In this document: piece by piece, positions 1-64,000 of the stretch | How positions within the stretch are numbered: position 1 is the stretch's first letter | Layout: every line of letters begins with the position of its first letter | NCBI RefSeq assembly: GCF_011044495.1 | Contig: NZ_CP049143.1 | Span: 62,001 to 126,000, forward strand | From: Roseimicrobium sp. ORNL1 | GTDB taxonomy: Bacteria > Verrucomicrobiota > Verrucomicrobiia > Verrucomicrobiales > Verrucomicrobiaceae | Reading direction: 5' to 3' | Length of the DNA stretch: 64,000 nucleotides | The notes under the pieces: generated by a model | Database searches by the model: none | Seen by the model: only the letters and a program-made list of their open reading frames with translations | What the model was told of the DNA's origin: nothing | Program-made: the position numbers and the translations under genes

Positions 1-173
1 TCCTTGGTCCCATACGCGCTGTAGTCGGCGAGCCCCTGATCATCCGTGAGGATGACGACGAAGTTCGGCTTGGCGATCGGACTGGCGGCGGAGATCGAGG
101 CTGTAAAACCGAGGAGCAGCAGGGCACAAAGTGACCCGGCCAAGGAAGTGATGCGTGCGGGAAAGCGAAGCAT
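1..173 (-). CDS. Sulfatase, N-terminal fragment (cut by window edge)
   Basis: Only the first 57 codons lie in the window; the gene runs off the left edge. The start is an ATG at 173. The translation opens with a signal peptide (positively charged MLRFPAR, then a leucine-rich core ending near ASISAA), followed by the segment KPNFVVILTDDQG, the classic opening of type I (formylglycine-dependent) sulfatases, in which the paired aspartates bind the active-site calcium. Known family role: hydrolysis of sulfate esters, in this setting probably on sulfated polysaccharides outside the cytoplasm. The CxPxR maturation motif lies beyond the window, so activity cannot be judged. The next gene on the same strand (start 1195) also encodes an exported protein. 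Confidence 0.85.
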   Translation of the reverse strand, partial: MLRFPARITSLAGSLCALLLLGFTASISAASPIAKPNFVVILTDDQGLADYSAYGTK

Positions 174-205
174 GGCTTGTGCGTGCGACGTTGAATTCAG
201 GAAAA

Positions 206-1195
206 CTATTTCGACGGTTCTTGTTTCACGAACTTCCTCGCGAAATCACGGACCGAGCGCGTGAAGGTCCAGTCACCCGAATCAGGCACCATCTTCGAAG
301 GCGCACCCACCCAACTCTCGATGACATAGTGATCCGGTCTGCCGTCCACGCTCACATAGTCATACCCCTGCTGCATGATGCTGGTGTACCACGTGCTGTC
401 ATCCGCCAGGCCACGATGCTGCATCGCGGGATAACCGGAGGACCAGTAGATCAGGGCGAAGGGAACCTTGCGTTCGCGGCAGAAGTGTTCCAGTCGCTTC
501 AGGTCTCTCCATGAGCCCTTCTGTTGCACGTTGAACCGGATCCAATCCACATCCAGACGGTAGAAGTCGAGGCCACGCACCTTGCGTTCCGCGAGTTTCT
601 TCTCCAACCCTTCAATCCACTTCTGATGCTCCTCCACCGAGATGGAAGGATACGCCTCGATGTCGCCGATGAGGATGTCCGGGAAATGCCGTCGGACCAG
701 GGCGATGTAGTTCGCCGTCTCTTCCATAGCGTATTCGTCTGACTCGTGAATCTTCTCCCGCGTACACACGAGCGGCTCGTCCATGGCGATGGCATGGATG
801 TTCCCACCCAGGCGTTGCAGCCGGTCCCAAATGGGCTTCTCCGCATTGAAGGTCTTCTCGCCAGTGCGTCCCCATTCCTTCAGGGCGCCGACTTCCAGCG
901 CGAGCTTGATGTCCCACTGCTTGAGCATGCCAAACCACGCCTGCAGTTCCTCATCCTTGAAGTGGCGCTGGAAGTTGAGATCTGTCTGGAAGAAGACATC
1001 CAACACCTCCCGCGTGTCCTTCCATTCATCAGGGTGCTCGAAGAGTTCGCGGATCCATTTGCCATTCTCGCCCGCAGGCGGCGCCATCCACACAGTGGCG
1101 TTCTGTTTCTTGGGTGCCTGATCCTGCGCATGGAGCAGCGGAACGCAGGGTGGCAGGAACGCCAATGCGAAGATGATAGGTCGGAAGCGATGCAT
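206..1195 (-). CDS. Exported protein of unknown function, possible TIM-barrel glycosidase-like fold
   Basis: A 329-residue protein starting at the ATG at 1195, chosen because it gives a clean signal peptide (MHRFRPIIFALAFLPPCVPLLHAQ region). A longer start at 1231 adds 12 residues in front of it; neither has a Shine-Dalgarno. After the signal the protein is hydrophilic, aromatic-rich and has no repeats. Segments such as DEPLVCTREK, GDIEAYP, DFYRLDVDWIRFN and PFALIYWSSGYP alternate hydrophobic strands ending in acidic residues with helices, as in barrel hydrolases; this is a structural guess only. I cannot assign a family. It lies between a sulfatase and a beta-lactamase-like gene, all on the minus strand and all exported. 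Confidence 0.7.
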   Translation of the reverse strand: MHRFRPIIFALAFLPPCVPLLHAQDQAPKKQNATVWMAPPAGENGKWIRELFEHPDEWKDTREVLDVFFQTDLNFQRHFKDEELQAWFGMLKQWDIKLALEVGALKEWGRTGEKTFNAEKPIWDRLQRLGGNIHAIAMDEPLVCTREKIHESDEYAMEETANYIALVRRHFPDILIGDIEAYPSISVEEHQKWIEGLEKKLAERKVRGLDFYRLDVDWIRFNVQQKGSWRDLKRLEHFCRERKVPFALIYWSSGYPAMQHRGLADDSTWYTSIMQQGYDYVSVDGRPDHYVIESWVGAPSKMVPDSGDWTFTRSVRDFARKFVKQEPSK

Positions 1196-1285
1196 GAAGG
1201 GGAGTAGTGCCAGTGAGGTCAGTGGTTCCATCCGGACCGAGGAAAATGAATGGAGGGCTTGCGAATGAAGAACCTATCGCGGCAG

Positions 1286-2536
1286 TCAGTCTCTCTTGCC
1301 AAACTTCTCCGTGGCGGCCTTGAGAAACTCCCGGTGCAGCCGCTTGTGCGCTTCGGGCTCGATGTCGAAATTCTGCACCATCACGACCATGGCCAGTCCG
1401 TTCTTCGGGTCGACCCACATCACCGTCTTGCGTGCTCCTTGATGTGTGTAGCTGCCGATGCCGGGCGGTTCCTCGCCCCCGAACTTCGAATACCAGCCGA
1501 TGCCATAGCCGGTTTCGGGTGTGACCTTCACATCGCCTGACTGCACACTGCTCATCGCCTTGATGGCATTCGCAGAGAGATAACGCTTCCCTTCAAAGGT
1601 GCCGCCATTCAACAGCATCTGGCAGAAGCGTCCCATGTCTGTCGCGGTGGAGAAGAGACCGCCCGCGGGCTCGCCATACTTGTTGGCATACTCGTAAAAT
1701 TTTCCCACGCCGAAGTTGTCAAAGACGCGTCTGGGCACGGTCGCGGTCTTGCTCAGCTTCGCAAAGACCTCCGGCGGGAGATTCGCATCCAGCTTCACAT
1801 CCTCCAGCGCCGTCTTGTCCTTGTTGAGTCGCACGGAACTCGCCAGCCGTGAAGCCTGCCCTTCCGAAGGCCAGAAGGTCGTATCCTTCATGCCAAGCGG
1901 CGCAAAGAGACGCTGCTGCAGGAATTCGGTATAAGGCATCCCACTCACCACCTCCACGATGCGTCCTGCGGCATTGATGCCCACATTGTTGTATTCGAAC
2001 TTGGTTCCCGGCTCACGAATCAACGGGAACTTCGCGCTTTGCTTCACCTTCTCCTCCAGCGACGGCTGGTTCTTCAAGCGAGGATCCCTCGCGGTGAGCA
2101 GACCGCTGGTGTGGGTCATCACATCCCGGATGGTGATGGGATGCTTCGGTGGATGAAGCGGACCGCCTTCCGTTTCCTGCACCTGCTGTCCCTTGAACTC
2201 AGGCAGGTACTTCTCGACCGGATCATCAAGGCTGTTCTTCCCTTCATCCACCAGCATCATCACCGCCACACCGGTCACGGACTTCGTCATGGAAGCGATC
2301 CAGAAGAGTGCGTCATTCTTCATCGGCTCTTTGGTGGCGAGGCTCGCATAGCCGACGCTCTCCAGCGCGAGCACCTTGCCTTTGTCTGCGACCAGCATCA
2401 CTGCTCCGGCGATCTTACCTTCATCCACCAGAGGCTTCAGCGCGGTTGCCAGCACTCCGGGGGGTGGCGTTTCCGCCACGGTCACCCTTGGCGCAATCAG
2501 GAGTGTACAAAGAAGAAGGGGAACAAAGGTCTTCAT
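1286..2536 (-). CDS. Exported serine hydrolase, beta-lactamase/class C penicillin-binding family
   Basis: A 416-residue protein with signal peptide MKTFVPLLLCTLLIAPRVTVA. The catalytic SxxK motif is S82-M-T-K85 (within FWIASMTKS) and the second-motif Tyr is Y182 in FEYNNVG (YxN). Near the C-terminus YTHQGARKT occupies the place of the third HxG/KTG motif. These place it in PF00144, a family covering class C beta-lactamases, DD-peptidases and esterases such as EstB. Sequence alone does not tell which. The length is typical. The HTSGLL segment just after the substrate-facing loop is also family-typical. It is a monocistron or part of the minus-strand run of exported genes from 173 to 4388. Confidence 0.9.
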   Translation of the reverse strand: MKTFVPLLLCTLLIAPRVTVAETPPPGVLATALKPLVDEGKIAGAVMLVADKGKVLALESVGYASLATKEPMKNDALFWIASMTKSVTGVAVMMLVDEGKNSLDDPVEKYLPEFKGQQVQETEGGPLHPPKHPITIRDVMTHTSGLLTARDPRLKNQPSLEEKVKQSAKFPLIREPGTKFEYNNVGINAAGRIVEVVSGMPYTEFLQQRLFAPLGMKDTTFWPSEGQASRLASSVRLNKDKTALEDVKLDANLPPEVFAKLSKTATVPRRVFDNFGVGKFYEYANKYGEPAGGLFSTATDMGRFCQMLLNGGTFEGKRYLSANAIKAMSSVQSGDVKVTPETGYGIGWYSKFGGEEPPGIGSYTHQGARKTVMWVDPKNGLAMVVMVQNFDIEPEAHKRLHREFLKAATEKFGKRD

Positions 2537-2597
2537 GGAATAGGAGGAAGATGTTTGCGGTGCTTATTCAGTCCGCGGGTCCAATGGCTACGCTGCT

Positions 2598-4388
2598 TCA
2601 GGGTGCCATCACGTTCACCACGCTGTCCGCCATGCCACTCTTGTAAGCCACGGCCTTCACCTGAATGCCGGGCTGCACGCTGATCACCCCGCAGTAGACA
2701 TAACCACGCGTACGCGTGGGCTCGGTGCCATCCAGCGTATAGCGGAACCACGCTCCCGGTGTGGATGACTTCAAGGTGATGCGCTTGCCGTCATTCGCGA
2801 ACTCCGGCTTGCCGCAGGGTTCCTTGCCCTCTTCATACAGGCCGCAGTCGGGATAGTTCTTGATGACATCCCACGCGAGTTTCTCCACGAACTTCGCCTG
2901 TGCAGGGGTGTACGTGGTCTCGATGGGCAGCACCTTGCCCTCCGGTGCTTCTTTGTAGAAGGCGGCATACCACGTGAGATCCACCAGGTGTCCGCCATTG
3001 GCAGACCCATGCGTGGGAGCGGCAGCGGGATGCACCTGATCATGGAAGAGCAAGGGATAGAACATGCCCGGCTTGCCTTCGGGGAACTTGCCGCTGTCGA
3101 TGTGATTCTTCATCCAGCCCATGGCCAGTGCGGAGGGCAAGATGCGAGGACGCTTGCCCACGCTGTACTGAGCAGTCAGACGGTGTTGCAACTCCTCGAC
3201 ATAGAGCAGCATCGCGCTCATGGACTCTTCCCACGTCAGCGCAGGGAAGGTCTTCTTCATCTGGTAAGACGGCACATCGCCGCGATCGCTGGGGCGCTGG
3301 CGCTTCTGCTCGACCCATTCACAGTACAGCCACGGCTGCACCTCGGGTGACTTCTGCTGGAAGAGTTTGATGAAGTTGATCTCCGCATCGATCTCCTTCG
3401 CGAGGTCAAAGTCGCGCGGCTGAAGCGTCAGCACATCCACCTTGTCGATGCCCTTCCAATACTCTTCCCAGGTCTGGCTGCCCCGCTTGCGGGCCAGTTC
3501 CTCCTTTGCGTTTGCCACCTTGTCCTTGGCATATTCACCCGTGGCGAGAGCCCACTGCTCACGCGTCAGTGCCCCGGGGCGGAGGAACAGATCCGTCTTC
3601 TGATCATAGCCCGCCGTGCGTGCAAACCTTGCGAAGCCCGAGGTCGTTCCCGTGAGGCTGTTGCCGATGCCCGCAGTCTTCAGGCCCTGCTTACGCCCCT
3701 CAGGCACGAGGTACGTGATGGTATTCAACAAGCCCGGCGCCTGCCCAGGTGAGATGGCCATGGCACTGAAGGTCGTGTTCTTCTCCACACGAATCGGTTT
3801 GGTGTAGGTCTCGCCGTGTTCCGCTGTGGGCCAGGTGCCATCCAGCGTGTAGCGGATGGTGGCTCCGGGGTTGGACTTGATGGTGACCTCCGTGGGGCCA
3901 TTCAGAGTTACATCCGCAGGAAAGAACGCGGGCCGCTGCGCCGCAGCAATGTAGAAGAGGTCGTAGCCAATGATGGTGGTGTCATCCACGTCATCCTTGA
4001 AGAAGTTGATCTTCATCCCCTTGTCCTCACCTCCGAGGAGCAGGTCACCCGTGTAGAACTCGACCTTTGCAATCTTCCCAGTCGTCGTCTTGGGCTGAAC
4101 GAAGCGCACCCAGCGATACACTTTTTTATTCTCGATCTTGATCTCGCCCCATTGCCCTTTGACGGGCGCTTCCTTGATTTCCACCAGCGGCTCATACCCC
4201 TCATAGCGCGAGGTGTTGGAGCCTTGGAACACACCGCCGACCAACTCCAGTTCCTTACCCGGGGCCGTGGCCTGGAAGCGTACACGGTTGCAGGCGGGGT
4301 CGACCTTTTCTGCCGAGGCACGGGGGATGAGAGCGCTGGCGAAACACGACGTCAGCAAGGCAAGGAAGATGAAGGGGGGCGTTTTCAT
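2598..4388 (-). CDS. Secreted SGNH-hydrolase-like protein flanked by two chitobiase C-terminal domains
   Basis: 596 residues with signal peptide MKTPPFIFLALLTSCFASALIPRASA. An N-terminal beta-rich region (about 30-150) is followed by a first chitobiase/beta-hexosaminidase C-terminal-type domain (about 158-228; signature ATIRYTLDGTWPT) and a second at the extreme C-terminus (about 528-596; signature AWFRYTLDGTEPT). Between them IGNSLTGT at 241-248 resembles SGNH block I, and HDQVHPAAA near residue 455 resembles the DxxH block V. The central domain may therefore be an esterase/deacetylase-like fold; this is inferred from two motifs only. It diverges from the PAS-AraC regulator at 4472, with 83 bp between the starts, so that regulator is a candidate controller. 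Confidence 0.75.
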   Translation of the reverse strand: MKTPPFIFLALLTSCFASALIPRASAEKVDPACNRVRFQATAPGKELELVGGVFQGSNTSRYEGYEPLVEIKEAPVKGQWGEIKIENKKVYRWVRFVQPKTTTGKIAKVEFYTGDLLLGGEDKGMKINFFKDDVDDTTIIGYDLFYIAAAQRPAFFPADVTLNGPTEVTIKSNPGATIRYTLDGTWPTAEHGETYTKPIRVEKNTTFSAMAISPGQAPGLLNTITYLVPEGRKQGLKTAGIGNSLTGTTSGFARFARTAGYDQKTDLFLRPGALTREQWALATGEYAKDKVANAKEELARKRGSQTWEEYWKGIDKVDVLTLQPRDFDLAKEIDAEINFIKLFQQKSPEVQPWLYCEWVEQKRQRPSDRGDVPSYQMKKTFPALTWEESMSAMLLYVEELQHRLTAQYSVGKRPRILPSALAMGWMKNHIDSGKFPEGKPGMFYPLLFHDQVHPAAAPTHGSANGGHLVDLTWYAAFYKEAPEGKVLPIETTYTPAQAKFVEKLAWDVIKNYPDCGLYEEGKEPCGKPEFANDGKRITLKSSTPGAWFRYTLDGTEPTRTRGYVYCGVISVQPGIQVKAVAYKSGMADSVVNVMAP

Positions 4389-4471
4389 GTGGGGCAGCGG
4401 GATGCCTAGAACGACGCGGTTGACGCCATGTTGCCAGCAGGATTGATTATGGGCTGACGACGACAGATCTT

Positions 4472-5302
4472 ATGCCAAATGCGACACGTCAACCCGCCCA
4501 GCTCCGGCATGCCAGGACACGATCCACTGCGGTGACTCGGCGTCAGCTCGACAGCCGGGACGGCTGGCTGCAGGAGATTGCGCCCACCAGCCTCTTCCAC
4601 ACGCTCTTCGACCACCTGCCGGGTTTGCATTTCTTTGCGAAGAATCAGCGCGGAGAGATCATGTTCCTCAGTTCCAGCATTCGCGAGCGCTATGGCCTTC
4701 GCGACGATGCGAGTGCGGTGGGACTCACCGACTTCGACATCAATCCGCATGGCATGGCGGAGAGCTATGTGAGTGATGATGCCCGCATCTATGCCACGGG
4801 CGAACCAATGAGCGGCCGTGTGGAGCTCTGGTGGGACGCGCAGGGCGTCCCGAACTGGTATGTGGTGACGAAACTGCCCATCTGGTCACGTCGTGGCCGC
4901 ATCATCGGCGTGATGGGTGTCATCCAGGAATATGAGGGCCATGCGCGCTTCCACGCCCCGTGGCGGGAGATCGCGGTCTCCGTGAAGTATATCCGCCAAC
5001 ACTTTCGCAAACAGGTGACCATTTCGACACTCGCGGAGCAGGCGGGCTTGTCCATCCGCCAGCTTCAGCGTCGCTTCCGTGCGGTGCTGCGCCTCACGCC
5101 ACAGGAGTTTCTCATCAAGACGCGCGTGCTGGCCGCCTGTCGTGCGCTTCGCGAAAGCGATGCCTCACTCCTGGACATCGCCTCCGCGTGTGGGTTCTAT
5201 GATCAGAGTTCATTCACCGAACACTTCCGGCGACACACCGGGCAAACGCCCCTGGCATATCGCCGGCAGATACTTCGCCGCGCTACCCAGACAAGCGAGT
5301 GA
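4472..5302 (+). CDS. AraC-family transcriptional regulator with N-terminal PAS domain
   Basis: 276 residues. A PAS-like sensory domain spans about 42-158: LFDHLPGLHFFAKNQRGE, then the YVSDDARIYATGEP helix and the WYVVTKLPIW strand pair. The C-terminal AraC/XylS DNA-binding domain spans 166-268, with helix-turn-helix 1 around 183-203 (ISTLAEQAGLSIRQLQRRF) and helix-turn-helix 2 around 232-254 (LLDIASACGFYDQSSFTEHF), ending in the family signature GQTPLAYRR. PAS-AraC proteins of this type commonly sit beside sugar or polysaccharide genes in Verrucomicrobiota and Planctomycetota. Here it diverges from the SGNH/chitobiase-domain gene and ends 6 bp before the convergent SRPBCC gene. The ATG at 4472 lacks a Shine-Dalgarno. 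Confidence 0.92.
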   Translation: MPNATRQPAQLRHARTRSTAVTRRQLDSRDGWLQEIAPTSLFHTLFDHLPGLHFFAKNQRGEIMFLSSSIRERYGLRDDASAVGLTDFDINPHGMAESYVSDDARIYATGEPMSGRVELWWDAQGVPNWYVVTKLPIWSRRGRIIGVMGVIQEYEGHARFHAPWREIAVSVKYIRQHFRKQVTISTLAEQAGLSIRQLQRRFRAVLRLTPQEFLIKTRVLAACRALRESDASLLDIASACGFYDQSSFTEHFRRHTGQTPLAYRRQILRRATQTSE

Positions 5303-5308
5303 TGGGAA

Positions 5309-6331
5309 TCAGCTCGCTGTAGTGGCATCAGCAGACGCCGCATTCATCCTCTTCTTATAGAATGCTTCCAGGCGATCATGCGCCGCCCACAGAGGCGACG
5401 GTGTGTCTCCCGAAAGGCGCGCGAAGAGGACAGCCGTGTGCAAGTGCCAGCCAGAACTCACGTCGGCGCGCTCTGCGTCGGAGCAGAGTTTGCGGTGGGT
5501 GAGCGTGAGCTGGACGTCTTCCCCCTTGGGCTCCAGGTCGAAGATGACCTCGGAGTTTTCCCCCGGCTTCTCCCCTTCCCAGGTGATGCCCAGGCGATGA
5601 GGTGGTTCATACGCGACGACCTTCCCCGCCATGGGCACGCCAGGATCATGCACCGTGCGGTATTTCTCCGGCGGTGTTTCGTTGGGCGAGATATTGGCGT
5701 GCCGGAAGTGCAGATGGACATCGCCACCCAAACGCGGCTCAATGGTGCCATCCGTGAACCACGTCTTGCGCTTGTCGCTCTCCATCAGGTAGGCCCACAC
5801 ACGCTCCACCGGACCGGGCAGCAGTCGCACCACACGCGCCTCGTCCTTGCCAATCACTTGCACGGGCTCGCGGTTCACCACCGCATAGCGGTCGCCCAGG
5901 CTCGCGGCCAGACCTTCGACAATGGTCGTCCAGCCATCCTGCGAGCGAGGGGCAAAATGCACCCAGTCAGGATGCACATCCTGCGTGAGCGTGAGGACAC
6001 AGCTCTCCCCCTGTGGCTCAATCTCCACGGTCACCTTCGTGAAATCCTTGGAGTACTTGGGCACACCGAACGTGAAGACCAGCCGCCGCGGGCGATCGAT
6101 TTCCAGATACTCTCCCGTGTGTTCCACGTCCTCGCCATCGCGTCGCTCCGTGTAAGTAAACTTACCGCCCACACGTGCATCGGCCTCCGCACGCACCATT
6201 TTCCCAGTGGGCGTGGCGAAGAGCCACTGCGAAGCCAGTCGTGGATTGAGCCATGCATCGAACACGCGCTCAGCGGGGAAGGAAATGCGCCTGACGACGC
6301 GCACGAAAGGGTAGGCAGAATCTTGTTTCAT
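5309..6331 (-). CDS. Tandem SRPBCC/AHSA1 domain protein
   Basis: 340 residues made of two START/Bet v1-like (activator of Hsp90 ATPase homologue 1-like) domains in a row. Domain 1 (about 8-150) opens VRRISFPAERVFDAWLNP and carries the GGKFTYTERRDGE hairpin; domain 2 (about 160-325) opens EARVVRLLPGPVERVWAYL and repeats the pattern (LGGDVHLHFRHAN, PHRLGITWEGEKPG). The fold forms a hydrophobic ligand cavity. Most bacterial members linked to ArsR regulators have no known ligand. The gene follows the ArsR gene on the same strand with a 56-bp gap, the very common ArsR-SRPBCC operon, and is probably controlled from the palindrome at 6736-6763. Confidence 0.9.
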   Translation of the reverse strand: MKQDSAYPFVRVVRRISFPAERVFDAWLNPRLASQWLFATPTGKMVRAEADARVGGKFTYTERRDGEDVEHTGEYLEIDRPRRLVFTFGVPKYSKDFTKVTVEIEPQGESCVLTLTQDVHPDWVHFAPRSQDGWTTIVEGLAASLGDRYAVVNREPVQVIGKDEARVVRLLPGPVERVWAYLMESDKRKTWFTDGTIEPRLGGDVHLHFRHANISPNETPPEKYRTVHDPGVPMAGKVVAYEPPHRLGITWEGEKPGENSEVIFDLEPKGEDVQLTLTHRKLCSDAERADVSSGWHLHTAVLFARLSGDTPSPLWAAHDRLEAFYKKRMNAASADATTAS

Positions 6332-6387
6332 GGTGGCTCAAAGGATTGCTGAACCGGGTGGCGACCTGTCTGGCCGTCGCAGCAGGC

Positions 6388-6723
6388 TCATTTCTTCTTC
6401 ACACGGGGTTTCTTCTTCTTTTCGTCTTCCGCGCGGAGGGTGTGCTCCAGGGCATCCAGGCGGTGTTCCCAGAATTGCTTCGTCTTCGCGATCCACGCCT
6501 CCATCTCAGAGAATCCACCCTGATCCAGCGAGTGGATGCGACGCTGACCATCGGCGCGCACACTGACCAGCCCGGCCTCGCGCAGCAGCTTGAGATGCTG
6601 GGAGATGGCCGGGGCCGTCATGTCGAACCGGGCCACGATTTCACCCGCCGTACGCTCCCGCTCCGCCAGCATCTCCACGATGCGGCGGCGAGTGGGGTCG
6701 GCAAGCGCGGTGAAAGCGAGCAT
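6388..6723 (-). CDS. ArsR-family transcriptional repressor
   Basis: 111 residues. The winged helix-turn-helix occupies about 2-85: FTALADPTRRRIVEMLAERE (helices 1-2), then TAGEIVARFDMTAPAISQHL (recognition helix) and LVSVRADGQRRIHSL (wing). No ELCVCDL-type metal-binding cysteines are present, so this is not a classical arsenic/cadmium sensor; it matches the metal-independent subgroup usually paired with SRPBCC proteins. The C-terminus is lysine-rich (DEKKKKPRVKKK). It is the first gene of an operon with the SRPBCC gene. The 28-bp palindrome just upstream of its ATG is the likely autoregulatory operator. Confidence 0.92.
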   Translation of the reverse strand: MLAFTALADPTRRRIVEMLAERERTAGEIVARFDMTAPAISQHLKLLREAGLVSVRADGQRRIHSLDQGGFSEMEAWIAKTKQFWEHRLDALEHTLRAEDEKKKKPRVKKK

Positions 6724-6735
6724 GGTAACATTATG

Positions 6736-6763
6736 AAGTTATTACTTAATTAAGCAACAACTT
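6736..6763. promoter_or_regulatory. 28-bp imperfect palindrome, probable ArsR operator
   Basis: The two 14-nt halves match at 12 of 14 positions, centred on the perfect 10-mer CTTAATTAAG at 6745-6754. Outer TTATGA (6731-6736) and TCATAA (6766-6771) extend the symmetry with a 3-nt offset. It lies 12 to 40 bp upstream of the ArsR start codon (6723), in an AT-rich stretch within GC-rich DNA, where a repressor would overlap the promoter. ArsR-family proteins bind such dyads as dimers. Binding is inferred from position and symmetry. Confidence 0.7.
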
Positions 6764-6844
6764 AATCATAAAGACCACGCCACCCCATCCCGTGGCCGAC
6801 CGGCCACACTTCTCTCCTCGGTGCGCGGGAAGGCTGCTTACTCG

Positions 6845-7927
6845 CTACGCAGCGGACAACGCCGGGTAGTCGATATACCCGCGCGCCTCGTGCGTGTAGA
6901 ATGTCGTCGTGTCCGGAAGCGAAAGTTCCTTCCCGTGGCGCAAGCGCTCCGCGAGATCAGGGTTGCTGATGAACTGATGACCAAATGCCACCGCATCGAG
7001 CTTGCCCGTGCTGACGGCAGCCTCTGCTTCTTCACGGGTGTATCCCACATTCACAACGAGCACGCCCTGGAAGGCCTCACGTGCCACAGCGACGATGTCT
7101 GTGTCCGACTTCTGCACACCGAGGATGTCCGCCCGCATGAGGTGGAGATAGCCAATGCCACGCTCACCCAAGGCTGCCGCCACGTAGCGGGTGAGACCCA
7201 CGGGATCGCTGTCGATCATGTCATTGTAGCTGTTGAGCGGTGAGATGCGCACGCCCACCTGCTTCTTGTCCCATACGGTGCAAACGGCATCCGTCACTTC
7301 CAGCAACAGGCGCGCCCGGTTCTCGACCGGACCGCCATAGGGACCGGTTCTCTTGTTCACCCCATCACGCAGAAACTCATCGAGGAGGTACCCATTGGCC
7401 CCGTGGATCTCAATGCCATCAAATCCTGCCGCTTTTGCATTTTCAGCCGCCTGGCGAAAGCCTTCGACGATGCCCGGCAATTCGTCATCGCTTAGTTCGC
7501 GCGGTACGACATAGGGCTTCGGACCTTCCGGTGTGTGCGTGTGGTCACCGGTGATGGCCAGGGCACTGGGCGCGACCGGTTGGGCACCGCCATTAAAATA
7601 CGGATGACACGCGCGCCCTCCATGCCAAAGCTGCAGCCAAATGAGCCCGCCCCTGGCATGCACGGCGTCCGTCACCTTCTTCCAGGCAGCGACCTGGGCC
7701 GGTGAATAGATGCCCGGCTCGCGTCCGTTGAAGGCCGAGTTCCCCTCCATCACCATGGTGGCTTCCGCCACAATCAACCCTGCGCCGGCACGCTGGGCAT
7801 AGTATTCCGCCATGATGTCCGTCGGCACGTGATCTGCATCTGCCCGGCAGCGGGTGAGCGGGGCCATGACGACGCGATTGGCCAGGGTAAGCGGGCCGAG
7901 CGAGAGGGGAGTGAATAGTGCTGACAT
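6845..7927 (-). CDS. Old yellow enzyme family ene-reductase (NemA-like, HxxN type)
   Basis: 360 residues from the ATG at 7927; a TTG at 7948 would add seven residues (PISITS) that do not look like OYE. FMN-binding (beta/alpha)8 barrel. Motifs seen: MAPLTRCRAD (21-30), LWHGGR (100-105), and the substrate-binding pair H175-G-A-N178 in IEIHGANGYLLDEFL, followed by Y180. HxxN is the classical NemA/OYE1 arrangement, unlike the HxxH of the second OYE homologue at 53027. Known role: NADPH-dependent reduction of activated alkenes, nitro compounds or nitrate esters. The physiological substrate is unknown. It diverges from the L,D-transpeptidase gene, and no operon partner is evident. Confidence 0.92.
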   Translation of the reverse strand: MSALFTPLSLGPLTLANRVVMAPLTRCRADADHVPTDIMAEYYAQRAGAGLIVAEATMVMEGNSAFNGREPGIYSPAQVAAWKKVTDAVHARGGLIWLQLWHGGRACHPYFNGGAQPVAPSALAITGDHTHTPEGPKPYVVPRELSDDELPGIVEGFRQAAENAKAAGFDGIEIHGANGYLLDEFLRDGVNKRTGPYGGPVENRARLLLEVTDAVCTVWDKKQVGVRISPLNSYNDMIDSDPVGLTRYVAAALGERGIGYLHLMRADILGVQKSDTDIVAVAREAFQGVLVVNVGYTREEAEAAVSTGKLDAVAFGHQFISNPDLAERLRHGKELSLPDTTTFYTHEARGYIDYPALSAA

Positions 7928-8141
7928 GGATGTGATGGAGATAGGCAAAACGGTGACAAATACCGATGGAAGCAGCTACGCGCACCTTGGCACATCCAGA
8001 CGCATGGAACAAATTTCCGGATGGCAGGAGTTTCCTAAAACCAAACCGCTGGGGGCATGGCAATCGTATCCCTCTGGGCACAGTGTTTGCATCAGGCGAA
8101 GACCGGTGTCACAAAGCTACAGCTCCGCACAAGAGTCTCCG

Positions 8142-9218
8142 ATGAAAGGCCTCCACTTCGTTCTCCCAGCAGCTCTGCTCTTCGCAGCGACCACAGCTTT
8201 TGCATCACTTCCCAATCCCCTGCCCAAGGCGCCGGAACCTGTGGATGCCATCCTGCGCCTCCAGATTTTCCTGGATGGCAAACTCTTTGGCCCCGGAAAA
8301 CTGGATGGCCGCCCGGGAGAATTCACCACCAAGGCGCTGAACCGCTACCAGCGCGCGCAGGGGCTCGCGGAGACGCCTTTGGAGTCGCACACGCTGGACC
8401 TTTCCGGAGTCTCCCAGCTCTACACCACCTACACCATCAAGGAGGAGGATCTGAAGTTCGTGGGCGATCTTCCCAGCCAGCCCTCTGCACAGAGCAAGAA
8501 GAAATACCTGCCCTACGACTCGCTGCTCGAGTTTCTCACCGAGCGCTTCCACTGCGCCCCTGAGCTGCTGGAGTTCATCAATCTCCCGATGAAGATGAGC
8601 CAGCTCAAACCGGGCGACACGGTGCGCGTGCCCAATGTAGAGCCTTTCCTGCTCGAAGAGCTGACTCCCATTGCGAGCCTGCCCGAGAATCCCGACTTCC
8701 TCTCGCGCGTGATCAAAATCGACACACGGGAGAAGATTCTCGATCTGTATGAGGGAGACAAGATTCTCGCCAGCCTGCCCATCACCCCCGGCAGCGGTTA
8801 TCTCGCCACCCCGCCCGGCACGTGGCGCATCGTCGGCATCACCCAGATGCCCACCTTCCGCTGGGACAAGAGCGTGCTCGACTACGGCGTGCGCAGCAGC
8901 AACTACTACAACCTTCCCATCGGCCCGAACAATCCCGTGGGTGTCATGTGGATTGGCCTGAGCAAGCCTGGCATCGGCGTGCATGGCACCAATCAACCGC
9001 AGACCATTGGTCGCAGTGCCAGCCACGGCTGCATGCGCACGGCGAACTGGGATGTGGTGCGCCTCACCAAGATGATCACCAAGGGCATGACCGTGATCAT
9101 TGAAGGCGAGAAAGCGACTCCACGACCGGTGTACGTGGAGAAGAGAACCCCGCAGCTCCCGCCGCCACCCGAACCGCCGAAGCGCCGCGGATTCTTTGAC
9201 AGGCTGTTCGGGAGGTGA
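8142..9218 (+). CDS. L,D-transpeptidase (YkuD domain) with peptidoglycan-binding and LysM-like regions
   Basis: 358 residues from the ATG at 8142, which begins a signal peptide (MKGLHFVLPAALLFAATTAFA). The frame is open further upstream to 7854, but that part overlaps the divergent OYE gene and is not protein-like. A peptidoglycan_binding_1-like helix bundle lies at about 36-90, a LysM-like segment (LKPGDTVRVPN) at about 125-168, and the YkuD catalytic domain at about 188-322. The active-site signature is H281-G-T...S294-H-G-C297-M-R299; C297 is the nucleophile. The tail (336-358) is Pro/Arg-rich. Known reaction: 3-3 cross-linking of peptidoglycan stem peptides, or attachment of lipoproteins to the wall, in the periplasm. 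Confidence 0.93.
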   Translation: MKGLHFVLPAALLFAATTAFASLPNPLPKAPEPVDAILRLQIFLDGKLFGPGKLDGRPGEFTTKALNRYQRAQGLAETPLESHTLDLSGVSQLYTTYTIKEEDLKFVGDLPSQPSAQSKKKYLPYDSLLEFLTERFHCAPELLEFINLPMKMSQLKPGDTVRVPNVEPFLLEELTPIASLPENPDFLSRVIKIDTREKILDLYEGDKILASLPITPGSGYLATPPGTWRIVGITQMPTFRWDKSVLDYGVRSSNYYNLPIGPNNPVGVMWIGLSKPGIGVHGTNQPQTIGRSASHGCMRTANWDVVRLTKMITKGMTVIIEGEKATPRPVYVEKRTPQLPPPPEPPKRRGFFDRLFGR

Positions 9219-9280
9219 GGGAAGCGTGTGCGATAGCTCGCACCCGTACGCCACCGCCACCGCAGTCGCAGTCGCCGCGG

Positions 9281-11815
9281 CTACCGGTACTCCCAGGAGA
9301 TTTCGTGATCGTATCCCGGCTCCAGTGCGAGGATCTTGAATGCAAGAAGGGTGGAGTCTTTCGCCAGGTACTCCGTGGTGAAGACGCCCTCTTTCGCGGT
9401 CTCAGGATGGTCACGCTGGTAGTAGATGTACCGGTACTTGTTGTACTCACGTCCTTTTGGCATGAGCACCCACTGCAGCAGCTCAGAGGTCTGGGCCTCG
9501 ATGGCAAAGGTCATGCCCGTGGCAGCGTTGGAGCCGTACAAAAACAGTCCCGGAGACTGCACCTCGACCATCAACTCCATCGGCTTTCCACTCGGAACCT
9601 TGCTGAAATCAAACACCGCATCCCATCGGTAGTGGCCCTGCTCGTCGAGTGGCGCCCTCTGCACCTTGGCCTCCAGTGCTTGGGGCGGGAATCTCACTTG
9701 TCCCTCTGCCCCCGTTAGAATCAACCTCTCCCGGAAGAAGTGTTGATCCGTGTTCTCAGGCAGCTTCATCACCAGCAACCGCCGGTAGGTGTAGATTCTG
9801 GAGTCGGCCTTCCCTACCTCGCCAGGCTGCCAGCTCCGGAGGTCGGTGATGCGAGAGTCACTGAGAATTTTGTACCCGTGGAGATCGGGGACGGTAATGT
9901 CCTGTGTCTCCTCCACCTTCACCCCGGTCCACGGCTTTTGCGCTCCTTCGTCGAGAAGGTTTCCCAATCGTGCAAGGTCAGGGCTGCCCTGGGCAAAGGA
10001 CAAGGTGAGGGTGTTGAGCCGCACCATCCGCTTGTAATACTGCAGCGACAGATAAGGCAGCAGCAGGACTATCGGCACCAGGATGGGCACGTAGACAAAG
10101 GTGACCCAATCACGCCGATCAAAAAAGGAGCTCCAGACCCGGCGATTTGCAGACCCCTGCAATTCCCTCGACTCATTCGTGGCCTCTGTCGGCGCCCGAT
10201 CAGGGGTGACCGGATTCGCGTTTTCCCTCGCCTCGTCCGTCACAGGCCTGCGTTCCGGAATGGGCTCCCAAGGTGGAGTGTCCGGGAGGCTTTCGCCGAA
10301 GACGTCAGGCCGCGAACGGCAGATCTTCCTCGCCACGCAGTATCCATGACGCACCAGACTGCTGATCTCCAGAGGGGTGAAATGGTCCAGATCCGTGCGG
10401 ATGTTCGCTGCCTGGCGCTGAATCTCCGGGTGGGGCGCGGTGGGATCCTCCTCCGGCTCGACGACCTCCGTGATACGGGCGAAAACAAAACCACCCGCTC
10501 CACGGAAGGTCTCGTTCTCCAACTGCCACACGCGGTCCATGAGAATGTCACTCGCACGCAGTGCGGTGCGGATGAGACCACCGCTATTGCCTTTCACCAC
10601 CTTGATTTGCCGGCCCACATCACTCACCATCACGCAGTCAAAGCCACTCTGCAGACGCTGGAAACAGGGCTTTCCCGTCGCGCAGCGGAACGCCGTTTCC
10701 AGCAGGTGCCGGTTCAGCCAGACCTGATCTCCCGCATCCAGGCTCTGTCCACCCGTTCGGCTCGACAGCAGCAGCTCGGCTGCCGCAGCATCATCCGGCT
10801 TCAACCCCGCAAACAGCGCCTCATGCTGGAACTGGTAGTGACACATCACCGTGCCCAGCCGTGTGAGGATGGTATCGATGATGCTCCCAGAAGAATCGAA
10901 CAGCTCCGGCTTCTCCAGCACTTCCTCCAGGGCACTCGCGAAACGATTCAAGGGGGAATCCTCTCCAGACTTCCCGGCTTCCTCCAGCAGCAGGGCCAAT
11001 CGCTGCAAAGGCGTGTCTGCATCAGATACACTTGCCTCACGCAGTGCTTCCAGGGCGCCCCTCAAATCCACAAAGTCCTCCCGCACCAATTCCTCATCCG
11101 CGAGCATCTGTCTCTCGATGAAGCGAAAGACGCGCACGCCGAGATTGTCGTACACACCGCCATCGGTGTAGGCCTGCTTGCCAAACTCGCCACCGCTCAC
11201 GCCCACTTCGGATCCGGTCAGCTCCAGCGGTGGGAAGAATCCGGGAAAAGCTGAGGACGCGGTCACCGCCATGGGCACCGTCGCGAGCCCGGTGTGGATC
11301 TTGTCCACGCGGAAGGTGTGACCACCTTGCCGGCGGACCATCGAAAGGCCATCGCGACTGAAGGAGCAGAGACAGCCCTCGCTCAGATTCGTGGTGAGGA
11401 GATGCAGCTTCGGACTCTGCGGAAGTTCGAAGAGGCTTACATCTCCGTAGAGAAATTTTTCATAGTGATGCTCCAGCAAGCCGGTGCGGGTGAGCTTCCG
11501 GTTGGACTTGCCCAGCAGCATGCGGCCCCAGCGCAGTGGAAACGTGAGAGGGAACCTGCGCAGGATGCGGCTCCGCACGTTCAGCCGGACAAACGAAAGG
11601 AACTCGGCTGCCACCTCCTCGAACTCCTCATCCGTGCCGCAGTAGCGCTTCCAGTTCAGCACCAGATGGGCGGAGAAGATGCTCCCACCCGACACCGAGG
11701 CAATGTGGGTGACCCGCGACAACAACCCCGCGTCTCGAAGGAACCGAACCAGTCCCAGATGATAAAGGCTGGCGCGGAACCCACCTCCAGACAACGCGAG
11801 ACCAATCCTCTTCAT
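9281..11815 (-). CDS. Patatin-like phospholipase with a transmembrane anchor and an extra C-terminal domain
   Basis: 844 residues from the ATG at 11815, which puts the oxyanion motif SGGGFRAS (9-16) where patatins have it. The frame extends upstream to 12046 but that sequence is not protein-like; an ATG at 11839 is an alternative. The Ser-Asp dyad of patatins is visible: SVSGGS with S42 as nucleophile (first Gly of GxSxG replaced by Ser) and DGGVYDN with D218. A variable region of about 250 residues follows, then a Pro/Glu-rich linker, one membrane segment (about 571-593, VYVPILVPIVLLLPYLSL) and about 250 residues of a beta-rich domain. The topology suggests a cytoplasmic lipase tethered to the inner membrane with a periplasmic domain. 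Its substrate is unknown. Confidence 0.85.
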   Translation of the reverse strand: MKRIGLALSGGGFRASLYHLGLVRFLRDAGLLSRVTHIASVSGGSIFSAHLVLNWKRYCGTDEEFEEVAAEFLSFVRLNVRSRILRRFPLTFPLRWGRMLLGKSNRKLTRTGLLEHHYEKFLYGDVSLFELPQSPKLHLLTTNLSEGCLCSFSRDGLSMVRRQGGHTFRVDKIHTGLATVPMAVTASSAFPGFFPPLELTGSEVGVSGGEFGKQAYTDGGVYDNLGVRVFRFIERQMLADEELVREDFVDLRGALEALREASVSDADTPLQRLALLLEEAGKSGEDSPLNRFASALEEVLEKPELFDSSGSIIDTILTRLGTVMCHYQFQHEALFAGLKPDDAAAAELLLSSRTGGQSLDAGDQVWLNRHLLETAFRCATGKPCFQRLQSGFDCVMVSDVGRQIKVVKGNSGGLIRTALRASDILMDRVWQLENETFRGAGGFVFARITEVVEPEEDPTAPHPEIQRQAANIRTDLDHFTPLEISSLVRHGYCVARKICRSRPDVFGESLPDTPPWEPIPERRPVTDEARENANPVTPDRAPTEATNESRELQGSANRRVWSSFFDRRDWVTFVYVPILVPIVLLLPYLSLQYYKRMVRLNTLTLSFAQGSPDLARLGNLLDEGAQKPWTGVKVEETQDITVPDLHGYKILSDSRITDLRSWQPGEVGKADSRIYTYRRLLVMKLPENTDQHFFRERLILTGAEGQVRFPPQALEAKVQRAPLDEQGHYRWDAVFDFSKVPSGKPMELMVEVQSPGLFLYGSNAATGMTFAIEAQTSELLQWVLMPKGREYNKYRYIYYQRDHPETAKEGVFTTEYLAKDSTLLAFKILALEPGYDHEISWEYR

Positions 11816-12074
11816 GATGATGGCATGCCTGAACGGCATCTGGCGACACCGCACCACGAGTCCGCCGCAACGAGGCGTCCCCAGGGGCTTGTGGAAGTGT
11901 GGTAGTCCGGTTTGATAAGATAAGGCGCCAGTGTCCCCCATACCGTGCCTCCCGCGCCATGGGACGAAGGTCCCACCACAGACTTTGGCAGGCTTGCGCC
12001 AGGTTCGTTGGTTCCGCGAATCGCGAACGGTTGATGCAGACGCCAATGCAACGTGCTAATCGTGGCACCGTCCC

Positions 12075-13616
12075 ATGATTGCGAGAACCTTTTCAGCAAC
12101 CCTGCTCGGCGTGAATGCCGTGGAGGTAGAGATCGAGTGTCATCACGCCGAGGGGAACAACTTCCGCATCACCGTGGTGGGACTGCCAGATACTGCGGTG
12201 AAGGAGGCGCGGGACCGGGTCATTGCCGCGGTGACCAGCAGCGGATTCTACATGCCCTTCAGCGGGTATGTCACCTTCAACCTGGCGCCGGCGGATCTGC
12301 CGAAGCAGGGCCCCGCATTCGACCTGCCTCTCGCACTGACGGCGATTGCCGGGCGCGAAGGCATCGCGGCAGAGCGCCTGCTGGAATGTTGCATTGTGGG
12401 TGAGCTGGCCCTCAATGGCGAGCTGCGTCCGGTGCGTGGTGTGCTTGCCATTGCGCAATCGGCTCGCGACAAGGGACGCAAGCAGTTGATTCTGCCCAAG
12501 CGCGTGGCCGTCGAGGCCAGCGTGGTCCAGGGAATTGAGATCATTGGCGTGAATGATCTGCGCGAGGCAGTGCAATATCTGAAAGGTGAAAAAGCCATCG
12601 AACCTGAGCCCTGCCGTGCCGCCGAGTACTTCCAAGCGCATGCCATCTACGGCATCGACTTCAACGAGGTGAAGGGCCAGCAGGATGCGAAGCGCGCCAT
12701 CGAAGTCGCGGTGGCAGGCGGGCACAATCTCCTGATGGTCGGCCCGCCCGGCACCGGCAAGTCCATGCTGGCCAAGCGCATTCCCACCATCATGCCCGGC
12801 ATGAGTGAGGAGGAGGCGATCGACACCACGAAGATTCACAGCGCCAGCGGCCTGCTGAGCGACAATTGCGCCTTCATCGCCACCCGCCCCTTCCGTCCCC
12901 CGCACCATACCATCAGCGATGCGGGCCTGCTCGGCGGCGGCACCAATCCCGGCCCCGGTGAAGTGAGCCTCAGCCATCATGGTGTATTATTTCTGGATGA
13001 GCTGCCCGAGTTCCGCCGCTCCACGCTGGAGGTGATGCGCCAGCCGCTGGAGGATGGGAAAGTCACCATCAGCCGCGCCGTCGGCACGGTCACCTTCCCC
13101 GCACAATTCATGCTGGTCGCCGCCATGAATCCCTGCCCCTGCGGCTACTACGGTGACCTGAAACGCGAGTGCCGTTGTGGTCCTGCGCTCATCCAAAAAT
13201 ACCGCCAGCGCATCAGCGGCCCGCTTTTGGACCGTATCGACTTGCACGTGGACGTCCCGGCGGTGGACTTCAAAACGCTCTCCTCCCAGGAGCATGCCGA
13301 GACTTCAGAAGACATCCGTGCCCGCGTGGAAAAGGCCCGCGCCATCCAGCGGGAACGTTTCAAACCGGAGCGCGGCATGCATACCAATGCGAGCATGACC
13401 CCGCGCCTGATCCGCAAGCACTGCGAACTCAATGCCGAGGCTTCCGGTTACCTGGAGCACGCCATGAACGGGAGCAACTTCAGCGCCCGCGCCCATGACC
13501 GCATCCTGAAAGTGGCACGGACGCTCGCGGACCTGCATGGTTCAGAAAAAGTCGAAGGAGACCACCTGCTGGAAGCCATCAACTACCGCACGCTCGACCG
13601 CGCGTTGTGGAGTTGA
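12075..13616 (+). CDS. comM: YifB/ComM family Mg-chelatase-like AAA+ ATPase
   Basis: 513 residues, normal for the family. An N-terminal Lon-protease-like ribosomal S5 fold (about 1-170) is followed by the AAA+ module with Walker A GPPGTGKS at 223-230 and Walker B VLFLDE at 304-309. A cysteine-containing loop ([15 protein letters not shown]) sits before sensor 1 and a C-terminal helical Mg_chelatase_C domain closes the protein. ComM is a hexameric helicase that promotes branch migration when heteroduplex DNA is formed during natural transformation; the link to transformation here is by homology only. The gene diverges from the patatin gene (259 bp apart) and is followed 10 bp later by a 58-bp dispersed repeat. 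Confidence 0.95.
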
Positions 13617-13626
13617 AACCGATCGG

Positions 13627-13684
13627 GGAAGCGGCGGAGGGATGCTCAGCAAGAGCAGTGTTCAGAAGCAACTCGCTCCACGCC
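13627..13684. repeat. 58-bp direct repeat, copy 1 (flanks ankyrin gene)
   Basis: Matches 15922-15979 in direct orientation at 53 of 58 positions. The first 27 bases are identical in both copies. This copy lies just after the comM stop codon and 49 bp before the stop of the convergent ankyrin-repeat gene. It is non-coding as far as I can see. Confidence 0.85.
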
Positions 13685-13733
13685 ACCCCAGCACCTTCCG
13701 CCCGCCCCTCTCAATCGGTCTGACCTGAAGGGA

Positions 13734-15839
13734 TCACCGCTTGATTACCACCTTCGCCGCCTTCTCCACCGCAGCGATCGTCCGTTCAAAGGGGGTGGAG
13801 CATCCTTGCTGCGTGCAGGCGTCCTGCATCAGGTCACTGAGGTGCTTGGCTTCGCCCGCAGCATTGCCCGCAGGTGGATTCGGATTGGCGCCTGCAGCCA
13901 CGAGCATCTCGATGACATTCGCGTTGCCGCCCGGATTCCGCGTGAAGACGGCGGTGGTCACTAAAGCCAGCTGCATCCCGTCTTCCCCCTCTGAAGGCTC
14001 TGTTCCTGGCAGATGGTCCGAGGCGGCGAATGCTCCTGCCTCCAGCAACAGCTTCACGCATCTCTCGAAGTCCGGCGCGGGTCGCTGGTCGTCGTAGGGA
14101 TGCGAATTCAACACCGCACTCCACAGCGGTTGCTTCAGGTCGCTTGTGTCATCCCGTTTGCCACGATGAGCGAGGAGTTCGGCGAGCGCCTCGTGCTGCC
14201 CCTCGGAGGCGGCCGCATCGAAGGCATTCTCCTCGGGGCTCGGCGCGAGTGGCACGCCTTTCCTGAGGGCCACGCGTAAGGCATCCAGCTCACCCAGGCG
14301 GGCCGCTGCCGGCAATGCGGCCTTCCAGAACTCCGGCTTCTCGGCAAAGGAGGGTGCCGCCTGCAAAAGCTCGCGCACCTTCGCACCGTCTTTCATCGCG
14401 AGGTGGAACGCGAGGTCGGAGACGCCCTTCGCGCCTGCTTCCCGCAGAATCTTCGCCACGTCTGCGTGGCGGTTCATGATGGCGTTCTGGAGCAGACCTC
14501 CCGACCACTCGCATGCGTTGGGGTCAGCCCCGTGCTTGAGCAGGACTTTCGCCACCTTGGGCGAGCCGTGGATCGTGCAGACCTGCAGCGGAAAGATCTG
14601 GAAGTCGGGCGACGCGCCCCATTGCCCCTTCTCGTTGGCTTTCGCGCCATGCTTCAGCAGTACTTCCGCCGCCTCGGCCTGATCAATGTGCGCCGCTGCG
14701 ATCAGCGCTCTCTGGGCCGCGGCGGGATCCATCTTGCCGCGCGCTTCGATCACCGCCTCCATCACACCAACGGAAGCATGCTGGTAGACCATGTCGTTGA
14801 AGAGCGCGTCTCCACCCTCTACCTTCGCGCCTGCAGCGATCAGCTTGCGGGCGATCTCCGCGTTCGGCGCGCCAGAGAGCGGTGCCCGGCCAAACTCGTC
14901 CACACAGTTGGGATCCACGCCGGCGGCGAGCAGCAGTTCGACCGTGCGCGCGTCTCCCGCGTCAAAGAGGAGGTTCTGTTTGTGGTCGCCGATCATCTTC
15001 GGATCGAGCCCTTGCTTCAGCATCCACTCGACCATGTCCGCCCCACCGTAGCGGGCGATATAGGTGAGAATGCTCACATCACGCCCGAAGAGCCTGGCAT
15101 GCACGTTCGCTCCACTCGCCTTCAGCAGTTCTGCGATGGCTACGGACTTGGTGAGGCAGAGCGGTGTGTAGTCCCAGCCGGGATGCTTCGGCTGATCCAC
15201 GGCCGCCCCACGATCAAGCAGCAGCCGCACCGCTTCGATCTGGCTCTTGACCGCAGCTTGGGTCAGCGGCGTGTGCCGGCTTGTGGCCACGCAGTTCACG
15301 TTCACACCCGCATCGAGCAGCCGCCGCATGGTCGCCACATCGCCCTTGCCTGCGGCCGCAACGAGTTCGTCCTGATTGGCCCGTTGCCGCCGCGTCTCGG
15401 TGGCCCGCCGCATGACCCACTCCGCCATCTCCGCGTCACCGGCATCGCGCCGGCCTTCCAGGCGGGCGGGATCGAGCCAGCTTGCGAGCATGGCATCGAT
15501 CATCTCCTTGCGTCCGCCTCGAACCGCCTCCGTGAGCAACGCGTCGTCCGGCTGCCAGTCCTTGCCCACGAGTGTCTTGCGCAGTTCACCCAGCAGCACC
15601 GTGAAGGCCGGCAGTTCGCCGTCGCGCACCAGTCCGTCGAGTAGTCCCTTGGCACTGGTGTCATCGAACGAGCGCTTTTCCAATGACTTCGTGATGAGCC
15701 GGGAGACCTCCGCGGCATCACCCGCGCGTGCCGCTGCGAGGAGGGAGGCCTCGAGCTTCGTGGGTTCCGGAGTCGCAGCCGCTCCGGCAGCCACGGAAAA
15801 AAGCAGAAGGACGGCGGAAAGGAGAGTGCGTGTCTTCAT
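13734..15839 (-). CDS. Exported ankyrin-repeat protein
   Basis: 701 residues from the ATG at 15839, which starts a signal peptide (MKTRTLLSAVLLLFSVAAGAAA); the open frame continues upstream to 15947 without protein-like content. Ankyrin repeats fill most of the chain, with recognisable units such as RHTPLTQAAVKSQIEAVRLL, GANVHARLFGRDVSILTYIA, AGVDPNCVDEFGRAPLSGA and HGADPNACEWSGGLLQNAI. The repeat helices are interspersed with Ala/Glu-rich segments. Ankyrin domains mediate protein-protein contacts; with a signal peptide it probably acts in the periplasm or outside the cell. No catalytic motif was found. The gene is bracketed by two 58-bp direct repeats, which raises the possibility that it was inserted or duplicated as a unit. 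Confidence 0.88.
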   Translation of the reverse strand: MKTRTLLSAVLLLFSVAAGAAATPEPTKLEASLLAAARAGDAAEVSRLITKSLEKRSFDDTSAKGLLDGLVRDGELPAFTVLLGELRKTLVGKDWQPDDALLTEAVRGGRKEMIDAMLASWLDPARLEGRRDAGDAEMAEWVMRRATETRRQRANQDELVAAAGKGDVATMRRLLDAGVNVNCVATSRHTPLTQAAVKSQIEAVRLLLDRGAAVDQPKHPGWDYTPLCLTKSVAIAELLKASGANVHARLFGRDVSILTYIARYGGADMVEWMLKQGLDPKMIGDHKQNLLFDAGDARTVELLLAAGVDPNCVDEFGRAPLSGAPNAEIARKLIAAGAKVEGGDALFNDMVYQHASVGVMEAVIEARGKMDPAAAQRALIAAAHIDQAEAAEVLLKHGAKANEKGQWGASPDFQIFPLQVCTIHGSPKVAKVLLKHGADPNACEWSGGLLQNAIMNRHADVAKILREAGAKGVSDLAFHLAMKDGAKVRELLQAAPSFAEKPEFWKAALPAAARLGELDALRVALRKGVPLAPSPEENAFDAAASEGQHEALAELLAHRGKRDDTSDLKQPLWSAVLNSHPYDDQRPAPDFERCVKLLLEAGAFAASDHLPGTEPSEGEDGMQLALVTTAVFTRNPGGNANVIEMLVAAGANPNPPAGNAAGEAKHLSDLMQDACTQQGCSTPFERTIAAVEKAAKVVIKR

Positions 15840-15921
15840 GGCGATCACGCGGAGGATACTCGATCCCAAAAGCGATGGCATAGTAAAAAAACGTCCCAGC
15901 ATTTCGCACAGGAGGGCCTCC

Positions 15922-15979
15922 GGAAGCGGCGGAGGGATGCTCAGCAAGTGCAGTGTTCAGAAGCTATACGCTCCATGCC
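15922..15979. repeat. 58-bp direct repeat, copy 2 (flanks ankyrin gene)
   Basis: Second copy of the repeat at 13627-13684 (53 of 58 identical, same orientation). It lies upstream of the ankyrin start at 15839 and only 3 bp beyond the stop codon of the autotransporter (15983), so it also sits in that gene's 3' untranslated region. Confidence 0.85.
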
Positions 15980-15982
15980 GGC

Positions 15983-18900
15983 CTAAAACATCCAGTTCAC
16001 ACTGACGGACACCGTGTGCTGCGCATCATCGTTGCGCCCGAAGTTCGCGTGGTAATACACACTGGTCGTCAGGATCTCTCCCATTAAAAAGTTCAGGCCT
16101 ACTCCGACATACATCGCATCCTTCCCCGGCTCCTCCGTCACATAGCTGAAATCAGGTCCGCTGCCGCCGTTGAGCGCCGCGTTCATGCGCTCCCCTCCCT
16201 GAAGGAACTCATGCTCCCAGAACGCCCGCAACTCCGGGATCACTGTCAGTCGCTCACTTACCTTCAGCGTATACGCAATCCTTCCCCCCAGATACGTGCG
16301 CAGACTTTCCTCCTCCGCATCCCTCACCCGCAGATCCAATGTGTCCGCTCCGCTTTCCGTGAACTCGTCGACTTGCAGCTTCGTGTACTGCGCGCTCAAC
16401 GACGGCCCGAACGTGAAGTTCCCCGCGTGAAAGTCATACCCTGTCCCCAGCAACGTGAAAAACTCCGTCCCATCCGGATCACTTCGCGCCGTGCGATCGA
16501 GCGTCGCCCACTCGATCGCCCGCTTTACACTGTAATCGGTCGTGCCACCACCCACCGCTCCGCTCGCATAGAACCCCTCGTAGTCAAAGGTCGCATACCC
16601 GCCAAAGCGCACACTCTCCAGATCCGTGTCCCCTCCATGGTCATAGTCGCCCCATCCTTCCTGGTAGCTTGCAAAGAGCCCCAGCGACACATGTTCGCCC
16701 ACCGCAAAGTCCGCTCCCACCATGAAGGTCCCGCTCTCGAAATCCTCTCCCGGGTTCAGACTCAGCCCACCTTCGGAAAACAGCCCGCTTCCCTGCATCC
16801 ACGCATTCCACTGCGGTGCTTGGGTAATCGCCACCTGGGGCTGCACTGGCGCCACGTTCTTCGTGCCCTTGGCGCTGACGGGGGCAGCAGGTGCGGCAGG
16901 CGCCGATGCCGGCGGTTTCATGCCCAGTCTTCTTGAACTGAGCTGCTGGAACAGCATCTGCCCCTGGCTCTGGCTCAACTCAATCCCGGTGCTCAGTGCC
17001 GCTTCGTAATACCCCGGCATGATCGCTTCAAAAGCCGCCGGGTACTGCTCCGCCGTGAGCAAGTCCAATGCGAGCGTCAGCGCCCCGATGTCCCCGTCCT
17101 CAATGCCGATCCAGCGATCCAGCGCGTGTGCCACACGGGTTTGATTGGGAGTCTCCGCCACCAGCGTGTAGCTCGTCGGAGCCACCAGCAGGATGCCGAT
17201 GTGTCCGGCATTGATAAACCGTCCGCGGAAGAGGTCATCTTCCGGCATGAGGATCTCATCAAAGGTGCCCACGATCCTCCCCGCCTGCAGGAAGGGCACC
17301 TGCTGGCCGTAGCTCAGGGTGCTCCCGCGGTAGTTGCGAATGTCCAGCGTGCCGTCGACCCTCGCCGTGCCACTGACCACCAGCCGGTCGAAGACCTTCT
17401 CGCTCGCAATCTCAATCTGCAGGGTGCTGGACTTCCTCTGGGTGTAGTTGCCGATGATCGTCAGCGTGCCGGGAGAGTTTCCGGGCGCCACCGTGCCGGA
17501 ATTAAACACATCACCGAGGATGACGCCGCTGCCGCCGAGAAGGCCGCCGCGGAAGACATTGACGCGGCCGGCCTCGAAAGTGCCGTTCACGAACAGAGCG
17601 CCCTGATGGATGTTCGCGCTGCCGCCGATCTGAAGCACGGTGTTGGTTACAAGCGTGCCGCCGCCGTTCTTGTGGAAGTCGCCTGGCACGAGGATCTGGC
17701 CGCCGTTGATAGAAGCGCGACCACCGTTCACCGTGAAGTTGCCATCGGTCACCGTCAGGGTGTTGAACACCTTCAAGGAACTGCCGGAATTGAAGATGAG
17801 AGATTTGACGGTATTGCTGCGGAAGAGCGACGCGGTCCGGACCCGGCCATTCAGAAGGAAGTCGGCGTTGAGCGGGGTAGCGGTGGGGAAGTCGTTTTCG
17901 ATCAACGGCCCGCTGATCACTCCGCCCTCGAAGTATGCATAGTACAGTTGCGTTTGATCCTGATTCAATAGAAACCGACCCTCGGCACCGATAGCGCTCA
18001 ATAGATTCAGATCCCATGGATGGCTCGCGTCCAGACCATCGATAAGCGGGTGGATCTGGAATTGTTGGGTACCAAGATTATTGAAAGTGAACAGGGTCGG
18101 CGCCGTGAGCGAGGCCAGACCATCCGTGACGGTGATATGATCGGAAACACCACCGTCAGCGAGATCCATGAGCACACCTCCGCCCGTAAGGGACAGGCTT
18201 GCCACCGTCACTGCCTGTACCGTGCCCACATTCCCTGGACTGAATTTCCCCCCGGCTAGATGCAATCCGGTGTTGGCAATGGAACCGATGACGTTGAGGG
18301 TGCCTGCATTGACATACGTGGCTCCAGTGTAGGTGTTCACTCCCGCGAGTGTCGTCTGACCACTGCCGATATAGTGAACCTGGGTGCTGCCCGTAATGAG
18401 TACCGGTGCCCCAGTCGAGGTGCCATCCTTGGTGAAATAGTAGTCCGCCTCGGTGTGATTGAAGTTCAACACAGCTGCGTCAAGGACAACCCCCTGGACT
18501 TCTGCGGCGTTGAGCACGCCTGCACTGGCACCCTTGCCGATGTTCAACACACCGCTGGAGCCTGCGGAAGACCCCAGATAAAGAACCCCCGCACCTGCAT
18601 TCACATTCACCTTGCCACCGTTCTCAACGTTCAGTGTCCCGGTGCCCCAGGCGCCCACAGTAAGATCACCGCCATCCGACCATGTGGAACCAACTCCCGT
18701 CACGGTGACAGTCCCCACAGAACCAGTCTGGAAACCAATGATGCCATTCAAAGACAAAACACTGCCGCCATTCCGGATGTTCAACACCCCGTTGTCTCCC
18801 GATACGCTCCCAACGTAGACCCCGGAGTCCGGATGACTGATCGAGCCTCCATCAATGGTAAGAGTACCAAAACGCACCGTGGTGCCGCCGGCATAAGTAT

Positions 18901-21064
18901 TCACTCCGGTAAGCACGATTTCCCCGTCGCCCGTCTTGGTCAATGCACCATCACCGATGAGTGGAACCGCAAGCGTGGCTACAAGTCCTTCATCGATTCG
19001 GAACTCCGCTCCACCGGCCGCCAGTGACAAGGATCCACCACCATTGCTTTCGGTCAGGAAATAGCCACCCGTGCTGAAATGCAGCCCACGAATGGTATGG
19101 GTGCCGTCCACCTCGACCGTGCCGGAACTCCCGCTGAATACCGCGGTCAGCTCAGCCCACAGCGCCTGACCAAGGCCATCGCCATTCGTCCAGTTGTAGT
19201 CCGTCGCATTCCATGTGCCGCTCCCCCCATGAACCACGCCGTCCAGAGGTGGCCCCACGCCATCCCAGAACTGAAGACCCGTGTAGTCGGCAAACAAATT
19301 AACCTGATGTGCCGCAGACGTATCCACCGTGATGTTATAACCCGCCAGGAGATTGCCAAGAGTGAGACCTTGATCCACCAGCGCTCCATCGTAGTTCATG
19401 AGCCGGTATGGAACGCCAGCGACAAATCCACCGGCATCGGTGACGTTAAGAACCCCATCCAACACCAGGTTTCCCGTGGAACCCGAACCATTCAGATCGG
19501 CTACCACATCGATGAGATCGCTGTTCACACCGGAAACACCCAGTTCGAAGTCCAGCTGTGATCCGTTGTTCAAGGCCAGTTCTCCCATGGTCAGCGTGCC
19601 GGGACTGTTACCCGCAGCAAGGATCCCACCATCCGCCACCGTAACTGCCCCGATGATGGAACCGGAACCGCTCAGCGTGCCCCCGCTGTGGACCGTGGTC
19701 GCAGAGTTGATCGAACCATTCACGCTCAGGACGCCACCATTGATCGTCGTGGTTCCGTTATAGGTGTTCACGCCCGTGAGCGTCAGCATGCCTGTGCCCG
19801 TAGTGCCCCCGTCCTGGGTGAACGTGCCCGTACCGCTGATGATGCCTCCATAGGTCAGAACATCGCTGTTGTTGAAAACCAGCGCGCCATCATTGGTTAT
19901 ATTGCCCGAGATGGAACCCGTGGCACCGCCGTCGCCGATCTGAAGGGCACCCGCATTGATGGTGGTGACACCGCCCAAGGTACTATCCCCGGTGAGGGTG
20001 AGCGTGCCGACGCCCTGCTTGGTGAGTGTACCGCTGCCGGTGATATCACCATCCAAGCCAATATCCGTGCTCACATCGAAGACCAGCGAGGCATCGTTGA
20101 ACACATCACCAACGATGCTGCCCATCGCTCCACCGGCGCCAATTTGCAGGATGCCGTTCTGAATCGTCGTGCCGCCCGTATAAGTGTTGGCCCCCGTTAG
20201 TATGGTTTTGCCACTGCCAAGCTGATACACTTTCGTGCTTCCCGAAATCAATACCGCCGCGCCTGTCGAGGCACCATTCGCACTGAAGTAGTAGTCGGCA
20301 TTGTTGTGGTTGAAGTTCAGCACCGCCGTGCCCTCGCCTCCATGGACGTTATAGACATTGAGCACCCCCGCCGCACCGCCCGCGCCAATGTTCAGGATTC
20401 CTGTGCCCCCCGCCCACCTGCCAAGTGTCACTTGCTCTGCCATGTTCACCGTGCCGCCGTTCTGGATGTTCAGCGTGCCCGTGCTGCCCCCGGTGGCGTC
20501 TCCCACCACAAGCAAGCTGTCGTTCGTCCAGGTAGAACCGGGCCCATCCACCGTCACTGTTGCGGTTGATCCTGTAGATCTGGCGATTAAAGCATGCGAC
20601 GCATTCGTAACCGTGCCGCCAAGGAGGATGTTCAGAGTGGCCGTCCCTCCCGTCGAGGAACCTATATCAAACCCACTCGGAAAGCCGCTGGCTTTGGTGT
20701 TCGCCCATACCGCAGAGGGCCCCACCACGTTCACCGTGCCGCCACCTCCTGACAGACCATCTCCTAAGATAAAGTTACTCGTGAAAGCAGCACCAGTAAT
20801 AACGGCCGTACCTTGGCTTACGCGCGTGTCCGTGTTTGTGTCAGGCACAACCCCATTTGACCACCTGGTGGGATCCGACCAGAGAGCGGTGACGTTATCC
20901 TTCCAGTAGACCCCGAATATGAGTTGTTGAGCGGAAGCCTGGGTGGAGGTCAATAACAGCAAGAGGAACCCAACGCTGAACACCGAGGACAGACGGCTCC
21001 GGAAAAGAATCCGCCAAATGGAATGCATTGGAGCAAAAGGCGAATGGCATGGATTCATAAGCAT
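15983..21064 (-). CDS. Giant autotransporter (type Va) with PATR and T5SS/PEP-CTERM-type passenger repeats
   Basis: 1693 residues from the ATG at 21064, preceded by a weak AGCAGG; ATGs at 21058 and 21028 are alternatives. The long N-terminus ends in a signal peptide (FLLLLLTSTQASAQ). The passenger is a long beta-helix built of Gly/Thr/Asn-rich units of two kinds: autotransporter-associated strand repeats (GANTYTGGTTIQNGILQIG, GVNTYNGTTTINGGVLSVN) and T5SS-type repeats (GTLNIQNGGTVNMAEQVTLG, ATLNILLGGTVTN). A Pro/Ala-rich linker leads to a C-terminal beta-barrel of about 275 residues beginning WNAWMQGSG and ending in VSVNWMF, the terminal Phe recognised by the BAM machinery. Known role of the class: outer-membrane translocation of its own passenger. 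What the passenger binds is unknown. Confidence 0.92.
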   Translation of the reverse strand: MLMNPCHSPFAPMHSIWRILFRSRLSSVFSVGFLLLLLTSTQASAQQLIFGVYWKDNVTALWSDPTRWSNGVVPDTNTDTRVSQGTAVITGAAFTSNFILGDGLSGGGGTVNVVGPSAVWANTKASGFPSGFDIGSSTGGTATLNILLGGTVTNASHALIARSTGSTATVTVDGPGSTWTNDSLLVVGDATGGSTGTLNIQNGGTVNMAEQVTLGRWAGGTGILNIGAGGAAGVLNVYNVHGGEGTAVLNFNHNNADYYFSANGASTGAAVLISGSTKVYQLGSGKTILTGANTYTGGTTIQNGILQIGAGGAMGSIVGDVFNDASLVFDVSTDIGLDGDITGSGTLTKQGVGTLTLTGDSTLGGVTTINAGALQIGDGGATGSISGNITNDGALVFNNSDVLTYGGIISGTGTFTQDGGTTGTGMLTLTGVNTYNGTTTINGGVLSVNGSINSATTVHSGGTLSGSGSIIGAVTVADGGILAAGNSPGTLTMGELALNNGSQLDFELGVSGVNSDLIDVVADLNGSGSTGNLVLDGVLNVTDAGGFVAGVPYRLMNYDGALVDQGLTLGNLLAGYNITVDTSAAHQVNLFADYTGLQFWDGVGPPLDGVVHGGSGTWNATDYNWTNGDGLGQALWAELTAVFSGSSGTVEVDGTHTIRGLHFSTGGYFLTESNGGGSLSLAAGGAEFRIDEGLVATLAVPLIGDGALTKTGDGEIVLTGVNTYAGGTTVRFGTLTIDGGSISHPDSGVYVGSVSGDNGVLNIRNGGSVLSLNGIIGFQTGSVGTVTVTGVGSTWSDGGDLTVGAWGTGTLNVENGGKVNVNAGAGVLYLGSSAGSSGVLNIGKGASAGVLNAAEVQGVVLDAAVLNFNHTEADYYFTKDGTSTGAPVLITGSTQVHYIGSGQTTLAGVNTYTGATYVNAGTLNVIGSIANTGLHLAGGKFSPGNVGTVQAVTVASLSLTGGGVLMDLADGGVSDHITVTDGLASLTAPTLFTFNNLGTQQFQIHPLIDGLDASHPWDLNLLSAIGAEGRFLLNQDQTQLYYAYFEGGVISGPLIENDFPTATPLNADFLLNGRVRTASLFRSNTVKSLIFNSGSSLKVFNTLTVTDGNFTVNGGRASINGGQILVPGDFHKNGGGTLVTNTVLQIGGSANIHQGALFVNGTFEAGRVNVFRGGLLGGSGVILGDVFNSGTVAPGNSPGTLTIIGNYTQRKSSTLQIEIASEKVFDRLVVSGTARVDGTLDIRNYRGSTLSYGQQVPFLQAGRIVGTFDEILMPEDDLFRGRFINAGHIGILLVAPTSYTLVAETPNQTRVAHALDRWIGIEDGDIGALTLALDLLTAEQYPAAFEAIMPGYYEAALSTGIELSQSQGQMLFQQLSSRRLGMKPPASAPAAPAAPVSAKGTKNVAPVQPQVAITQAPQWNAWMQGSGLFSEGGLSLNPGEDFESGTFMVGADFAVGEHVSLGLFASYQEGWGDYDHGGDTDLESVRFGGYATFDYEGFYASGAVGGGTTDYSVKRAIEWATLDRTARSDPDGTEFFTLLGTGYDFHAGNFTFGPSLSAQYTKLQVDEFTESGADTLDLRVRDAEEESLRTYLGGRIAYTLKVSERLTVIPELRAFWEHEFLQGGERMNAALNGGSGPDFSYVTEEPGKDAMYVGVGLNFLMGEILTTSVYYHANFGRNDDAQHTVSVSVNWMF

Positions 21065-21205
21065 AAGGAGCCTGCTTTTCCTCTCCACCAAAGAGCTTGG
21101 AGAAGATGTATCTAAAAATCATCACAAACATAAAATCGTGCAAAAAGTCAATTTTTATACTTTGTCGCGCAATTGGATAAATAATGATTTGTCGATGCAT
21201 CTGCC

Positions 21206-23071
21206 CTAAGCGCCAACAACCCCTACATCCAGCATGTGCTCCACCTGTTCATTCCTGAACTGCTGCGTGTACAGGGCATGGTAGTGCCCGTGGGCGGTCA
21301 TCAGTTCGCCATGCGTGCCGCTTTCCACAATGCGGCCTTTCTCGATAACTAGAATGCGATCCGCTCCGCGAATCGTGGAGAGACGGTGGGCGATGACGAA
21401 GCTGATACGGCCCTCGAAGATGGCCTTGAGCCCCTGCTGGATGAGCTGCTCCGTCTCCGTGTCGATGGAGGAGGTGGCCTCGTCCATGATGAAAATACGC
21501 GGATCCGCCAGCAGCGCCCTGGCGAAGGATACGAGCTGCTTCTGCCCGGTAGAGAGTCGGTTTCCTCCCTCACCCACGTCGGTGTCATAGCCCTTCTCCA
21601 GGGCACGGATGAAGCTGTCCGCATTCACGCTTCGGGCAGCTGCCTCCACCTCGGCATCGGTCGCATCCAGCCTGCCATAGCGGATGTTCTCCCGCACGGT
21701 GCCACTGAAGAGGTGAGGCCCCTGGAGCACGATACCGAGATTGGAATGGTACCACTCCAGGCTGCGGTCGCGGAGATCCCGTCCATTCACCAGGATACGC
21801 CCGCCCGTGGGCTCGTAGAATCGCGCGGCGAGGTTCACGATGGTGCTCTTCCCTCCGCCACTCGCCCCTACCAGAGCAATGGTCTGGCCAGCCTCCACCG
21901 TGAGGTTAAAGTCCTGCAACACCGGCTCTCCCGTCTGGTAGGAGAAGTCCACGTGATCAAAGGTCACGCTGCGGATCTCCCGTTCGTATCCGTCCGGCGC
22001 CACATCTACAGGCCGGTCAGGACGATCCCACTCGCGCAGTCGCACCTGCACCTCCTCGTGATCGCGGATCTCCGGCATGGTGGCCAGCAGGCTCAGCACG
22101 CGCTCACCCGCAGCCTGCGCACCCTGCATCTGCACCAGCGTCTGCGCGATCTGGTTGATGGGGTTGAAGAACTGACCGGCATAGAAGATGAACGCCACCA
22201 GCGTCCCCAGACTCAGGGAGCCGCTCAACACATCCGCACCGCCACGCCACAGGGCAATGCCCGCGGCCACGCTACCCAGGGTGAGCACGATGGGAATGTA
22301 CACCGCGGACTGCAGGGCGTTCTGGATGGAGACGCCATACATCTGGGTGGACAGCACCTCGAACTCCCGCTGGTTCTCGCTTTCCCGTACGAGCGACTTC
22401 GTGGTGCGCAGGCCCTGCAGTTCCTCGGCGTAAGAGGCGGTGATCATGGAGTTGTACTTCCTCGTCTCACGTGAACTGAGGAGCAGCTTCTTCTGAAACA
22501 CCGCACTCACCCACACCAGCGGCGGCACGACCGAGAGCACCAGCAGGCCCAGCAGCGGCTGCATGATCACCATCACCACAGCGATGATGAACACGAGACA
22601 CACGGCCCAGAGCACATCCAGCGTGCCCCACGCGATGATGCGGGCCAGCTTGTCACAGTCGGAGGTCAGCCTGGAAATCAACCAGCCGGTGGGCCGATGG
22701 TCAAAATAGGCAAACTCCAGCTCCTGGAGCTTCTTGAAGCACTCCTGCCGGATGTCGTGGCTCATGTTGTTGGAGAGCCCGCCTGCCGCGTTGATGAACA
22801 TCCATACCCCGATGGAAAGCGCGAGGGCCACCACGAAGTACACGGTCGCATAGGGCCACAGGTTTACCTGCTGTTGCTGCTGCTGGGCCACGGCATCTAC
22901 TGTCCAGCGGGTCACCAGGGCGAAGCTGGCATCGCAGATGGCGATGCCCACCGCAGCGATGGCCAGAGGAGTCAACAGCCGCTTGTAGGGCAGCGCATGG
23001 CGGAACACGCGGCCCCAAAGCTTGAGATCAAGCTTCTCACTGAAGACATCTTCCTGAGGTTCGTTTTTCAT
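21206..23071 (-). CDS. ABC exporter half-transporter with consensus Walker B (heterodimer partner)
   Basis: 621 residues: six-helix type I exporter membrane domain (about 25-345) fused to an ATPase domain (about 365-610). Walker A GASGGGKS 402-409, signature LSTGQ 506-510 (Ser-Thr-Gly instead of LSGGQ), Walker B IFIMDE with D530-E531, H-loop AHRLS. A run of six glutamines (63-68) lies in the first extracytoplasmic loop. Its start overlaps the stop of the preceding ABC gene by 4 bp (ATGA), so the two are co-translated. Together with the partner it should form a heterodimeric MsbA/BmrCD-like exporter of lipids, drugs or peptides. The export substrate cannot be read from sequence. Confidence 0.93.
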   Translation of the reverse strand: MKNEPQEDVFSEKLDLKLWGRVFRHALPYKRLLTPLAIAAVGIAICDASFALVTRWTVDAVAQQQQQQVNLWPYATVYFVVALALSIGVWMFINAAGGLSNNMSHDIRQECFKKLQELEFAYFDHRPTGWLISRLTSDCDKLARIIAWGTLDVLWAVCLVFIIAVVMVIMQPLLGLLVLSVVPPLVWVSAVFQKKLLLSSRETRKYNSMITASYAEELQGLRTTKSLVRESENQREFEVLSTQMYGVSIQNALQSAVYIPIVLTLGSVAAGIALWRGGADVLSGSLSLGTLVAFIFYAGQFFNPINQIAQTLVQMQGAQAAGERVLSLLATMPEIRDHEEVQVRLREWDRPDRPVDVAPDGYEREIRSVTFDHVDFSYQTGEPVLQDFNLTVEAGQTIALVGASGGGKSTIVNLAARFYEPTGGRILVNGRDLRDRSLEWYHSNLGIVLQGPHLFSGTVRENIRYGRLDATDAEVEAAARSVNADSFIRALEKGYDTDVGEGGNRLSTGQKQLVSFARALLADPRIFIMDEATSSIDTETEQLIQQGLKAIFEGRISFVIAHRLSTIRGADRILVIEKGRIVESGTHGELMTAHGHYHALYTQQFRNEQVEHMLDVGVVGA

Positions 23072-25032
23072 CGGCTGGCAGGGAAAGGAGTTGAGGTCGG
23101 GGCAGTAGTGGCTGCGGGGGCGGCTGTGGCGAGTCGCTCGTCTTCGAGGATCTCTTCCTGGGCCGCGTTTTGAATGGTCCAGAGGCGTCGATAGAGCCCC
23201 TCTTGTTTCAGAAGGTCCTCGGGGCGGCCTTCCTGGATGATGCGGCCCTTGTCGAGCACGATGACGCGGTCAGCATGGGCCAGGGTGGAGAGCCTGTGGG
23301 CGATCACCAGCGTGGTGCGCTGGCCGTGGCGGCTGAGCAGCGCGTGCAGGATATTGGCCTCCGTCTCCGCATCCACCGCGCTCAGCGCATCGTCCAGCAG
23401 CAGCACCGGCGTTTCCCGCAAGAGAGCGCGAGCCAGGGCCACACGCTGACGCTGACCACCAGAGAGCGTGACTCCGCGCTCACCTACCAGGGTTCCATAG
23501 TCGGCGGAGAAGGTGTTGATGGTATCGTGGATGTCCGCCAGTCTCGCCGCCTCCTGGATTTCCTCCTTGGCCGCGCCATCGCGTCCCAGGCGGATGTTCT
23601 CGCCGATCGTCTTGGAGAACAGGAAGGGCTCCTGCATCACCACGCTGAACTGCGAACGCACCCACTGGCGATCCAGCGTGGTGAGTTCCTGACCATCGAG
23701 GTGGATGGAGCCGGAGCGATAGTCATAGAGCCGCAGCAGCAGGTGCATGATGGTGGATTTCCCGGAACCCGAGGGTCCCAGGATCGCCAGCGTTTCACCC
23801 GGCCGCACCGTGAAGCTGATACCGTTCAGCGCCGCGCTCTTGCCATCGTGGTCGAACACCAGATCCCGCGCCTCGATCCCGCCCCGGAAGGGCTCGGGAT
23901 GCACTCCGGCGGGCTCCGGCTTGCTTTCCTCCGGCTCGCTGAGGATCTCGCCCATGCGGTTCAGTGCCACGGTGGCCTTGCCCAGATCCGTGAGCGTGCG
24001 TCCCATCTGGCGCACCGGCCAGAGGAGCATGTTCAGGAACATGATGAAGGCGAACAACGTGCCCACGGTCAGCGTCCCCTGGGAGATGAACCACGCCCCG
24101 GCAATGAGGACGATGCCCTGCTGGATGAGCACAATGAGATCGGAGGTGGACCAGTACCACGCCATGAGGCGCAACAGGCGCAGGCTCCGATCCCGATAGA
24201 GCTTGTTGGGTGCTGCAAACTTGTCGATCTCAAAGCTCTGTCGCGCAAAAGCCCGCACCACGCGCAGGCCGGTCAGGTTCTCCTGCACCACGCGAGTCAC
24301 CTGGCCTTCTGCCTCATCCACTTCGCGGAAAAGGTGTTTCACCCGCCCTACATAGATGTAGCCGAAGAGCACGATCGGCACCACAAGGACGAGGGAGAGC
24401 GCTGTCATGCGGCCATCCAGCAGCAGCATCACCGGCAGGGCCGTGAGCAGCAGCAGGATGGCATTGCTGATGTCCACCACCTGGGTGGAGAGTGCCAGGC
24501 GCAGGGTTTCCACATCCGAGGTGCAGCGCTGGATCAGATCGCCTGTCTCGGCGTGGTCATGGTACCGCGTGGGCAAGCGCTGCAGATGGTCATACAGCCG
24601 GTCCTTCAGCCGCCGGACAATGCCATCCGAGGCCTGCGCGGCAAACCTGCCCTTCAGGTAGCTGAAGATGCCAGCAAGCACCGTCAGCCCCACCATGACG
24701 AGCGCCGGCAACCACAGATGGGCGCGCACGAGTTCCGGCCCACCCATCCAGGAGACCAACAGGCCCGAGAGCTCCGCCTCCGGCGCCGCCTTGGCCGCCG
24801 TCACTCCGGGCAGCACCCCGGAAGTCAGGGCAAAGTCGATCGTCGCACTGCCCACGAGCGGGATGAGGTAGTTGATAGCCGTGAAGACCAGCAACGCAGC
24901 AATGGCCAGCGCATACTGGCTGCGGAAACCTTGCATGAGGCTCCAGAGCAGAGCCGCAGGTGCCAGCTTGGGAGTTCCTTGCGTTTTCGGTTGGACAGGC
25001 TTCGTGGCCGGGCCACTGGATGAATTTTCCAT
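23068..25032 (-). CDS. ABC exporter half-transporter with degenerate Walker B (heterodimer partner)
   Basis: 654 residues, first gene of the ABC pair. Membrane domain about 30-350, ATPase domain about 385-630. Walker A GPSGSGKS 419-426, canonical signature LSGGQ 523-527, Walker B VLLLDD with D547 followed by D548 where the catalytic glutamate should be, H-loop AHRLS. An Asp at that position is the hallmark of the degenerate site in heterodimeric exporters such as TM287/288. The non-consensus signature that would complete this same site is in the partner (LSTGQ), so both deviations fall in one composite ATP site. The Ala/Thr-rich C-terminal tail is not conserved. A 656-bp gene-free stretch lies upstream. 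Confidence 0.93.
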   Translation of the reverse strand: MENSSSGPATKPVQPKTQGTPKLAPAALLWSLMQGFRSQYALAIAALLVFTAINYLIPLVGSATIDFALTSGVLPGVTAAKAAPEAELSGLLVSWMGGPELVRAHLWLPALVMVGLTVLAGIFSYLKGRFAAQASDGIVRRLKDRLYDHLQRLPTRYHDHAETGDLIQRCTSDVETLRLALSTQVVDISNAILLLLTALPVMLLLDGRMTALSLVLVVPIVLFGYIYVGRVKHLFREVDEAEGQVTRVVQENLTGLRVVRAFARQSFEIDKFAAPNKLYRDRSLRLLRLMAWYWSTSDLIVLIQQGIVLIAGAWFISQGTLTVGTLFAFIMFLNMLLWPVRQMGRTLTDLGKATVALNRMGEILSEPEESKPEPAGVHPEPFRGGIEARDLVFDHDGKSAALNGISFTVRPGETLAILGPSGSGKSTIMHLLLRLYDYRSGSIHLDGQELTTLDRQWVRSQFSVVMQEPFLFSKTIGENIRLGRDGAAKEEIQEAARLADIHDTINTFSADYGTLVGERGVTLSGGQRQRVALARALLRETPVLLLDDALSAVDAETEANILHALLSRHGQRTTLVIAHRLSTLAHADRVIVLDKGRIIQEGRPEDLLKQEGLYRRLWTIQNAAQEEILEDERLATAAPAATTAPTSTPFPASR

Positions 25033-25688
25033 TTCCTTGGGAGTGAAAGGTTTCTAGGCGGGACTGGGGCAAAAATAACGAACCAGCAGGAAGGATGAAT
25101 GGAGGGCAGGCGAACGAATGAATGAACGGACGAAGAGGCGACGGAAGGACAAGGAGCGAGGGCGAGAGCGGGAGAGGAAGGGCGGGAACAATCGTTCCAC
25201 GGGGAGTCTGCGAGCCGGGCAGAAGAAGGCATTCCTTCCAAGACGAGAGTCTGATTCTTTCGAGGTCGACTCGGTTTACTGGTCCTTCAGTCCGCCGCCC
25301 GCATTGGGTTTTGGGGTGGAGCAGCCCGGTCTGAAACCGGAACCGAATCTGAGTCTGGCTGGACGAATCTCGAAAAGGGACTCAGGTCAAATCAGCGAGA
25401 AGGACGCTCTCCACCCCTGGATTGTTCCAGGAGACGCCGAAGTACGGGAAGAGCATCGCGTTCATAACGCTCCCAGAGTGCCACGGGGAAGTGAGACTGG
25501 CAAGAGTTTTTCGAGACCGCCATCTACGACCGCTCGCTCGATGGGCGCTCTGGAGCCGAAGGGACGCTCACGACTCCGTCGCTGCGCACATCAGGGCAAA
25601 ATGCCCGAATCGGCCCCCTGCCGAGCCGACTTTCTTGCAATGGACGCCGGTTTCAGGCCGATTACTCTTACCCCCTGAATTCCCCTTC
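25033..25688. other. 656-bp divergent intergenic region with a purine-rich tract
   Basis: It separates the ABC operon (minus) from the HXXSHH/cytochrome operon (plus), so promoters of both must lie here; I cannot place them with confidence. About 25088-25188 is strongly G+A-rich on the plus strand, built of loose GAAGGA/GAATGAA units. An open frame at 25118-25678 gives a low-complexity Arg/Glu/Lys product with no domain and is not called. No tRNA or strong terminator was seen. Confidence 0.6.
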
Positions 25689-26960
25689 ATGAATCGCCGT
25701 CGTTTCATTCTCCAATCCCTCGGTGCCACGCTCGCACTGCCAGGTCTCACTTCGCTCAAAGCCGAAGCTGTGGGGGGCACTGCTGCCGTCCAGATGGCCA
25801 AGGGCGCAGGCATGGGAGCCCGTCGGTTTGTGGCGATTGGCAACCTGCTCGGGTTTCAGGTGAAACAGCTGTTCCCGACCACCGCGGGCGCGGCGTACGA
25901 GAAGACGACCCTGTTGGAGCCCATCTGGGACAACCGCAGTCAGATGACGGTCTATCGTGGACTGGACCACGGCGTGAAGGGCGGGCACTTCGCAGTGCAC
26001 TCCTTCCTGTCCGGCGTGTTGAATTCGGAGGCGCAGAATCGCCCCGATGGCAATGTGACCATCGACCAGTACCTCGCGGAAGAGGTAGGATTTGAGACGC
26101 GCTTCCCCTCGCTAACCGTGGGTTCCGAAGGCGGCATCCATGGTGGCTGCCAGATCGCGTGGACGAAGTCTGGCGTACGCGTACCGCCCACTACGAACCC
26201 GGCGGAACTGTTTGAGAAACTCTTCATCAGCGACTCGACGGAACGTCAAAACCGCCGTGTGCAGGAGAATCAAGTGCAGTCCTCCATTCTGGACTCCGTG
26301 AGAGAAGAGGCGAATCGCCTCTCCCGACAGGTGAACAAGGAGGACAAGGACAAGCTCGACGAGTACCTCACCTCCGTGCGTGATGTGGAGAAGCGCCTTG
26401 AACTCCGGAAGCGCTGGACCACGCAGCCCAAGCCAGCCGCGCCTTTTGACAAGCCGGCGAACCGCAACGCCGTGGAAGACCTACCGCTGCTGTATGAGCT
26501 GATCGCGCTCGCCCTGCAGTCCGACAGCACGCGCATCGCCACGCTGGAGATCGGCGGCGACTTCATGCCGCAGCACCTGGGCATCAAGAAGGACTACCAC
26601 GGTCTGTCGCACCACGGCAACGACCCCGAGTCGATCGCGGCCCTCATCACGCTGGAGAAGTACCAGCTCGAGCACTTCGGCAAATTTGTCACCCGCCTGT
26701 CCAAGTTGAACGACGGCGACCGCACCCTGCTGGACTCCACCACGGTACTCTTCGGCAGCGGCATGGGAGACGGCAACTCGCACAAGAACTCGGACCTTCC
26801 CATCATCCTCGCAGGTGGTGGCTACAAGCATGGCGAGTACCGCCAGGTGTCGCGTGAAGGCCCCAACAAGGTGCCGCTTTGCAATCTCTTCGTGGATATC
26901 GCGCAGAAGATGGGCGTGGAAACCGATCACTTCGGCAGCAGCACCGGTCGTTTCGCCTGA
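25689..26960 (+). CDS. HXXSHH (DUF1552) family protein, Tat-type signal
   Basis: 423 residues from the ATG at 25689, which begins the twin-arginine-like signal MNRRRFILQSLGATLALPG; the frame is open upstream but not protein-like. The family-defining HxxSHH is H304-G-L-S307-H-H309, and the segment VLFGSGMGDGNSHKNSDLPI further on is also typical. PF07586 proteins occur mainly in Planctomycetota, Verrucomicrobiota and myxobacteria, almost always next to DUF1592-type cytochrome proteins. Their biochemical role is not established; a metal-dependent alkaline-phosphatase-like fold has been suggested for the related DUF1501. Its TGA overlaps the ATG of the downstream cytochrome gene by one base, so the two are translationally coupled. 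Confidence 0.9.
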   Translation: MNRRRFILQSLGATLALPGLTSLKAEAVGGTAAVQMAKGAGMGARRFVAIGNLLGFQVKQLFPTTAGAAYEKTTLLEPIWDNRSQMTVYRGLDHGVKGGHFAVHSFLSGVLNSEAQNRPDGNVTIDQYLAEEVGFETRFPSLTVGSEGGIHGGCQIAWTKSGVRVPPTTNPAELFEKLFISDSTERQNRRVQENQVQSSILDSVREEANRLSRQVNKEDKDKLDEYLTSVRDVEKRLELRKRWTTQPKPAAPFDKPANRNAVEDLPLLYELIALALQSDSTRIATLEIGGDFMPQHLGIKKDYHGLSHHGNDPESIAALITLEKYQLEHFGKFVTRLSKLNDGDRTLLDSTTVLFGSGMGDGNSHKNSDLPIILAGGGYKHGEYRQVSREGPNKVPLCNLFVDIAQKMGVETDHFGSSTGRFA

Positions 26961-29662
26961 TGCGCGTCGTTCATCATCTCTGCATCATCGCCGGAGTGTC
27001 GGCGATGTCGTTCGGTGCCGCGAGTGCTCAAGGTGACACGAAGCCACCAGCTCCGTCACCCGCCCCACAGTCGAAGGCGCAAGCGAAACCGGAAGCGCCT
27101 GCGTCCACACCTGCGCCTGCTCCCAAGCCCGCAGCCCCGCCCCAGACTCCCACTGCCACCGCGCCCGCTCCTGCTGCGGTGGCTGCACCTGCGCCCAAAC
27201 CTCCAACTCCGCCGAGCCCGGCTCCCAGTCCGCTGGTCGCCCTTCCGGCACCGCAACTGGTGAATCAGTTCCTGGGCAAGTACTGCCTGGAGTGCCATGA
27301 CTCCAGCCTTCAGAAGGGCGACCGGGATTTCGAATCCTTCGGCCTGCCCCTGAAGTCTGTTGCCGATCTCATCGCGACCAAGGACATCATCGATCAGATC
27401 ACGCTGAAGGAGATGCCGCCGAAGAAGGCGGACCAGCCGACCGATGAGGAGCGGCTGGCCATCTTGCGGACGCTGCGTGAAGGCGTCGTGGCAGCGCGCA
27501 CCAAACTGGAGAGTTCCGGTTCACGCACCGTGATGCGGCGGCTTTCGAGCCGCGAGTATGAGAATACCCTCGCGACGCTCTTCGGTCGCAGGGTGGATAC
27601 GCTGGGGCTCACGGCCGATTTCCCGAAGGAGAAAACCAGCCAGCACATCGATACCATTGGCAAGACCCTGGTGACCTCAGGCTTCCTCGTGGACCAGTAC
27701 TTCCAGGCGGCGAACCGTCTGGTGGAGACACGCCTTGGCAAGCCCGTGATGGAGCCGCAGCAGTGGCGCTTCAACGGCCACTTCGTCCAGTACGAGGAAC
27801 TCCAGGGCTCGCACAAGGACGCCTTCAACTTTGGCTTCCTGAATCTCTACGAACAGCCCAACACCGACACTCGCCAGGGCGGCTACGGCCACATCGAGGA
27901 CTTCCTGAACGGCGTGCCCGTGGCCGGGATGTACGATATCGAAGTGGAGGCGCAGGCGAAGCACCGGGACACGCACTATGATCCCGCGATCTTTGGCATC
28001 GACCTCTCGGAGCCCTTCATTCTGGGCATCGTGCCGGGAGATGTGACTAAGGGACACATCCACTACCCGCAGGCCATCGAGCCCGTGCTCGCGACGAAGA
28101 CCGTGCCTGATGACAAGCCGACGCGGCTCTATTTCCGCGTGTGGCTGGAAGCGGGTCAGACACCGCGGTTCATCTTCCCAAACGGCCCGTATGAATCGCG
28201 CGCTTCGGTGATCACGATCAACCAGAAGTACAAAGACGAGTTCAAGGAACAGATTCCGACCTCTCTGGTGGGCCGCGCACACATCTTGAGAGAAGGCCAG
28301 CTGCCGCACATCCGCATCAGCGAGATTAAGATCAAAGGACCGGTGACAGAGAAAGCCGGTAGTGTGGAGGAAGTCGCGGTCTTCGGCAGTGAAGGTTTCA
28401 AGGAAGAGCGTGCGGTGGATCAGCTCTTTGCCTTCGCGGAAAAGGCCTATCGCCGGCCGCTGACCGACAGCGACCGCCAGCCGCTCCGCGCCCTCTACGA
28501 AAAGCGCCTGGTTGAAAAGGCCACGCCTCGACAGGCTGCAAGGGATGTAGTGAAGCTCATCCTGTGCTCGCCATCCTTCCTCTATCTCAGCGAGATCACC
28601 GATGAATCCTCGAAGACGCTGAAGCCCTACGATCTCGCCTCGCGCCTTTCTTATGCCCTCTGGGCAGCGCCCCCGGATCGCGCCTTGCTCGATGCTGCCA
28701 AGTCCGGTCAATTGACCCAGGATGCCGAGCTGAACAAGCAGGTGCAGCGCATGATGTCCGATGAAAAGGTCACTGCGTTCGTGAACGGTTTCCTCGATAG
28801 CTGGCTGAACATGCGCGACCTGGGCAGCCAGCCTCCGCCGCGCGAGACGAATCGCGCCTACTACGCGGAGGATCTGCCGGCATCCATGAAGGCGGAAGTA
28901 AGTCTCTTCTTCCGCGACCTCCTCAAGAACAATGGTTCCGCGGCGCAGTTCCTCAGTGCGGACTACACCTTCGTGGACAAGAAGCTCGCCAAGCTCTACG
29001 AACTGCCCGAAGCAAAGTCGCTGCGCCTGGCTGATGGCTTCAAGAAGGTGAGCCTGCAGGGCAATACGCGTCGAGGTGGTCTGATGGGCATGGCGGGCAT
29101 CCTCACGGTCAGTGCCAACGGGGTGGAGACCTCGCCCGTCACTCGTGGCGTATGGGTCAGTTCGAACATCCTCGGCATCCATCCGCCCCCACCTCCGGAC
29201 GAAGTTCCCGCCATCGAACCCGATGTCTCAGGTGCCACCACCATCCGCGAGCGCCTTGCCAAGCACAGCGTCGACAAGACCTGCGCGGAGTGTCATCACA
29301 AGATCGATCCTCTCGGTTTCAGCCTGGAGGCCTTTGACCCCATTGGTCACTGGCGCAGCAACTATCCCCAACCCAAGAAGAAGGATGCCAAGGCACCCGT
29401 GATCGATACCACCGGCGAGTTCCCTTCCGGGGAGACTTATAAGGACTTTGCTGGCTTCAAGCAGATCATCAAAGACACCCGCGAAGACCTCTTCATCCGC
29501 CACCTCATCGGTGAGATCCTCGCCTACAGCACCGGTCGTCTTATGGAGTCCACGGATGACTTCGTGATTCAGGACATCCATGAGAAGGCAAAGAAGCAGG
29601 GCCTGGGCCTGCGCACCATCCTCGTTGAGTGCCTGACGAGTGAGATCTTCCGCTCGAGGTAG
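26960..29662 (+). CDS. Planctomycete-type cytochrome protein (DUF1587/1595/1592/1588/1585)
   Basis: 900 residues from the ATG at 26960. A signal peptide (MRVVHHLCIIAGVSAMSFGAASA) is followed by a Pro/Ala-rich linker of about 70 residues, unusual beside its paralogue at 33360. Heme-type motif C109-L-E-C112-H113 (YCLECHD) marks the PSCyt1-like domain. Then come DUF1587 (VMRRLSSREYENTLATLFG), DUF1595 (FAFAEKAYRRPLTDSDRQ), DUF1592 (LASRLSYALWAAPPD), DUF1588 (GGLMGMAGILTVSANG) with a second heme-type motif C775-A-E-C778-H779, and DUF1585 (IGEILAYSTGRLME). Such proteins are thought to be periplasmic electron carriers or sugar-related redox proteins; no function is proven. Coupled to the HXXSHH gene in front. 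Confidence 0.9.
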   Translation: MRVVHHLCIIAGVSAMSFGAASAQGDTKPPAPSPAPQSKAQAKPEAPASTPAPAPKPAAPPQTPTATAPAPAAVAAPAPKPPTPPSPAPSPLVALPAPQLVNQFLGKYCLECHDSSLQKGDRDFESFGLPLKSVADLIATKDIIDQITLKEMPPKKADQPTDEERLAILRTLREGVVAARTKLESSGSRTVMRRLSSREYENTLATLFGRRVDTLGLTADFPKEKTSQHIDTIGKTLVTSGFLVDQYFQAANRLVETRLGKPVMEPQQWRFNGHFVQYEELQGSHKDAFNFGFLNLYEQPNTDTRQGGYGHIEDFLNGVPVAGMYDIEVEAQAKHRDTHYDPAIFGIDLSEPFILGIVPGDVTKGHIHYPQAIEPVLATKTVPDDKPTRLYFRVWLEAGQTPRFIFPNGPYESRASVITINQKYKDEFKEQIPTSLVGRAHILREGQLPHIRISEIKIKGPVTEKAGSVEEVAVFGSEGFKEERAVDQLFAFAEKAYRRPLTDSDRQPLRALYEKRLVEKATPRQAARDVVKLILCSPSFLYLSEITDESSKTLKPYDLASRLSYALWAAPPDRALLDAAKSGQLTQDAELNKQVQRMMSDEKVTAFVNGFLDSWLNMRDLGSQPPPRETNRAYYAEDLPASMKAEVSLFFRDLLKNNGSAAQFLSADYTFVDKKLAKLYELPEAKSLRLADGFKKVSLQGNTRRGGLMGMAGILTVSANGVETSPVTRGVWVSSNILGIHPPPPPDEVPAIEPDVSGATTIRERLAKHSVDKTCAECHHKIDPLGFSLEAFDPIGHWRSNYPQPKKKDAKAPVIDTTGEFPSGETYKDFAGFKQIIKDTREDLFIRHLIGEILAYSTGRLMESTDDFVIQDIHEKAKKQGLGLRTILVECLTSEIFRSR

Positions 29663-29694
29663 ACGACCCTGACTCTCCATCTTCTCGCCAGGCT

Positions 29695-32600
29695 TTATTC
29701 AAAGCGGGCCTCGATGATGGAGAAGTCATCCTCGAGTTGCTCAGAACCGCGGAGAGTTCGGGCTCGTGTCAGGAGCTCATCCATGAGCAGTCCGGCCCGG
29801 TCGCTGATGGTGGACAGATAGCTGATACAGGCAGGCAAATCCCAAACGAGGGTTTGGTCACGCATGATTTCGAAAGCGCCATCGCTGAAGATCAGCAGGC
29901 GTGAACCGGACGGAACCCGGAAGGATCTGGTGGGGAAAACGGCGTCCAGCATCAAGCCCATCATCGGACCGGTCGAAGGAAATTGAATCGGTTCCGGCAA
30001 GCCTTGCACGAACAGAAGCGACGGATGATGGCCTCCACCGGACCAGTGCAGGACGTGGGTCGACACCTCATAAACGCCATACCAAATCGTGAAGAACCTG
30101 CCGCCGTGAAGGTGCCCCTGGAATTTTTCATTCAGCCGGGCAAGCACCTCGTCGGAACGGAGCATGTTCACACCGGGCAGCGAACCCGAACGGATCACAT
30201 TGCTGATACTGATGGAAAGCAGTGCCGAATCAAGCCCATGTCCGGTCACGTCGATGAGATAGAGCGCGAGGTGATCGTCATCTATCCAATGATAACCGAT
30301 GGAATCTCCACCAAGCTCCGAGGACGGAATGTAACGCCAGTCGACCGTCACCGGTCCCTTCATCGGCGGCGGAATGCACTGGCGCACATATTGGGCACCG
30401 GCGGCGAAATCGCCACGCATGCGCTCATTGCTCAGGTCATTCAGCAACGCCCTGGCCGCCGCGAGGTCTGGCAAGGTCGTACCTTCGGTGATTTTGTCGC
30501 AGGCCGTCGTCAGCGCTGCGTAAGCCTGCTCGATGCGATTCCGCTGGCGCATCACACGCGCCAGACTGGTTGTGGCTCTCAATTCCCACGCGCGGCTCTG
30601 TTGTCGGCGGGCGGTCTCAATCGCGCGGTCAAAGCACTCCTCGGCGCCTCGCTCATCTCCCGATTGGGCCAGAAGCAACTCTCCCTGCAGACGCAGCAAC
30701 TCGGCCTCCTGGAACCGCTCGTCATTTTTCTCCACGAGTGCAAAAGCCTCATCCAGCGCCCGCCGGGCATCATCGAGCCGGCCTACTTGAGTAAGCGCAT
30801 CGGCATGCACACTGAGATAAAAGGTGAGCGCGATCCCGGCACCCGTTGCCCGATAAGCTTCGAGACCTCTTTCGATCAGCGCCAGCGCCTCCTCCGGCCG
30901 TCCCTGGAGCAACATGCCCGCGCCCCGGTAGAGGGTGCCTGTAGCATGCCAGAAAGGATAGCCTTGTTCGGTTGAGATCTCCATCTCCTCCTCTCCGGCC
31001 GCCCGCACGGCAGCGCCCATCCGGCAATGCTGAAACAGCCATCCGGTGTGATGCAGGGCGTAGACAATACTGAAGGGTTGGCGGATATCCCGTGCCAAAG
31101 CGAGCGTCTCGCGATTGAGGGCGAGCGCGCTGTCCGCCTGGCCGAGGTGCCACTGCGCGAGGGCGAGGTAACAGCGCGTGGTCACGCCGCCATCCTCACC
31201 AATGAGCGTGGCCCAGTAGGCGGTACGCGCCCGGTCGTCGTACTCGGCAATCGCCCGGGAACACGCCTCATGCGCTCCGGCAAAGTCACCACGATAGAGC
31301 ATGGTGATGCCTCGCAGGAACAGAGCCTCCATCAAGATTCCCGCGTCGTTCATCCGCGTCCCAAATTCAATCGCCTCCTCAGCCAGTTCCGCGCACAGGC
31401 GGAAGTCGCCGCGTACGACATGGAATGCGAAGTTTCCCCACATCATCGCGAAGAGCTGCGGTGTCTGCCCGACGCGATCACACAACTCTCGCGCACGATC
31501 AAATAACGGACCGACTTCCGGAGCCGCATAACCGCGCGATGCGATGTACGTGGTGCCCAGCGGTCCGAGCAGATCGAGTTCACGCGCATCGCGTGCGGAC
31601 GATGGCGGCAGTGACTCCAGCAAACCCAGCCCCTTGGTCAGATGCGCGATCGCTTCGACATTCGCAAATCGCTCCCGCGACCGGAGCCCGGCGAGTGCCC
31701 AGTAACTCACCGCCTTGTCGAAGACGCCTGCCTCTGTGAAATGCTGCGCGAGCAGCTCCGGCTGCCGTTCGGCGATTTCGGGGAACCGGGTCTCCATGGC
31801 TTCGGCAACCCGGCGATGGAAGCTCTGCCTCTCCATCGGATGAAGAGTTCCATGCAACGCCTCTTCCAGCAGCGCATGCTTGAAGACGTACGCGCCATGC
31901 GGCGGCTGACCTTTCGTATTAAGGATCCCCGCACCGACGAGCTTCTCCAGTTCTGAGCGCAGCGCCTCCTCGTCCACATGCACGACCGCGGCCAGAATAT
32001 CGTAGTTGAATTCACGGCCCAATGTCGCCGCCAATTGCGCCACTTCGCGATTTGCCGACAGCCCATCCAGCCGAGCGAGGATCAGATCCTGCAAGGTGGC
32101 GGGAATGTCGCGCGATGGCACTGCCGTTCCCTTGCGCCGTGCATCAACGCCTGATTCGGGCACGACCGTTTCCCGAATGATTCGAGCAAACTCCTCGACG
32201 AGGAATGGCACGCCGCCCGTACGCTCATAGAGCTGCGCCACCAGCGCCTCCGGCGGAGCACTCCCCGCCGTCTTGCGCATCAGTTCCCCCACCTGACGAC
32301 GTGTCAGGCGATTAAGCGCGAGACTCGTCTGGTGGGCGAAGGCTGGCCACGAAGTCTTGAACTCCGGGCGGAAGGTGAGCACGGTGAGAATGCGATCATG
32401 CAGCCCCTCGCTGATGAATTGGCCAAGAAATTCCAGTGTCGAAGCATCGATCCAGTGCAGGTCCTCGATGACAAAGAGCAGCGGGTGCCTGTCGGAACAG
32501 GCCTTCAGCCACTGGCGCAGCGCACGAAAGGTCTCCTCACGCTCGCGCACCGGCGTCAGGCCAGCGACCGGATAACGTTCGTCCGGAGGGAGCAACATCA

Positions 32601-33066
32601 GCCTGGCAAAAAGCGCCACCAGTTCCGGTCGCCCAAGCCCATAGTCGTCGAGGTGCCGCGCGAGCCGATCGAACCGAGCGGTCGTCGATTCATCGCTGCG
32701 AAAATCGAGGAAGCGCGCAAACTGATCCGTGACCGGAAAAAGGCCCGTGTTCTGAAACTGTTGCGCGCAGCGCCACTCGACGATGCATGGCGCGCGCGAT
32801 CCTGGCGCGCTATCAGCCCCCCCCACCGGCGCCGCCTCCTCCATTTGTTCGACGACGACTTGCTTGATGGTGTGCACGAGGCGGGACTTGCCGAGGCCTG
32901 CCTCACCAACCAGCAGGACCACCTGTCCCATGCCCTCCTGCGCCTGTTCCCAGCGATCCTTGAGCAAGCTGACTTCCGTGTCCCGGCCAATCAGAGGGGT
33001 CAATGCGACCGCTCCAGCCTCAACAGCTCCAGTGCGAGCGCTAGCTAGGAGAGCCTCGTCGGACAT
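29695..33066 (-). CDS. Predicted AAA ATPase - TPR - SpoIIE/PP2C phosphatase multidomain regulator
   Basis: 1123 residues from the ATG at 33066; a TTG at 33105 with a purine-rich stretch (GGGAGTGAAGAG) upstream is a real alternative and would add 13 residues. An AAA/STAND-like ATPase opens LIGRDTEVSLLKDRWEQ with Walker A GEAGLGKS at 54-61 and Walker B LLFVIEDLHWID. The middle 500 residues are helical TPR-like repeats (ALALNRETLALARDI, RALDEAFALVEKNDERFQEAE). The last 200 residues are a SpoIIE-type PP2C phosphatase: LGGDSIGYHW, YLIDVTGHGLDSALL and FSDGAFEI carry the metal-binding aspartates. This family usually acts on anti-anti-sigma factors. Here the usual N-terminal kinase or cyclase is missing. 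Flanked on both sides by HXXSHH/cytochrome pairs. Confidence 0.88.
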   Translation of the reverse strand: MSDEALLASARTGAVEAGAVALTPLIGRDTEVSLLKDRWEQAQEGMGQVVLLVGEAGLGKSRLVHTIKQVVVEQMEEAAPVGGADSAPGSRAPCIVEWRCAQQFQNTGLFPVTDQFARFLDFRSDESTTARFDRLARHLDDYGLGRPELVALFARLMLLPPDERYPVAGLTPVREREETFRALRQWLKACSDRHPLLFVIEDLHWIDASTLEFLGQFISEGLHDRILTVLTFRPEFKTSWPAFAHQTSLALNRLTRRQVGELMRKTAGSAPPEALVAQLYERTGGVPFLVEEFARIIRETVVPESGVDARRKGTAVPSRDIPATLQDLILARLDGLSANREVAQLAATLGREFNYDILAAVVHVDEEALRSELEKLVGAGILNTKGQPPHGAYVFKHALLEEALHGTLHPMERQSFHRRVAEAMETRFPEIAERQPELLAQHFTEAGVFDKAVSYWALAGLRSRERFANVEAIAHLTKGLGLLESLPPSSARDARELDLLGPLGTTYIASRGYAAPEVGPLFDRARELCDRVGQTPQLFAMMWGNFAFHVVRGDFRLCAELAEEAIEFGTRMNDAGILMEALFLRGITMLYRGDFAGAHEACSRAIAEYDDRARTAYWATLIGEDGGVTTRCYLALAQWHLGQADSALALNRETLALARDIRQPFSIVYALHHTGWLFQHCRMGAAVRAAGEEEMEISTEQGYPFWHATGTLYRGAGMLLQGRPEEALALIERGLEAYRATGAGIALTFYLSVHADALTQVGRLDDARRALDEAFALVEKNDERFQEAELLRLQGELLLAQSGDERGAEECFDRAIETARRQQSRAWELRATTSLARVMRQRNRIEQAYAALTTACDKITEGTTLPDLAAARALLNDLSNERMRGDFAAGAQYVRQCIPPPMKGPVTVDWRYIPSSELGGDSIGYHWIDDDHLALYLIDVTGHGLDSALLSISISNVIRSGSLPGVNMLRSDEVLARLNEKFQGHLHGGRFFTIWYGVYEVSTHVLHWSGGGHHPSLLFVQGLPEPIQFPSTGPMMGLMLDAVFPTRSFRVPSGSRLLIFSDGAFEIMRDQTLVWDLPACISYLSTISDRAGLLMDELLTRARTLRGSEQLEDDFSIIEARFE

Positions 33067-33359
33067 GGTATTCGAAAGTTGAGCAGTCACGGTTTCTTTT
33101 GGCAAGGTCTCTTCACTCCCTCGAATTCAGCAGACTCGTGGCCCTGCCGCTATTGAACCTTCGTCCTACGCCCCCCGGGCGCGCGCCTTGGGCGTAAAGG
33201 TCGGCTCACGCTCGCCCCGTCCTGACTGCCCTGTGAAAGTCGCAGTCCTGTCCGTGATGGACGCGTGAGGGAAATTCCTTTTCAATCGTCTCTGCAATTT
33301 GGGCCGACTCCGTGCGTTGACCTCCCACCTGCCCTGCCTTCACCCACGCGGTTTGCTCC

Positions 33360-35876
33360 ATGCTCTCGTCCCGCCTGTCTGTACCCTTCGCCCTTGCTGT
33401 GACGGCAATCGCCTGTCCCGCCGCGCCCACGCCCGCATCTACGACGGGTGCTTTCAATACCCAGGTGAAGACACTGCTGGATGCGCACTGCATTGACTGC
33501 CACGGTGAAGATGTGCAAAAAGCCGGACTGCGGCTCGATACTCTTCCCGTGGACTTCGCGAGCGCCAGGACTTCCGCCAGCTGGGTGAAGGTGCTCGACA
33601 AGATGGCCTCCGGCGAGATGCCGCCAAAGAAGGAGGAGCGCCCGCCCCAGCCTGCGCTGCAGGCCGCCACGGCCTATTTGCGTGGCGAACTGCACAACGC
33701 CTCACTCGCCCATCAGCAGAAACAGGGACGCGTGATGATCCGCCGGCTGAACGGCACGGAATATGAGAACACGGTCAATGATCTCCTGGGCACCAAGACC
33801 TCGCTGAAGGAGATGCTGCCTGAGGACAGCACCACGGCGGGATTCGACAATGTGAGCAGTGGCCTCGACCTCTCGGCCACGCACTTCCTCCTCTATCAGG
33901 ATGCCGCGACAAAGGCCATCACCGCCGCCATCCCGGTACAGCCGCCCATGACCTTCAGCAACACGCGCACGGGGCTGGAGATGACCCAGAAGGGACCCAA
34001 CTTCAAACAAGGCCTGGGACGCAACTCGAAGCTCCAGGGAGACGCCCTCATCATCTACAGCAAGCTGCCACGCTACGGTCTCTGCTCCACCGTGCCAGCG
34101 CCGGTGGCGGGCCGTTACAAGATCCAGATCAAGGCCTGCGCCGTGGGCGCTGACACGAAACCTGTCTCGGTGGGCTTCATGACCGTGATGGAGAGTGGAC
34201 GCGAAGGCCCCGTGCTGCGGGACGTGCGCGACATCCCCCACGGCGAGCCGCAGATCATCGAATACGAGATCGACCTCGCGCGGAAGCAGGCGTTTGTGCT
34301 GAATTTCCTCACCACCTGGGACATTCGCGGGTTCAAGAAACCCCTCGAGGAATACACCGGTCCTGGGGTGCTGGTGGAGTCTCTGAAAATCGAAGGGCCC
34401 ATCGATGCCTTTCCACCGCCCAGCTACAACACGCTGTTCTCCGGTGTGCCACTCAAGGCACGCTCCGTGGTGAAGGCGGAACAAACCGGTGGTCGTGTGC
34501 CGAAGATCCCGGAGAATCGCAATGAGTTCCAATGGAACGCCGATCCGCTGGTACCGGACTCCGCGAACCCGAAAGAAGATGCCGCGCGACTCATCCGCGC
34601 CTTCCTGCCACGTGCATTCCGTCGCGCTGTGAGTGAGGAAGTGCAGCAGCACTACGTGCAGAAGGTGCAGGGCAAGCTCGATGAGAAGTACACCTTCTTC
34701 GATGCCATGATGTATGGCTACAAGCTCATCCTTTCCTCCCCGGACTTCCTCTTCTTGAGCAACGCACCCGGTGCTCCCGCAGCAGCCGGTGGCGAACTGG
34801 CCACGACCAGGCTCGATGACTTCTCCCTCGCAGAGCGCCTCTCCTACTTCCTCTGGTCGACACTGCCTGATAACGAGCTGCTGTCGCTCGCGTACCGGGG
34901 CGAACTGCACAAGCCCGCCACCCTGCGTGCCCAGGTGGAGCGCATGCTGAATTCGCCGAAGGCACACAACTTCACGAAGAACTTCGCGGGGCAATGGCTG
35001 GACTTGAGGAAGATTGACTTCACCATCCCCGACCCTCAGCTCTACAGCGACTTCGACAATCTCCTGCTCTGGGCCATGCCGCTTGAGACGGAGTTATTCT
35101 TTGAAGAAGTGCTGAAGAACAACCTGAGCCTGCTCACCTTCGTAGACTCCGACTGGACCATGCTCAACGAACGCCTCGCCATGCTCTATGGCATTCCCGG
35201 AGTGACTGGCAGTGAGTTCAAGAAAGTGAAACTGCCCGCGGACAGCCGACGCGGTGGCGTGATGACGCACGCCTCTGTGCTGAAGGTTACCGCCGATGGG
35301 ACCCACACCTCGCCCATCCTCCGCGGGAAGTGGGTACTGGAAAAGATCATTGGCAAGCCACCGTCACCGCCCCCGCCGGATGTCGCCGCCATCGAGCCGG
35401 ACATCCGCGGAGCCACCACCATCCGGCAGCAGCTCGACATGCATCGCAACACGCCAGCATGCAATTCCTGCCACGCGCATATCGATCCACCCGGATTCGC
35501 ACTGGAGAACTACGATCCTATTGGCAACTGGCGTGAGTTCTACCGCGTCACCACCCGCACGAAGGCTGGCACCGTAAACCTGCCCTACACCGGCCGTGGC
35601 GTGTACCGAGGACCTGATGTCGAGCAAGGCGCAGTCACGCCCGAGGGGAAACCCTTCAAGGACTTGAGCGACTACAAGAAGCTTCTTCTCGAAGACAAAG
35701 ATCAAATCGCCCGCAGCCTCACCAAGAAGCTGCTCATCTACTCGACCGGTGCAGACATCCAGTTCGCGGATCGCGAAGTGGTGGAGCAGATCGTCGCGAA
35801 GCTGAAGGCGAACAACTACGGATTTCGCACCCTGGTGCATGAGGTGGTGCAGAGCAGAGTATTCCTGAACAAGTAA
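33360..35876 (+). CDS. Planctomycete-type cytochrome protein (DUF1587/1595/1592/1588/1585), paralogue
   Basis: 838 residues, signal peptide MLSSRLSVPFALAVTAIACPAA. Same architecture as the 26960 gene but without the Pro/Ala linker: PSCyt1-like heme motif C44-I-D-C47-H48, DUF1587 (MIRRLNGTEYENTVNDLLG), DUF1595 (LIRAFLPRAFRRAVSEEV), DUF1592 (LAERLSYFLWSTLPD), DUF1588 (GGVMTHASVLKVTADG) with C701-N-S-C704-H705, and DUF1585 (KKLLIYSTGADIQF). It precedes an HXXSHH gene by 35 bp, the reverse order from the 25.7-kb pair. Divergent from the AAA-TPR-SpoIIE gene across a 293-bp region that must hold both promoters. The start ATG at 33360 lacks a Shine-Dalgarno. Confidence 0.9.
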   Translation: MLSSRLSVPFALAVTAIACPAAPTPASTTGAFNTQVKTLLDAHCIDCHGEDVQKAGLRLDTLPVDFASARTSASWVKVLDKMASGEMPPKKEERPPQPALQAATAYLRGELHNASLAHQQKQGRVMIRRLNGTEYENTVNDLLGTKTSLKEMLPEDSTTAGFDNVSSGLDLSATHFLLYQDAATKAITAAIPVQPPMTFSNTRTGLEMTQKGPNFKQGLGRNSKLQGDALIIYSKLPRYGLCSTVPAPVAGRYKIQIKACAVGADTKPVSVGFMTVMESGREGPVLRDVRDIPHGEPQIIEYEIDLARKQAFVLNFLTTWDIRGFKKPLEEYTGPGVLVESLKIEGPIDAFPPPSYNTLFSGVPLKARSVVKAEQTGGRVPKIPENRNEFQWNADPLVPDSANPKEDAARLIRAFLPRAFRRAVSEEVQQHYVQKVQGKLDEKYTFFDAMMYGYKLILSSPDFLFLSNAPGAPAAAGGELATTRLDDFSLAERLSYFLWSTLPDNELLSLAYRGELHKPATLRAQVERMLNSPKAHNFTKNFAGQWLDLRKIDFTIPDPQLYSDFDNLLLWAMPLETELFFEEVLKNNLSLLTFVDSDWTMLNERLAMLYGIPGVTGSEFKKVKLPADSRRGGVMTHASVLKVTADGTHTSPILRGKWVLEKIIGKPPSPPPPDVAAIEPDIRGATTIRQQLDMHRNTPACNSCHAHIDPPGFALENYDPIGNWREFYRVTTRTKAGTVNLPYTGRGVYRGPDVEQGAVTPEGKPFKDLSDYKKLLLEDKDQIARSLTKKLLIYSTGADIQFADREVVEQIVAKLKANNYGFRTLVHEVVQSRVFLNK

Positions 35877-35911
35877 ACGAGCGTCATCCAACCATTCCCA
35901 TTTCAACTGCC

Positions 35912-37177
35912 ATGAAATCATCTTCCCGCATGGATCGCCGCACGTTTCTCCGCGCTTCGGGTGTGGCCATTGGACTTCCCTTTCTCGATGCCATGATGCC
36001 ACTTCGAGCGTCAGAAGCACAGAAGACCGCCCTGAAGTCTCCGCGACGCATGGTGTTGGTCGGCCAGCCGTTGGGCATGTATGGGCCGAACTTCTTCCCG
36101 GAGAAGGCAGGCAAAGACTATGTCGCCAGCAGGTACCTGAAGAATCTGGAAGGCTTGCGCGATCGGTTCACGGTGTTCTCCGGCATGTCGCATCGCTATG
36201 CCGCAGGCCACTTCGCGGAGGTCGGCATCTTTACAGGTGTGGCTCCAGAGTTCATCCGGGACAAAGACATCAAAAACGGCATCTCGCTGGATCAGGAAGT
36301 CGCTTCGCACATCGGCAATCAGACGCGCTTCCGTTGCCTGAATCTCGGTGGTGGCGATGTGACGTGGAACAAGCGCGGCGTGCGCCTTCCGGCAGAACAG
36401 CGTGCCACGCAGGTATTCCGCAAGCTTTTCATCGCAGGCACTCCGGAAGAAGAGGCCCGCGAACTGCAACGCGTGAAGGACGGCCAGAGCATTCTAGATG
36501 ATGTGGGTGACCAAATCCGCTCACTAAATCGCAAGGTCGGCAGCAATGACCGCGAGCGTCTTGATCTCTTCCTCACCTCAGTACGCGAGGCCGAGCAGTC
36601 ACTCCAGCAGGATGAGCACTGGAGCACCACGCCGAAGCCGAAGGTGGAATATCAAACGCCCAACAACGACTTCGGTGGACCTCAGTTGCTTGAGCGCTCG
36701 CGCCAGTGGTATGACATTGTGCATCTTGCCCTGCAGACGGACTCGACCCGAGTGATGACGTTGTGGCTTGGCTCGCAGGAGCGCCCGGAAATCGATGGCG
36801 TGAACCTAGGCCACCACGATGCCTCGCACCACGGTCAAGACCCCGGAAAGCTGGAGCAGCTTGCGCTGATTGAAGAAGCCGAGGTCAAAGTCTTCGGTGA
36901 GTTCATCGAGAAGATGAAAGCCACCAAGGAGGGCGATCAATCGTTGCTGGATCACACGGGCGTGATCTACACCAGCAACCTCGGAAACTCATCCTCCCAC
37001 GACAACAACAACCTGCCCATCATCCTCGCTGGCGGCACCTTCAAGCATCAAGGCCACCTCGCCTACGACACGAAGAACAACATGCTGATGTCCAATCTCT
37101 TCGTCCGTATGCTGCACCACATGAACATCGAAGCGCAGACCTTCGGAGCGAGTAGTGGGATTATCAGTGAGGTGTAG
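35912..37177 (+). CDS. HXXSHH (DUF1552) family protein, Tat-type signal, paralogue
   Basis: 421 residues. The twin-arginine motif MDRRTFLRASGVAIGLPFL is reached after six residues from the ATG at 35912; an internal ATG at residue 7 is also possible. The HxxSHH motif is H302-D-A-S305-H-H307 in NLGHHDASHHGQD, followed by the family-typical YTSNLGNSSSHDNNNLPIIL. It is clearly related to the protein at 25689 but divergent throughout. It forms an operon with the cytochrome gene in front (35-bp gap). Transcription probably ends in or before the 185-bp palindromic repeat that begins 21 bp after the stop. Confidence 0.9.
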   Translation: MKSSSRMDRRTFLRASGVAIGLPFLDAMMPLRASEAQKTALKSPRRMVLVGQPLGMYGPNFFPEKAGKDYVASRYLKNLEGLRDRFTVFSGMSHRYAAGHFAEVGIFTGVAPEFIRDKDIKNGISLDQEVASHIGNQTRFRCLNLGGGDVTWNKRGVRLPAEQRATQVFRKLFIAGTPEEEARELQRVKDGQSILDDVGDQIRSLNRKVGSNDRERLDLFLTSVREAEQSLQQDEHWSTTPKPKVEYQTPNNDFGGPQLLERSRQWYDIVHLALQTDSTRVMTLWLGSQERPEIDGVNLGHHDASHHGQDPGKLEQLALIEEAEVKVFGEFIEKMKATKEGDQSLLDHTGVIYTSNLGNSSSHDNNNLPIILAGGTFKHQGHLAYDTKNNMLMSNLFVRMLHHMNIEAQTFGASSGIISEV

Positions 37178-37198
37178 CGGATATCCCCGGACAAGCGC

Positions 37199-37383
37199 TG
37201 CTGCGAGATAGTGGCCGACTTTCTCCGAAAGTCGCTGCACTTCAAACGTTCCAAGGTGTGGCCATCTGAGTGAAGTCTGAGAGAGCGACTGGAATCACTC
37301 TCTCAGCCTGCAGGCCAAATCAAGCATGTGGGTAGTATCGTCCGCAGCGACTTTCGGAGAAAGTCGGCCACTATCTCGCTGCA
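37199..37383. repeat. 185-bp palindromic element (REPIN-like inverted pair)
   Basis: Two perfect 36-nt arms in inverted orientation (37203-37238 and 37344-37379) are separated by 105 bp; one mismatch further out, three more bases pair on each side. Each arm contains its own short dyad GACTTTCTCCGAAAGTC. Between the arms lies a further hairpin with 8-bp stems (TGAGAGAG at 37278-37285 and CTCTCTCA at 37298-37305). The element sits between two convergent genes, so it may also act as a bidirectional terminator. The nested-dyad structure is that of two REP units in inverted orientation. Confidence 0.8.
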
Positions 37384-37397
37384 AGCTTTTATAGCTG

Positions 37398-38645
37398 CTA
37401 CCCCTCCAACTCCGCGCGCAGCACATCCATCATGCGCTTCATGCGGTCATCTGCCACGGCTTTGCCTTTGGCGGCCTTCGCTTTGGCGGCAGCTTGATCG
37501 TTCACGATGGCCAGCACCGCAGGCGTGAGGCCTTTCTCCGCCTCATCGAAGTCATGATCGAATAGCCACTCGCTCAGACCAATGTCCTTCCACATGAATC
37601 CCTTGCTGGTCTGCTCCTTGTAGCGGCACACAATCGCCGGAATGCCGTGGCCGATGCACATGATGGGGCTGTGCTGTTCGTTGCCGAAGAGGCCCGCGCT
37701 GCGGTTGTACACGCTCTGCGCGAAATCGGTGAGCCAGTAGTCCTGCCTCCACACGACCTTCTTTTTCACGTCCTCGGGAAGCTTGTCGTAGATCATCTCC
37801 TTGTTCAGCTTCATCTGGCTGGCGTCTTCAGGGCAGAGCAGCACTTTCATCGGCGTCTGCTGCGCCACCGCGATGACCGCATTGCGTAGCGGCGCGATGT
37901 CATGCTCCTTCATCTCCTCATTCCGGGCGTTCTTCTTCTCGTCGAACTTCACGCCCTTCTTGATTTCCCAGTAGGGCGTGTTGCGCAGCTTCGGGATGCA
38001 GCAGACGAACTTTCCATCTTCAAGACCCACTTCCTTGAGCCACGCAGCAGCAGGCTCGTCATTCACGAGGTCGCATGCAAAGGTCGCGTCGGGCCCGAAC
38101 TCCATGATGGGACTGGTGGCGCCTTTGGACTTGGCCAACTCCAGGGAAACAGAATCGCGGAAGAAGGCGAACTTCGCGCCGCTGATCACCTTCACGCCTT
38201 CGCCCTTGTCCGCACCACCACCGCTCCACGTCACGCCGCCGATGCCATACGGTTTGCCGGTCTTCTCGGTCCACTCGAGGATCGACTTCTGCCCGACGAT
38301 GCCTGGGCCTGAGCCGTGCAGCAGGAAGTCATGTGTCTCGAAGGCCTCCTTCTTGGCCTCTGCGGTCGTCCCCATGATCTTCAGCTTGGGGAAGCGCTTC
38401 GTCAGCATCTCGGCGACGCCGTTCTCCACGCTGCTGGGCCAGAGGGTCACTTCATACTCTGGCAGATGCTTCTCCAGCAGATGTAGCATGCCGGGCGTAT
38501 GCGCGATGTCGCCAATGTTCACTGTCTGCCACGAGGAACGCAGCAGGATGCGCTTCCCGGCCTTCGCTTTCACTTCTTGAGCGGTGGCAAGAGACGGCAG
38601 GGCAGCAGAAGCGATGGCAGTATGAAGAAAGCGGCGACGGTTCAT
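37398..38645 (-). CDS. Exported polysaccharide pyruvyl transferase family protein
   Basis: 415 residues from the ATG at 38645, which opens with a twin-arginine signal (MNRRRFLHTAIASAALPSLATA). The rest matches the PF04230 fold: RSSWQTVNIGDIAHTPGMLHLL at the start, DFLLHGSGPGI, GGVTWSGGG, AKFAFFRDSVSLELAKSKG, and a C-terminal half with GLFGNEQHSPIMCIGHGIPAI. Known members transfer pyruvate ketals to sugars in the cytoplasm using PEP, so an exported member is unexpected and may have a different chemistry. The downstream side faces the palindromic repeat. The FAD-dependent oxidoreductase gene lies upstream on the same strand with a 60-bp gap, so the two are probably co-transcribed. Confidence 0.8.
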   Translation of the reverse strand: MNRRRFLHTAIASAALPSLATAQEVKAKAGKRILLRSSWQTVNIGDIAHTPGMLHLLEKHLPEYEVTLWPSSVENGVAEMLTKRFPKLKIMGTTAEAKKEAFETHDFLLHGSGPGIVGQKSILEWTEKTGKPYGIGGVTWSGGGADKGEGVKVISGAKFAFFRDSVSLELAKSKGATSPIMEFGPDATFACDLVNDEPAAAWLKEVGLEDGKFVCCIPKLRNTPYWEIKKGVKFDEKKNARNEEMKEHDIAPLRNAVIAVAQQTPMKVLLCPEDASQMKLNKEMIYDKLPEDVKKKVVWRQDYWLTDFAQSVYNRSAGLFGNEQHSPIMCIGHGIPAIVCRYKEQTSKGFMWKDIGLSEWLFDHDFDEAEKGLTPAVLAIVNDQAAAKAKAAKGKAVADDRMKRMMDVLRAELEG

Positions 38646-38705
38646 GAGACTTGTATGGCTGGATGCTTGTGAAAGGCTGATGCGTGGCACTGGAAATCAC
38701 CAGTA

Positions 38706-40355
38706 CTATTTCTCGGGAGTGGCGAGGACCTGTCCATCCTTCAGCAGGCGATCGCGCAGTTTCGTGTACTCCACCTTCTGCACGGGCACACCATCTTCTA
38801 TGGCTAAGACAGCAGCCGTGGCGGCGGATTGCCCGGCAACCATGAAGGTGAACTCAATGCGGTACGCACCATACGACACATAGCTGGAAGAAGGGCAGGT
38901 GGGCGTGAGCAGGTTAGTGCACTCGGCAAGCTTGGGAACGAGTGAGCGATAGGGGATTCCGCAGGGAATCCAGTCCGCAGTCTTCGAGGCATCAAACACC
39001 GCGCCTTCATTCCACACGGCTCCATCCTTCACAAGGCGACGCGCGTGGTGCAGATCCGGTGGCCACCAGATGAGGCCCACGGAGTCTTCCACTGGTGCGG
39101 GATTCTCTTTGCGCACATGCGCCGCGGTGAGCACAAAGTCGCTCACCATGCGGCGCCCATTGCGCACGTAGAAGATGCGAGGCCAGCCACCGTTGTCGGC
39201 AAATTCATCACGGCACAGGCCCCAGCCTTCCCACAACTTCCGGATGCGCTCTGGCACCGCAGGGTCATTCACCATGAACCAGTACACACCCTGGATGTAG
39301 TCGCGGCTGTTCTTGACCATCTTCTCGCGCTCCGCATAGCTGGCGGTGGGGTAGTGATGATTCCATCCCGTGAAGTTGCCGGCGAGCGAGTGCCACGAAC
39401 CCGGGTCGGTCTTGCCATTGGGCACTGAGGGGCTTGGTCCCGGAATGCCACCACCTGCAGCGAGGTAGCGACGCTGCAATTCATAGTGCGCCGGATCGTA
39501 GTTGTTCGGCTTCGTGATGGAGATGCGGTTCGCGGGATCCTTTGTCAGACACAGGCGGAAAGCGTAGCCCTGGATGGCATCATCCGGGGCTCCTTGCTCA
39601 CCGAGAGGTTCATCCTGCACGCCGAAAAGTACACCACTCTTTGAGTCACCCGGCGTCTTGTACGGATCGATGCGCCGGTCCATCTGCCCATGCTTCGTAT
39701 CGGTGCGGATGCCGTTCTTCGTCTCGTTGTACATCGCATTCCCCTCGCGACCGACGACGAAGCTGACTCCGGCGAAATCCATCAGGTCACCCTCATACGT
39801 CGCATCGATGAATACCTTCGCCGCGATCTCCGCACCATTCTCGGCTCGGATGCTCACGATGCGCGCACCCTCCTTCTTCACGCCATTCTTCTCCGCCAGA
39901 CGGTGTCCCTTCAACACACGCACCCCGGCCTCTTTCATCCACGCGTCGAACACCGCCTCCGCCACATGCGGCTCGAACCTCCACAGGCCCGTCTTCTTTT
40001 CCCGGGCGCGCAGCATTTGCTCAAATGCGTCCTGCCGTCCGTAGCTCGCGCTGATGCGCCGATAGAACTCCAATGCCAAACCACCGACGGCCGGGCTGTT
40101 CTGGAAGCCCGCGTGGTTGTCGATATCCGTGCCGCCCAGCCCTTCCACGCTCATCCCACCGATGTGCTGGCCAGCCTCCACGAGCACCACGGACTTGCCC
40201 ATCTTAGCCGCCTGCACCGCCGCAACCGCGCCGGCGCTGGTACCGCCATAGATGCAGATATCTGCTTCAACACGGCCAGACTCCGCACGCGCATCATTCG
40301 CAGCCGGAAAACCAAGAAGAACCAATGCAGCGAGGAGGAATCGAGGAAGTTTCAC
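38706..40355 (-). CDS. Exported FAD-dependent oxidoreductase (PF12831 type)
   Basis: 549 residues from a GTG at 40355, which gives the signal peptide VKLPRFLLAALVLLGFPAANDARA; a longer GTG start at 40418 puts 21 unlikely residues in front. The dinucleotide-binding motif is ICIYGGTSAGAVAAVQAAKMG (Gly-rich GxSxG variant), then SVVLVEAGQHIGGMSVEGLGG. The region FIDATYEGDLMDFAGV is the usual FAD-dependent strand of this family. PF12831 proteins are often secreted in Planctomycetota and Verrucomicrobiota and sit in polysaccharide-use loci; substrates are unknown. A co-transcription partner (pyruvyl-transferase-like gene) follows 60 bp downstream. Upstream lies the sulfite reductase terminator. Confidence 0.85.
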   Translation of the reverse strand: MKLPRFLLAALVLLGFPAANDARAESGRVEADICIYGGTSAGAVAAVQAAKMGKSVVLVEAGQHIGGMSVEGLGGTDIDNHAGFQNSPAVGGLALEFYRRISASYGRQDAFEQMLRAREKKTGLWRFEPHVAEAVFDAWMKEAGVRVLKGHRLAEKNGVKKEGARIVSIRAENGAEIAAKVFIDATYEGDLMDFAGVSFVVGREGNAMYNETKNGIRTDTKHGQMDRRIDPYKTPGDSKSGVLFGVQDEPLGEQGAPDDAIQGYAFRLCLTKDPANRISITKPNNYDPAHYELQRRYLAAGGGIPGPSPSVPNGKTDPGSWHSLAGNFTGWNHHYPTASYAEREKMVKNSRDYIQGVYWFMVNDPAVPERIRKLWEGWGLCRDEFADNGGWPRIFYVRNGRRMVSDFVLTAAHVRKENPAPVEDSVGLIWWPPDLHHARRLVKDGAVWNEGAVFDASKTADWIPCGIPYRSLVPKLAECTNLLTPTCPSSSYVSYGAYRIEFTFMVAGQSAATAAVLAIEDGVPVQKVEYTKLRDRLLKDGQVLATPEK

Positions 40356-40451
40356 AGGGGTGAGGATAGCAAAGCATAACGCAGGACACCACAGGCCAAA
40401 GTGCCCACTGTGCCGCACAGATACCTAAGTACCGTCCCGCGCCATCTGGAC

Positions 40452-40487
40452 GAAAAAAATGCGCCACCCCTCATCGGAGTAGCGCAT
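40452..40487 (-). terminator. Rho-independent terminator of cysJI
   Basis: Read on the minus strand: stem ATGCGCTACTCC, loop GATGA, stem GGGGTGGCGCAT (12 base pairs, two or three of them G-U), followed directly by seven U residues. It lies 25 bp after the cysI stop codon (40513) and is the clearest terminator in the window. Confidence 0.88.
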
Positions 40488-40512
40488 CTCAAAACAATCT
40501 CCTATCCCAAGC

Positions 40513-42234
40513 CTAGCTCGCCGGGATGGCTTCGGGCTTGATGTTCTTGTGGAAATCGTCGCCCTGCACGGTGGCATTTACATACCCGGTGCGGATGACG
40601 AAGTCACCGAAGTGTTCACCTTCATCGGCCTCCTTCGCATAGCGCTTCAGGATGGGGGACAGCAGATCGATGATCTCGCCCGCTGCCACGTCCTGACGGT
40701 AGAGTTTGCTCAGGCGCTGGCCGGCATGGCCACCACCAAGGTAAACGTTGTACCGGTCCGGACCACGACCCACGAAGCCGATCTCCGAGATGAAGGGGCG
40801 GCCGCAACCGTTCGGGCAGCCCGTCATACGGACGGTGATGGCGTCATGACGCAGGCCATACTCCTCGAGCTTCTCTTCGAGGTTGGTGATGACTTCCGGC
40901 AGATAACGTTCCGCTTCCGCGAGGGCCAGACCGCAAGTGGGCAGGGCCACGCAAGCGATGGTAGCCAGACGCATGGCACTCTGCTCATGGGCGCGGTGCA
41001 TGCCGTACTTCTCAAGGAGCGCCTCCACCTCCGCGCGCTTCTTCGCGGAGACATTGGCAATCATGAGATTCTGGTTCGCAGTCAGGCGGAAGTCGCCGTC
41101 ATGAATCTTGGCGATCTCACGCAGGCCCGTGAGCATGGGATAGGTCGGTGTATCCAGCACGCGACCGCCGGAGACGAAGAGCGTGAAGTGGAAATTGCCC
41201 GCTTCATCCTCCACCCAGCCGTAGCGGTCGCCATTGTCCTCGAAGTGATAAGGACGCGTCGGCTCCAGATCATAGCCGAGGTAGGTGTTCACCTGCTTGA
41301 GGAACCAATCCACGCCGTAGTCCTGCACCGTGTACTTCAGGCGGGAGTGCTTGCGATCGGTGCGGTCACCGTAGTCGCGCTGCACCAGGAGCACCTTCTC
41401 GGCGACATCCACGACCTTCTCCGCCGGGCAGTAGCCGATGACGTCGGCAATGCGCGGATAGGTGGCTTCATTGCCATGAGTCATGCCCATGCCGCCACCG
41501 ATGGCGACATTGTAACCGACGACCTTGCCGTTCTCGACGATGGCGATGAAGGACAGGTCGTTGGCGAAGATGTCCACGTCGTTGCTCGGAGGCACGGCGA
41601 TGGTGATCTTGAACTTACGCGGGAGATAGGTCTTGCCGTAGATGGGCTCCTGCTCCTCCTCAGTCGTCTTCACCTTCTCGCCATCGAGCCAGATTTCATG
41701 GTAGGCACGAGTCTGGGGAGTGAGGTGCGCGGAGATATCGCGAGCCGCCTGGATCACCTCCGCATGCACGGAGGAGAGGAAGGGGTTCGGATTGCACATC
41801 ACGTTGCGGTTCACGTCGCCGCACGCCGCGATGGTATCCATGGCGCAGTCATTGATTTCCTTGATGGTGCGCTTCAAGTTCGACTTGATCACCCCGTGAA
41901 GCTGGAAGGCCTGGCGCGTGGTCAGCTTGATGGTCTCATTCGCATACTGCATGGCCATGCGGTCCGTCTCCAGCCACTGGTGCGGCGTGGCCACACCCCC
42001 GGGCAGGCGGATGCGCAGCATGAAGGAGAATGCCTTCTCCAGGCGGTGCTTGCGGCGGTCCGGACGCAGGTCACGGTCATCCTGCTGGTAGCTGCCGTGG
42101 AACTTCAGCAACTGCTGGTCATCCTCCGAAAGCGAACCCGTGGAGAGATCCGCCAGACCTTCTGCGATGGTACCACGCAGGTAGTTGGAGCGGGTCTTGA
42201 TGCCTTCGTTGGCGGAGAGTTTCTTTTCTGACAT
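40513..42234 (-). CDS. cysI: Assimilatory sulfite reductase (NADPH) hemoprotein, beta subunit
   Basis: 573 residues, the usual length. The siroheme/4Fe-4S ligands are all present: C428-x5-C434 (CVALPTC) and C473-x3-C477 (CPNGC), in the context [15 protein letters not shown]. The N-terminal half has the [17 protein letters not shown] and QAFQLHGV regions of the nitrite/sulfite reductase ferredoxin-like half domain and [10 protein letters not shown]. It reduces sulfite to sulfide with six electrons supplied by CysJ, providing sulfide for cysteine synthesis. Located directly downstream of cysJ (93 bp) and closed by a strong terminator. Confidence 0.97.
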
Positions 42235-42327
42235 TGCGGTGAGGCCGCGATAGGTGAGCTGCGGCGTTGTTCGTTGTTTGCTTATTAAAGGGGTCGGGCG
42301 GGCAGGCGGTGGGTGAGCGGACCGGAG

Positions 42328-44112
42328 TTAGTACACGTCGCGCTGGTAGCGTTTGGCCTTCTTGAGATCCTCGACGTAGGCTTCCGCAGCCTCCTTGGAC
42401 TTGCCGCCCTGCTTGGCGACGATGTCCAGAAGTGCTTCGTTCACGTCATGGGCCATGCGGGAGGCGTCACCGCACACATAGAGGTGCGCGCCCTCCTGCA
42501 GCCAGGCATACAATTCTGCGGCGCGGTCATGCATGCGGTGCTGCACATACACTTTCTCCGGCTGGTCACGGGAGAAGGCGACATCCAGCTTCGAGAGGGC
42601 ACCGTTCTTCAGATGCTCCTGCCACTCGACCTGGTAGAGGAAGTCGTACATGTAGCGCTGGTCGCCAAAGAAGAGCCAGGATTTGCCCGCGTGACCGAGG
42701 GCCGCACGATGCTCCACAAAGGCGCGGAAAGGTGCCACGCCCGTACCGGGTCCAATCATGATCACCGGCGTATCTCCGGAGGCAGGCAGGCGGAAGTTCT
42801 TGTTCTCATTCGCATACACACCCACGCGGTCACCGGCGCCCACGAGATCCGCGAGGTAGGTGGAAGCCACACCCTTGCGCGGTTGGCCATGGGCGTTGTA
42901 GCGCACGGAGGACACCGTGAGGTGCACCTCGCCGGGATGCGCCAGCGGGCTGGAGGCGATGGAATACAAACGGGAGGGAAGCTTGCGCAGCGCGGAGACG
43001 AGGTCCGCCGCCGAGAGGCCCTTCGGCAGGAAGTCCGCAATCGCATCGGCGATCCAGCGGCCCCAGAGGTAATCCTTGAGCTGGTCCTTGGAACCTTCCG
43101 CGAGCAGCTTGGTGAGGTTCTTGGACTTGGTGAAGGCCTGCAGCTTCGTCAGCACCTGCTTGGAAAGGGCCGTGATGTCCAGATCATCGCGCAGCGCTTC
43201 CGCCAGCGACTTGCTGCCGCTGCCATTGAGCTCCACGGCTTCCGTACCGGTCAGCTTGGCGGCCTTCAGGATGCCCTCCACGACATCCGGGGCATTCTGC
43301 GGAATGATGGCCAGCGAATCACCCGGCTCATACGAAATGCCGGAGCCTTCCAGCGAGATTTCATAGTGCCACGTTTCCTTGGCCGTGCCCCTGCCATTCA
43401 GCAGCACGCGCTCGGAGAGCTCAGCTGCGAAAGGATTCTTGCGGTCGTAGACCGTTGCTGCGGGAGCAAAGGAGAACCCACCAAACGCAGGCGCTGCGGC
43501 AGCACCACCCGTCGCACCAGCCACTGGGCCAAAGGCCTCCAGCGCAGCCGTGAGCCAGCTACGATGTGAGTCTTCATAATCCACGTCGCAATCCTGACGC
43601 GGGGAGAGGCGGGTCGCGCCGAGGGATTCCAGGCGTGCATCCACGTCCTTGCCCGTCTGGCAGAAGCGTTCGTAGGAGGTGTCTCCCAAGGCGCACACGG
43701 AGAAGCGCAGCTTCGGGAATGTGAGCGAGGTGCTCATCAGGTCCTTGTGGAAAGCCACGGCCGTCTCGGGTGGGTCGCCATCGCCCCAGGTGCTGACAAT
43801 CACGAGCAGGTTCTCCACCTTGCCGAGGTCTGCCACCGCGAGGTCGGACATGTTCTTGGCCGTCGCGGAGAAGCCACGCTTCTTCGCTTCCTTGACCGTG
43901 AGATCCGCGAGTTTCTCTGAGTTTCCGGATTCCGTGCCGTACAGCACCGTCAGCTTCGGACCCGCCGCAGGGGCTGCGGGAGCCGAGCCAGCGGGATCGC
44001 CGGCGGAGAGGTAACCACCCAGCCAGAAGCGTTGCGCAGGGGAGAAACCGGCCAGGAGATCCTGCAGGATGCGGCGCTGGTCGGGAGAGAACGGTGAGTG
44101 CTCAGGAAGCAT
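42328..44112 (-). CDS. cysJ: Assimilatory sulfite reductase (NADPH) flavoprotein, alpha subunit
   Basis: 594 residues. A flavodoxin-like FMN domain (about 49-195; LTVLYGTESGNSEKLADL, IVSTWGDGDPPE), a FAD-binding ferredoxin-NADP reductase domain with connecting region (about 225-450; SRLYSIASSP), and an NADP(H) domain (PVIMIGPGTGVAPFRAF, YVCGDASRMAHDV) ending in the typical KRYQRDVY. It passes electrons from NADPH through FAD and FMN to CysI. The linker after the FMN domain is Ala/Gly-rich. It is first in the cysJ-cysI order. A 315-bp gene-free stretch lies upstream, where the promoter should be. No riboswitch is recognisable. Confidence 0.96.
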   Translation of the reverse strand: MLPEHSPFSPDQRRILQDLLAGFSPAQRFWLGGYLSAGDPAGSAPAAPAAGPKLTVLYGTESGNSEKLADLTVKEAKKRGFSATAKNMSDLAVADLGKVENLLVIVSTWGDGDPPETAVAFHKDLMSTSLTFPKLRFSVCALGDTSYERFCQTGKDVDARLESLGATRLSPRQDCDVDYEDSHRSWLTAALEAFGPVAGATGGAAAAPAFGGFSFAPAATVYDRKNPFAAELSERVLLNGRGTAKETWHYEISLEGSGISYEPGDSLAIIPQNAPDVVEGILKAAKLTGTEAVELNGSGSKSLAEALRDDLDITALSKQVLTKLQAFTKSKNLTKLLAEGSKDQLKDYLWGRWIADAIADFLPKGLSAADLVSALRKLPSRLYSIASSPLAHPGEVHLTVSSVRYNAHGQPRKGVASTYLADLVGAGDRVGVYANENKNFRLPASGDTPVIMIGPGTGVAPFRAFVEHRAALGHAGKSWLFFGDQRYMYDFLYQVEWQEHLKNGALSKLDVAFSRDQPEKVYVQHRMHDRAAELYAWLQEGAHLYVCGDASRMAHDVNEALLDIVAKQGGKSKEAAEAYVEDLKKAKRYQRDVY

Positions 44113-44427
44113 TGTCTGTCGGGTTGGCTCTGGGAGGTGGGGACGAGTGAGGATGGACTGGCAATGAGCAAAAAAGCGTCACAGCATGGCCGGCTTGCTG
44201 GCTGGGAGCATGTCTGCAACACTCCGCATCCGTTCGGTGTTCCGATTCGGTCGAGCAGAGGTCAGGCAGGTCAGCATTTAGGGCGCACTTTTGACGAGGA
44301 GCGGGGACCCGGCTTTGCCGGTCCTAGCGTCCATCCCTACACTGGGGCCTAAACCCGAAAAAACAATCTGTAATTCAAGGCGGCAGGGCGGGACGGCCGC
44401 CCTTCGCCAGAGTGACTGATGAGGTGT
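44113..44427. other. 315-bp gene-free region upstream of cysJ
   Basis: No coding potential was found. It contains two modest hairpins: 44305-44324 (GGACC...GGTCC, with a bulge) and 44386-44402 (GGGCGG/CCGCCC, 5-nt loop), the second just downstream of the small membrane protein gene on the minus strand. Neither is followed by an immediate T-run. The cysJ promoter presumably lies here but cannot be placed. Confidence 0.5.
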
Positions 44428-44652
44428 TCAAACCATCAGTGCAAGCATGGCGAAGAGCTTCAGGGCAATCAGCCAACAGATGACCATCTGCGCCTTGGAA
44501 TAGGTGCGCTCCCCGCTCGTCTCCGCCGGCTTGTCCGGGTCCACCGCGAACCACACGTTCATGTTCTTGAACATCCACACACCGACAAGGATCGTGACAA
44601 AAAAACCGCCCCAGAAGAAGATCTTCAGCGGCATCATCGATAGAGGTTCCAT
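44428..44652 (-). CDS. Small membrane protein with two hydrophobic segments
   Basis: 74 residues if begun at the ATG at 44652 (MEPLSMMPLKIFFWGG); a start at 44637 or 44634 would trim five or six residues and the open frame extends to 44733. The first membrane segment is about IFFWGGFFVTILVGVWMF and the second about MVICWLIALKLFAMLALMV, joined by a hydrophilic loop containing DPDKPAETSGERTYSK. No family recognised. It lies between the STN-like gene and cysJ on the same strand, with 127 and 315 bp of separation, so no operon link can be claimed. Confidence 0.6.
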   Translation of the reverse strand: MEPLSMMPLKIFFWGGFFVTILVGVWMFKNMNVWFAVDPDKPAETSGERTYSKAQMVICWLIALKLFAMLALMV

Positions 44653-44780
44653 AGATGTGCCCAAGGTCCGCCAAACCGGGAAATCAGCCAGATACAGGAG
44701 GGACCTTTCTGTACATGTACAGATTTTCTCCAAAACCAGTACAGTCGTCGACCCAAATAGCCTTCACTTGAGCCGGCGAT

Positions 44781-45404
44781 TCAGCCATCGCCGGCTCTTC
44801 CAAGCAGCTTCCAAAGATGGATAAAGGTCTCGACCTCATCCCGGAAACCGGTGACCCACAGGTATCTGGTACCATCAATGTCGAATGTTTTGACTGTCTC
44901 AAACCTGCTCACATCCAAGTGGCGTTTTGCCAGCGCATCAAGCAAGCCTGCAGCTGTCACGTCAGCAGGCACCTTGAGTGCCCGCTGTACGTTTGGAGTG
45001 AGTGGCATCACCCGGGTGGTGTCCGTGTAGTACGGCTCACCGTATGGAAAGAAGGCCACGCTCCGGCCATGAAGCGTGTACAGCCAGCCTGATGCGAGAG
45101 CGACACTATGGCAGGCCTCGCCAAAAGGCACGTCCTTGAGCGACATAGTAACCTTCACGAAGGAGGAAACGGGGCCGACAAGTATGTAGCCGGAGAGCCT
45201 GTCGTCCTCAGGATACTGCCGCCGATACAGCTTGATCAGTTGGTCGACGGCGGAACTCACGGAAAGCTCTTTGAACTCTACGCTTGGCAGGGGCTTCTCC
45301 CAAATCGAGCGCTCCCCACTTTTGTTTTCAGGCGTGCCTTGAGAAAGACAGTCCGAAGCGAATACCATGGCTATCGACAGGAATAACGCGAATCGCATGC
45401 TCAT
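44781..45404 (-). CDS. Exported protein with a secretin/TonB short N-terminal (STN)-like domain
   Basis: 207 residues from the ATG at 45404 (second ATG two codons later). A signal peptide (MSMRFALFLSIAMVFASDCLS) is followed by a segment at about 41-120 with the strand-helix-strand pattern of STN domains, best seen in VKVTMSLKDVPFGEACHSVALASGWLYTLHG. In secretins and TonB-dependent receptors this domain binds partner proteins in the periplasm; here it stands alone with about 85 extra residues, which include a second similar pattern (VPADVTAAGLLDALAKRHLDV). No catalytic residues are evident. Function unknown; a periplasmic adaptor role is a guess. Confidence 0.65.
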   Translation of the reverse strand: MSMRFALFLSIAMVFASDCLSQGTPENKSGERSIWEKPLPSVEFKELSVSSAVDQLIKLYRRQYPEDDRLSGYILVGPVSSFVKVTMSLKDVPFGEACHSVALASGWLYTLHGRSVAFFPYGEPYYTDTTRVMPLTPNVQRALKVPADVTAAGLLDALAKRHLDVSRFETVKTFDIDGTRYLWVTGFRDEVETFIHLWKLLGRAGDG

Positions 45405-45458
45405 GAGAGAAGCCGATGCCTGGATGAGAGATCAAGAACATTGTGGTGTGCCTACCAT

Positions 45459-46889
45459 TCACATGAGCCGCTTCACCAGCGCACCCAGCCTGATCAGCGC
45501 CTTCTCGATTTTCGGCGTCCAGGCATTGGCGCAGGAGATGCGGATGAAGTTCCGGAAGCCCTGCTTGGCGGAGAACATGGGGCCGGGGGCGATGCTGATT
45601 TTCTCCTCCAGCGCGAGGTCATCGAGCTTCAGCGCATCAACGGTGGGAGGAAGTTCCACCCACAGGAGGAAACCGCCCTTGGGTTGGGTGATTTTCACCG
45701 GCTGGGGGAAGTGGGTGGCAATGGTATTGCTCACGCGTTCCACCAAGCCCTGGTAGGTGCGCCGGGCGGTGCGCAGGTAGTGGTCATACCCGCCCGTGGC
45801 GAGGAATTCCGCGATGGCCAGTTCCGGCAGGGTGGCGGTGGCCAGGGTGCTGATGAGCTTCAGCGTTTGTATTTTCTCGTGATAGCGACCCGGTGCGACC
45901 CAGCCGACGCGATAGCCAGGAGCCAGTGTCTTGGAGAAGGACCCATAGAGAATCACATTCTGGTGCTCATCATAGGACTGCGCCACCCGGGGGCGGTGCT
46001 CGCCATAGTAGAGCTCGCCGAAGATATCGTCCTCGATGAGGGGCACGTCCCGCTGGGCCAGCATGCGCACCAGGCGTTCCTTGTTCGCATCCGGCATGAG
46101 TGAGCCGAGTGGATTGTTGAAGTTCGGCACGGCGACGCAGGCCGCGATTTTCTGCTTCTGCAGCACCTTCTCCAGGGCATCCAGATCCATGCCTGTGTCC
46201 GGGTGCATGGGGATCTCCACGGCACGCAGCTTCAGAGCCTCGAACACATGGAGCACGCCAAAGTAGGTAGGGGACTCCACAGCGACAATATCGCCGGGTG
46301 ACGTGAGGGCGCGCAGGCAGAGAATGAGCGCTTCCGTGCCGCCGGAGGTGGTGATGATGTCATTGGGCGAGAGCCGGCTCCCGGCATCCATGAGACGTCG
46401 CGCAATCTCCCGCCGCAGGGACAGGGCTCCCGGCGGCATGGCATAGCTCACACCGCGATTCCCCGCACGACGGCTGACGGAGGCGAGAATGCGGTTCAGC
46501 TTCTCCGCAGGCAGGAGCTCGGGAGCGGGCGCGGCATTGCCAAAGGAGATGACCCCCGGCAGCCGTGTGGCCTGGAAGAGGCGCGACTGCAATCCCCCTA
46601 CGCTCACTGCGGTGACGGCGCTGGGTGGTCGTGAGATTTCCGGCGCCGGCACGGGATGGTGCATCTGCGCCCGCACGTAGAAGCCGGACTTGGGCCGGGC
46701 CTCGATGAGCCCGCGATCCTCCAGCAACAGGTAGGCCTGCACCACGGTGGTGACGCTCACGCCGTGCTGCTCACTCGCGCGACGCACGGAGGGCACCTTG
46801 TCCCCGGCACGCAGAGTGCCGGAGTGGATCATCTGCTCCACACTCCGGGCCACCTGTTCGTAAAGGGCGGTGTCAGAATCCTCTGCCAC
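45459..46889 (-). CDS. MocR-type GntR/aminotransferase transcriptional regulator
   Basis: 476 residues from the GTG at 46889; a TTG at 46925 would add 12 residues. An N-terminal GntR winged helix (about 8-75; LYEQVARSVEQMIHSG, VPSVRRASEQHGVSVTTV) is fused to a class I aminotransferase fold (about 100-476). The PLP-binding lysine is K320 in YGSFSKTLAPGYRVGW, with the conserved NFNNPLGS and EDDIFGELYYG motifs. MocR proteins sense PLP or amino-acid derivatives and control genes such as pdxST, gabDT or others; the target here is unknown. The AraC gene lies 78 bp upstream on the same strand. Confidence 0.93.
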   Translation of the reverse strand: MAEDSDTALYEQVARSVEQMIHSGTLRAGDKVPSVRRASEQHGVSVTTVVQAYLLLEDRGLIEARPKSGFYVRAQMHHPVPAPEISRPPSAVTAVSVGGLQSRLFQATRLPGVISFGNAAPAPELLPAEKLNRILASVSRRAGNRGVSYAMPPGALSLRREIARRLMDAGSRLSPNDIITTSGGTEALILCLRALTSPGDIVAVESPTYFGVLHVFEALKLRAVEIPMHPDTGMDLDALEKVLQKQKIAACVAVPNFNNPLGSLMPDANKERLVRMLAQRDVPLIEDDIFGELYYGEHRPRVAQSYDEHQNVILYGSFSKTLAPGYRVGWVAPGRYHEKIQTLKLISTLATATLPELAIAEFLATGGYDHYLRTARRTYQGLVERVSNTIATHFPQPVKITQPKGGFLLWVELPPTVDALKLDDLALEEKISIAPGPMFSAKQGFRNFIRISCANAWTPKIEKALIRLGALVKRLM

Positions 46890-46967
46890 AAGACTTTTCA
46901 ACGATGAGGATACGTTTCGTGGCAAGGAGTTTCACGCCTTTCGACGAGGCATCATCGCGAGCACGCC

Positions 46968-47828
46968 TCACGCGCATGGTTGCAGGTGATTCTGCCGGTA
47001 GCTCTGGGGCGCGATGCCGAACTGCTTCTTGAAGATGCGTGAGAGGTAGAAGGGGCAGTTGAACCCGCAAGCTTCCGCGACCTCTGCCACGGTCTTGCGC
47101 GTGTTTCCCAGCAACTGTGCCGCCATCTGCAGGCGGCGTTCATTGAGCCAGGCCATGGGCCGCCGACCGGTCTCGCGTTTGAAGATGCGGGCGAAGTAAT
47201 CCGGATTGAGAGCCACGGCACGCGACCATGCCGTGATGGTGATGTCCTGCTTCAGACGGTTCATGGCCCAAGCCTCCGCGGCGAGGATGCGATCCACCGC
47301 GGTGCGTGCTTCAAGATTCGTGCGCGCCATGGGCGGTCGCAGGTTCTGCAAGACAAACGTGAGCCACTGCAAGATGGCTCCCGTGATGGCGAGATCACGG
47401 TACGGGCCTTCGCTGCCCATGACGAAAAGCACCTTTTCAAACTCGGCTACAAACGCCTGTGGTTCCTTCAGCGAATAGCGCCGCTTGAAGTCGCGATGCA
47501 GCAGCTCATTCACCACGCCGCCATATTCCACAGCGAGCGACACCGCGAGACTCACGTGCGGCCGCTTCGGGTCATGCCCATAGGCGAACTCATCTCCGCC
47601 GCGCACCACCAGCAGATCGCCGGCTTGCAACACCATGCGTACCCCATTGATCACCACCCAGCAACTCTCCGACTCCACGTAGAAGAAGCAGAGCATGTCC
47701 CCCATGAGCCGTGACTTCTCGATCGACCACTCCGGGAAGCCCGCATAGCGACCGAACCAGTGCACGCGCAGGCCAATGCGGGCCTCCATGGCGAGCGGCC
47801 AGTCGTGATGGTAGGGCAGATAGCTCAT
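46968..47828 (-). CDS. AraC-family transcriptional regulator with cupin-like sensing domain
   Basis: 286 residues from the ATG at 47828; the longer open frame to 48209 runs into the divergent gene and is not protein-like. An N-terminal cupin-like AraC binding region (about 20-115; VVINGVRMVLQAGDLLVVRGG) is followed by the two-helix-turn-helix domain at about 185-280, HTH 1 near 195-217 (ITITAWSRAVALNPDYFARIF) and HTH 2 near 245-267 (TVAEVAEACGFNCPFYLSRIF), ending GIAPQSYRQ. It is divergent from the Gfo/Idh/MocA gene (75 bp between starts), which makes that gene the first candidate target; sugar-type ligands are usual for this arrangement. Confidence 0.92.
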   Translation of the reverse strand: MSYLPYHHDWPLAMEARIGLRVHWFGRYAGFPEWSIEKSRLMGDMLCFFYVESESCWVVINGVRMVLQAGDLLVVRGGDEFAYGHDPKRPHVSLAVSLAVEYGGVVNELLHRDFKRRYSLKEPQAFVAEFEKVLFVMGSEGPYRDLAITGAILQWLTFVLQNLRPPMARTNLEARTAVDRILAAEAWAMNRLKQDITITAWSRAVALNPDYFARIFKRETGRRPMAWLNERRLQMAAQLLGNTRKTVAEVAEACGFNCPFYLSRIFKKQFGIAPQSYRQNHLQPCA

Positions 47829-47903
47829 GGTCGGAAAAGTACAGGGATTGAGACGGTGTCGTCCATTCTCTGAAACGGTCCATCTCGCTAGTTTTTCGCC
47901 GCC

Positions 47904-49199
47904 ATGCACCCGATACGCGCTTCTCACACCCTCACGCCCATGAATACCGCGACTGCCCCCACCCCCGGCTCCGCCATGAAGATTTCCGACGGCCTGACAC
48001 GGCGCGATTTTGTGAGCCGGAGCGCCGTGGCCGCGGCAGGTGGACTGCTCGCCATCCCGGGCTGGGTGGGCGCCCAAGCGCCCGCGAAGAAAATCCGCGT
48101 GGGCATTGTCGGTGGACGCTTCGGTCTCGGCTTCCAGTTTCACGAGCACCCGGACTGCATCGTGGAAGCCGTGAGCGATCTGGTCCCAGAGAGACGCGCC
48201 GCCCTGCAAAAGACCTACAAGTGCGCGAAAGCTTATGACTCACTCGAGGAACTGGTGAAGGACCCCAAGGTGGAAGCCGTTGCGCTTTTCACGCCCGTAC
48301 CGGATCACGCACGCCATGTGTTGCTCTGCCTCGCTGCCGGAAAGCATGTGCTCTGCGCCGTGCCCGTGGCCATGACCCTGGATGAATGCCAGCAACTCGC
48401 CGATGCCGTGAAGAAGACCGGGCTGACCTACATGATGGCGGAGACCAGTCACTGGCAGCAGCTCACCATCTCCGCGCGCAAGTTCCACCAGGAAGGTGCC
48501 TTCGGGAATCTGTACTACACCGAGTCCGAGTATCACCATCCCGGTCTGGAGGAGCTCTATTTCAACAAGGATGGCTCACGCACCTGGCGACACGGCATCG
48601 CCCCCATGCAGTATCCCACGCACTGCACGTCGCATTTGATCAGCGTCACCGGCGAGCGGCTCACCGAAGTCACCTGCCACGGCTGGGGAGACAATGACCC
48701 CATTGTGAAGGACAATGTGTACAAGAATCCCTTCTGGAATGAGACCGCGCTCTTCAAGACCAACAAGGGCAATGCCATGCGCGTGGCCGTGTGGTGGCGC
48801 GGCGCCCAGACAGGCGGAGAGCGTGCCCGCTTCTACGGCGACAAGATGAGCTTCTACTACAATGGGCCCAACGGCGCACCCACCTGCACCGTACGTTCCC
48901 AGGCGAAGACGGAGAAGGACTCTGGCGGATTCGTCCGCAGCGCGCAGGTCATGGAGAAATTTGAAGAGGTGCAGTGGTGGAAGACCGACCTGCTGCCGGA
49001 GCCGATGCGCCACAACAGCGGCCACGAAGGCTCGCACTGCTTCATCACGCACGAGTTCATCGACGCCCTCGTCAAGCAACGCAAGCCCGCGGTGGATATC
49101 TACGAAGCGATTGCCTATACCGCGCCGGGCATCGTGGCCCATCAGTCCGCACTCAAGGGAGGCGAGTCGATGAAGATTCCGCAGTTCGATCCGACGTAA
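47904..49199 (+). CDS. Tat-exported Gfo/Idh/MocA oxidoreductase with altered active-site motif
   Basis: 431 residues from the ATG at 47904; ATGs at residues 13 and 25 would still keep the twin-arginine motif LTRRDFVSRSAVAAAGG. The Rossmann NAD(P)-binding strand is KIRVGIVGGRFGLGF, missing the usual GxGxxG spacing. At the position where the family has the catalytic E-K-P, this protein has A152-V153-P154 (HVLCAVPVAMT), so the catalytic lysine is absent and classical dehydrogenase chemistry is doubtful. The C-terminal beta-sheet domain is present. Divergent from an AraC gene and convergent (5 bp) with a second, canonical Gfo/Idh/MocA gene. Probably acts on sugars or polyols, or binds them without reacting. 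Confidence 0.85.
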   Translation: MHPIRASHTLTPMNTATAPTPGSAMKISDGLTRRDFVSRSAVAAAGGLLAIPGWVGAQAPAKKIRVGIVGGRFGLGFQFHEHPDCIVEAVSDLVPERRAALQKTYKCAKAYDSLEELVKDPKVEAVALFTPVPDHARHVLLCLAAGKHVLCAVPVAMTLDECQQLADAVKKTGLTYMMAETSHWQQLTISARKFHQEGAFGNLYYTESEYHHPGLEELYFNKDGSRTWRHGIAPMQYPTHCTSHLISVTGERLTEVTCHGWGDNDPIVKDNVYKNPFWNETALFKTNKGNAMRVAVWWRGAQTGGERARFYGDKMSFYYNGPNGAPTCTVRSQAKTEKDSGGFVRSAQVMEKFEEVQWWKTDLLPEPMRHNSGHEGSHCFITHEFIDALVKQRKPAVDIYEAIAYTAPGIVAHQSALKGGESMKIPQFDPT

Positions 49200-49203
49200 G
49201 GGC

Positions 49204-50499
49204 TCACCCCACCGGCGTGCCCCAGTGGTCACGATATTCGCGCGTGAGCATCTTGTTCGCCTCGGCATCGTTCGTGATACGCTCGGCTTTCGGATCAAAC
49301 TCAATCACTTTGCCGGTGCGCGTGGCGATGTTCGCGAGGTGACAGAGGCTCGCGGAGAGATGTCCTTCCCGGATATCCGCCGCGGGTGTGGCACCACTGC
49401 GAATGCACTCGATGAAATTGCGATGGTGTGCGAGCAGGTCGGGGGTTCCCTTTGCCTCCTCGCGCAGCTTGTCCTTCTTGTCGTAGATCTTCCAGCCGCC
49501 GTTCTTGCCGAGGATCATGTAGCCATTGGTTCCGTAAAAGGCATCGCCGTTCTCGAAACCCTCCTGGTGATAGTCACTCCACAGGCGCTGCTCAAAGGAA
49601 AGCAGGCGTTTCTTTCCACCGCCAAGGTCATACTCAAAGAGCACCGACTGCGTGTCCGGCCACTGCTGATCGTCATCGTGGAAATACTTTCCACCCAGCG
49701 CCGCGATGCGCGTGGGATGCGTGTCCATGCCGAGGCCCCAGCGCCCCAGGTCGAGATCATGCACGCCGTCATTGCCAATGTCCCCTTCCCCAAACGCATG
49801 GAACCAGCGCCACGCCCCGGGAAGCATGTTGCTCTGATACAGCACTTTCGGCGCGGGTCCGAGCCAAGTATCAAAATCCAGCTCTGCCGGTGGGTCCGAG
49901 GGCTGCACGTGGCCGATGTTCCTTCGAAACTGGCTGTTCCACACCTTCGCGGAAATCACTTCGCCAATCGCGCCGCCATGCAGCTTGGCCATCGCCTGCT
50001 GCACATGCTCCGTGCTGCGGCTTTGCGTGCCCACCTGCACGACTTTCTTCGCCTTCTGCGCCGCTTCGATCATGAGCCGGCCTTCGCGAAGGGTATGTGA
50101 ACAGGGCTTCTCCACATACACATGTTTGCCAGCACCCAGGGCAAGGATGGTCGCCGGTGCATGCCAGTGATCCGGAGTCGCGATGAGCACTGCATCCACC
50201 GTAGAGTCCTCCAGTACTTTGCGCATATCCGCCGTCGTCCGCGGTGGTTTTGCAGCATCTCCCTGCGCGAGCTTCGCTGCCGTATCCAGGCGCTTGGCAT
50301 CCACATCACATAGCCAGGTGATCTCCACGTCGGGATTGCGCACCAGACTCTTCAGGTGATTCGTGCCCATGCCGCCCGGGCCGATGATGCCAAGGCGAAT
50401 GCGGTTGTTTGCTCCCTGAGCGTGCAATGATGGCAGGGCCAGGGCGGTGGATGCGAGAGCGGTCGCGTGGAGGAAGTCACGGCGGGTAGGTGTGCTCAT
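49204..50499 (-). CDS. Tat-exported Gfo/Idh/MocA oxidoreductase (canonical active site)
   Basis: 431 residues from the ATG at 50499, which opens the twin-arginine signal MSTPTRRDFLHATALAS. NAD(P)-binding motif G40-P-G42-G-M-G45 (LGIIGPGGMGTNHL), D110-H-W-H of the nucleotide domain, and the catalytic E130-K131-P132 (HVYVEKPCSH) are intact. The C-terminal sheet domain contains NDGVHDLDLGRWGL. Such exported members are abundant in Verrucomicrobiota and Planctomycetota, where they are thought to work on sugars released from polysaccharides; substrate unknown. Convergent with the previous gene. Upstream (about 110 bp) is a divergent lipoprotein gene. Confidence 0.9.
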   Translation of the reverse strand: MSTPTRRDFLHATALASTALALPSLHAQGANNRIRLGIIGPGGMGTNHLKSLVRNPDVEITWLCDVDAKRLDTAAKLAQGDAAKPPRTTADMRKVLEDSTVDAVLIATPDHWHAPATILALGAGKHVYVEKPCSHTLREGRLMIEAAQKAKKVVQVGTQSRSTEHVQQAMAKLHGGAIGEVISAKVWNSQFRRNIGHVQPSDPPAELDFDTWLGPAPKVLYQSNMLPGAWRWFHAFGEGDIGNDGVHDLDLGRWGLGMDTHPTRIAALGGKYFHDDDQQWPDTQSVLFEYDLGGGKKRLLSFEQRLWSDYHQEGFENGDAFYGTNGYMILGKNGGWKIYDKKDKLREEAKGTPDLLAHHRNFIECIRSGATPAADIREGHLSASLCHLANIATRTGKVIEFDPKAERITNDAEANKMLTREYRDHWGTPVG

Positions 50500-50609
50500 G
50501 GCGAGAATACCTCGCAGGCAGACCAATCTTGCATCTCAGTACGCAAGTGCTCCTCTCTTGCGATATCGTTTCCTGCCAGTCACGCCCTCGATTCCAGCTT
50601 TTCGCGTTC

Positions 50610-51821
50610 ATGAAGCTCTCGCTCTTCGTCCCAGCAATCCTATTGGCAGCCGGCTGCATTATCCTTCCTTCCTGCTCCAAGGACAAAAAATCCACATCAT
50701 CCCAAACTGCAGGCACCAGCACCGTCCCACCAAAACCCACGAAACTCACGGATGTACCTCAGGGCGTGCGCAACGACCTCGATGCCTTCGGAAGGCAACT
50801 GGAAGCAGATCTTCTCGCTAAAAACACTTCCGGCATCAGGACCTCCTTTCTTGTCCTGGAGATTGTAGAACGGGTCATGGCGGGCATCAGCGTCTCCGGC
50901 CCGAACTTCAACATGTTCAAACAGGGGCTCGAAAAAGGGATGCCCGACAAAGTGGGTGCCATCGTCCAGGAGTGGTCACAGCAAGATGCCAAATACAAGG
51001 GCCTTGTCCTGGAAGACGGCGAGGTGAGGCTGCGGTTCCGGTTGCTATCAGATGCCGGTATCATCTTCATGGACATTCTGGTGACCAAGCGTCCCAGCGG
51101 CAGACTTGGAATCATCGACTACTACAATCGAGTGACTGGCGGCAGCATGACTGAGCAGATGCGGCAAGTGATGCTCCCCACGCTAATGGAGCTGGACAGG
51201 CAGGTCGAACAGAAGTCGGTCAGCAACGCCTCGAGCATGGCACAGGATGACCTCAATCAGCTCACCGCCATAGGCCGTCATTACAAGGACAAGAACTTCC
51301 GGGGGATCATTGACGCCTATCAACTGCTCTCTCCGGAAATGAAGAGAAGTCACATGGCCATGTCCTTTCGTCTGGATGCGCTGGAGCATCTTCAAGACCA
51401 AGAAGGCTACAAGGCAGCCCTCCAGGAGGCCGCCCAAACGAGCAAGTCGGCCAACTTCCAGTTTCTCCTGGTGGATGTGTATGCCATCGAGAAGGACTAC
51501 GACAAGGCCATCGAATGTCTTGAGTTGTTCATGACCGCCATGGGGAAAGATGCCGCTTTGCTAACGGTCAAAGGCACGCTGCAACTGGACAAGGGTGCCC
51601 ATGACGCAGCCAGGGCCACGATTCACGAGGCCCTCGCTCTCGAGCCGGACTCCAGTTCCATCCACCTCAGAGCCCTCGAGGTTTTGCTGGCGACCAAGGA
51701 CCACCCGGCCACGGCAACAAGCGTACGTTTCCTACAGGAGCGCGGCGGCGTGAAGATCAACCTGACGGCCCCTGGTTTTGCCGACTTCATGAAAAGCCCC
51801 GAGTCTGCTCCCTGGCGTTGA
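50610..51821 (+). CDS. Lipoprotein with TPR-like C-terminal repeats
   Basis: 403 residues from the ATG at 50610; the longer frame to 50490 is not protein-like. The signal MKLSLFVPAILLAAGCIILPSC contains two possible lipidation cysteines, C16 (LAAGC) and C22 (LPSC), C22 being the better lipobox. A Ser/Thr-rich linker follows. The middle (about 55-220) has no recognised fold. From about 270 there are TPR-like helices: LLVDVYAIEKDYDKAIECLELFM, LLTVKGTLQLDKGAHDAARATIHEAL and SSSIHLRALEVLLATKDHPATA. A scaffold role at the membrane is plausible, but no partner is visible. Convergent with the luciferase-like gene (16 bp). Confidence 0.75.
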   Translation: MKLSLFVPAILLAAGCIILPSCSKDKKSTSSQTAGTSTVPPKPTKLTDVPQGVRNDLDAFGRQLEADLLAKNTSGIRTSFLVLEIVERVMAGISVSGPNFNMFKQGLEKGMPDKVGAIVQEWSQQDAKYKGLVLEDGEVRLRFRLLSDAGIIFMDILVTKRPSGRLGIIDYYNRVTGGSMTEQMRQVMLPTLMELDRQVEQKSVSNASSMAQDDLNQLTAIGRHYKDKNFRGIIDAYQLLSPEMKRSHMAMSFRLDALEHLQDQEGYKAALQEAAQTSKSANFQFLLVDVYAIEKDYDKAIECLELFMTAMGKDAALLTVKGTLQLDKGAHDAARATIHEALALEPDSSSIHLRALEVLLATKDHPATATSVRFLQERGGVKINLTAPGFADFMKSPESAPWR

Positions 51822-51837
51822 ACTCCCGCGATATGCC

Positions 51838-52896
51838 CTATGGCATGCTGAATCCAACTGGCATCGGTGCGGAGTCGTTCAGTCCCCCGTTGACACTCGT
51901 TGCTGAATTGATTTCGCGGAACACCTGCGCCGCCAGTTCGAACGAACGCAGTCGCGCCGCGTGATCATAGAACTGCGCTGTCGCGACGACCTCATCAGCA
52001 CCCGTTTCTTCAAGGAAGCCCTCGATCTGCTGCTTCACCGTCGTCGGCGAACCCACGGCGGTACAGCGCATCATGCGGCGCACGTGCAGTTCCTCGGCAG
52101 GACTCCACCGTCCCTGCATGCTCTCCACGGGCGGCGGCATCTCGTTCGGTACACCGCGGATGAGATTAAGGAACTGCTGCTGCACGGAGGTGTGCAGATA
52201 GCGGGCTTCTTCATCCGTATCCGCCGCAAAGACATTCAGCCCAATCATCACATACGGCTTCTCACATGCCGCGGAAGGCTGGAACTCGCGGCGGTACAGC
52301 TTCAACGCCTCACCGAGATATCCGGGTGCGAAGTGCGAGGCAAAGGCAAAAGGCAATCCCAACGCAGCAGCCAGTCGCGCGCTGAAGTCACTGGAACCAA
52401 GCAGGTAGATGGGCACGTTCAACCCCACACCAGGGATGGCTTTCACGGTGCGATGTGATGCAGCCGGCTTGAAGTACGACTGCAGCTCCATCAAGTCCTG
52501 CGGAAAGGTGTCGCCATTGCTGCCCAGGCTTCGACGGAGGGCGGCTGCCGTGAGTTGATCCCCGCCGGGTGCGCGACCCAGGCCGAGATCGATGCGGCCC
52601 GGATACAGCGATGCCAGTGTGCCGAACTGCTCCGCGATCACCAGCGGTGCATGGTTCGGCAGCATGATGCCACCCGAACCCACACGGATGGTCGAGGTGC
52701 CACCTGCAACGTGACCGATAATGACCGAAGTCGCCGAGCTGGCCACGCCGGGAATGTTATGATGCTCCGCGAGCCAGTACCGGTGATACCCCCACCGCTC
52801 TGCATGCTGCGCGAGGTCCAGCGTGTTGCGAAAAGAGGATGCCGCATCACCGCCCTGGATGATGGGACACAGATCGAGAACGGAATAGACAGGCAT
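51838..52896 (-). CDS. Luciferase-like (LLM class) flavin-dependent monooxygenase
   Basis: 352 residues with the bacterial luciferase-type barrel: [12 protein letters not shown] at the N-terminus, [42 protein letters not shown] and [14 protein letters not shown]. This last set is characteristic of the F420/FMN-dependent 'MsnO8-like' branch. No partner reductase is adjacent. The reaction is probably oxidation of an organic substrate with reduced flavin and oxygen, but this branch is poorly characterised. Divergent from the YqjM-type gene (130 bp between starts), so the two may share a regulatory region. Confidence 0.88.
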
Positions 52897-53026
52897 CTGG
52901 GGTAGCGCCGGTGAAGTGAAAGTGAGTCCGAAAGGTATGAGAAGATACGACCAGTGACTCCCCTTGGGCGTACCCTTGTGTTACACGCACGGCTCCAATC
53001 CTTTTCAGATTCACACCCGCTGTCTC

Positions 53027-54094
53027 ATGGCCTCTGACCTCTTTTCTCCGCTCAAGCTTCGCGACGTTACCTTTCGCAATCGCATCGGCGTCTCGCCCAT
53101 GTGTCAGTACTCGAGCGAGGACGGCTTTGCCAATGACTGGCATCTGGTGCACCTGGGCAGTCGCGCCGTCGGTGGCGCGGCACTCGTCATGACAGAGGCG
53201 GCCGCCGTGCTGCCGGAAGGACGCATCAGTCCGCAGGACCTCGGCATCTGGAAGGATGCGCACATCGAGATGCTCCAGCGTATCTTCCGTTTCGTGGAGT
53301 CTCACGGCGGCGTGCCAGCCATGCAGCTCGCGCATGCGGGGAGAAAAGCGAGCACCTCGGTGCCGTGGAAAGGCCGCGAATATGTCCCCGAAGAGGAAGG
53401 TGGATGGAGGCCCATCTACGCGCCCAGCGCGATTCCCTTCGACCCACAGGCCATCGTGCCCACCGAGCTGGATCTCGCCGGCATCCAGCGGGTGGTGCAG
53501 GCCTATGCCGATGCCGCACGTCGCGCACTTGATGCAGGCGCACGCGTTGTGGAAGTGCACTCCGCGCATGGATATCTGCTCCATGAGTTTCTCTCGCCCC
53601 TGACCAACCAGCGCACGGACGGCTACGGCGGCTCGTTTGAAAATCGCACCCGTGCCCTGCTGGAAGTCGTCACCGCCGTGCGCGAAGTGTGGCCGGAGCG
53701 CCTGCCCCTCCTCGTGCGCATCTCTGCCACCGACTGGGTCGAGGGCGGATGGGACGGTGATCACTCCGTGGAACTGGCAAGGATGCTGAAGCCCCTCGGC
53801 GTCGACCTGATCGACTGCTCCACCGGCGGCACCGTGCCGGATGCGAAGGTCCCCGTCGCCCCTAGTTATCAGGTACCCTTCGCCGAGCGCATCCGCCATG
53901 AGGCCGGCATGCCCACCGCTGCCGTCGGCATGATCACCGAGGCCCAGCAGGCGGATGAAATCGTCCGCACAGGCAAGGCCGACATGGTCTTCCTCGCCCG
54001 CCAGCTTCTGCGCGATCCCTACTGGCCCCTGCATGCCGCACGTGAGCTGGGTCACAACTTCCCCGCACCAGAGCAGTATCAGCGGGCGTTCTGA
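53027..54094 (+). CDS. namA: YqjM/NamA-type NADPH dehydrogenase (ene-reductase)
   Basis: 355 residues from the ATG at 53027; the frame is open from 52964 but the first 21 residues are not OYE-like. The class-specific features of YqjM are visible: a cysteine in SPMCQYS (C26, as in the Bacillus enzyme), the substrate-binding pair H178-S-A-H181 (EVHSAHGYLLHEF), and MQLAHAGRKAS. FMN-dependent reduction of alpha,beta-unsaturated aldehydes, ketones and nitro compounds. It differs from the HxxN enzyme at 6845, so the window carries one representative of each major OYE class. The physiological role, perhaps detoxification, is not known. Confidence 0.92.
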   Translation: MASDLFSPLKLRDVTFRNRIGVSPMCQYSSEDGFANDWHLVHLGSRAVGGAALVMTEAAAVLPEGRISPQDLGIWKDAHIEMLQRIFRFVESHGGVPAMQLAHAGRKASTSVPWKGREYVPEEEGGWRPIYAPSAIPFDPQAIVPTELDLAGIQRVVQAYADAARRALDAGARVVEVHSAHGYLLHEFLSPLTNQRTDGYGGSFENRTRALLEVVTAVREVWPERLPLLVRISATDWVEGGWDGDHSVELARMLKPLGVDLIDCSTGGTVPDAKVPVAPSYQVPFAERIRHEAGMPTAAVGMITEAQQADEIVRTGKADMVFLARQLLRDPYWPLHAARELGHNFPAPEQYQRAF

Positions 54095-54343
54095 TTCGCC
54101 GGCCAGACCCTCAAGGCGGGTTCATATCCTGATGCATCATCAGAAGCCGTGGAGTGAGGCTTCCCGATGTATGCTGCCGCAACATGCACGAGTGCAGCAC
54201 AAGAAGTGCGGATTCTTCCCTAGGATTAAGCGATTGATTTTTATGGAAAATGAAGCCACCCGTGGCTATTAAGCCAACATTTAGCCGGTCTATTCCGGTG
54301 CCACCTTATAAATGACCAGCGCCGCCCGTACTTCCCTTATTGC

Positions 54344-55387
54344 ATGACGAATGAACTGCTCATTCTCATTGCTGAAGCTGTCACGGTGTACTTCCTGGTG
54401 CTGTGGGCGCATTCACTGCGGGGCCGCATTGGCCTGGCGCATTTCTATGCCCTGATTGGCGGGCTCACGGCGGTGATGGTGTGGGTCACGGACGCCGGAG
54501 TGCGTGTGAAGGTATCGGGCATCTCGTTCATGGTGGGCTCCACGGTCTTCTACACCGCGTTGCTGCTGGGAGTCTTCGTCGTCTATGTGTTCGATGGGCC
54601 GCGAGCCACGCGCATTGCCATCTCCACCATCATCGGGTTGGGCATCATGGTGCCCGTGGTCACCGCGGTGTTGCACTGGCAGATCCGGATCTCAGACGAC
54701 GCCGTGGGCGCCTACTTCCCGCCGCAGAGCCTGCGCATCTATACAGCGTCCATCGTTGCGGCGTTTGCCGACCTGATCTTCCTGGCGATGGCATGGGAGT
54801 TTCTGGGCAAGCCGCGGCTGAACATGCCGCTGTGGGTGCGGTCCTATCTCACGCTGCTGGGGGTGCTGTGGCTGGACGTGGTGCTCTTTGCCACGGGAGC
54901 ATTCGCGGGTACTCCGGGCTATCTCTCCATCATGACCGGCACGTTCCTCAGCCGGTTCGTGATCAGCATTTGCGTGTTTCCATTCTTGTACTGGTACATC
55001 ACCTGGCAGAACCGGGTGCACGGCATGGAAATCGAAAACCGCCCGGTGCTCGCAATCCTCAAGGAGGTGACCGAGGTGCGGCTGGAACTGAGCCTGGCGC
55101 AGCAGGAAATCGAGCATCGCAAGAAGGTGGAGCGTGAGAAGGAGGAACTCATCGGCAGCCTGCAGGCCGCCCTGCATGAGGTGAAGCGCCTCCGCGGCAT
55201 CCTGCCCACCTGTGCCTACTGCAAGAACATCCGCGACGAACAGGGGAACTGGCACCAGCTCGAGTACTACATCCAGAACCACAGCGAGGCGAAATTCAGC
55301 CACGGCATCTGCCCGGACTGCGCCAAGGCGCACTTCCCCGAGGCCAGCATCAACCCCTCACGCGAGCGTCCCCGCACCGACGCCTAG
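54344..55387 (+). CDS. Membrane protein with six hydrophobic segments, coiled coil and C-terminal CxxC...CxxC tail
   Basis: 347 residues. Segments at about 5-22, 33-50, 63-83, 92-112, 135-153 and 168-220 form a VUT/YhhQ-like or MASE-like integral membrane region. A charged coiled coil follows (about 238-285, LSLAQQEIEHRKKVEREKEEL). The last 60 residues carry C290-x2-C293 (TCAYCKNI) and C323-x2-C326 (GICPDCAK) with H320 in SHGICPDC. This C-terminal motif occurs at the end of many PAS, GAF and response-regulator proteins in Planctomycetota and other phyla, looks zinc-binding, and has no assigned function. No kinase, cyclase or phosphatase is attached. A 16-bp gap separates the stop from the palindromic element. 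Confidence 0.7.
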   Translation: MTNELLILIAEAVTVYFLVLWAHSLRGRIGLAHFYALIGGLTAVMVWVTDAGVRVKVSGISFMVGSTVFYTALLLGVFVVYVFDGPRATRIAISTIIGLGIMVPVVTAVLHWQIRISDDAVGAYFPPQSLRIYTASIVAAFADLIFLAMAWEFLGKPRLNMPLWVRSYLTLLGVLWLDVVLFATGAFAGTPGYLSIMTGTFLSRFVISICVFPFLYWYITWQNRVHGMEIENRPVLAILKEVTEVRLELSLAQQEIEHRKKVEREKEELIGSLQAALHEVKRLRGILPTCAYCKNIRDEQGNWHQLEYYIQNHSEAKFSHGICPDCAKAHFPEASINPSRERPRTDA

Positions 55388-55402
55388 ACCATTTTAAGTT
55401 AA

Positions 55403-55691
55403 ACTATAGCCGCCGAATGGAGCAGGCGCGGTGGCTTTCATGCCGGAGGCATGGCAGCTTGTAGCCGGTGGTTGAGCGTAGCGATACCACCGGATAAGAG
55501 AGAAGAATCATCGCATCCCGAAGGCGATGCCAGCGTCGTAGCAAGTGGGATGCCCGTAGCGTCCTACCACCTCGCTTGCACCCCTGCCGGGGTGCGAAGG
55601 GAGAAATACGCCCTTCCGGTGGTGTCGCTACGCTCAACCACCGGCTACATGCTTTCATCCCTCTGGGATGGGTTGAGTAAATGGCTATAGT
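55403..55691. repeat. 289-bp imperfect palindromic element with terminal inverted repeats
   Basis: Terminal inverted 9-mers ACTATAGCC (55403-55411) and GGCTATAGT (55683-55691). Internal arms 55461-55494 and 55615-55648 (34 nt) match in inverted orientation at 33 of 34 positions. Further small hairpins: CATGCC/GGCATG at 55439-55453, CATCCC/GGGATG at 55656-55670 and GCACCCC/GGGGTGC at 55578-55595. Open frames on both strands encode the same peptides (CSRWLSVA, PVVSLRSTTGY) because of the symmetry. No transposase is encoded. It looks like a non-autonomous mobile or dispersed repeat unit lying between two convergent genes. Confidence 0.8.
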
Positions 55692-55706
55692 ATTAGTGAA
55701 GATGCT

Positions 55707-56423
55707 CTAGGTGTCTGTACCGGCACCTGCAGCGCTGGCCGTGCGATGGCGGTAGCCCATGCTGCGCACGGTCTCAATGATCCGCGGGTGCTCCACATCC
55801 CGCTCCACCTTCCGTCTCAGCTTGGCAATGTGCTGATCCAGGGTGCGCGACTCCGGCAGATACTGCAGGCCCCAGCAGCGATCGAGGAGCTCATCTCGAG
55901 TGACCACCTCTCCGATGCGCTCATGCAAGAGCTGCAGAATGCTGACCTCGCGTGGGGTGAGCCCGATTTCTCCCCCCTCCCTCGTGGCGCGGAGTTCGTG
56001 CGGATACACCATGATATCCTGCATGACGAAGACCTTCCCGCGACCGTTGCCAACGGAGGATTTCTGTGAACGCCTCAGTGCCGCGTGAATGCGCGCGAGG
56101 AGTTCCTGCCTGCCAAAGGGCTTCCGGATGAAATCATCCGCACCAAGCCGGAGTCCGACCACCACATCGACTTCCTCGCTCTTGGCGCTGAGGAAGAGCA
56201 CCGGCACCAGGGGATCCCGCTCGCGGATGCGGCGGCAGACTTCGTAACCATCCATGCGCGGCATCATGATATCCAAGCACACGAGCGCGGGCTGCTGCTG
56301 CTGCCAGAGCGCGAACGCCTCCTCTCCGTCCCGCGCCAGCACATTGACAAACCCCTCCGGCTCCAGGCAGGCCGCCAAGGAATCAAGCGTAATGGGATCG
56401 TCATCTGCGATCAAAACCTTCAT
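55707..56423 (-). CDS. OmpR-family response regulator
   Basis: 238 residues. Receiver domain 1-120 with the acidic pocket D7-D8-D9, phosphoacceptor D51 (VCLDIMMPRMDGYEV) and the conserved Lys in LFLSAKSEE. Winged-helix DNA-binding domain from about 133 to 232 (LTPREVSILQLLHERIGEVV, SRTLDQHIAKLRRKVERD). Its start overlaps the stop of the histidine kinase gene by 4 bp (ATGA), so the pair is translationally coupled and the kinase comes first, the reverse of the usual RR-HK order. The downstream end meets the 289-bp palindromic element. Confidence 0.94.
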   Translation of the reverse strand: MKVLIADDDPITLDSLAACLEPEGFVNVLARDGEEAFALWQQQQPALVCLDIMMPRMDGYEVCRRIRERDPLVPVLFLSAKSEEVDVVVGLRLGADDFIRKPFGRQELLARIHAALRRSQKSSVGNGRGKVFVMQDIMVYPHELRATREGGEIGLTPREVSILQLLHERIGEVVTRDELLDRCWGLQYLPESRTLDQHIAKLRRKVERDVEHPRIIETVRSMGYRHRTASAAGAGTDT

Positions 56424-58066
56424 GATGGTGCTGATTGAGATTGCGAGGGTGATGGAACTGAAGAGGTGGATTCGACCATGGCCACGTTTCCGGGTCCAGA
56501 GTCGCCTTTCTTGGGAGGGTCTACGACAGGAACACGCAGGACAAAGCAGGCACCCTTCGCGTCGTTGTTACCGTCGGACGGAAGCCCCAACTCCAGCGAG
56601 CCTCCCATGCGCTGCGCCAGCTCGCGAGCGATGCTGAGTCCCAGCCCGGTGCCGGTGACTCCAGCAGCCACACGATCATCCAGCCGTACGAAGGGCTCGA
56701 ACACACGAGTCGCATCTGCAGCGGAGACCCCGGGGCCACCATCATGCACCGTGAGCACGAAGTCATTCCCTTCGCGCTGCGTGGAGATCTGCACGGGTGC
56801 CCCAGGCGCGTATTTCTCCACGTTGGAAAGCAGGTTCGCCGTGATCTGCGATAGCGCATCCGGATCCAGGCCACAGGGTGTGTCATCTGCCCCGTCCTCC
56901 CGAATGACAGTGATGCCATGCCTGGCGAAACTGGGAGCAAACTGGTCCACCACCGCATCCACCACTTGTGCGGGACAGCACGCCACCGGGCGAAGCTTCA
57001 GCGATCCCTGCTCACGGCGGGAGAAAGTGAGAACATTGGCAATGAGCCGCGCCAGCCTTCCCGCCTCCTCCCGCACCAGTGCCAGACGTGAAGCCGCACG
57101 TCCTTCGTGGGGCAGCGAGTCCTCGATGATATCAAGGTTCAGCAGCATGTTCGTGAGCGGGGTGCGCAGCTCATGTGAGACACGGTTCACAAAAGACACA
57201 CGTTGCATGGCAAGCCGGTGCGCGCGGCGCTGCTGGACGAAGACGGCGACGCCCAACAGTGCGACGAGGATCGACAACAGTCCCGCCACCACAAGTGTTG
57301 GAAGGTGATACACCACGCTTGTTTCCATCCGGTCCCAGGACGCGAGCTGCCAGCTGCCATAGCGTGTGACCAGTGACTGGGACCAGTGGGGTGATTCATC
57401 CCCCGAGGGTGTGGCGGCACCGCCCAGCCGGGTGCCCGAAGGGGTCACCAGCTCCATCTGCCCTTCCAGCACCTCATGGAATTCCGGATGCCTCAGCAGC
57501 CACTCCTTGATCCAGCCATCCACCGCAGTCTGTACCTCCTTTGGTTCAATGGTGACGAAAACGATCCAATTGCCCGGCCCACGGCTCCAGTACATCAGAG
57601 GCCACGCCGGATCCTCCAGCCATCCCTCTTGCGGGGCATCGTCTTTGGTAAAGGCGGCCTTATCCAGCAGGCGGAGGTCGGAACGATTCAACGAAGGTGA
57701 TTCGAAAGTGGGCAAGGCGTACTTGCCTGCCGGGATCCTCGCGAGGCGCACATGTTCTTCGCGCGGTGTCGAGCGCAGGAGGAAGGAGCACGCCACCACC
57801 CCGGCGATTTCCCCGCACGCCTGCTGCGTACCGAACGTGTCCGACATCGTCACTCGAGTGACCATGCCCTCCAGGTGCTTTTCATGAAGCGCCTCCAGTC
57901 GCAAGAGTTCCTTCTGCAGAGCCGTCGCGAGCTGTTTGAGCGGCGCGCGATCCTGCGGGACACGCACCACTTCCTCCCGGCGGGACAGCGCGGCGCCTCC
58001 CGCCATGATGCATGCTGCCGTGAAGAGCAGCAGCATCAGGGTCAGGCGTGGCGCACCGGGTGTCAT
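56420..58066 (-). CDS. Sensor histidine kinase (HisKA/HATPase)
   Basis: 548 residues from the ATG at 58066 (a TTG four codons further up is possible). Two membrane segments, about 8-26 and about 236-258, enclose a periplasmic sensor of about 200 residues with no recognised fold. HisKA with H298 in FVNRVSHELRTPLTNM; N box ITANLLSNVEKYAPG, G boxes HDGGPGVSAAD and TGTGLGLSIARELAQ. The C-terminal tail is Ser/Pro-rich. Upstream on the same strand, 45 bp away, is the secretin-derived protein gene, so the three genes probably form one operon and the sensor may monitor that protein or the envelope. Confidence 0.93.
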   Translation of the reverse strand: MTPGAPRLTLMLLLFTAACIMAGGAALSRREEVVRVPQDRAPLKQLATALQKELLRLEALHEKHLEGMVTRVTMSDTFGTQQACGEIAGVVACSFLLRSTPREEHVRLARIPAGKYALPTFESPSLNRSDLRLLDKAAFTKDDAPQEGWLEDPAWPLMYWSRGPGNWIVFVTIEPKEVQTAVDGWIKEWLLRHPEFHEVLEGQMELVTPSGTRLGGAATPSGDESPHWSQSLVTRYGSWQLASWDRMETSVVYHLPTLVVAGLLSILVALLGVAVFVQQRRAHRLAMQRVSFVNRVSHELRTPLTNMLLNLDIIEDSLPHEGRAASRLALVREEAGRLARLIANVLTFSRREQGSLKLRPVACCPAQVVDAVVDQFAPSFARHGITVIREDGADDTPCGLDPDALSQITANLLSNVEKYAPGAPVQISTQREGNDFVLTVHDGGPGVSAADATRVFEPFVRLDDRVAAGVTGTGLGLSIARELAQRMGGSLELGLPSDGNNDAKGACFVLRVPVVDPPKKGDSGPGNVAMVESTSSVPSPSQSQSAPS

Positions 58067-58111
58067 GGTTCCATTCAAAGCATGGACTCAGTGAAACAGC
58101 GAGCCTGCTCG

Positions 58112-59611
58112 CTACTCCACGGTCACTTTCACGAAGGCAAACCAGGTCCGGCCATCATCCTGCCGGCCATTCGCGCCGGTATCATGAGGGCGGCTCATGG
58201 TGCCAAGAAAGCATTGGCGACCCACCACGGCGGTCACGGCGGTGGTCACCTTCTGCGCGGCGAACATGGGCTGCTCCGGATAACGTGCCAGGAGGGGATG
58301 CCCCTGAACAATGCCCCGGTACTCCACCAGTTCTGGAGCAAGGTTGAGATCCACGACATTGGCTTTGATGCTGAGCACAGGATCAACCTCAATACGCCAG
58401 CCGGTCGGTCGGGTCTCGAACCTGGAAAACCCTGCGGGCAGCAATGGCGCTCCCTTCTTGAATACGGGCTGGGTCGGGGTCGCCGCAGGCTTCGCTGCCT
58501 GGTCTTTAGGATCGGCCGGGCCTGCGGGCTTGGCGACCTTTGCATCGACTTTTGGCGGTGCAGAGGGAACCATTTCCGTGCCGTACATCCACTCCCCGCT
58601 CTCTGCTGTGAGGCTTCGCTGCCCGGAGCGGGTGATAACGGTGACCACCCGTTCCAGCTTTGCTTCATCCTTGGGCAGAGACGTCGTTTTTTGCAAAAGG
58701 ATGTCCGCATCCACGGTTTCTGCGATGAGGTCACGCGCTTTCTCCCGGGGAAGAGAATAGAAGCGGAAGACCATGCGGATGTTCTTGGAAATGTCAGCGG
58801 CATCGTCAGCCACAGCAGGCACATCAGCCGGCACCGGACTGGAGTGCCCATAGCGCACAAAAGTGATGCTGACAGACCCATCTCCATCCGCTCCGGTGAC
58901 CCCTGTGCCCTTGGGACTACTCGTGGTCCCCATCAAGGTGGGAACGCCAATGCGGCAGCTCATTGCACTGTTGATCATTCTTGATGCAATCACGGGAAGC
59001 ACCTCGCCATCCGCGTTCGGATCTGCCTTGGCGGCGGTGAATCCTGCCAGGCGGGTAAAAGAAAGGGCGGCGTTCAGATCTACGATCGCGCCATCTGGCC
59101 CCTCCACCGGATCGAGTTCGATGCGCTCGCCCAGGGGACGCATCTCATACGCGGTGGGGAAATGGAAGGGTCTGCCGGGCACGGCAGGATCAAACTCTGT
59201 GGGATAGATGAGTTCATCCACGCTCTCCACGGTGGAGCGCTGTCCGCTCCTGGTGGGTACGACCAGGAGCGACTCCAAGGCTGCCTGACCTGCAGTGACC
59301 ATCTGACGTACGCGGTCAAAGAAGGGCTGGGGTGCCAGTGCTTCCTCGTGAAGCGCATCCAGGGCGCTCTGCGGCATCTTGTAAGTCTCGAAGGTGAACA
59401 CGAGGTGATGCGGTGGTGCCTCTGGGGCAGCCGGGGGCTTGGCAGGCGTGGGTTTGCCCTTCACGAAGGGGTCTCCGGGAGGCTTGGTCGCTTCACCCTG
59501 GGACGGTTTGGCTTCGGCGGGGGTGGCTTTCTGGGCATGCAGTCCGCCCGCCGACGGGGCGAGCCAGAGCGCCACAGAGGCGAATAAACAGAGAATACGA
59601 TGAGTTTTCAT
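58112..59611 (-). CDS. Exported protein made of two secretin-derived modules
   Basis: 499 residues from the ATG at 59611 with signal peptide MKTHRILCLFASVALWLAPSAGGLHAQ and a Pro/Ala-rich linker to about 68. Two homologous modules follow. Module 1 (about 71-255) has TRSGQRSTVESVDELIYPTE, RIELDPVEGPDGAIVDLN and a TLMGTTSSPKGTG segment. Module 2 (about 280-499) has ITRSGQRSLTAESGEWMYGTE, RIEVDPVLSIKANVVDLNLA and FLGTMSRPHDTGAN. The IYPTE, EVDP/VDLN and KVTTAVTAVVGRQC segments resemble the distal region of secretins as found in Verrucomicrobiota. No secretin pore-forming full domain or N0/N1 repeats are visible, so pore formation is unlikely. Function unknown. Confidence 0.7.
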   Translation of the reverse strand: MKTHRILCLFASVALWLAPSAGGLHAQKATPAEAKPSQGEATKPPGDPFVKGKPTPAKPPAAPEAPPHHLVFTFETYKMPQSALDALHEEALAPQPFFDRVRQMVTAGQAALESLLVVPTRSGQRSTVESVDELIYPTEFDPAVPGRPFHFPTAYEMRPLGERIELDPVEGPDGAIVDLNAALSFTRLAGFTAAKADPNADGEVLPVIASRMINSAMSCRIGVPTLMGTTSSPKGTGVTGADGDGSVSITFVRYGHSSPVPADVPAVADDAADISKNIRMVFRFYSLPREKARDLIAETVDADILLQKTTSLPKDEAKLERVVTVITRSGQRSLTAESGEWMYGTEMVPSAPPKVDAKVAKPAGPADPKDQAAKPAATPTQPVFKKGAPLLPAGFSRFETRPTGWRIEVDPVLSIKANVVDLNLAPELVEYRGIVQGHPLLARYPEQPMFAAQKVTTAVTAVVGRQCFLGTMSRPHDTGANGRQDDGRTWFAFVKVTVE

Positions 59612-59833
59612 GGGCATCATGATGAGGAGTGAAGCAGTCGTCAGCGGTGCTCGATGCTGGCGTTGAAAAGACTCTGGCCCATTCCACACCGTTCTGTGTC
59701 AACGCGCCGTGAATGGATTGTAAAAGTTCTGTGAACGCATGCTCCATCCCCGGACCACCTGAGGTCTTGCCCCCCGACATGGGGACTGAGAAACTATGGG
59801 GTCCCCGGACGTATTTGTCCTCTTGCCCGCACT

Positions 59834-62800
59834 ATGATCTCCGCTCCGCGATTCCACGCGTCCGCCACCTGCACGGTGGCTCTCCTCAGCATGGCCGGTT
59901 TTGGTCCGGTCCTGCGCGCGGAGGAAAATCCACATGGGGATGTCTTCAAGAACAGGCCCGTGCCTGCCATCGTGGACTACAACCGCGATGTGCGGCCCAT
60001 CATCTCGGAGAAATGCTTCCACTGTCACGGGGCGGATGAAAGCTCGCGCAAGGCCAAGCTGCGCCTCGATCTGCGCGACGAGGCGGTGAAGGTTCACAAG
60101 GGTACCTTCGCCGTGAAGCCGAAGGACCCGGACAACAGCGAGGTGATGAAGCGCATCCTCACCAAGGATCCGGATGAGGTCATGCCGCCACCGGAGCATG
60201 GGCACGCGCTGAGCACGCGGGAAATCGAGATCATGCGGAAGTGGATCGCGCAGGGCGCGGAATACTTGGAGCACTGGGCCTTCATCCCGCCGGTGAAACG
60301 GAAGCCGGAGGGCAAGATGGATCCCATTGATGGCTGGATCGCTCAAAAGCAACAGGAGCACGGCCTCGCCCTGTCTCCCGAGGCGGACAGATACACCCTG
60401 ATACGCCGTGTGGCCTTGGATCTCACGGGCCTGCCGCCGAGTCCGGAGGAAGTGAAAGCCTATCTGCAAGACACCAGCGACACGGCGTACGCCAGCATGG
60501 TGGATCGTTATCTTGCGAAGCCCGCCTATGGTGAACGCTGGGCTCGCGTGTGGCTGGACATCGCGCGCTATGCGGACTCCGCAGGCTACGGCAGCGACCC
60601 GTTGCGCCTCAATATCTGGCCATATCGCGATTGGGTCATCCAGGCCTTCAATCGCAACCTGCCCTACGACCAGTTCACCACGGAGCAGATTGCGGGTGAC
60701 CTCCTGCCGAATGCGACGGAGGAGCAACTCGTGGCCACCGCCTTCCATCGCAACACGATGACGAACACCGAAGGCGGCACAGATGACGAGGAGTTTCGAG
60801 TCGCTGCTGTGAAGGACCGCATCGCCACCACCATGCAGACGTGGATGGGCCTCACGCTCGGCTGCGCGCAGTGCCACTCGCACAAGTTCGACCCCATCAC
60901 GCAGCAGGAATACTACGAGTTCTTCGCCATCTTCAACCAGACGGAGGACAGCGACAAAGGAGATGAGTCCCCGACCCTGCCCAAGCCGACAGAAGAACAG
61001 AAGCAGAAGACGCAGGTGCTACAGGGCGAGATCGCCACGCTGGAAAAGCGCATGAATGAAACGGCCTCGCCTGAACTGCAGAAGGAACTGGCCGCATGGG
61101 AAAGCACCATCAAACAACCCACCAGGTGGGAGCCGCTCGCCGTCACTTCGTTGAAATCCCAGAAGGGCGTGAAATTGCAGCAGGCCGAGGACCTCTCCAT
61201 CCTGGCGGACGCAGCCGAATCCGATGTGCACACCGTGGAAGCCACGGCGCAGGGCAAGCGCATCACCGGCGTACTGGTGGAGGCCCTCGCGAGCGACAGC
61301 CTGCCCGGCAAAGGACCCGGTCGCTCAGGTGGCGGGAACTTTGTGCTGAGCGAGTTCAAGCTCAGCACGGTGCCTGTGGATGCCAAAGCTGAGGCGAAAC
61401 GTGCGCGCTACGTGCGTGTGTCGCTCCCTGGAAAGGCCCGCCTGCTTCACCTCGCCGAGGTGCAGGTGTTCTCCGGCGGTAAGAACGTGGCCCTGCAAGG
61501 CGCGGCCAGCCAGTCCTCCACGGGATACGATGGTCCCGCCAAACTCGCGAACGACGGCAATACGGACGGCAACTACGCAAAGAAGTCTGTCAGTCATTGT
61601 GCCCAGCAGGATGATCCGTGGTGGGAGATCGATTTGAAGAGCGAGATGCCCATCGACTCCGTGACCGTGTGGAATCGCACGGACGGTGACACCAGCAAAC
61701 GCACCGAGAATTTTGTCGTGACCGCATTGGGAGGGAACCGCGAAGAGCTCTTCCGCACGCAACAAGCAGCCGAGCCGAAGCCGAGCGCTAGCTTCACACT
61801 GGGTGGGCCCACGCTAGTCGCGTTCCGCGATGTTACTGCTGACTTCGAGCAGCAGGACTATCCAGCGAAGAACGCCATCGATGGTAAGGATGACACCGGC
61901 TGGGCAGTGGGGCCGAGCTTTGGTGTGGATCATCGCGCCGTGTTTGTCGCCTCACGTCCGTTTGGCGAGGCGGGCAAGGACACGAAGCTCACGTTCACGC
62001 TCGCGCAGCACTACGGATCGAACCACACGCTGGGACGCTATCGCATTTCCATCACCACGGATGCCGCACCGCAGCCGGCGCTTCCGGAGAATATCCGGAA
62101 CATCCTCGCCACGCCCGCGAAGGATCGCACGCCTGCTGATGCTGCGACGCTCCTCGCCTATTACAAGCCCACGTCGAAAGCCTTCGCTGACACGCGCAAG
62201 GAGCTTGAGGCAAAACAAAAGGCGCTCGTGGGCATCAAGCCGCTCGCCGTGCCCGTGATGAAGGAACTCGTGAAGGACAAGCAGCGTGAGAGCCACTTCC
62301 TCGTGAAAGGCAACTTCCTCATGCCCGGCGACAAGGTGCAGCCTGCTCTATTGAAGTCCTTCCACAAATCACCCGAGGCCGGACCTGCATCACGCCTCAC
62401 CGTGGCGCACTGGCTGATGTCGCGTGACAATCCGCTCACCGCACGCGTGGCCGTGAACCGCTTCTGGGCACAGTTGTTTGGACGCGGACTCGTGGAGACG
62501 GAGGAGGACTTCGGCACGCAGGGCACCTTGCCCACGAACGCGGAGCTGCTCGACTACCTCGCGGTGCAGTTCATGGATCTGAAGTGGGACACGAAGGCCC
62601 TGCTACGCGAGATCGTGATGAGCCAGACGTACCGGCAGGTGAGCCGTCCCTCTGCGGACTCGGTGAAGAAGGACCCGCGCAACGAATGGCTCAGTCACTA
62701 CCCGCGCCGTCGTCTTGATGCGGAACAGGTGCGCGATCAGGCGCTCGCCTTGAGCAATCTCCTTTCTCCCAAGATGGGTGGTCCGAGTGTGTATCCTCCG

Positions 62801-63343
62801 CAGCCGGATGGCCTGTGGCGTGCTGCCTTCAATGGCCAGCGCTCGTGGGACACCAGCAAAGGTGAGGATCGTTATCGCCGCGGCCTCTACACCTTCTGGC
62901 GCCGCACTGTGCCCTATCCCAGCATGGCCACCTTCGATGCCCCGAGCCGTGAGAACTCCACCATGCGCCGCCTGCCTACGAACACACCCCTGCAGGCCTT
63001 CGTGACGTTGAACGATCCCGCTTATGTGGAAATGGCCCAGGCACTCGGCGCACGCATCCTGCGTGAAGGCGGCGCGACGGTAGAGGAACGTGTGGAGTTC
63101 GGCATGGAGCTGTGCCTCGCACGTCCGGTAACCGCAGAGCAAGTCGCCACCCTGGTGCAGCTCTACCAGCAGGAACTCGCGAACTACCAGGCGAATGCCG
63201 AGGACGCGAAGAAGCTCTCCACCAGCACCACCCTGCCCGCTGAGAAAGGCTTCGCTCCGAACACCCCGCCCGCCGAAGCCGCCGCCTGGACCGCCGTGGC
63301 GAACGTGCTGCTGAACCTCGATGGTGTGCTCACCAAAGGCTGA
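59834..63343 (+). CDS. PSCyt1-DUF1549-DUF1553 protein with a fucolectin-like insert
   Basis: 1169 residues, signal peptide up to about residue 30 (ASATCTVALLSMAGFGPVLRA). PSCyt1 heme motif C61-F-H-C64-H65, then DUF1549 (about 160-370; RVALDLTGLPPSPEEV, WLDIARYADSAGYG) ending with a second motif C344-A-Q-C347-H348 (TLGCAQCHSHKFD), and DUF1553 in the C-terminal 400 residues (RLTVAHWLMSRDNPLTARV, VNRFWAQLFGRG, LGARILREGG). Between them about 450-680 is a discoidin/fucolectin-like region: NVALQGAASQSSTGYDG and PWWEIDLKSEMPIDSVTVWN. Such lectin-like domains bind sugars; here it would tether an electron-transfer protein to a polysaccharide. Followed 10 bp later by DUF1501. Confidence 0.9.
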   Translation: MISAPRFHASATCTVALLSMAGFGPVLRAEENPHGDVFKNRPVPAIVDYNRDVRPIISEKCFHCHGADESSRKAKLRLDLRDEAVKVHKGTFAVKPKDPDNSEVMKRILTKDPDEVMPPPEHGHALSTREIEIMRKWIAQGAEYLEHWAFIPPVKRKPEGKMDPIDGWIAQKQQEHGLALSPEADRYTLIRRVALDLTGLPPSPEEVKAYLQDTSDTAYASMVDRYLAKPAYGERWARVWLDIARYADSAGYGSDPLRLNIWPYRDWVIQAFNRNLPYDQFTTEQIAGDLLPNATEEQLVATAFHRNTMTNTEGGTDDEEFRVAAVKDRIATTMQTWMGLTLGCAQCHSHKFDPITQQEYYEFFAIFNQTEDSDKGDESPTLPKPTEEQKQKTQVLQGEIATLEKRMNETASPELQKELAAWESTIKQPTRWEPLAVTSLKSQKGVKLQQAEDLSILADAAESDVHTVEATAQGKRITGVLVEALASDSLPGKGPGRSGGGNFVLSEFKLSTVPVDAKAEAKRARYVRVSLPGKARLLHLAEVQVFSGGKNVALQGAASQSSTGYDGPAKLANDGNTDGNYAKKSVSHCAQQDDPWWEIDLKSEMPIDSVTVWNRTDGDTSKRTENFVVTALGGNREELFRTQQAAEPKPSASFTLGGPTLVAFRDVTADFEQQDYPAKNAIDGKDDTGWAVGPSFGVDHRAVFVASRPFGEAGKDTKLTFTLAQHYGSNHTLGRYRISITTDAAPQPALPENIRNILATPAKDRTPADAATLLAYYKPTSKAFADTRKELEAKQKALVGIKPLAVPVMKELVKDKQRESHFLVKGNFLMPGDKVQPALLKSFHKSPEAGPASRLTVAHWLMSRDNPLTARVAVNRFWAQLFGRGLVETEEDFGTQGTLPTNAELLDYLAVQFMDLKWDTKALLREIVMSQTYRQVSRPSADSVKKDPRNEWLSHYPRRRLDAEQVRDQALALSNLLSPKMGGPSVYPPQPDGLWRAAFNGQRSWDTSKGEDRYRRGLYTFWRRTVPYPSMATFDAPSRENSTMRRLPTNTPLQAFVTLNDPAYVEMAQALGARILREGGATVEERVEFGMELCLARPVTAEQVATLVQLYQQELANYQANAEDAKKLSTSTTLPAEKGFAPNTPPAEAAAWTAVANVLLNLDGVLTKG

Positions 63344-63353
63344 CCTTATCTTC

Positions 63354-64000
63354 ATGAACGCTCACCTCGAACTTCAACGCCTGCAGGCGCAGACACGCCG
63401 CACGTTCCTCACGCGCGGTGGCGTGGGATTGGGCGCGATTGCCTTGCAGAGCCTGCTGCATCACGGCGCACAGGCCTCCGCGCTTCCTGCGGGTGGCGCG
63501 AATCCCCTTGCGATCAAAGAACCGCCGATGCCCGCCAAGGCGCGCGCGGTGATCTACCTGCACATGAGCGGCGCACCGCCGACACTCGACCTCTTCGACT
63601 ACAAGCCGAAGCTCAATGAGCTGAACATGCAGGACTGTCCGGAGTCGCTCATCAAGGGCAAGCGCTTCGCCTTCATCAAGGGCCTGCCGAAGATGCTGGG
63701 CCATCCGCACAAGTTCGAGCAAGCAGGCGGTAACGGCCTGTCCGTATGCGAGCTGATGCCGAACTTCATGCAGATTGTGGACGAGGTGGCGGTCATCCGT
63801 TCCATGACCACGGATCAATTCAACCACGCGCCGGCGGAACTGTTTGTGCACACAGGAAACATGCGTGCCGGCAGCGCAGCCATCGGTTCCTGGGCCACCT
63901 ATGGTCTCGGCAGCGAGAACTCCGACCTGCCGGGCTTCGTGGTGCTGCTGAGCGGTGGTACGGATCCCACGGGCGGGAAGAGCCTGTGGAGCAGCGGCTT
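63354..64000 (+). CDS. DUF1501 protein, C-terminus beyond the window
   Basis: Only the first 215 codons are present. The ATG at 63354 is 10 bp after the previous stop, and the gene is open to the window edge. The N-terminus has a Tat-like motif (RRTFLTRGGVGLGAIALQSL) and then the DUF1501 core: KARAVIYLHMSGAPPTLDLFDYKP, DEVAVIRSMTTDQFNHAPAEL and LGSENSDLPGFVVLLSG. DUF1501 proteins are nearly always encoded next to DUF1549/DUF1553 proteins, as here; the family belongs to the alkaline-phosphatase-like superfamily but its activity is unknown. Probably exported by Tat and forms a unit with the preceding gene. Confidence 0.9.
   Translation, partial: MNAHLELQRLQAQTRRTFLTRGGVGLGAIALQSLLHHGAQASALPAGGANPLAIKEPPMPAKARAVIYLHMSGAPPTLDLFDYKPKLNELNMQDCPESLIKGKRFAFIKGLPKMLGHPHKFEQAGGNGLSVCELMPNFMQIVDEVAVIRSMTTDQFNHAPAELFVHTGNMRAGSAAIGSWATYGLGSENSDLPGFVVLLSGGTDPTGGKSLWSSG

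Follow-up and report, generated by a model that had tools for sequence, protein, structure and literature searches.

The window, that is, the whole stretch of 64,000 nucleotides of Roseimicrobium sp. ORNL1 DNA analyzed here, carries on its minus strand a gene for a two-module, secretin-derived protein, followed by the genes of a histidine kinase and a response regulator and preceded by a putative regulator box. The features of this locus are the following:

58112..59611, minus strand: two-module secretin-derived protein, probably exported (499 aa; the span includes the stop codon)
59534..59611, minus strand: probable signal peptide, residues 1–26 (from the sequence and the hydrophobic N-termini of relatives; putative cleavage site)
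59417..59533, minus strand: low-complexity linker, residues 27–65, with a conserved DPFVK motif (low pLDDT)
58838..59416, minus strand: module 1, residues 66–258, a secretin beta-domain without a GATE1-sized segment and without VPxLGxIP
58115..58786, minus strand: module 2, residues 276–499, on the same plan as module 1, with a conserved C-terminal GTMSRPHDTGANGRQDDGRTW segment
56420..58066, minus strand: histidine kinase with TM1, a dCACHE-like periplasmic sensor, TM2, HisKA and HATPase_c (no HAMP match in Pfam)
55707..56423, minus strand: OmpR/PhoB-type response regulator
59719..59735, minus strand: tandem half-sites with 11-bp spacing, TTCACAGAACTTTTACA, putative regulator box
59697..59702, minus strand: TTGACA, putative −35 element by its sequence, 22 bp downstream of the second half-site

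The kinase gene (ATG at 58066, stop at 56420) adjoins the module gene downstream on the same strand, and its stop overlaps the start of the regulator gene by 4 nt. On the other side, the operon adjoins a divergent PSCyt1-PSCyt2-PSD1 protein (DUF1549/DUF1553) with an F5/8 type C domain (59834–63343), as it does in the sister genome. This gene was excluded from the unit because other relatives carry genes there that do not group with it.

The open frame of the module protein runs on the minus strand from the ATG at 59611 to the stop codon at 58112–58114 and encodes 499 amino acids. This ATG, rather than the GTG at 59689, is probably the start codon, because relatives align from there (MKTH, MKLL and similar). 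The N-terminus is hydrophobic (MKTHRILCLFASVALWLA), which suggests export; one crude criterion detected a hydrophobic N-terminus in 59 of 81 module frames and another in 53 of 63 first module genes, with a lipobox in one of the 63. Ahead of the first module, 62 of the 81 module genes, and 56 of 65 operons, have a [DN]P[FYL] motif, in many cases similar to DPFVK or NPFVKK; shuffles gave a mean of 5 and a maximum of 9. Both modules then display the order of segments described in the initial annotation, namely TRSGQRS, YPTE or YGTE, RIELDPV or RIEVDPV followed by VDLN, and a GT-rich segment with a terminal DG...FV strand. Alignment of the two modules, a check proposed at that stage, shows that they are homologous. 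The internal repeat is far above chance: module 1 (66–258) and module 2 (276–499) match by BLASTP with 27% identity and an E-value of 2e-18 for a single comparison, and their profiles, built from 14 relatives, align by hhalign over 177 columns (probability 99.5%, E 4e-22). GTLxPPxDTGxN..DxxRxW and other motifs are retained among relatives at about 30% identity.

In NCBIfam, the module protein matches a single family, Amuc_1098 type IV pilus secretin (NF042912), over three stretches (E 1.1e-25), with a score of 90 bits against a full-length cut-off of 750. The profiles of modules 1 and 2 also matched a canonical secretin profile, composed of three secretins from the window's genome and one from the family, with hhalign probabilities of 99.4% and 99.3%, respectively. 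A Pfam scan of the module protein at E-values up to 1 returned neither PF00263 nor PF03958, the two families named in the initial annotation, and no other family. Among relatives, L196 (52 bits), L111 (39) and L067 (28) score above the PF00263 cut-off of 27.5 bits and L065 (22) and L050 (19) under it. No relative of solved structure was detected by sequence at an E-value of 10, and membership in a viral family was rejected, there being no PHROGs match at an E-value of 0.1.

The AlphaFold model of the module protein has a pLDDT of 74 overall and above 90 in parts of both modules. When this model was compared with the PDB by Foldseek, the best 23 rows were all secretins, with 13 rows at E ≤ 0.001; these matches are partial, with TM-scores of 0.15–0.42 and large rmsd. 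In VIA-align, the first 28 rows were likewise all secretins (Z 9.2 to 6.9), the next row being FadL (Z 5.2); pIV (7ofh) aligned over 141 residues with an rmsd of 3.5 within residues 57–258, and InvG (6q14) within residues 275–499. Each module is homologous to the beta-domain of Amuc_1098-type secretins. The resemblance to secretins noted from the sequence at the outset thus holds for both modules, by sequence (NCBIfam, hhalign) and by predicted fold (Foldseek, VIA); the failure of both modules to match a secretin fold had been named as an outcome that would speak against it, and a secretin fold was matched.

Several hallmarks of secretins are missing from the module protein. From the first strand to the SGQ site, as measured between landmarks of our choosing, the modules have 42 and 41 residues versus 123, 121, and 127 in three secretins encoded by the window's genome. 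The missing stretch of about 80 residues is probably GATE1, the hairpin that makes the physical gate barrier, judging from the InvG report (PMC6155069). N-domains are absent, with only the 39-residue, low-confidence linker separating the signal peptide from module 1. The VPxLGxIPxxGxLF segment, present in the three canonical secretins of the window's genome, is absent from both modules, and VPxLGxIP occurs in none of the 81 module genes found. We take this segment to be the amphipathic helical loop of secretins. Published work calls this loop the best-conserved stretch of secretin sequence and proposes that it plays a central part in associating with the membrane (PMC6155069; similarly PMC6532946 and PMC10653833). 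Because a GATE1-sized segment, VPxLGxIP, and N-domains are all missing, the protein is secretin-derived and not a secretin, and we ruled out its identification as an ordinary one. Of the initial proposal that a secretin core was duplicated and lost its pore function, the duplication is borne out by the homology of the modules, and the loss of the pore is backed only indirectly, by the same three absences; the suggested role as a periplasmic scaffold is hypothetical.

We then considered gene order as seen from the module gene. Matches were found in 65 of 68 genomes of the family (E ≤ 1e-5) and in 212 of 288 genomes of the order (E ≤ 1e-8), canonical secretins being counted in both searches. Full-length two-module relatives are present in 12 family genomes, the window's included, and 14 sequences were aligned. 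A contig scan with this alignment gave nine loci (Verrucomicrobiaceae, Prosthecobacter, and Verrucomicrobia MAGs), which lie largely on the same contigs as the family genomes and do not represent additional cases. Family genomes having the two-module protein carry the module gene, the kinase, and the regulator on one strand, and two more family genomes have a single-module gene with the kinase; most other single-module or larger relatives examined in this first set lack it. Among 20 further module loci of the order, 10 are accompanied by the kinase (L112, L114, L117, L119, L120, L122, L123, L127, L128, and L129) and 10 are not. The module therefore is a wider family than the three-gene unit, and its presence does not imply that of the kinase. 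No module–kinase fusion was found among the segments scanned.

Other arrangements of the module were encountered during these searches. The window's genome encodes a larger relative of 727 aa that reads as two modules (L059:5626-7809), and another, of 885 aa, reads as three (L067:5453-8110). Three single-module genes stand in a row beside a VIT-SLBB protein in L115:1690-7570 and L126:4867-10601. In six genomes (L050, L051, L053, L054, L055, and L063), a single-module protein directly follows a gene of one and the same cluster, identified by Pfam as PSCyt2 (DUF1549) in both of the genomes scanned.

The kinase of the window was modeled over its first 300 residues, which include the periplasmic domain at about residues 28–255 (AlphaFold pLDDT 77.5). 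Foldseek placed the sensor domains of CqsR, KinD, and Mlp24 on top, with two rows at E ≤ 0.001 and TM-scores of 0.20–0.37 in the first seven rows. VIA gave Z-scores of 8.6 and below, in the range that the tool calls common, most rows being dCACHE domains; LuxQ (6.8) and the entry of the LuxP-LuxQ complex (6.5) are among them with modest Z-scores.

To view the linkage from the kinase side, a kinase profile built from 22 known operons was searched in the 288 genomes of the order, with five candidates scored per genome. It retrieved at least 73 places at E ≤ 2.5e-111 in at least 62 genomes. We examined 70 kinases with the same sensor as the window's kinase, those of at least 370 bits, a cut chosen after the data were seen, and left out three whose start is no more than 140 bases away from a contig end. 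The module profile detected a module gene at most 400 nt upstream on the same strand in 65 of the 70. Recovery of the 22 profile operons is by construction because the profile was made from them; outside the profile, the figure is 43 of 48 kinases, to which may be added L157, where the kinase frame is broken and a module gene lies 417 nt upstream of it. As for the others, L158 and L169 lie at contig ends, no module gene lies upstream of the kinase of L177 (372 bits), and at L138 the kinase is preceded by a frame (L138:3515-4630) that is not a module and whose product corresponds to the Amuc_1098 model in an N-terminal part only (E 4.6e-23). None of 14 lower-scoring kinases (286–323 bits), taken from the following section of the list without being strictly the next 14, with others of that range left out, has a module gene upstream. 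A regulator gene follows the kinase in 66 of the 70 cases; the script found none at L133, L149, L153, and L117, yet separate inspection revealed one at L117. By frame length, the 65 operons comprise 28 with one fused two-module gene, 21 with one single-module gene, 10 with two single-module genes, and 6 with two fused genes, although L132, L150, and L156 may be misfiled as fused or single because contig ends cut them.

Beyond the order, the kinase was found at E ≤ 1e-95 in 2 of 286 genomes of the class and in 1 of 288 genomes of another class in the phylum, and all three cases retain the module gene, the kinase, and the regulator. The three-gene order that the initial annotation suggested looking for in other Verrucomicrobiota thus exists in the order, in the class, and in another class of the phylum. 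Over the 65 operons, pairwise distances between kinase sensors and those between the adjoining modules are correlated (0.78), much of which is expected because neighbors share descent. In nine genomes with two operons, the same module–kinase pairing was observed in 28 of 29 informative comparisons, which shows that partners were not exchanged. The adjoining of kinase and module gene is not accidental. The link with a two-component system, advanced as a possibility from the sequence, is strongly supported from the kinase side (65/70), whereas it does not extend to the 10 of 20 further module loci that lack this kinase.

The region upstream of the operons was also examined. Sixty-two of the 65 operons gave at least 100 bases, with module starts set by a script rule, and the other three were dropped. 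In 50 of 60 upstream regions we found 8-mers within one mismatch of TTTTTACA, the commonest 8-mer in five shuffled sets reaching 23. Half-sites TT[TGC][AG]C[AG] at a spacing of 11, a pattern chosen after the data were seen, occur in 42 of 62 regions and are lacking in strict form in the other 20. At any other spacing from 8 to 21, they occur in 0 or 1 of the 62 regions, and on the opposite strand in none; shuffles gave a mean of 0.29 and a maximum of 2 in 200 runs. An 11-bp spacing of half-sites is typical of the OmpR/PhoB family, and this tandem repeat resembles a regulator binding site, a role that must be regarded as putative. Half-sites are of the AA type in 33 boxes, of the GG type in 8, and mixed in 1. 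The GG-type operons, with TTTTGCA-like half-sites instead of TTTTACA (L160, L163, L164, L165, L167, L170, L173, and L174), all have kinases of 404–434 bits; regulator residues that differ between the two types look like clade differences.

A pattern fitted to the window's box has no other match in the 64 kb at up to three mismatches, and this box itself differs from the family consensus at two positions. In 67 family genomes the exact consensus occurs 13 times: 10 copies precede module operons that served to derive it, 2 lie at contig ends that represent beginnings or copies of such operons, and 1 lies elsewhere in the window's genome. A wide regulon was rejected: with up to three mismatches, the window's genome contains 9 matches versus 10 for a backwards control, and with up to two mismatches the 67 family genomes contain 37 (13 exact) versus 29. 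Degenerate sites are uninformative because inexact matches do not beat this control. The last of the 13 exact boxes (L210:4979-4996) has a TTGAC element at the same distance and stands before the gene of a 310-aa protein whose N-terminus is hydrophobic and for which Pfam gives no match; in the sister genome, the equivalent intergenic region holds a weaker box at a different position. Boxes found around position 1501 in both L223 and L224 have an upstream flank like that of the operons, as judged by eye, and no module gene is seen behind them; they are possibly remnants of lost operons.

We lean toward a reading, somewhat probable in our opinion, in which the module protein is an accessory subunit of the dCACHE-like kinase in an autoregulated three-component system. 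Two Amuc_1098-type secretin beta-domains, stripped of the GATE1-sized segment, VPxLGxIP, and N-domains, would have become an exported, probably periplasmic protein, which would contact the co-encoded kinase and serve it as a sensing or modulating subunit. The kinase, with its double-CACHE-like periplasmic domain, would relay the signal to the OmpR-type regulator, which would control its own operon by binding the 11-bp tandem repeat that precedes the module gene. The main rival is an output-only reading: the module protein would be an effector made by the system, some envelope or secretin-associated part, and the kinase would sense something unrelated through its dCACHE-like domain. The conserved gene order is also compatible with a module protein that is just a regulated output, dCACHE domains usually bind small ligands directly, and many module genes occur without this kinase. 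Moreover, 12 of the 13 exact boxes belong to module operons or to their beginnings or copies at contig ends, partly by construction since the pattern was drawn there, so that module genes may be what the system chiefly produces. We nevertheless consider this rival rather unlikely. In genomes with two operons, module and kinase sensor have been passed on together, although this is common for neighboring genes, and the overlapping or closely spaced genes favor a joint complex without proving it.

That the protein would still form a pore in the outer membrane, as a secretin ring reduced by the loss of GATE1 and made of two long-stranded modules, is improbable. Strands of up to about 20 residues do remain in the predicted model, and a second, weaker set of structural matches (Z 5.2 and below) consists of outer-membrane barrels, FadL among them, but none of the 81 module genes retains VPxLGxIP, taken as the membrane-associating loop, and N-domains are gone. 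The missing segments might also be read as the decay of a functionless secretin fragment, an explanation to which we give hardly any credence in view of the open frames, the motifs conserved at about 30% identity, and the retention of the operon across families. The boldest reading, which we put forward as speculative and on balance unlikely, is that the module protein acts as a decoy secretin wall: it would retain the subunit–subunit edges yet could neither gate nor insert, and it could therefore bind free or misassembled secretin subunits, with the kinase reading its free versus bound state. If this were true, the unit would amount to a dedicated monitor of secretin assembly.

Secretins are known as pores. 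Here, the secretin wall domain has been freed, duplicated, and placed in a signaling operon, where it is tied to one kinase family in many genomes of an order and in a few lineages beyond, which suggests a new kind of envelope-sensing switch and illustrates a route by which part of a secretion machine may turn into a regulatory part. The gene, its partner, and the promoter box offer a concrete handle on envelope sensing in Verrucomicrobiota. No account of a secretin-module/kinase unit was found in the literature searched, which excluded most subscription journals and all bioRxiv preprints.

Like the Amuc_1098 secretin (NF042912; PF00263), the module protein has the homologous beta-domain, once per module, with the SGQ, YPTE, DPV, and VDLN segments; unlike it, it lacks N-domains and VPxLGxIP, has 41–42 instead of 121–127 residues from the first strand to SGQ, carries two domains per chain, and is linked to a kinase. 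LuxP is a periplasmic accessory protein, of the sugar-binding type, of the sensor kinase LuxQ. LuxP-LuxQ and similar pairs share with our unit a partner co-encoded with the kinase, and the modeled kinase sensor resembles the double-PDC/dCACHE type, with LuxQ among its matches, but the partner here is a secretin domain rather than a sugar-binding-type protein, and the regulator is of the OmpR type. Psp systems show that bacteria can detect secretin multimers specifically (PMC5596341). The Psp response to mislocalized secretins resembles our unit in being a signaling system associated with secretins (same source), whereas in our case a secretin domain is itself part of the system; any functional connection with Psp would be hypothetical. 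BlaR1-type M56 peptidases with a fused secretin domain are encoded in the same lineage, at L058:5984-9246 in the window's genome, where the fusion adjoins a BlaI-type repressor, and at L028:256-2241 and L031:295-2304, where it is followed by an SLBB domain. These fusions also join a secretin domain to a membrane signaling protein, but they do so in a single chain, and the one of the window's genome, in our reading, retains in addition a stretch resembling the canonical N1 region.
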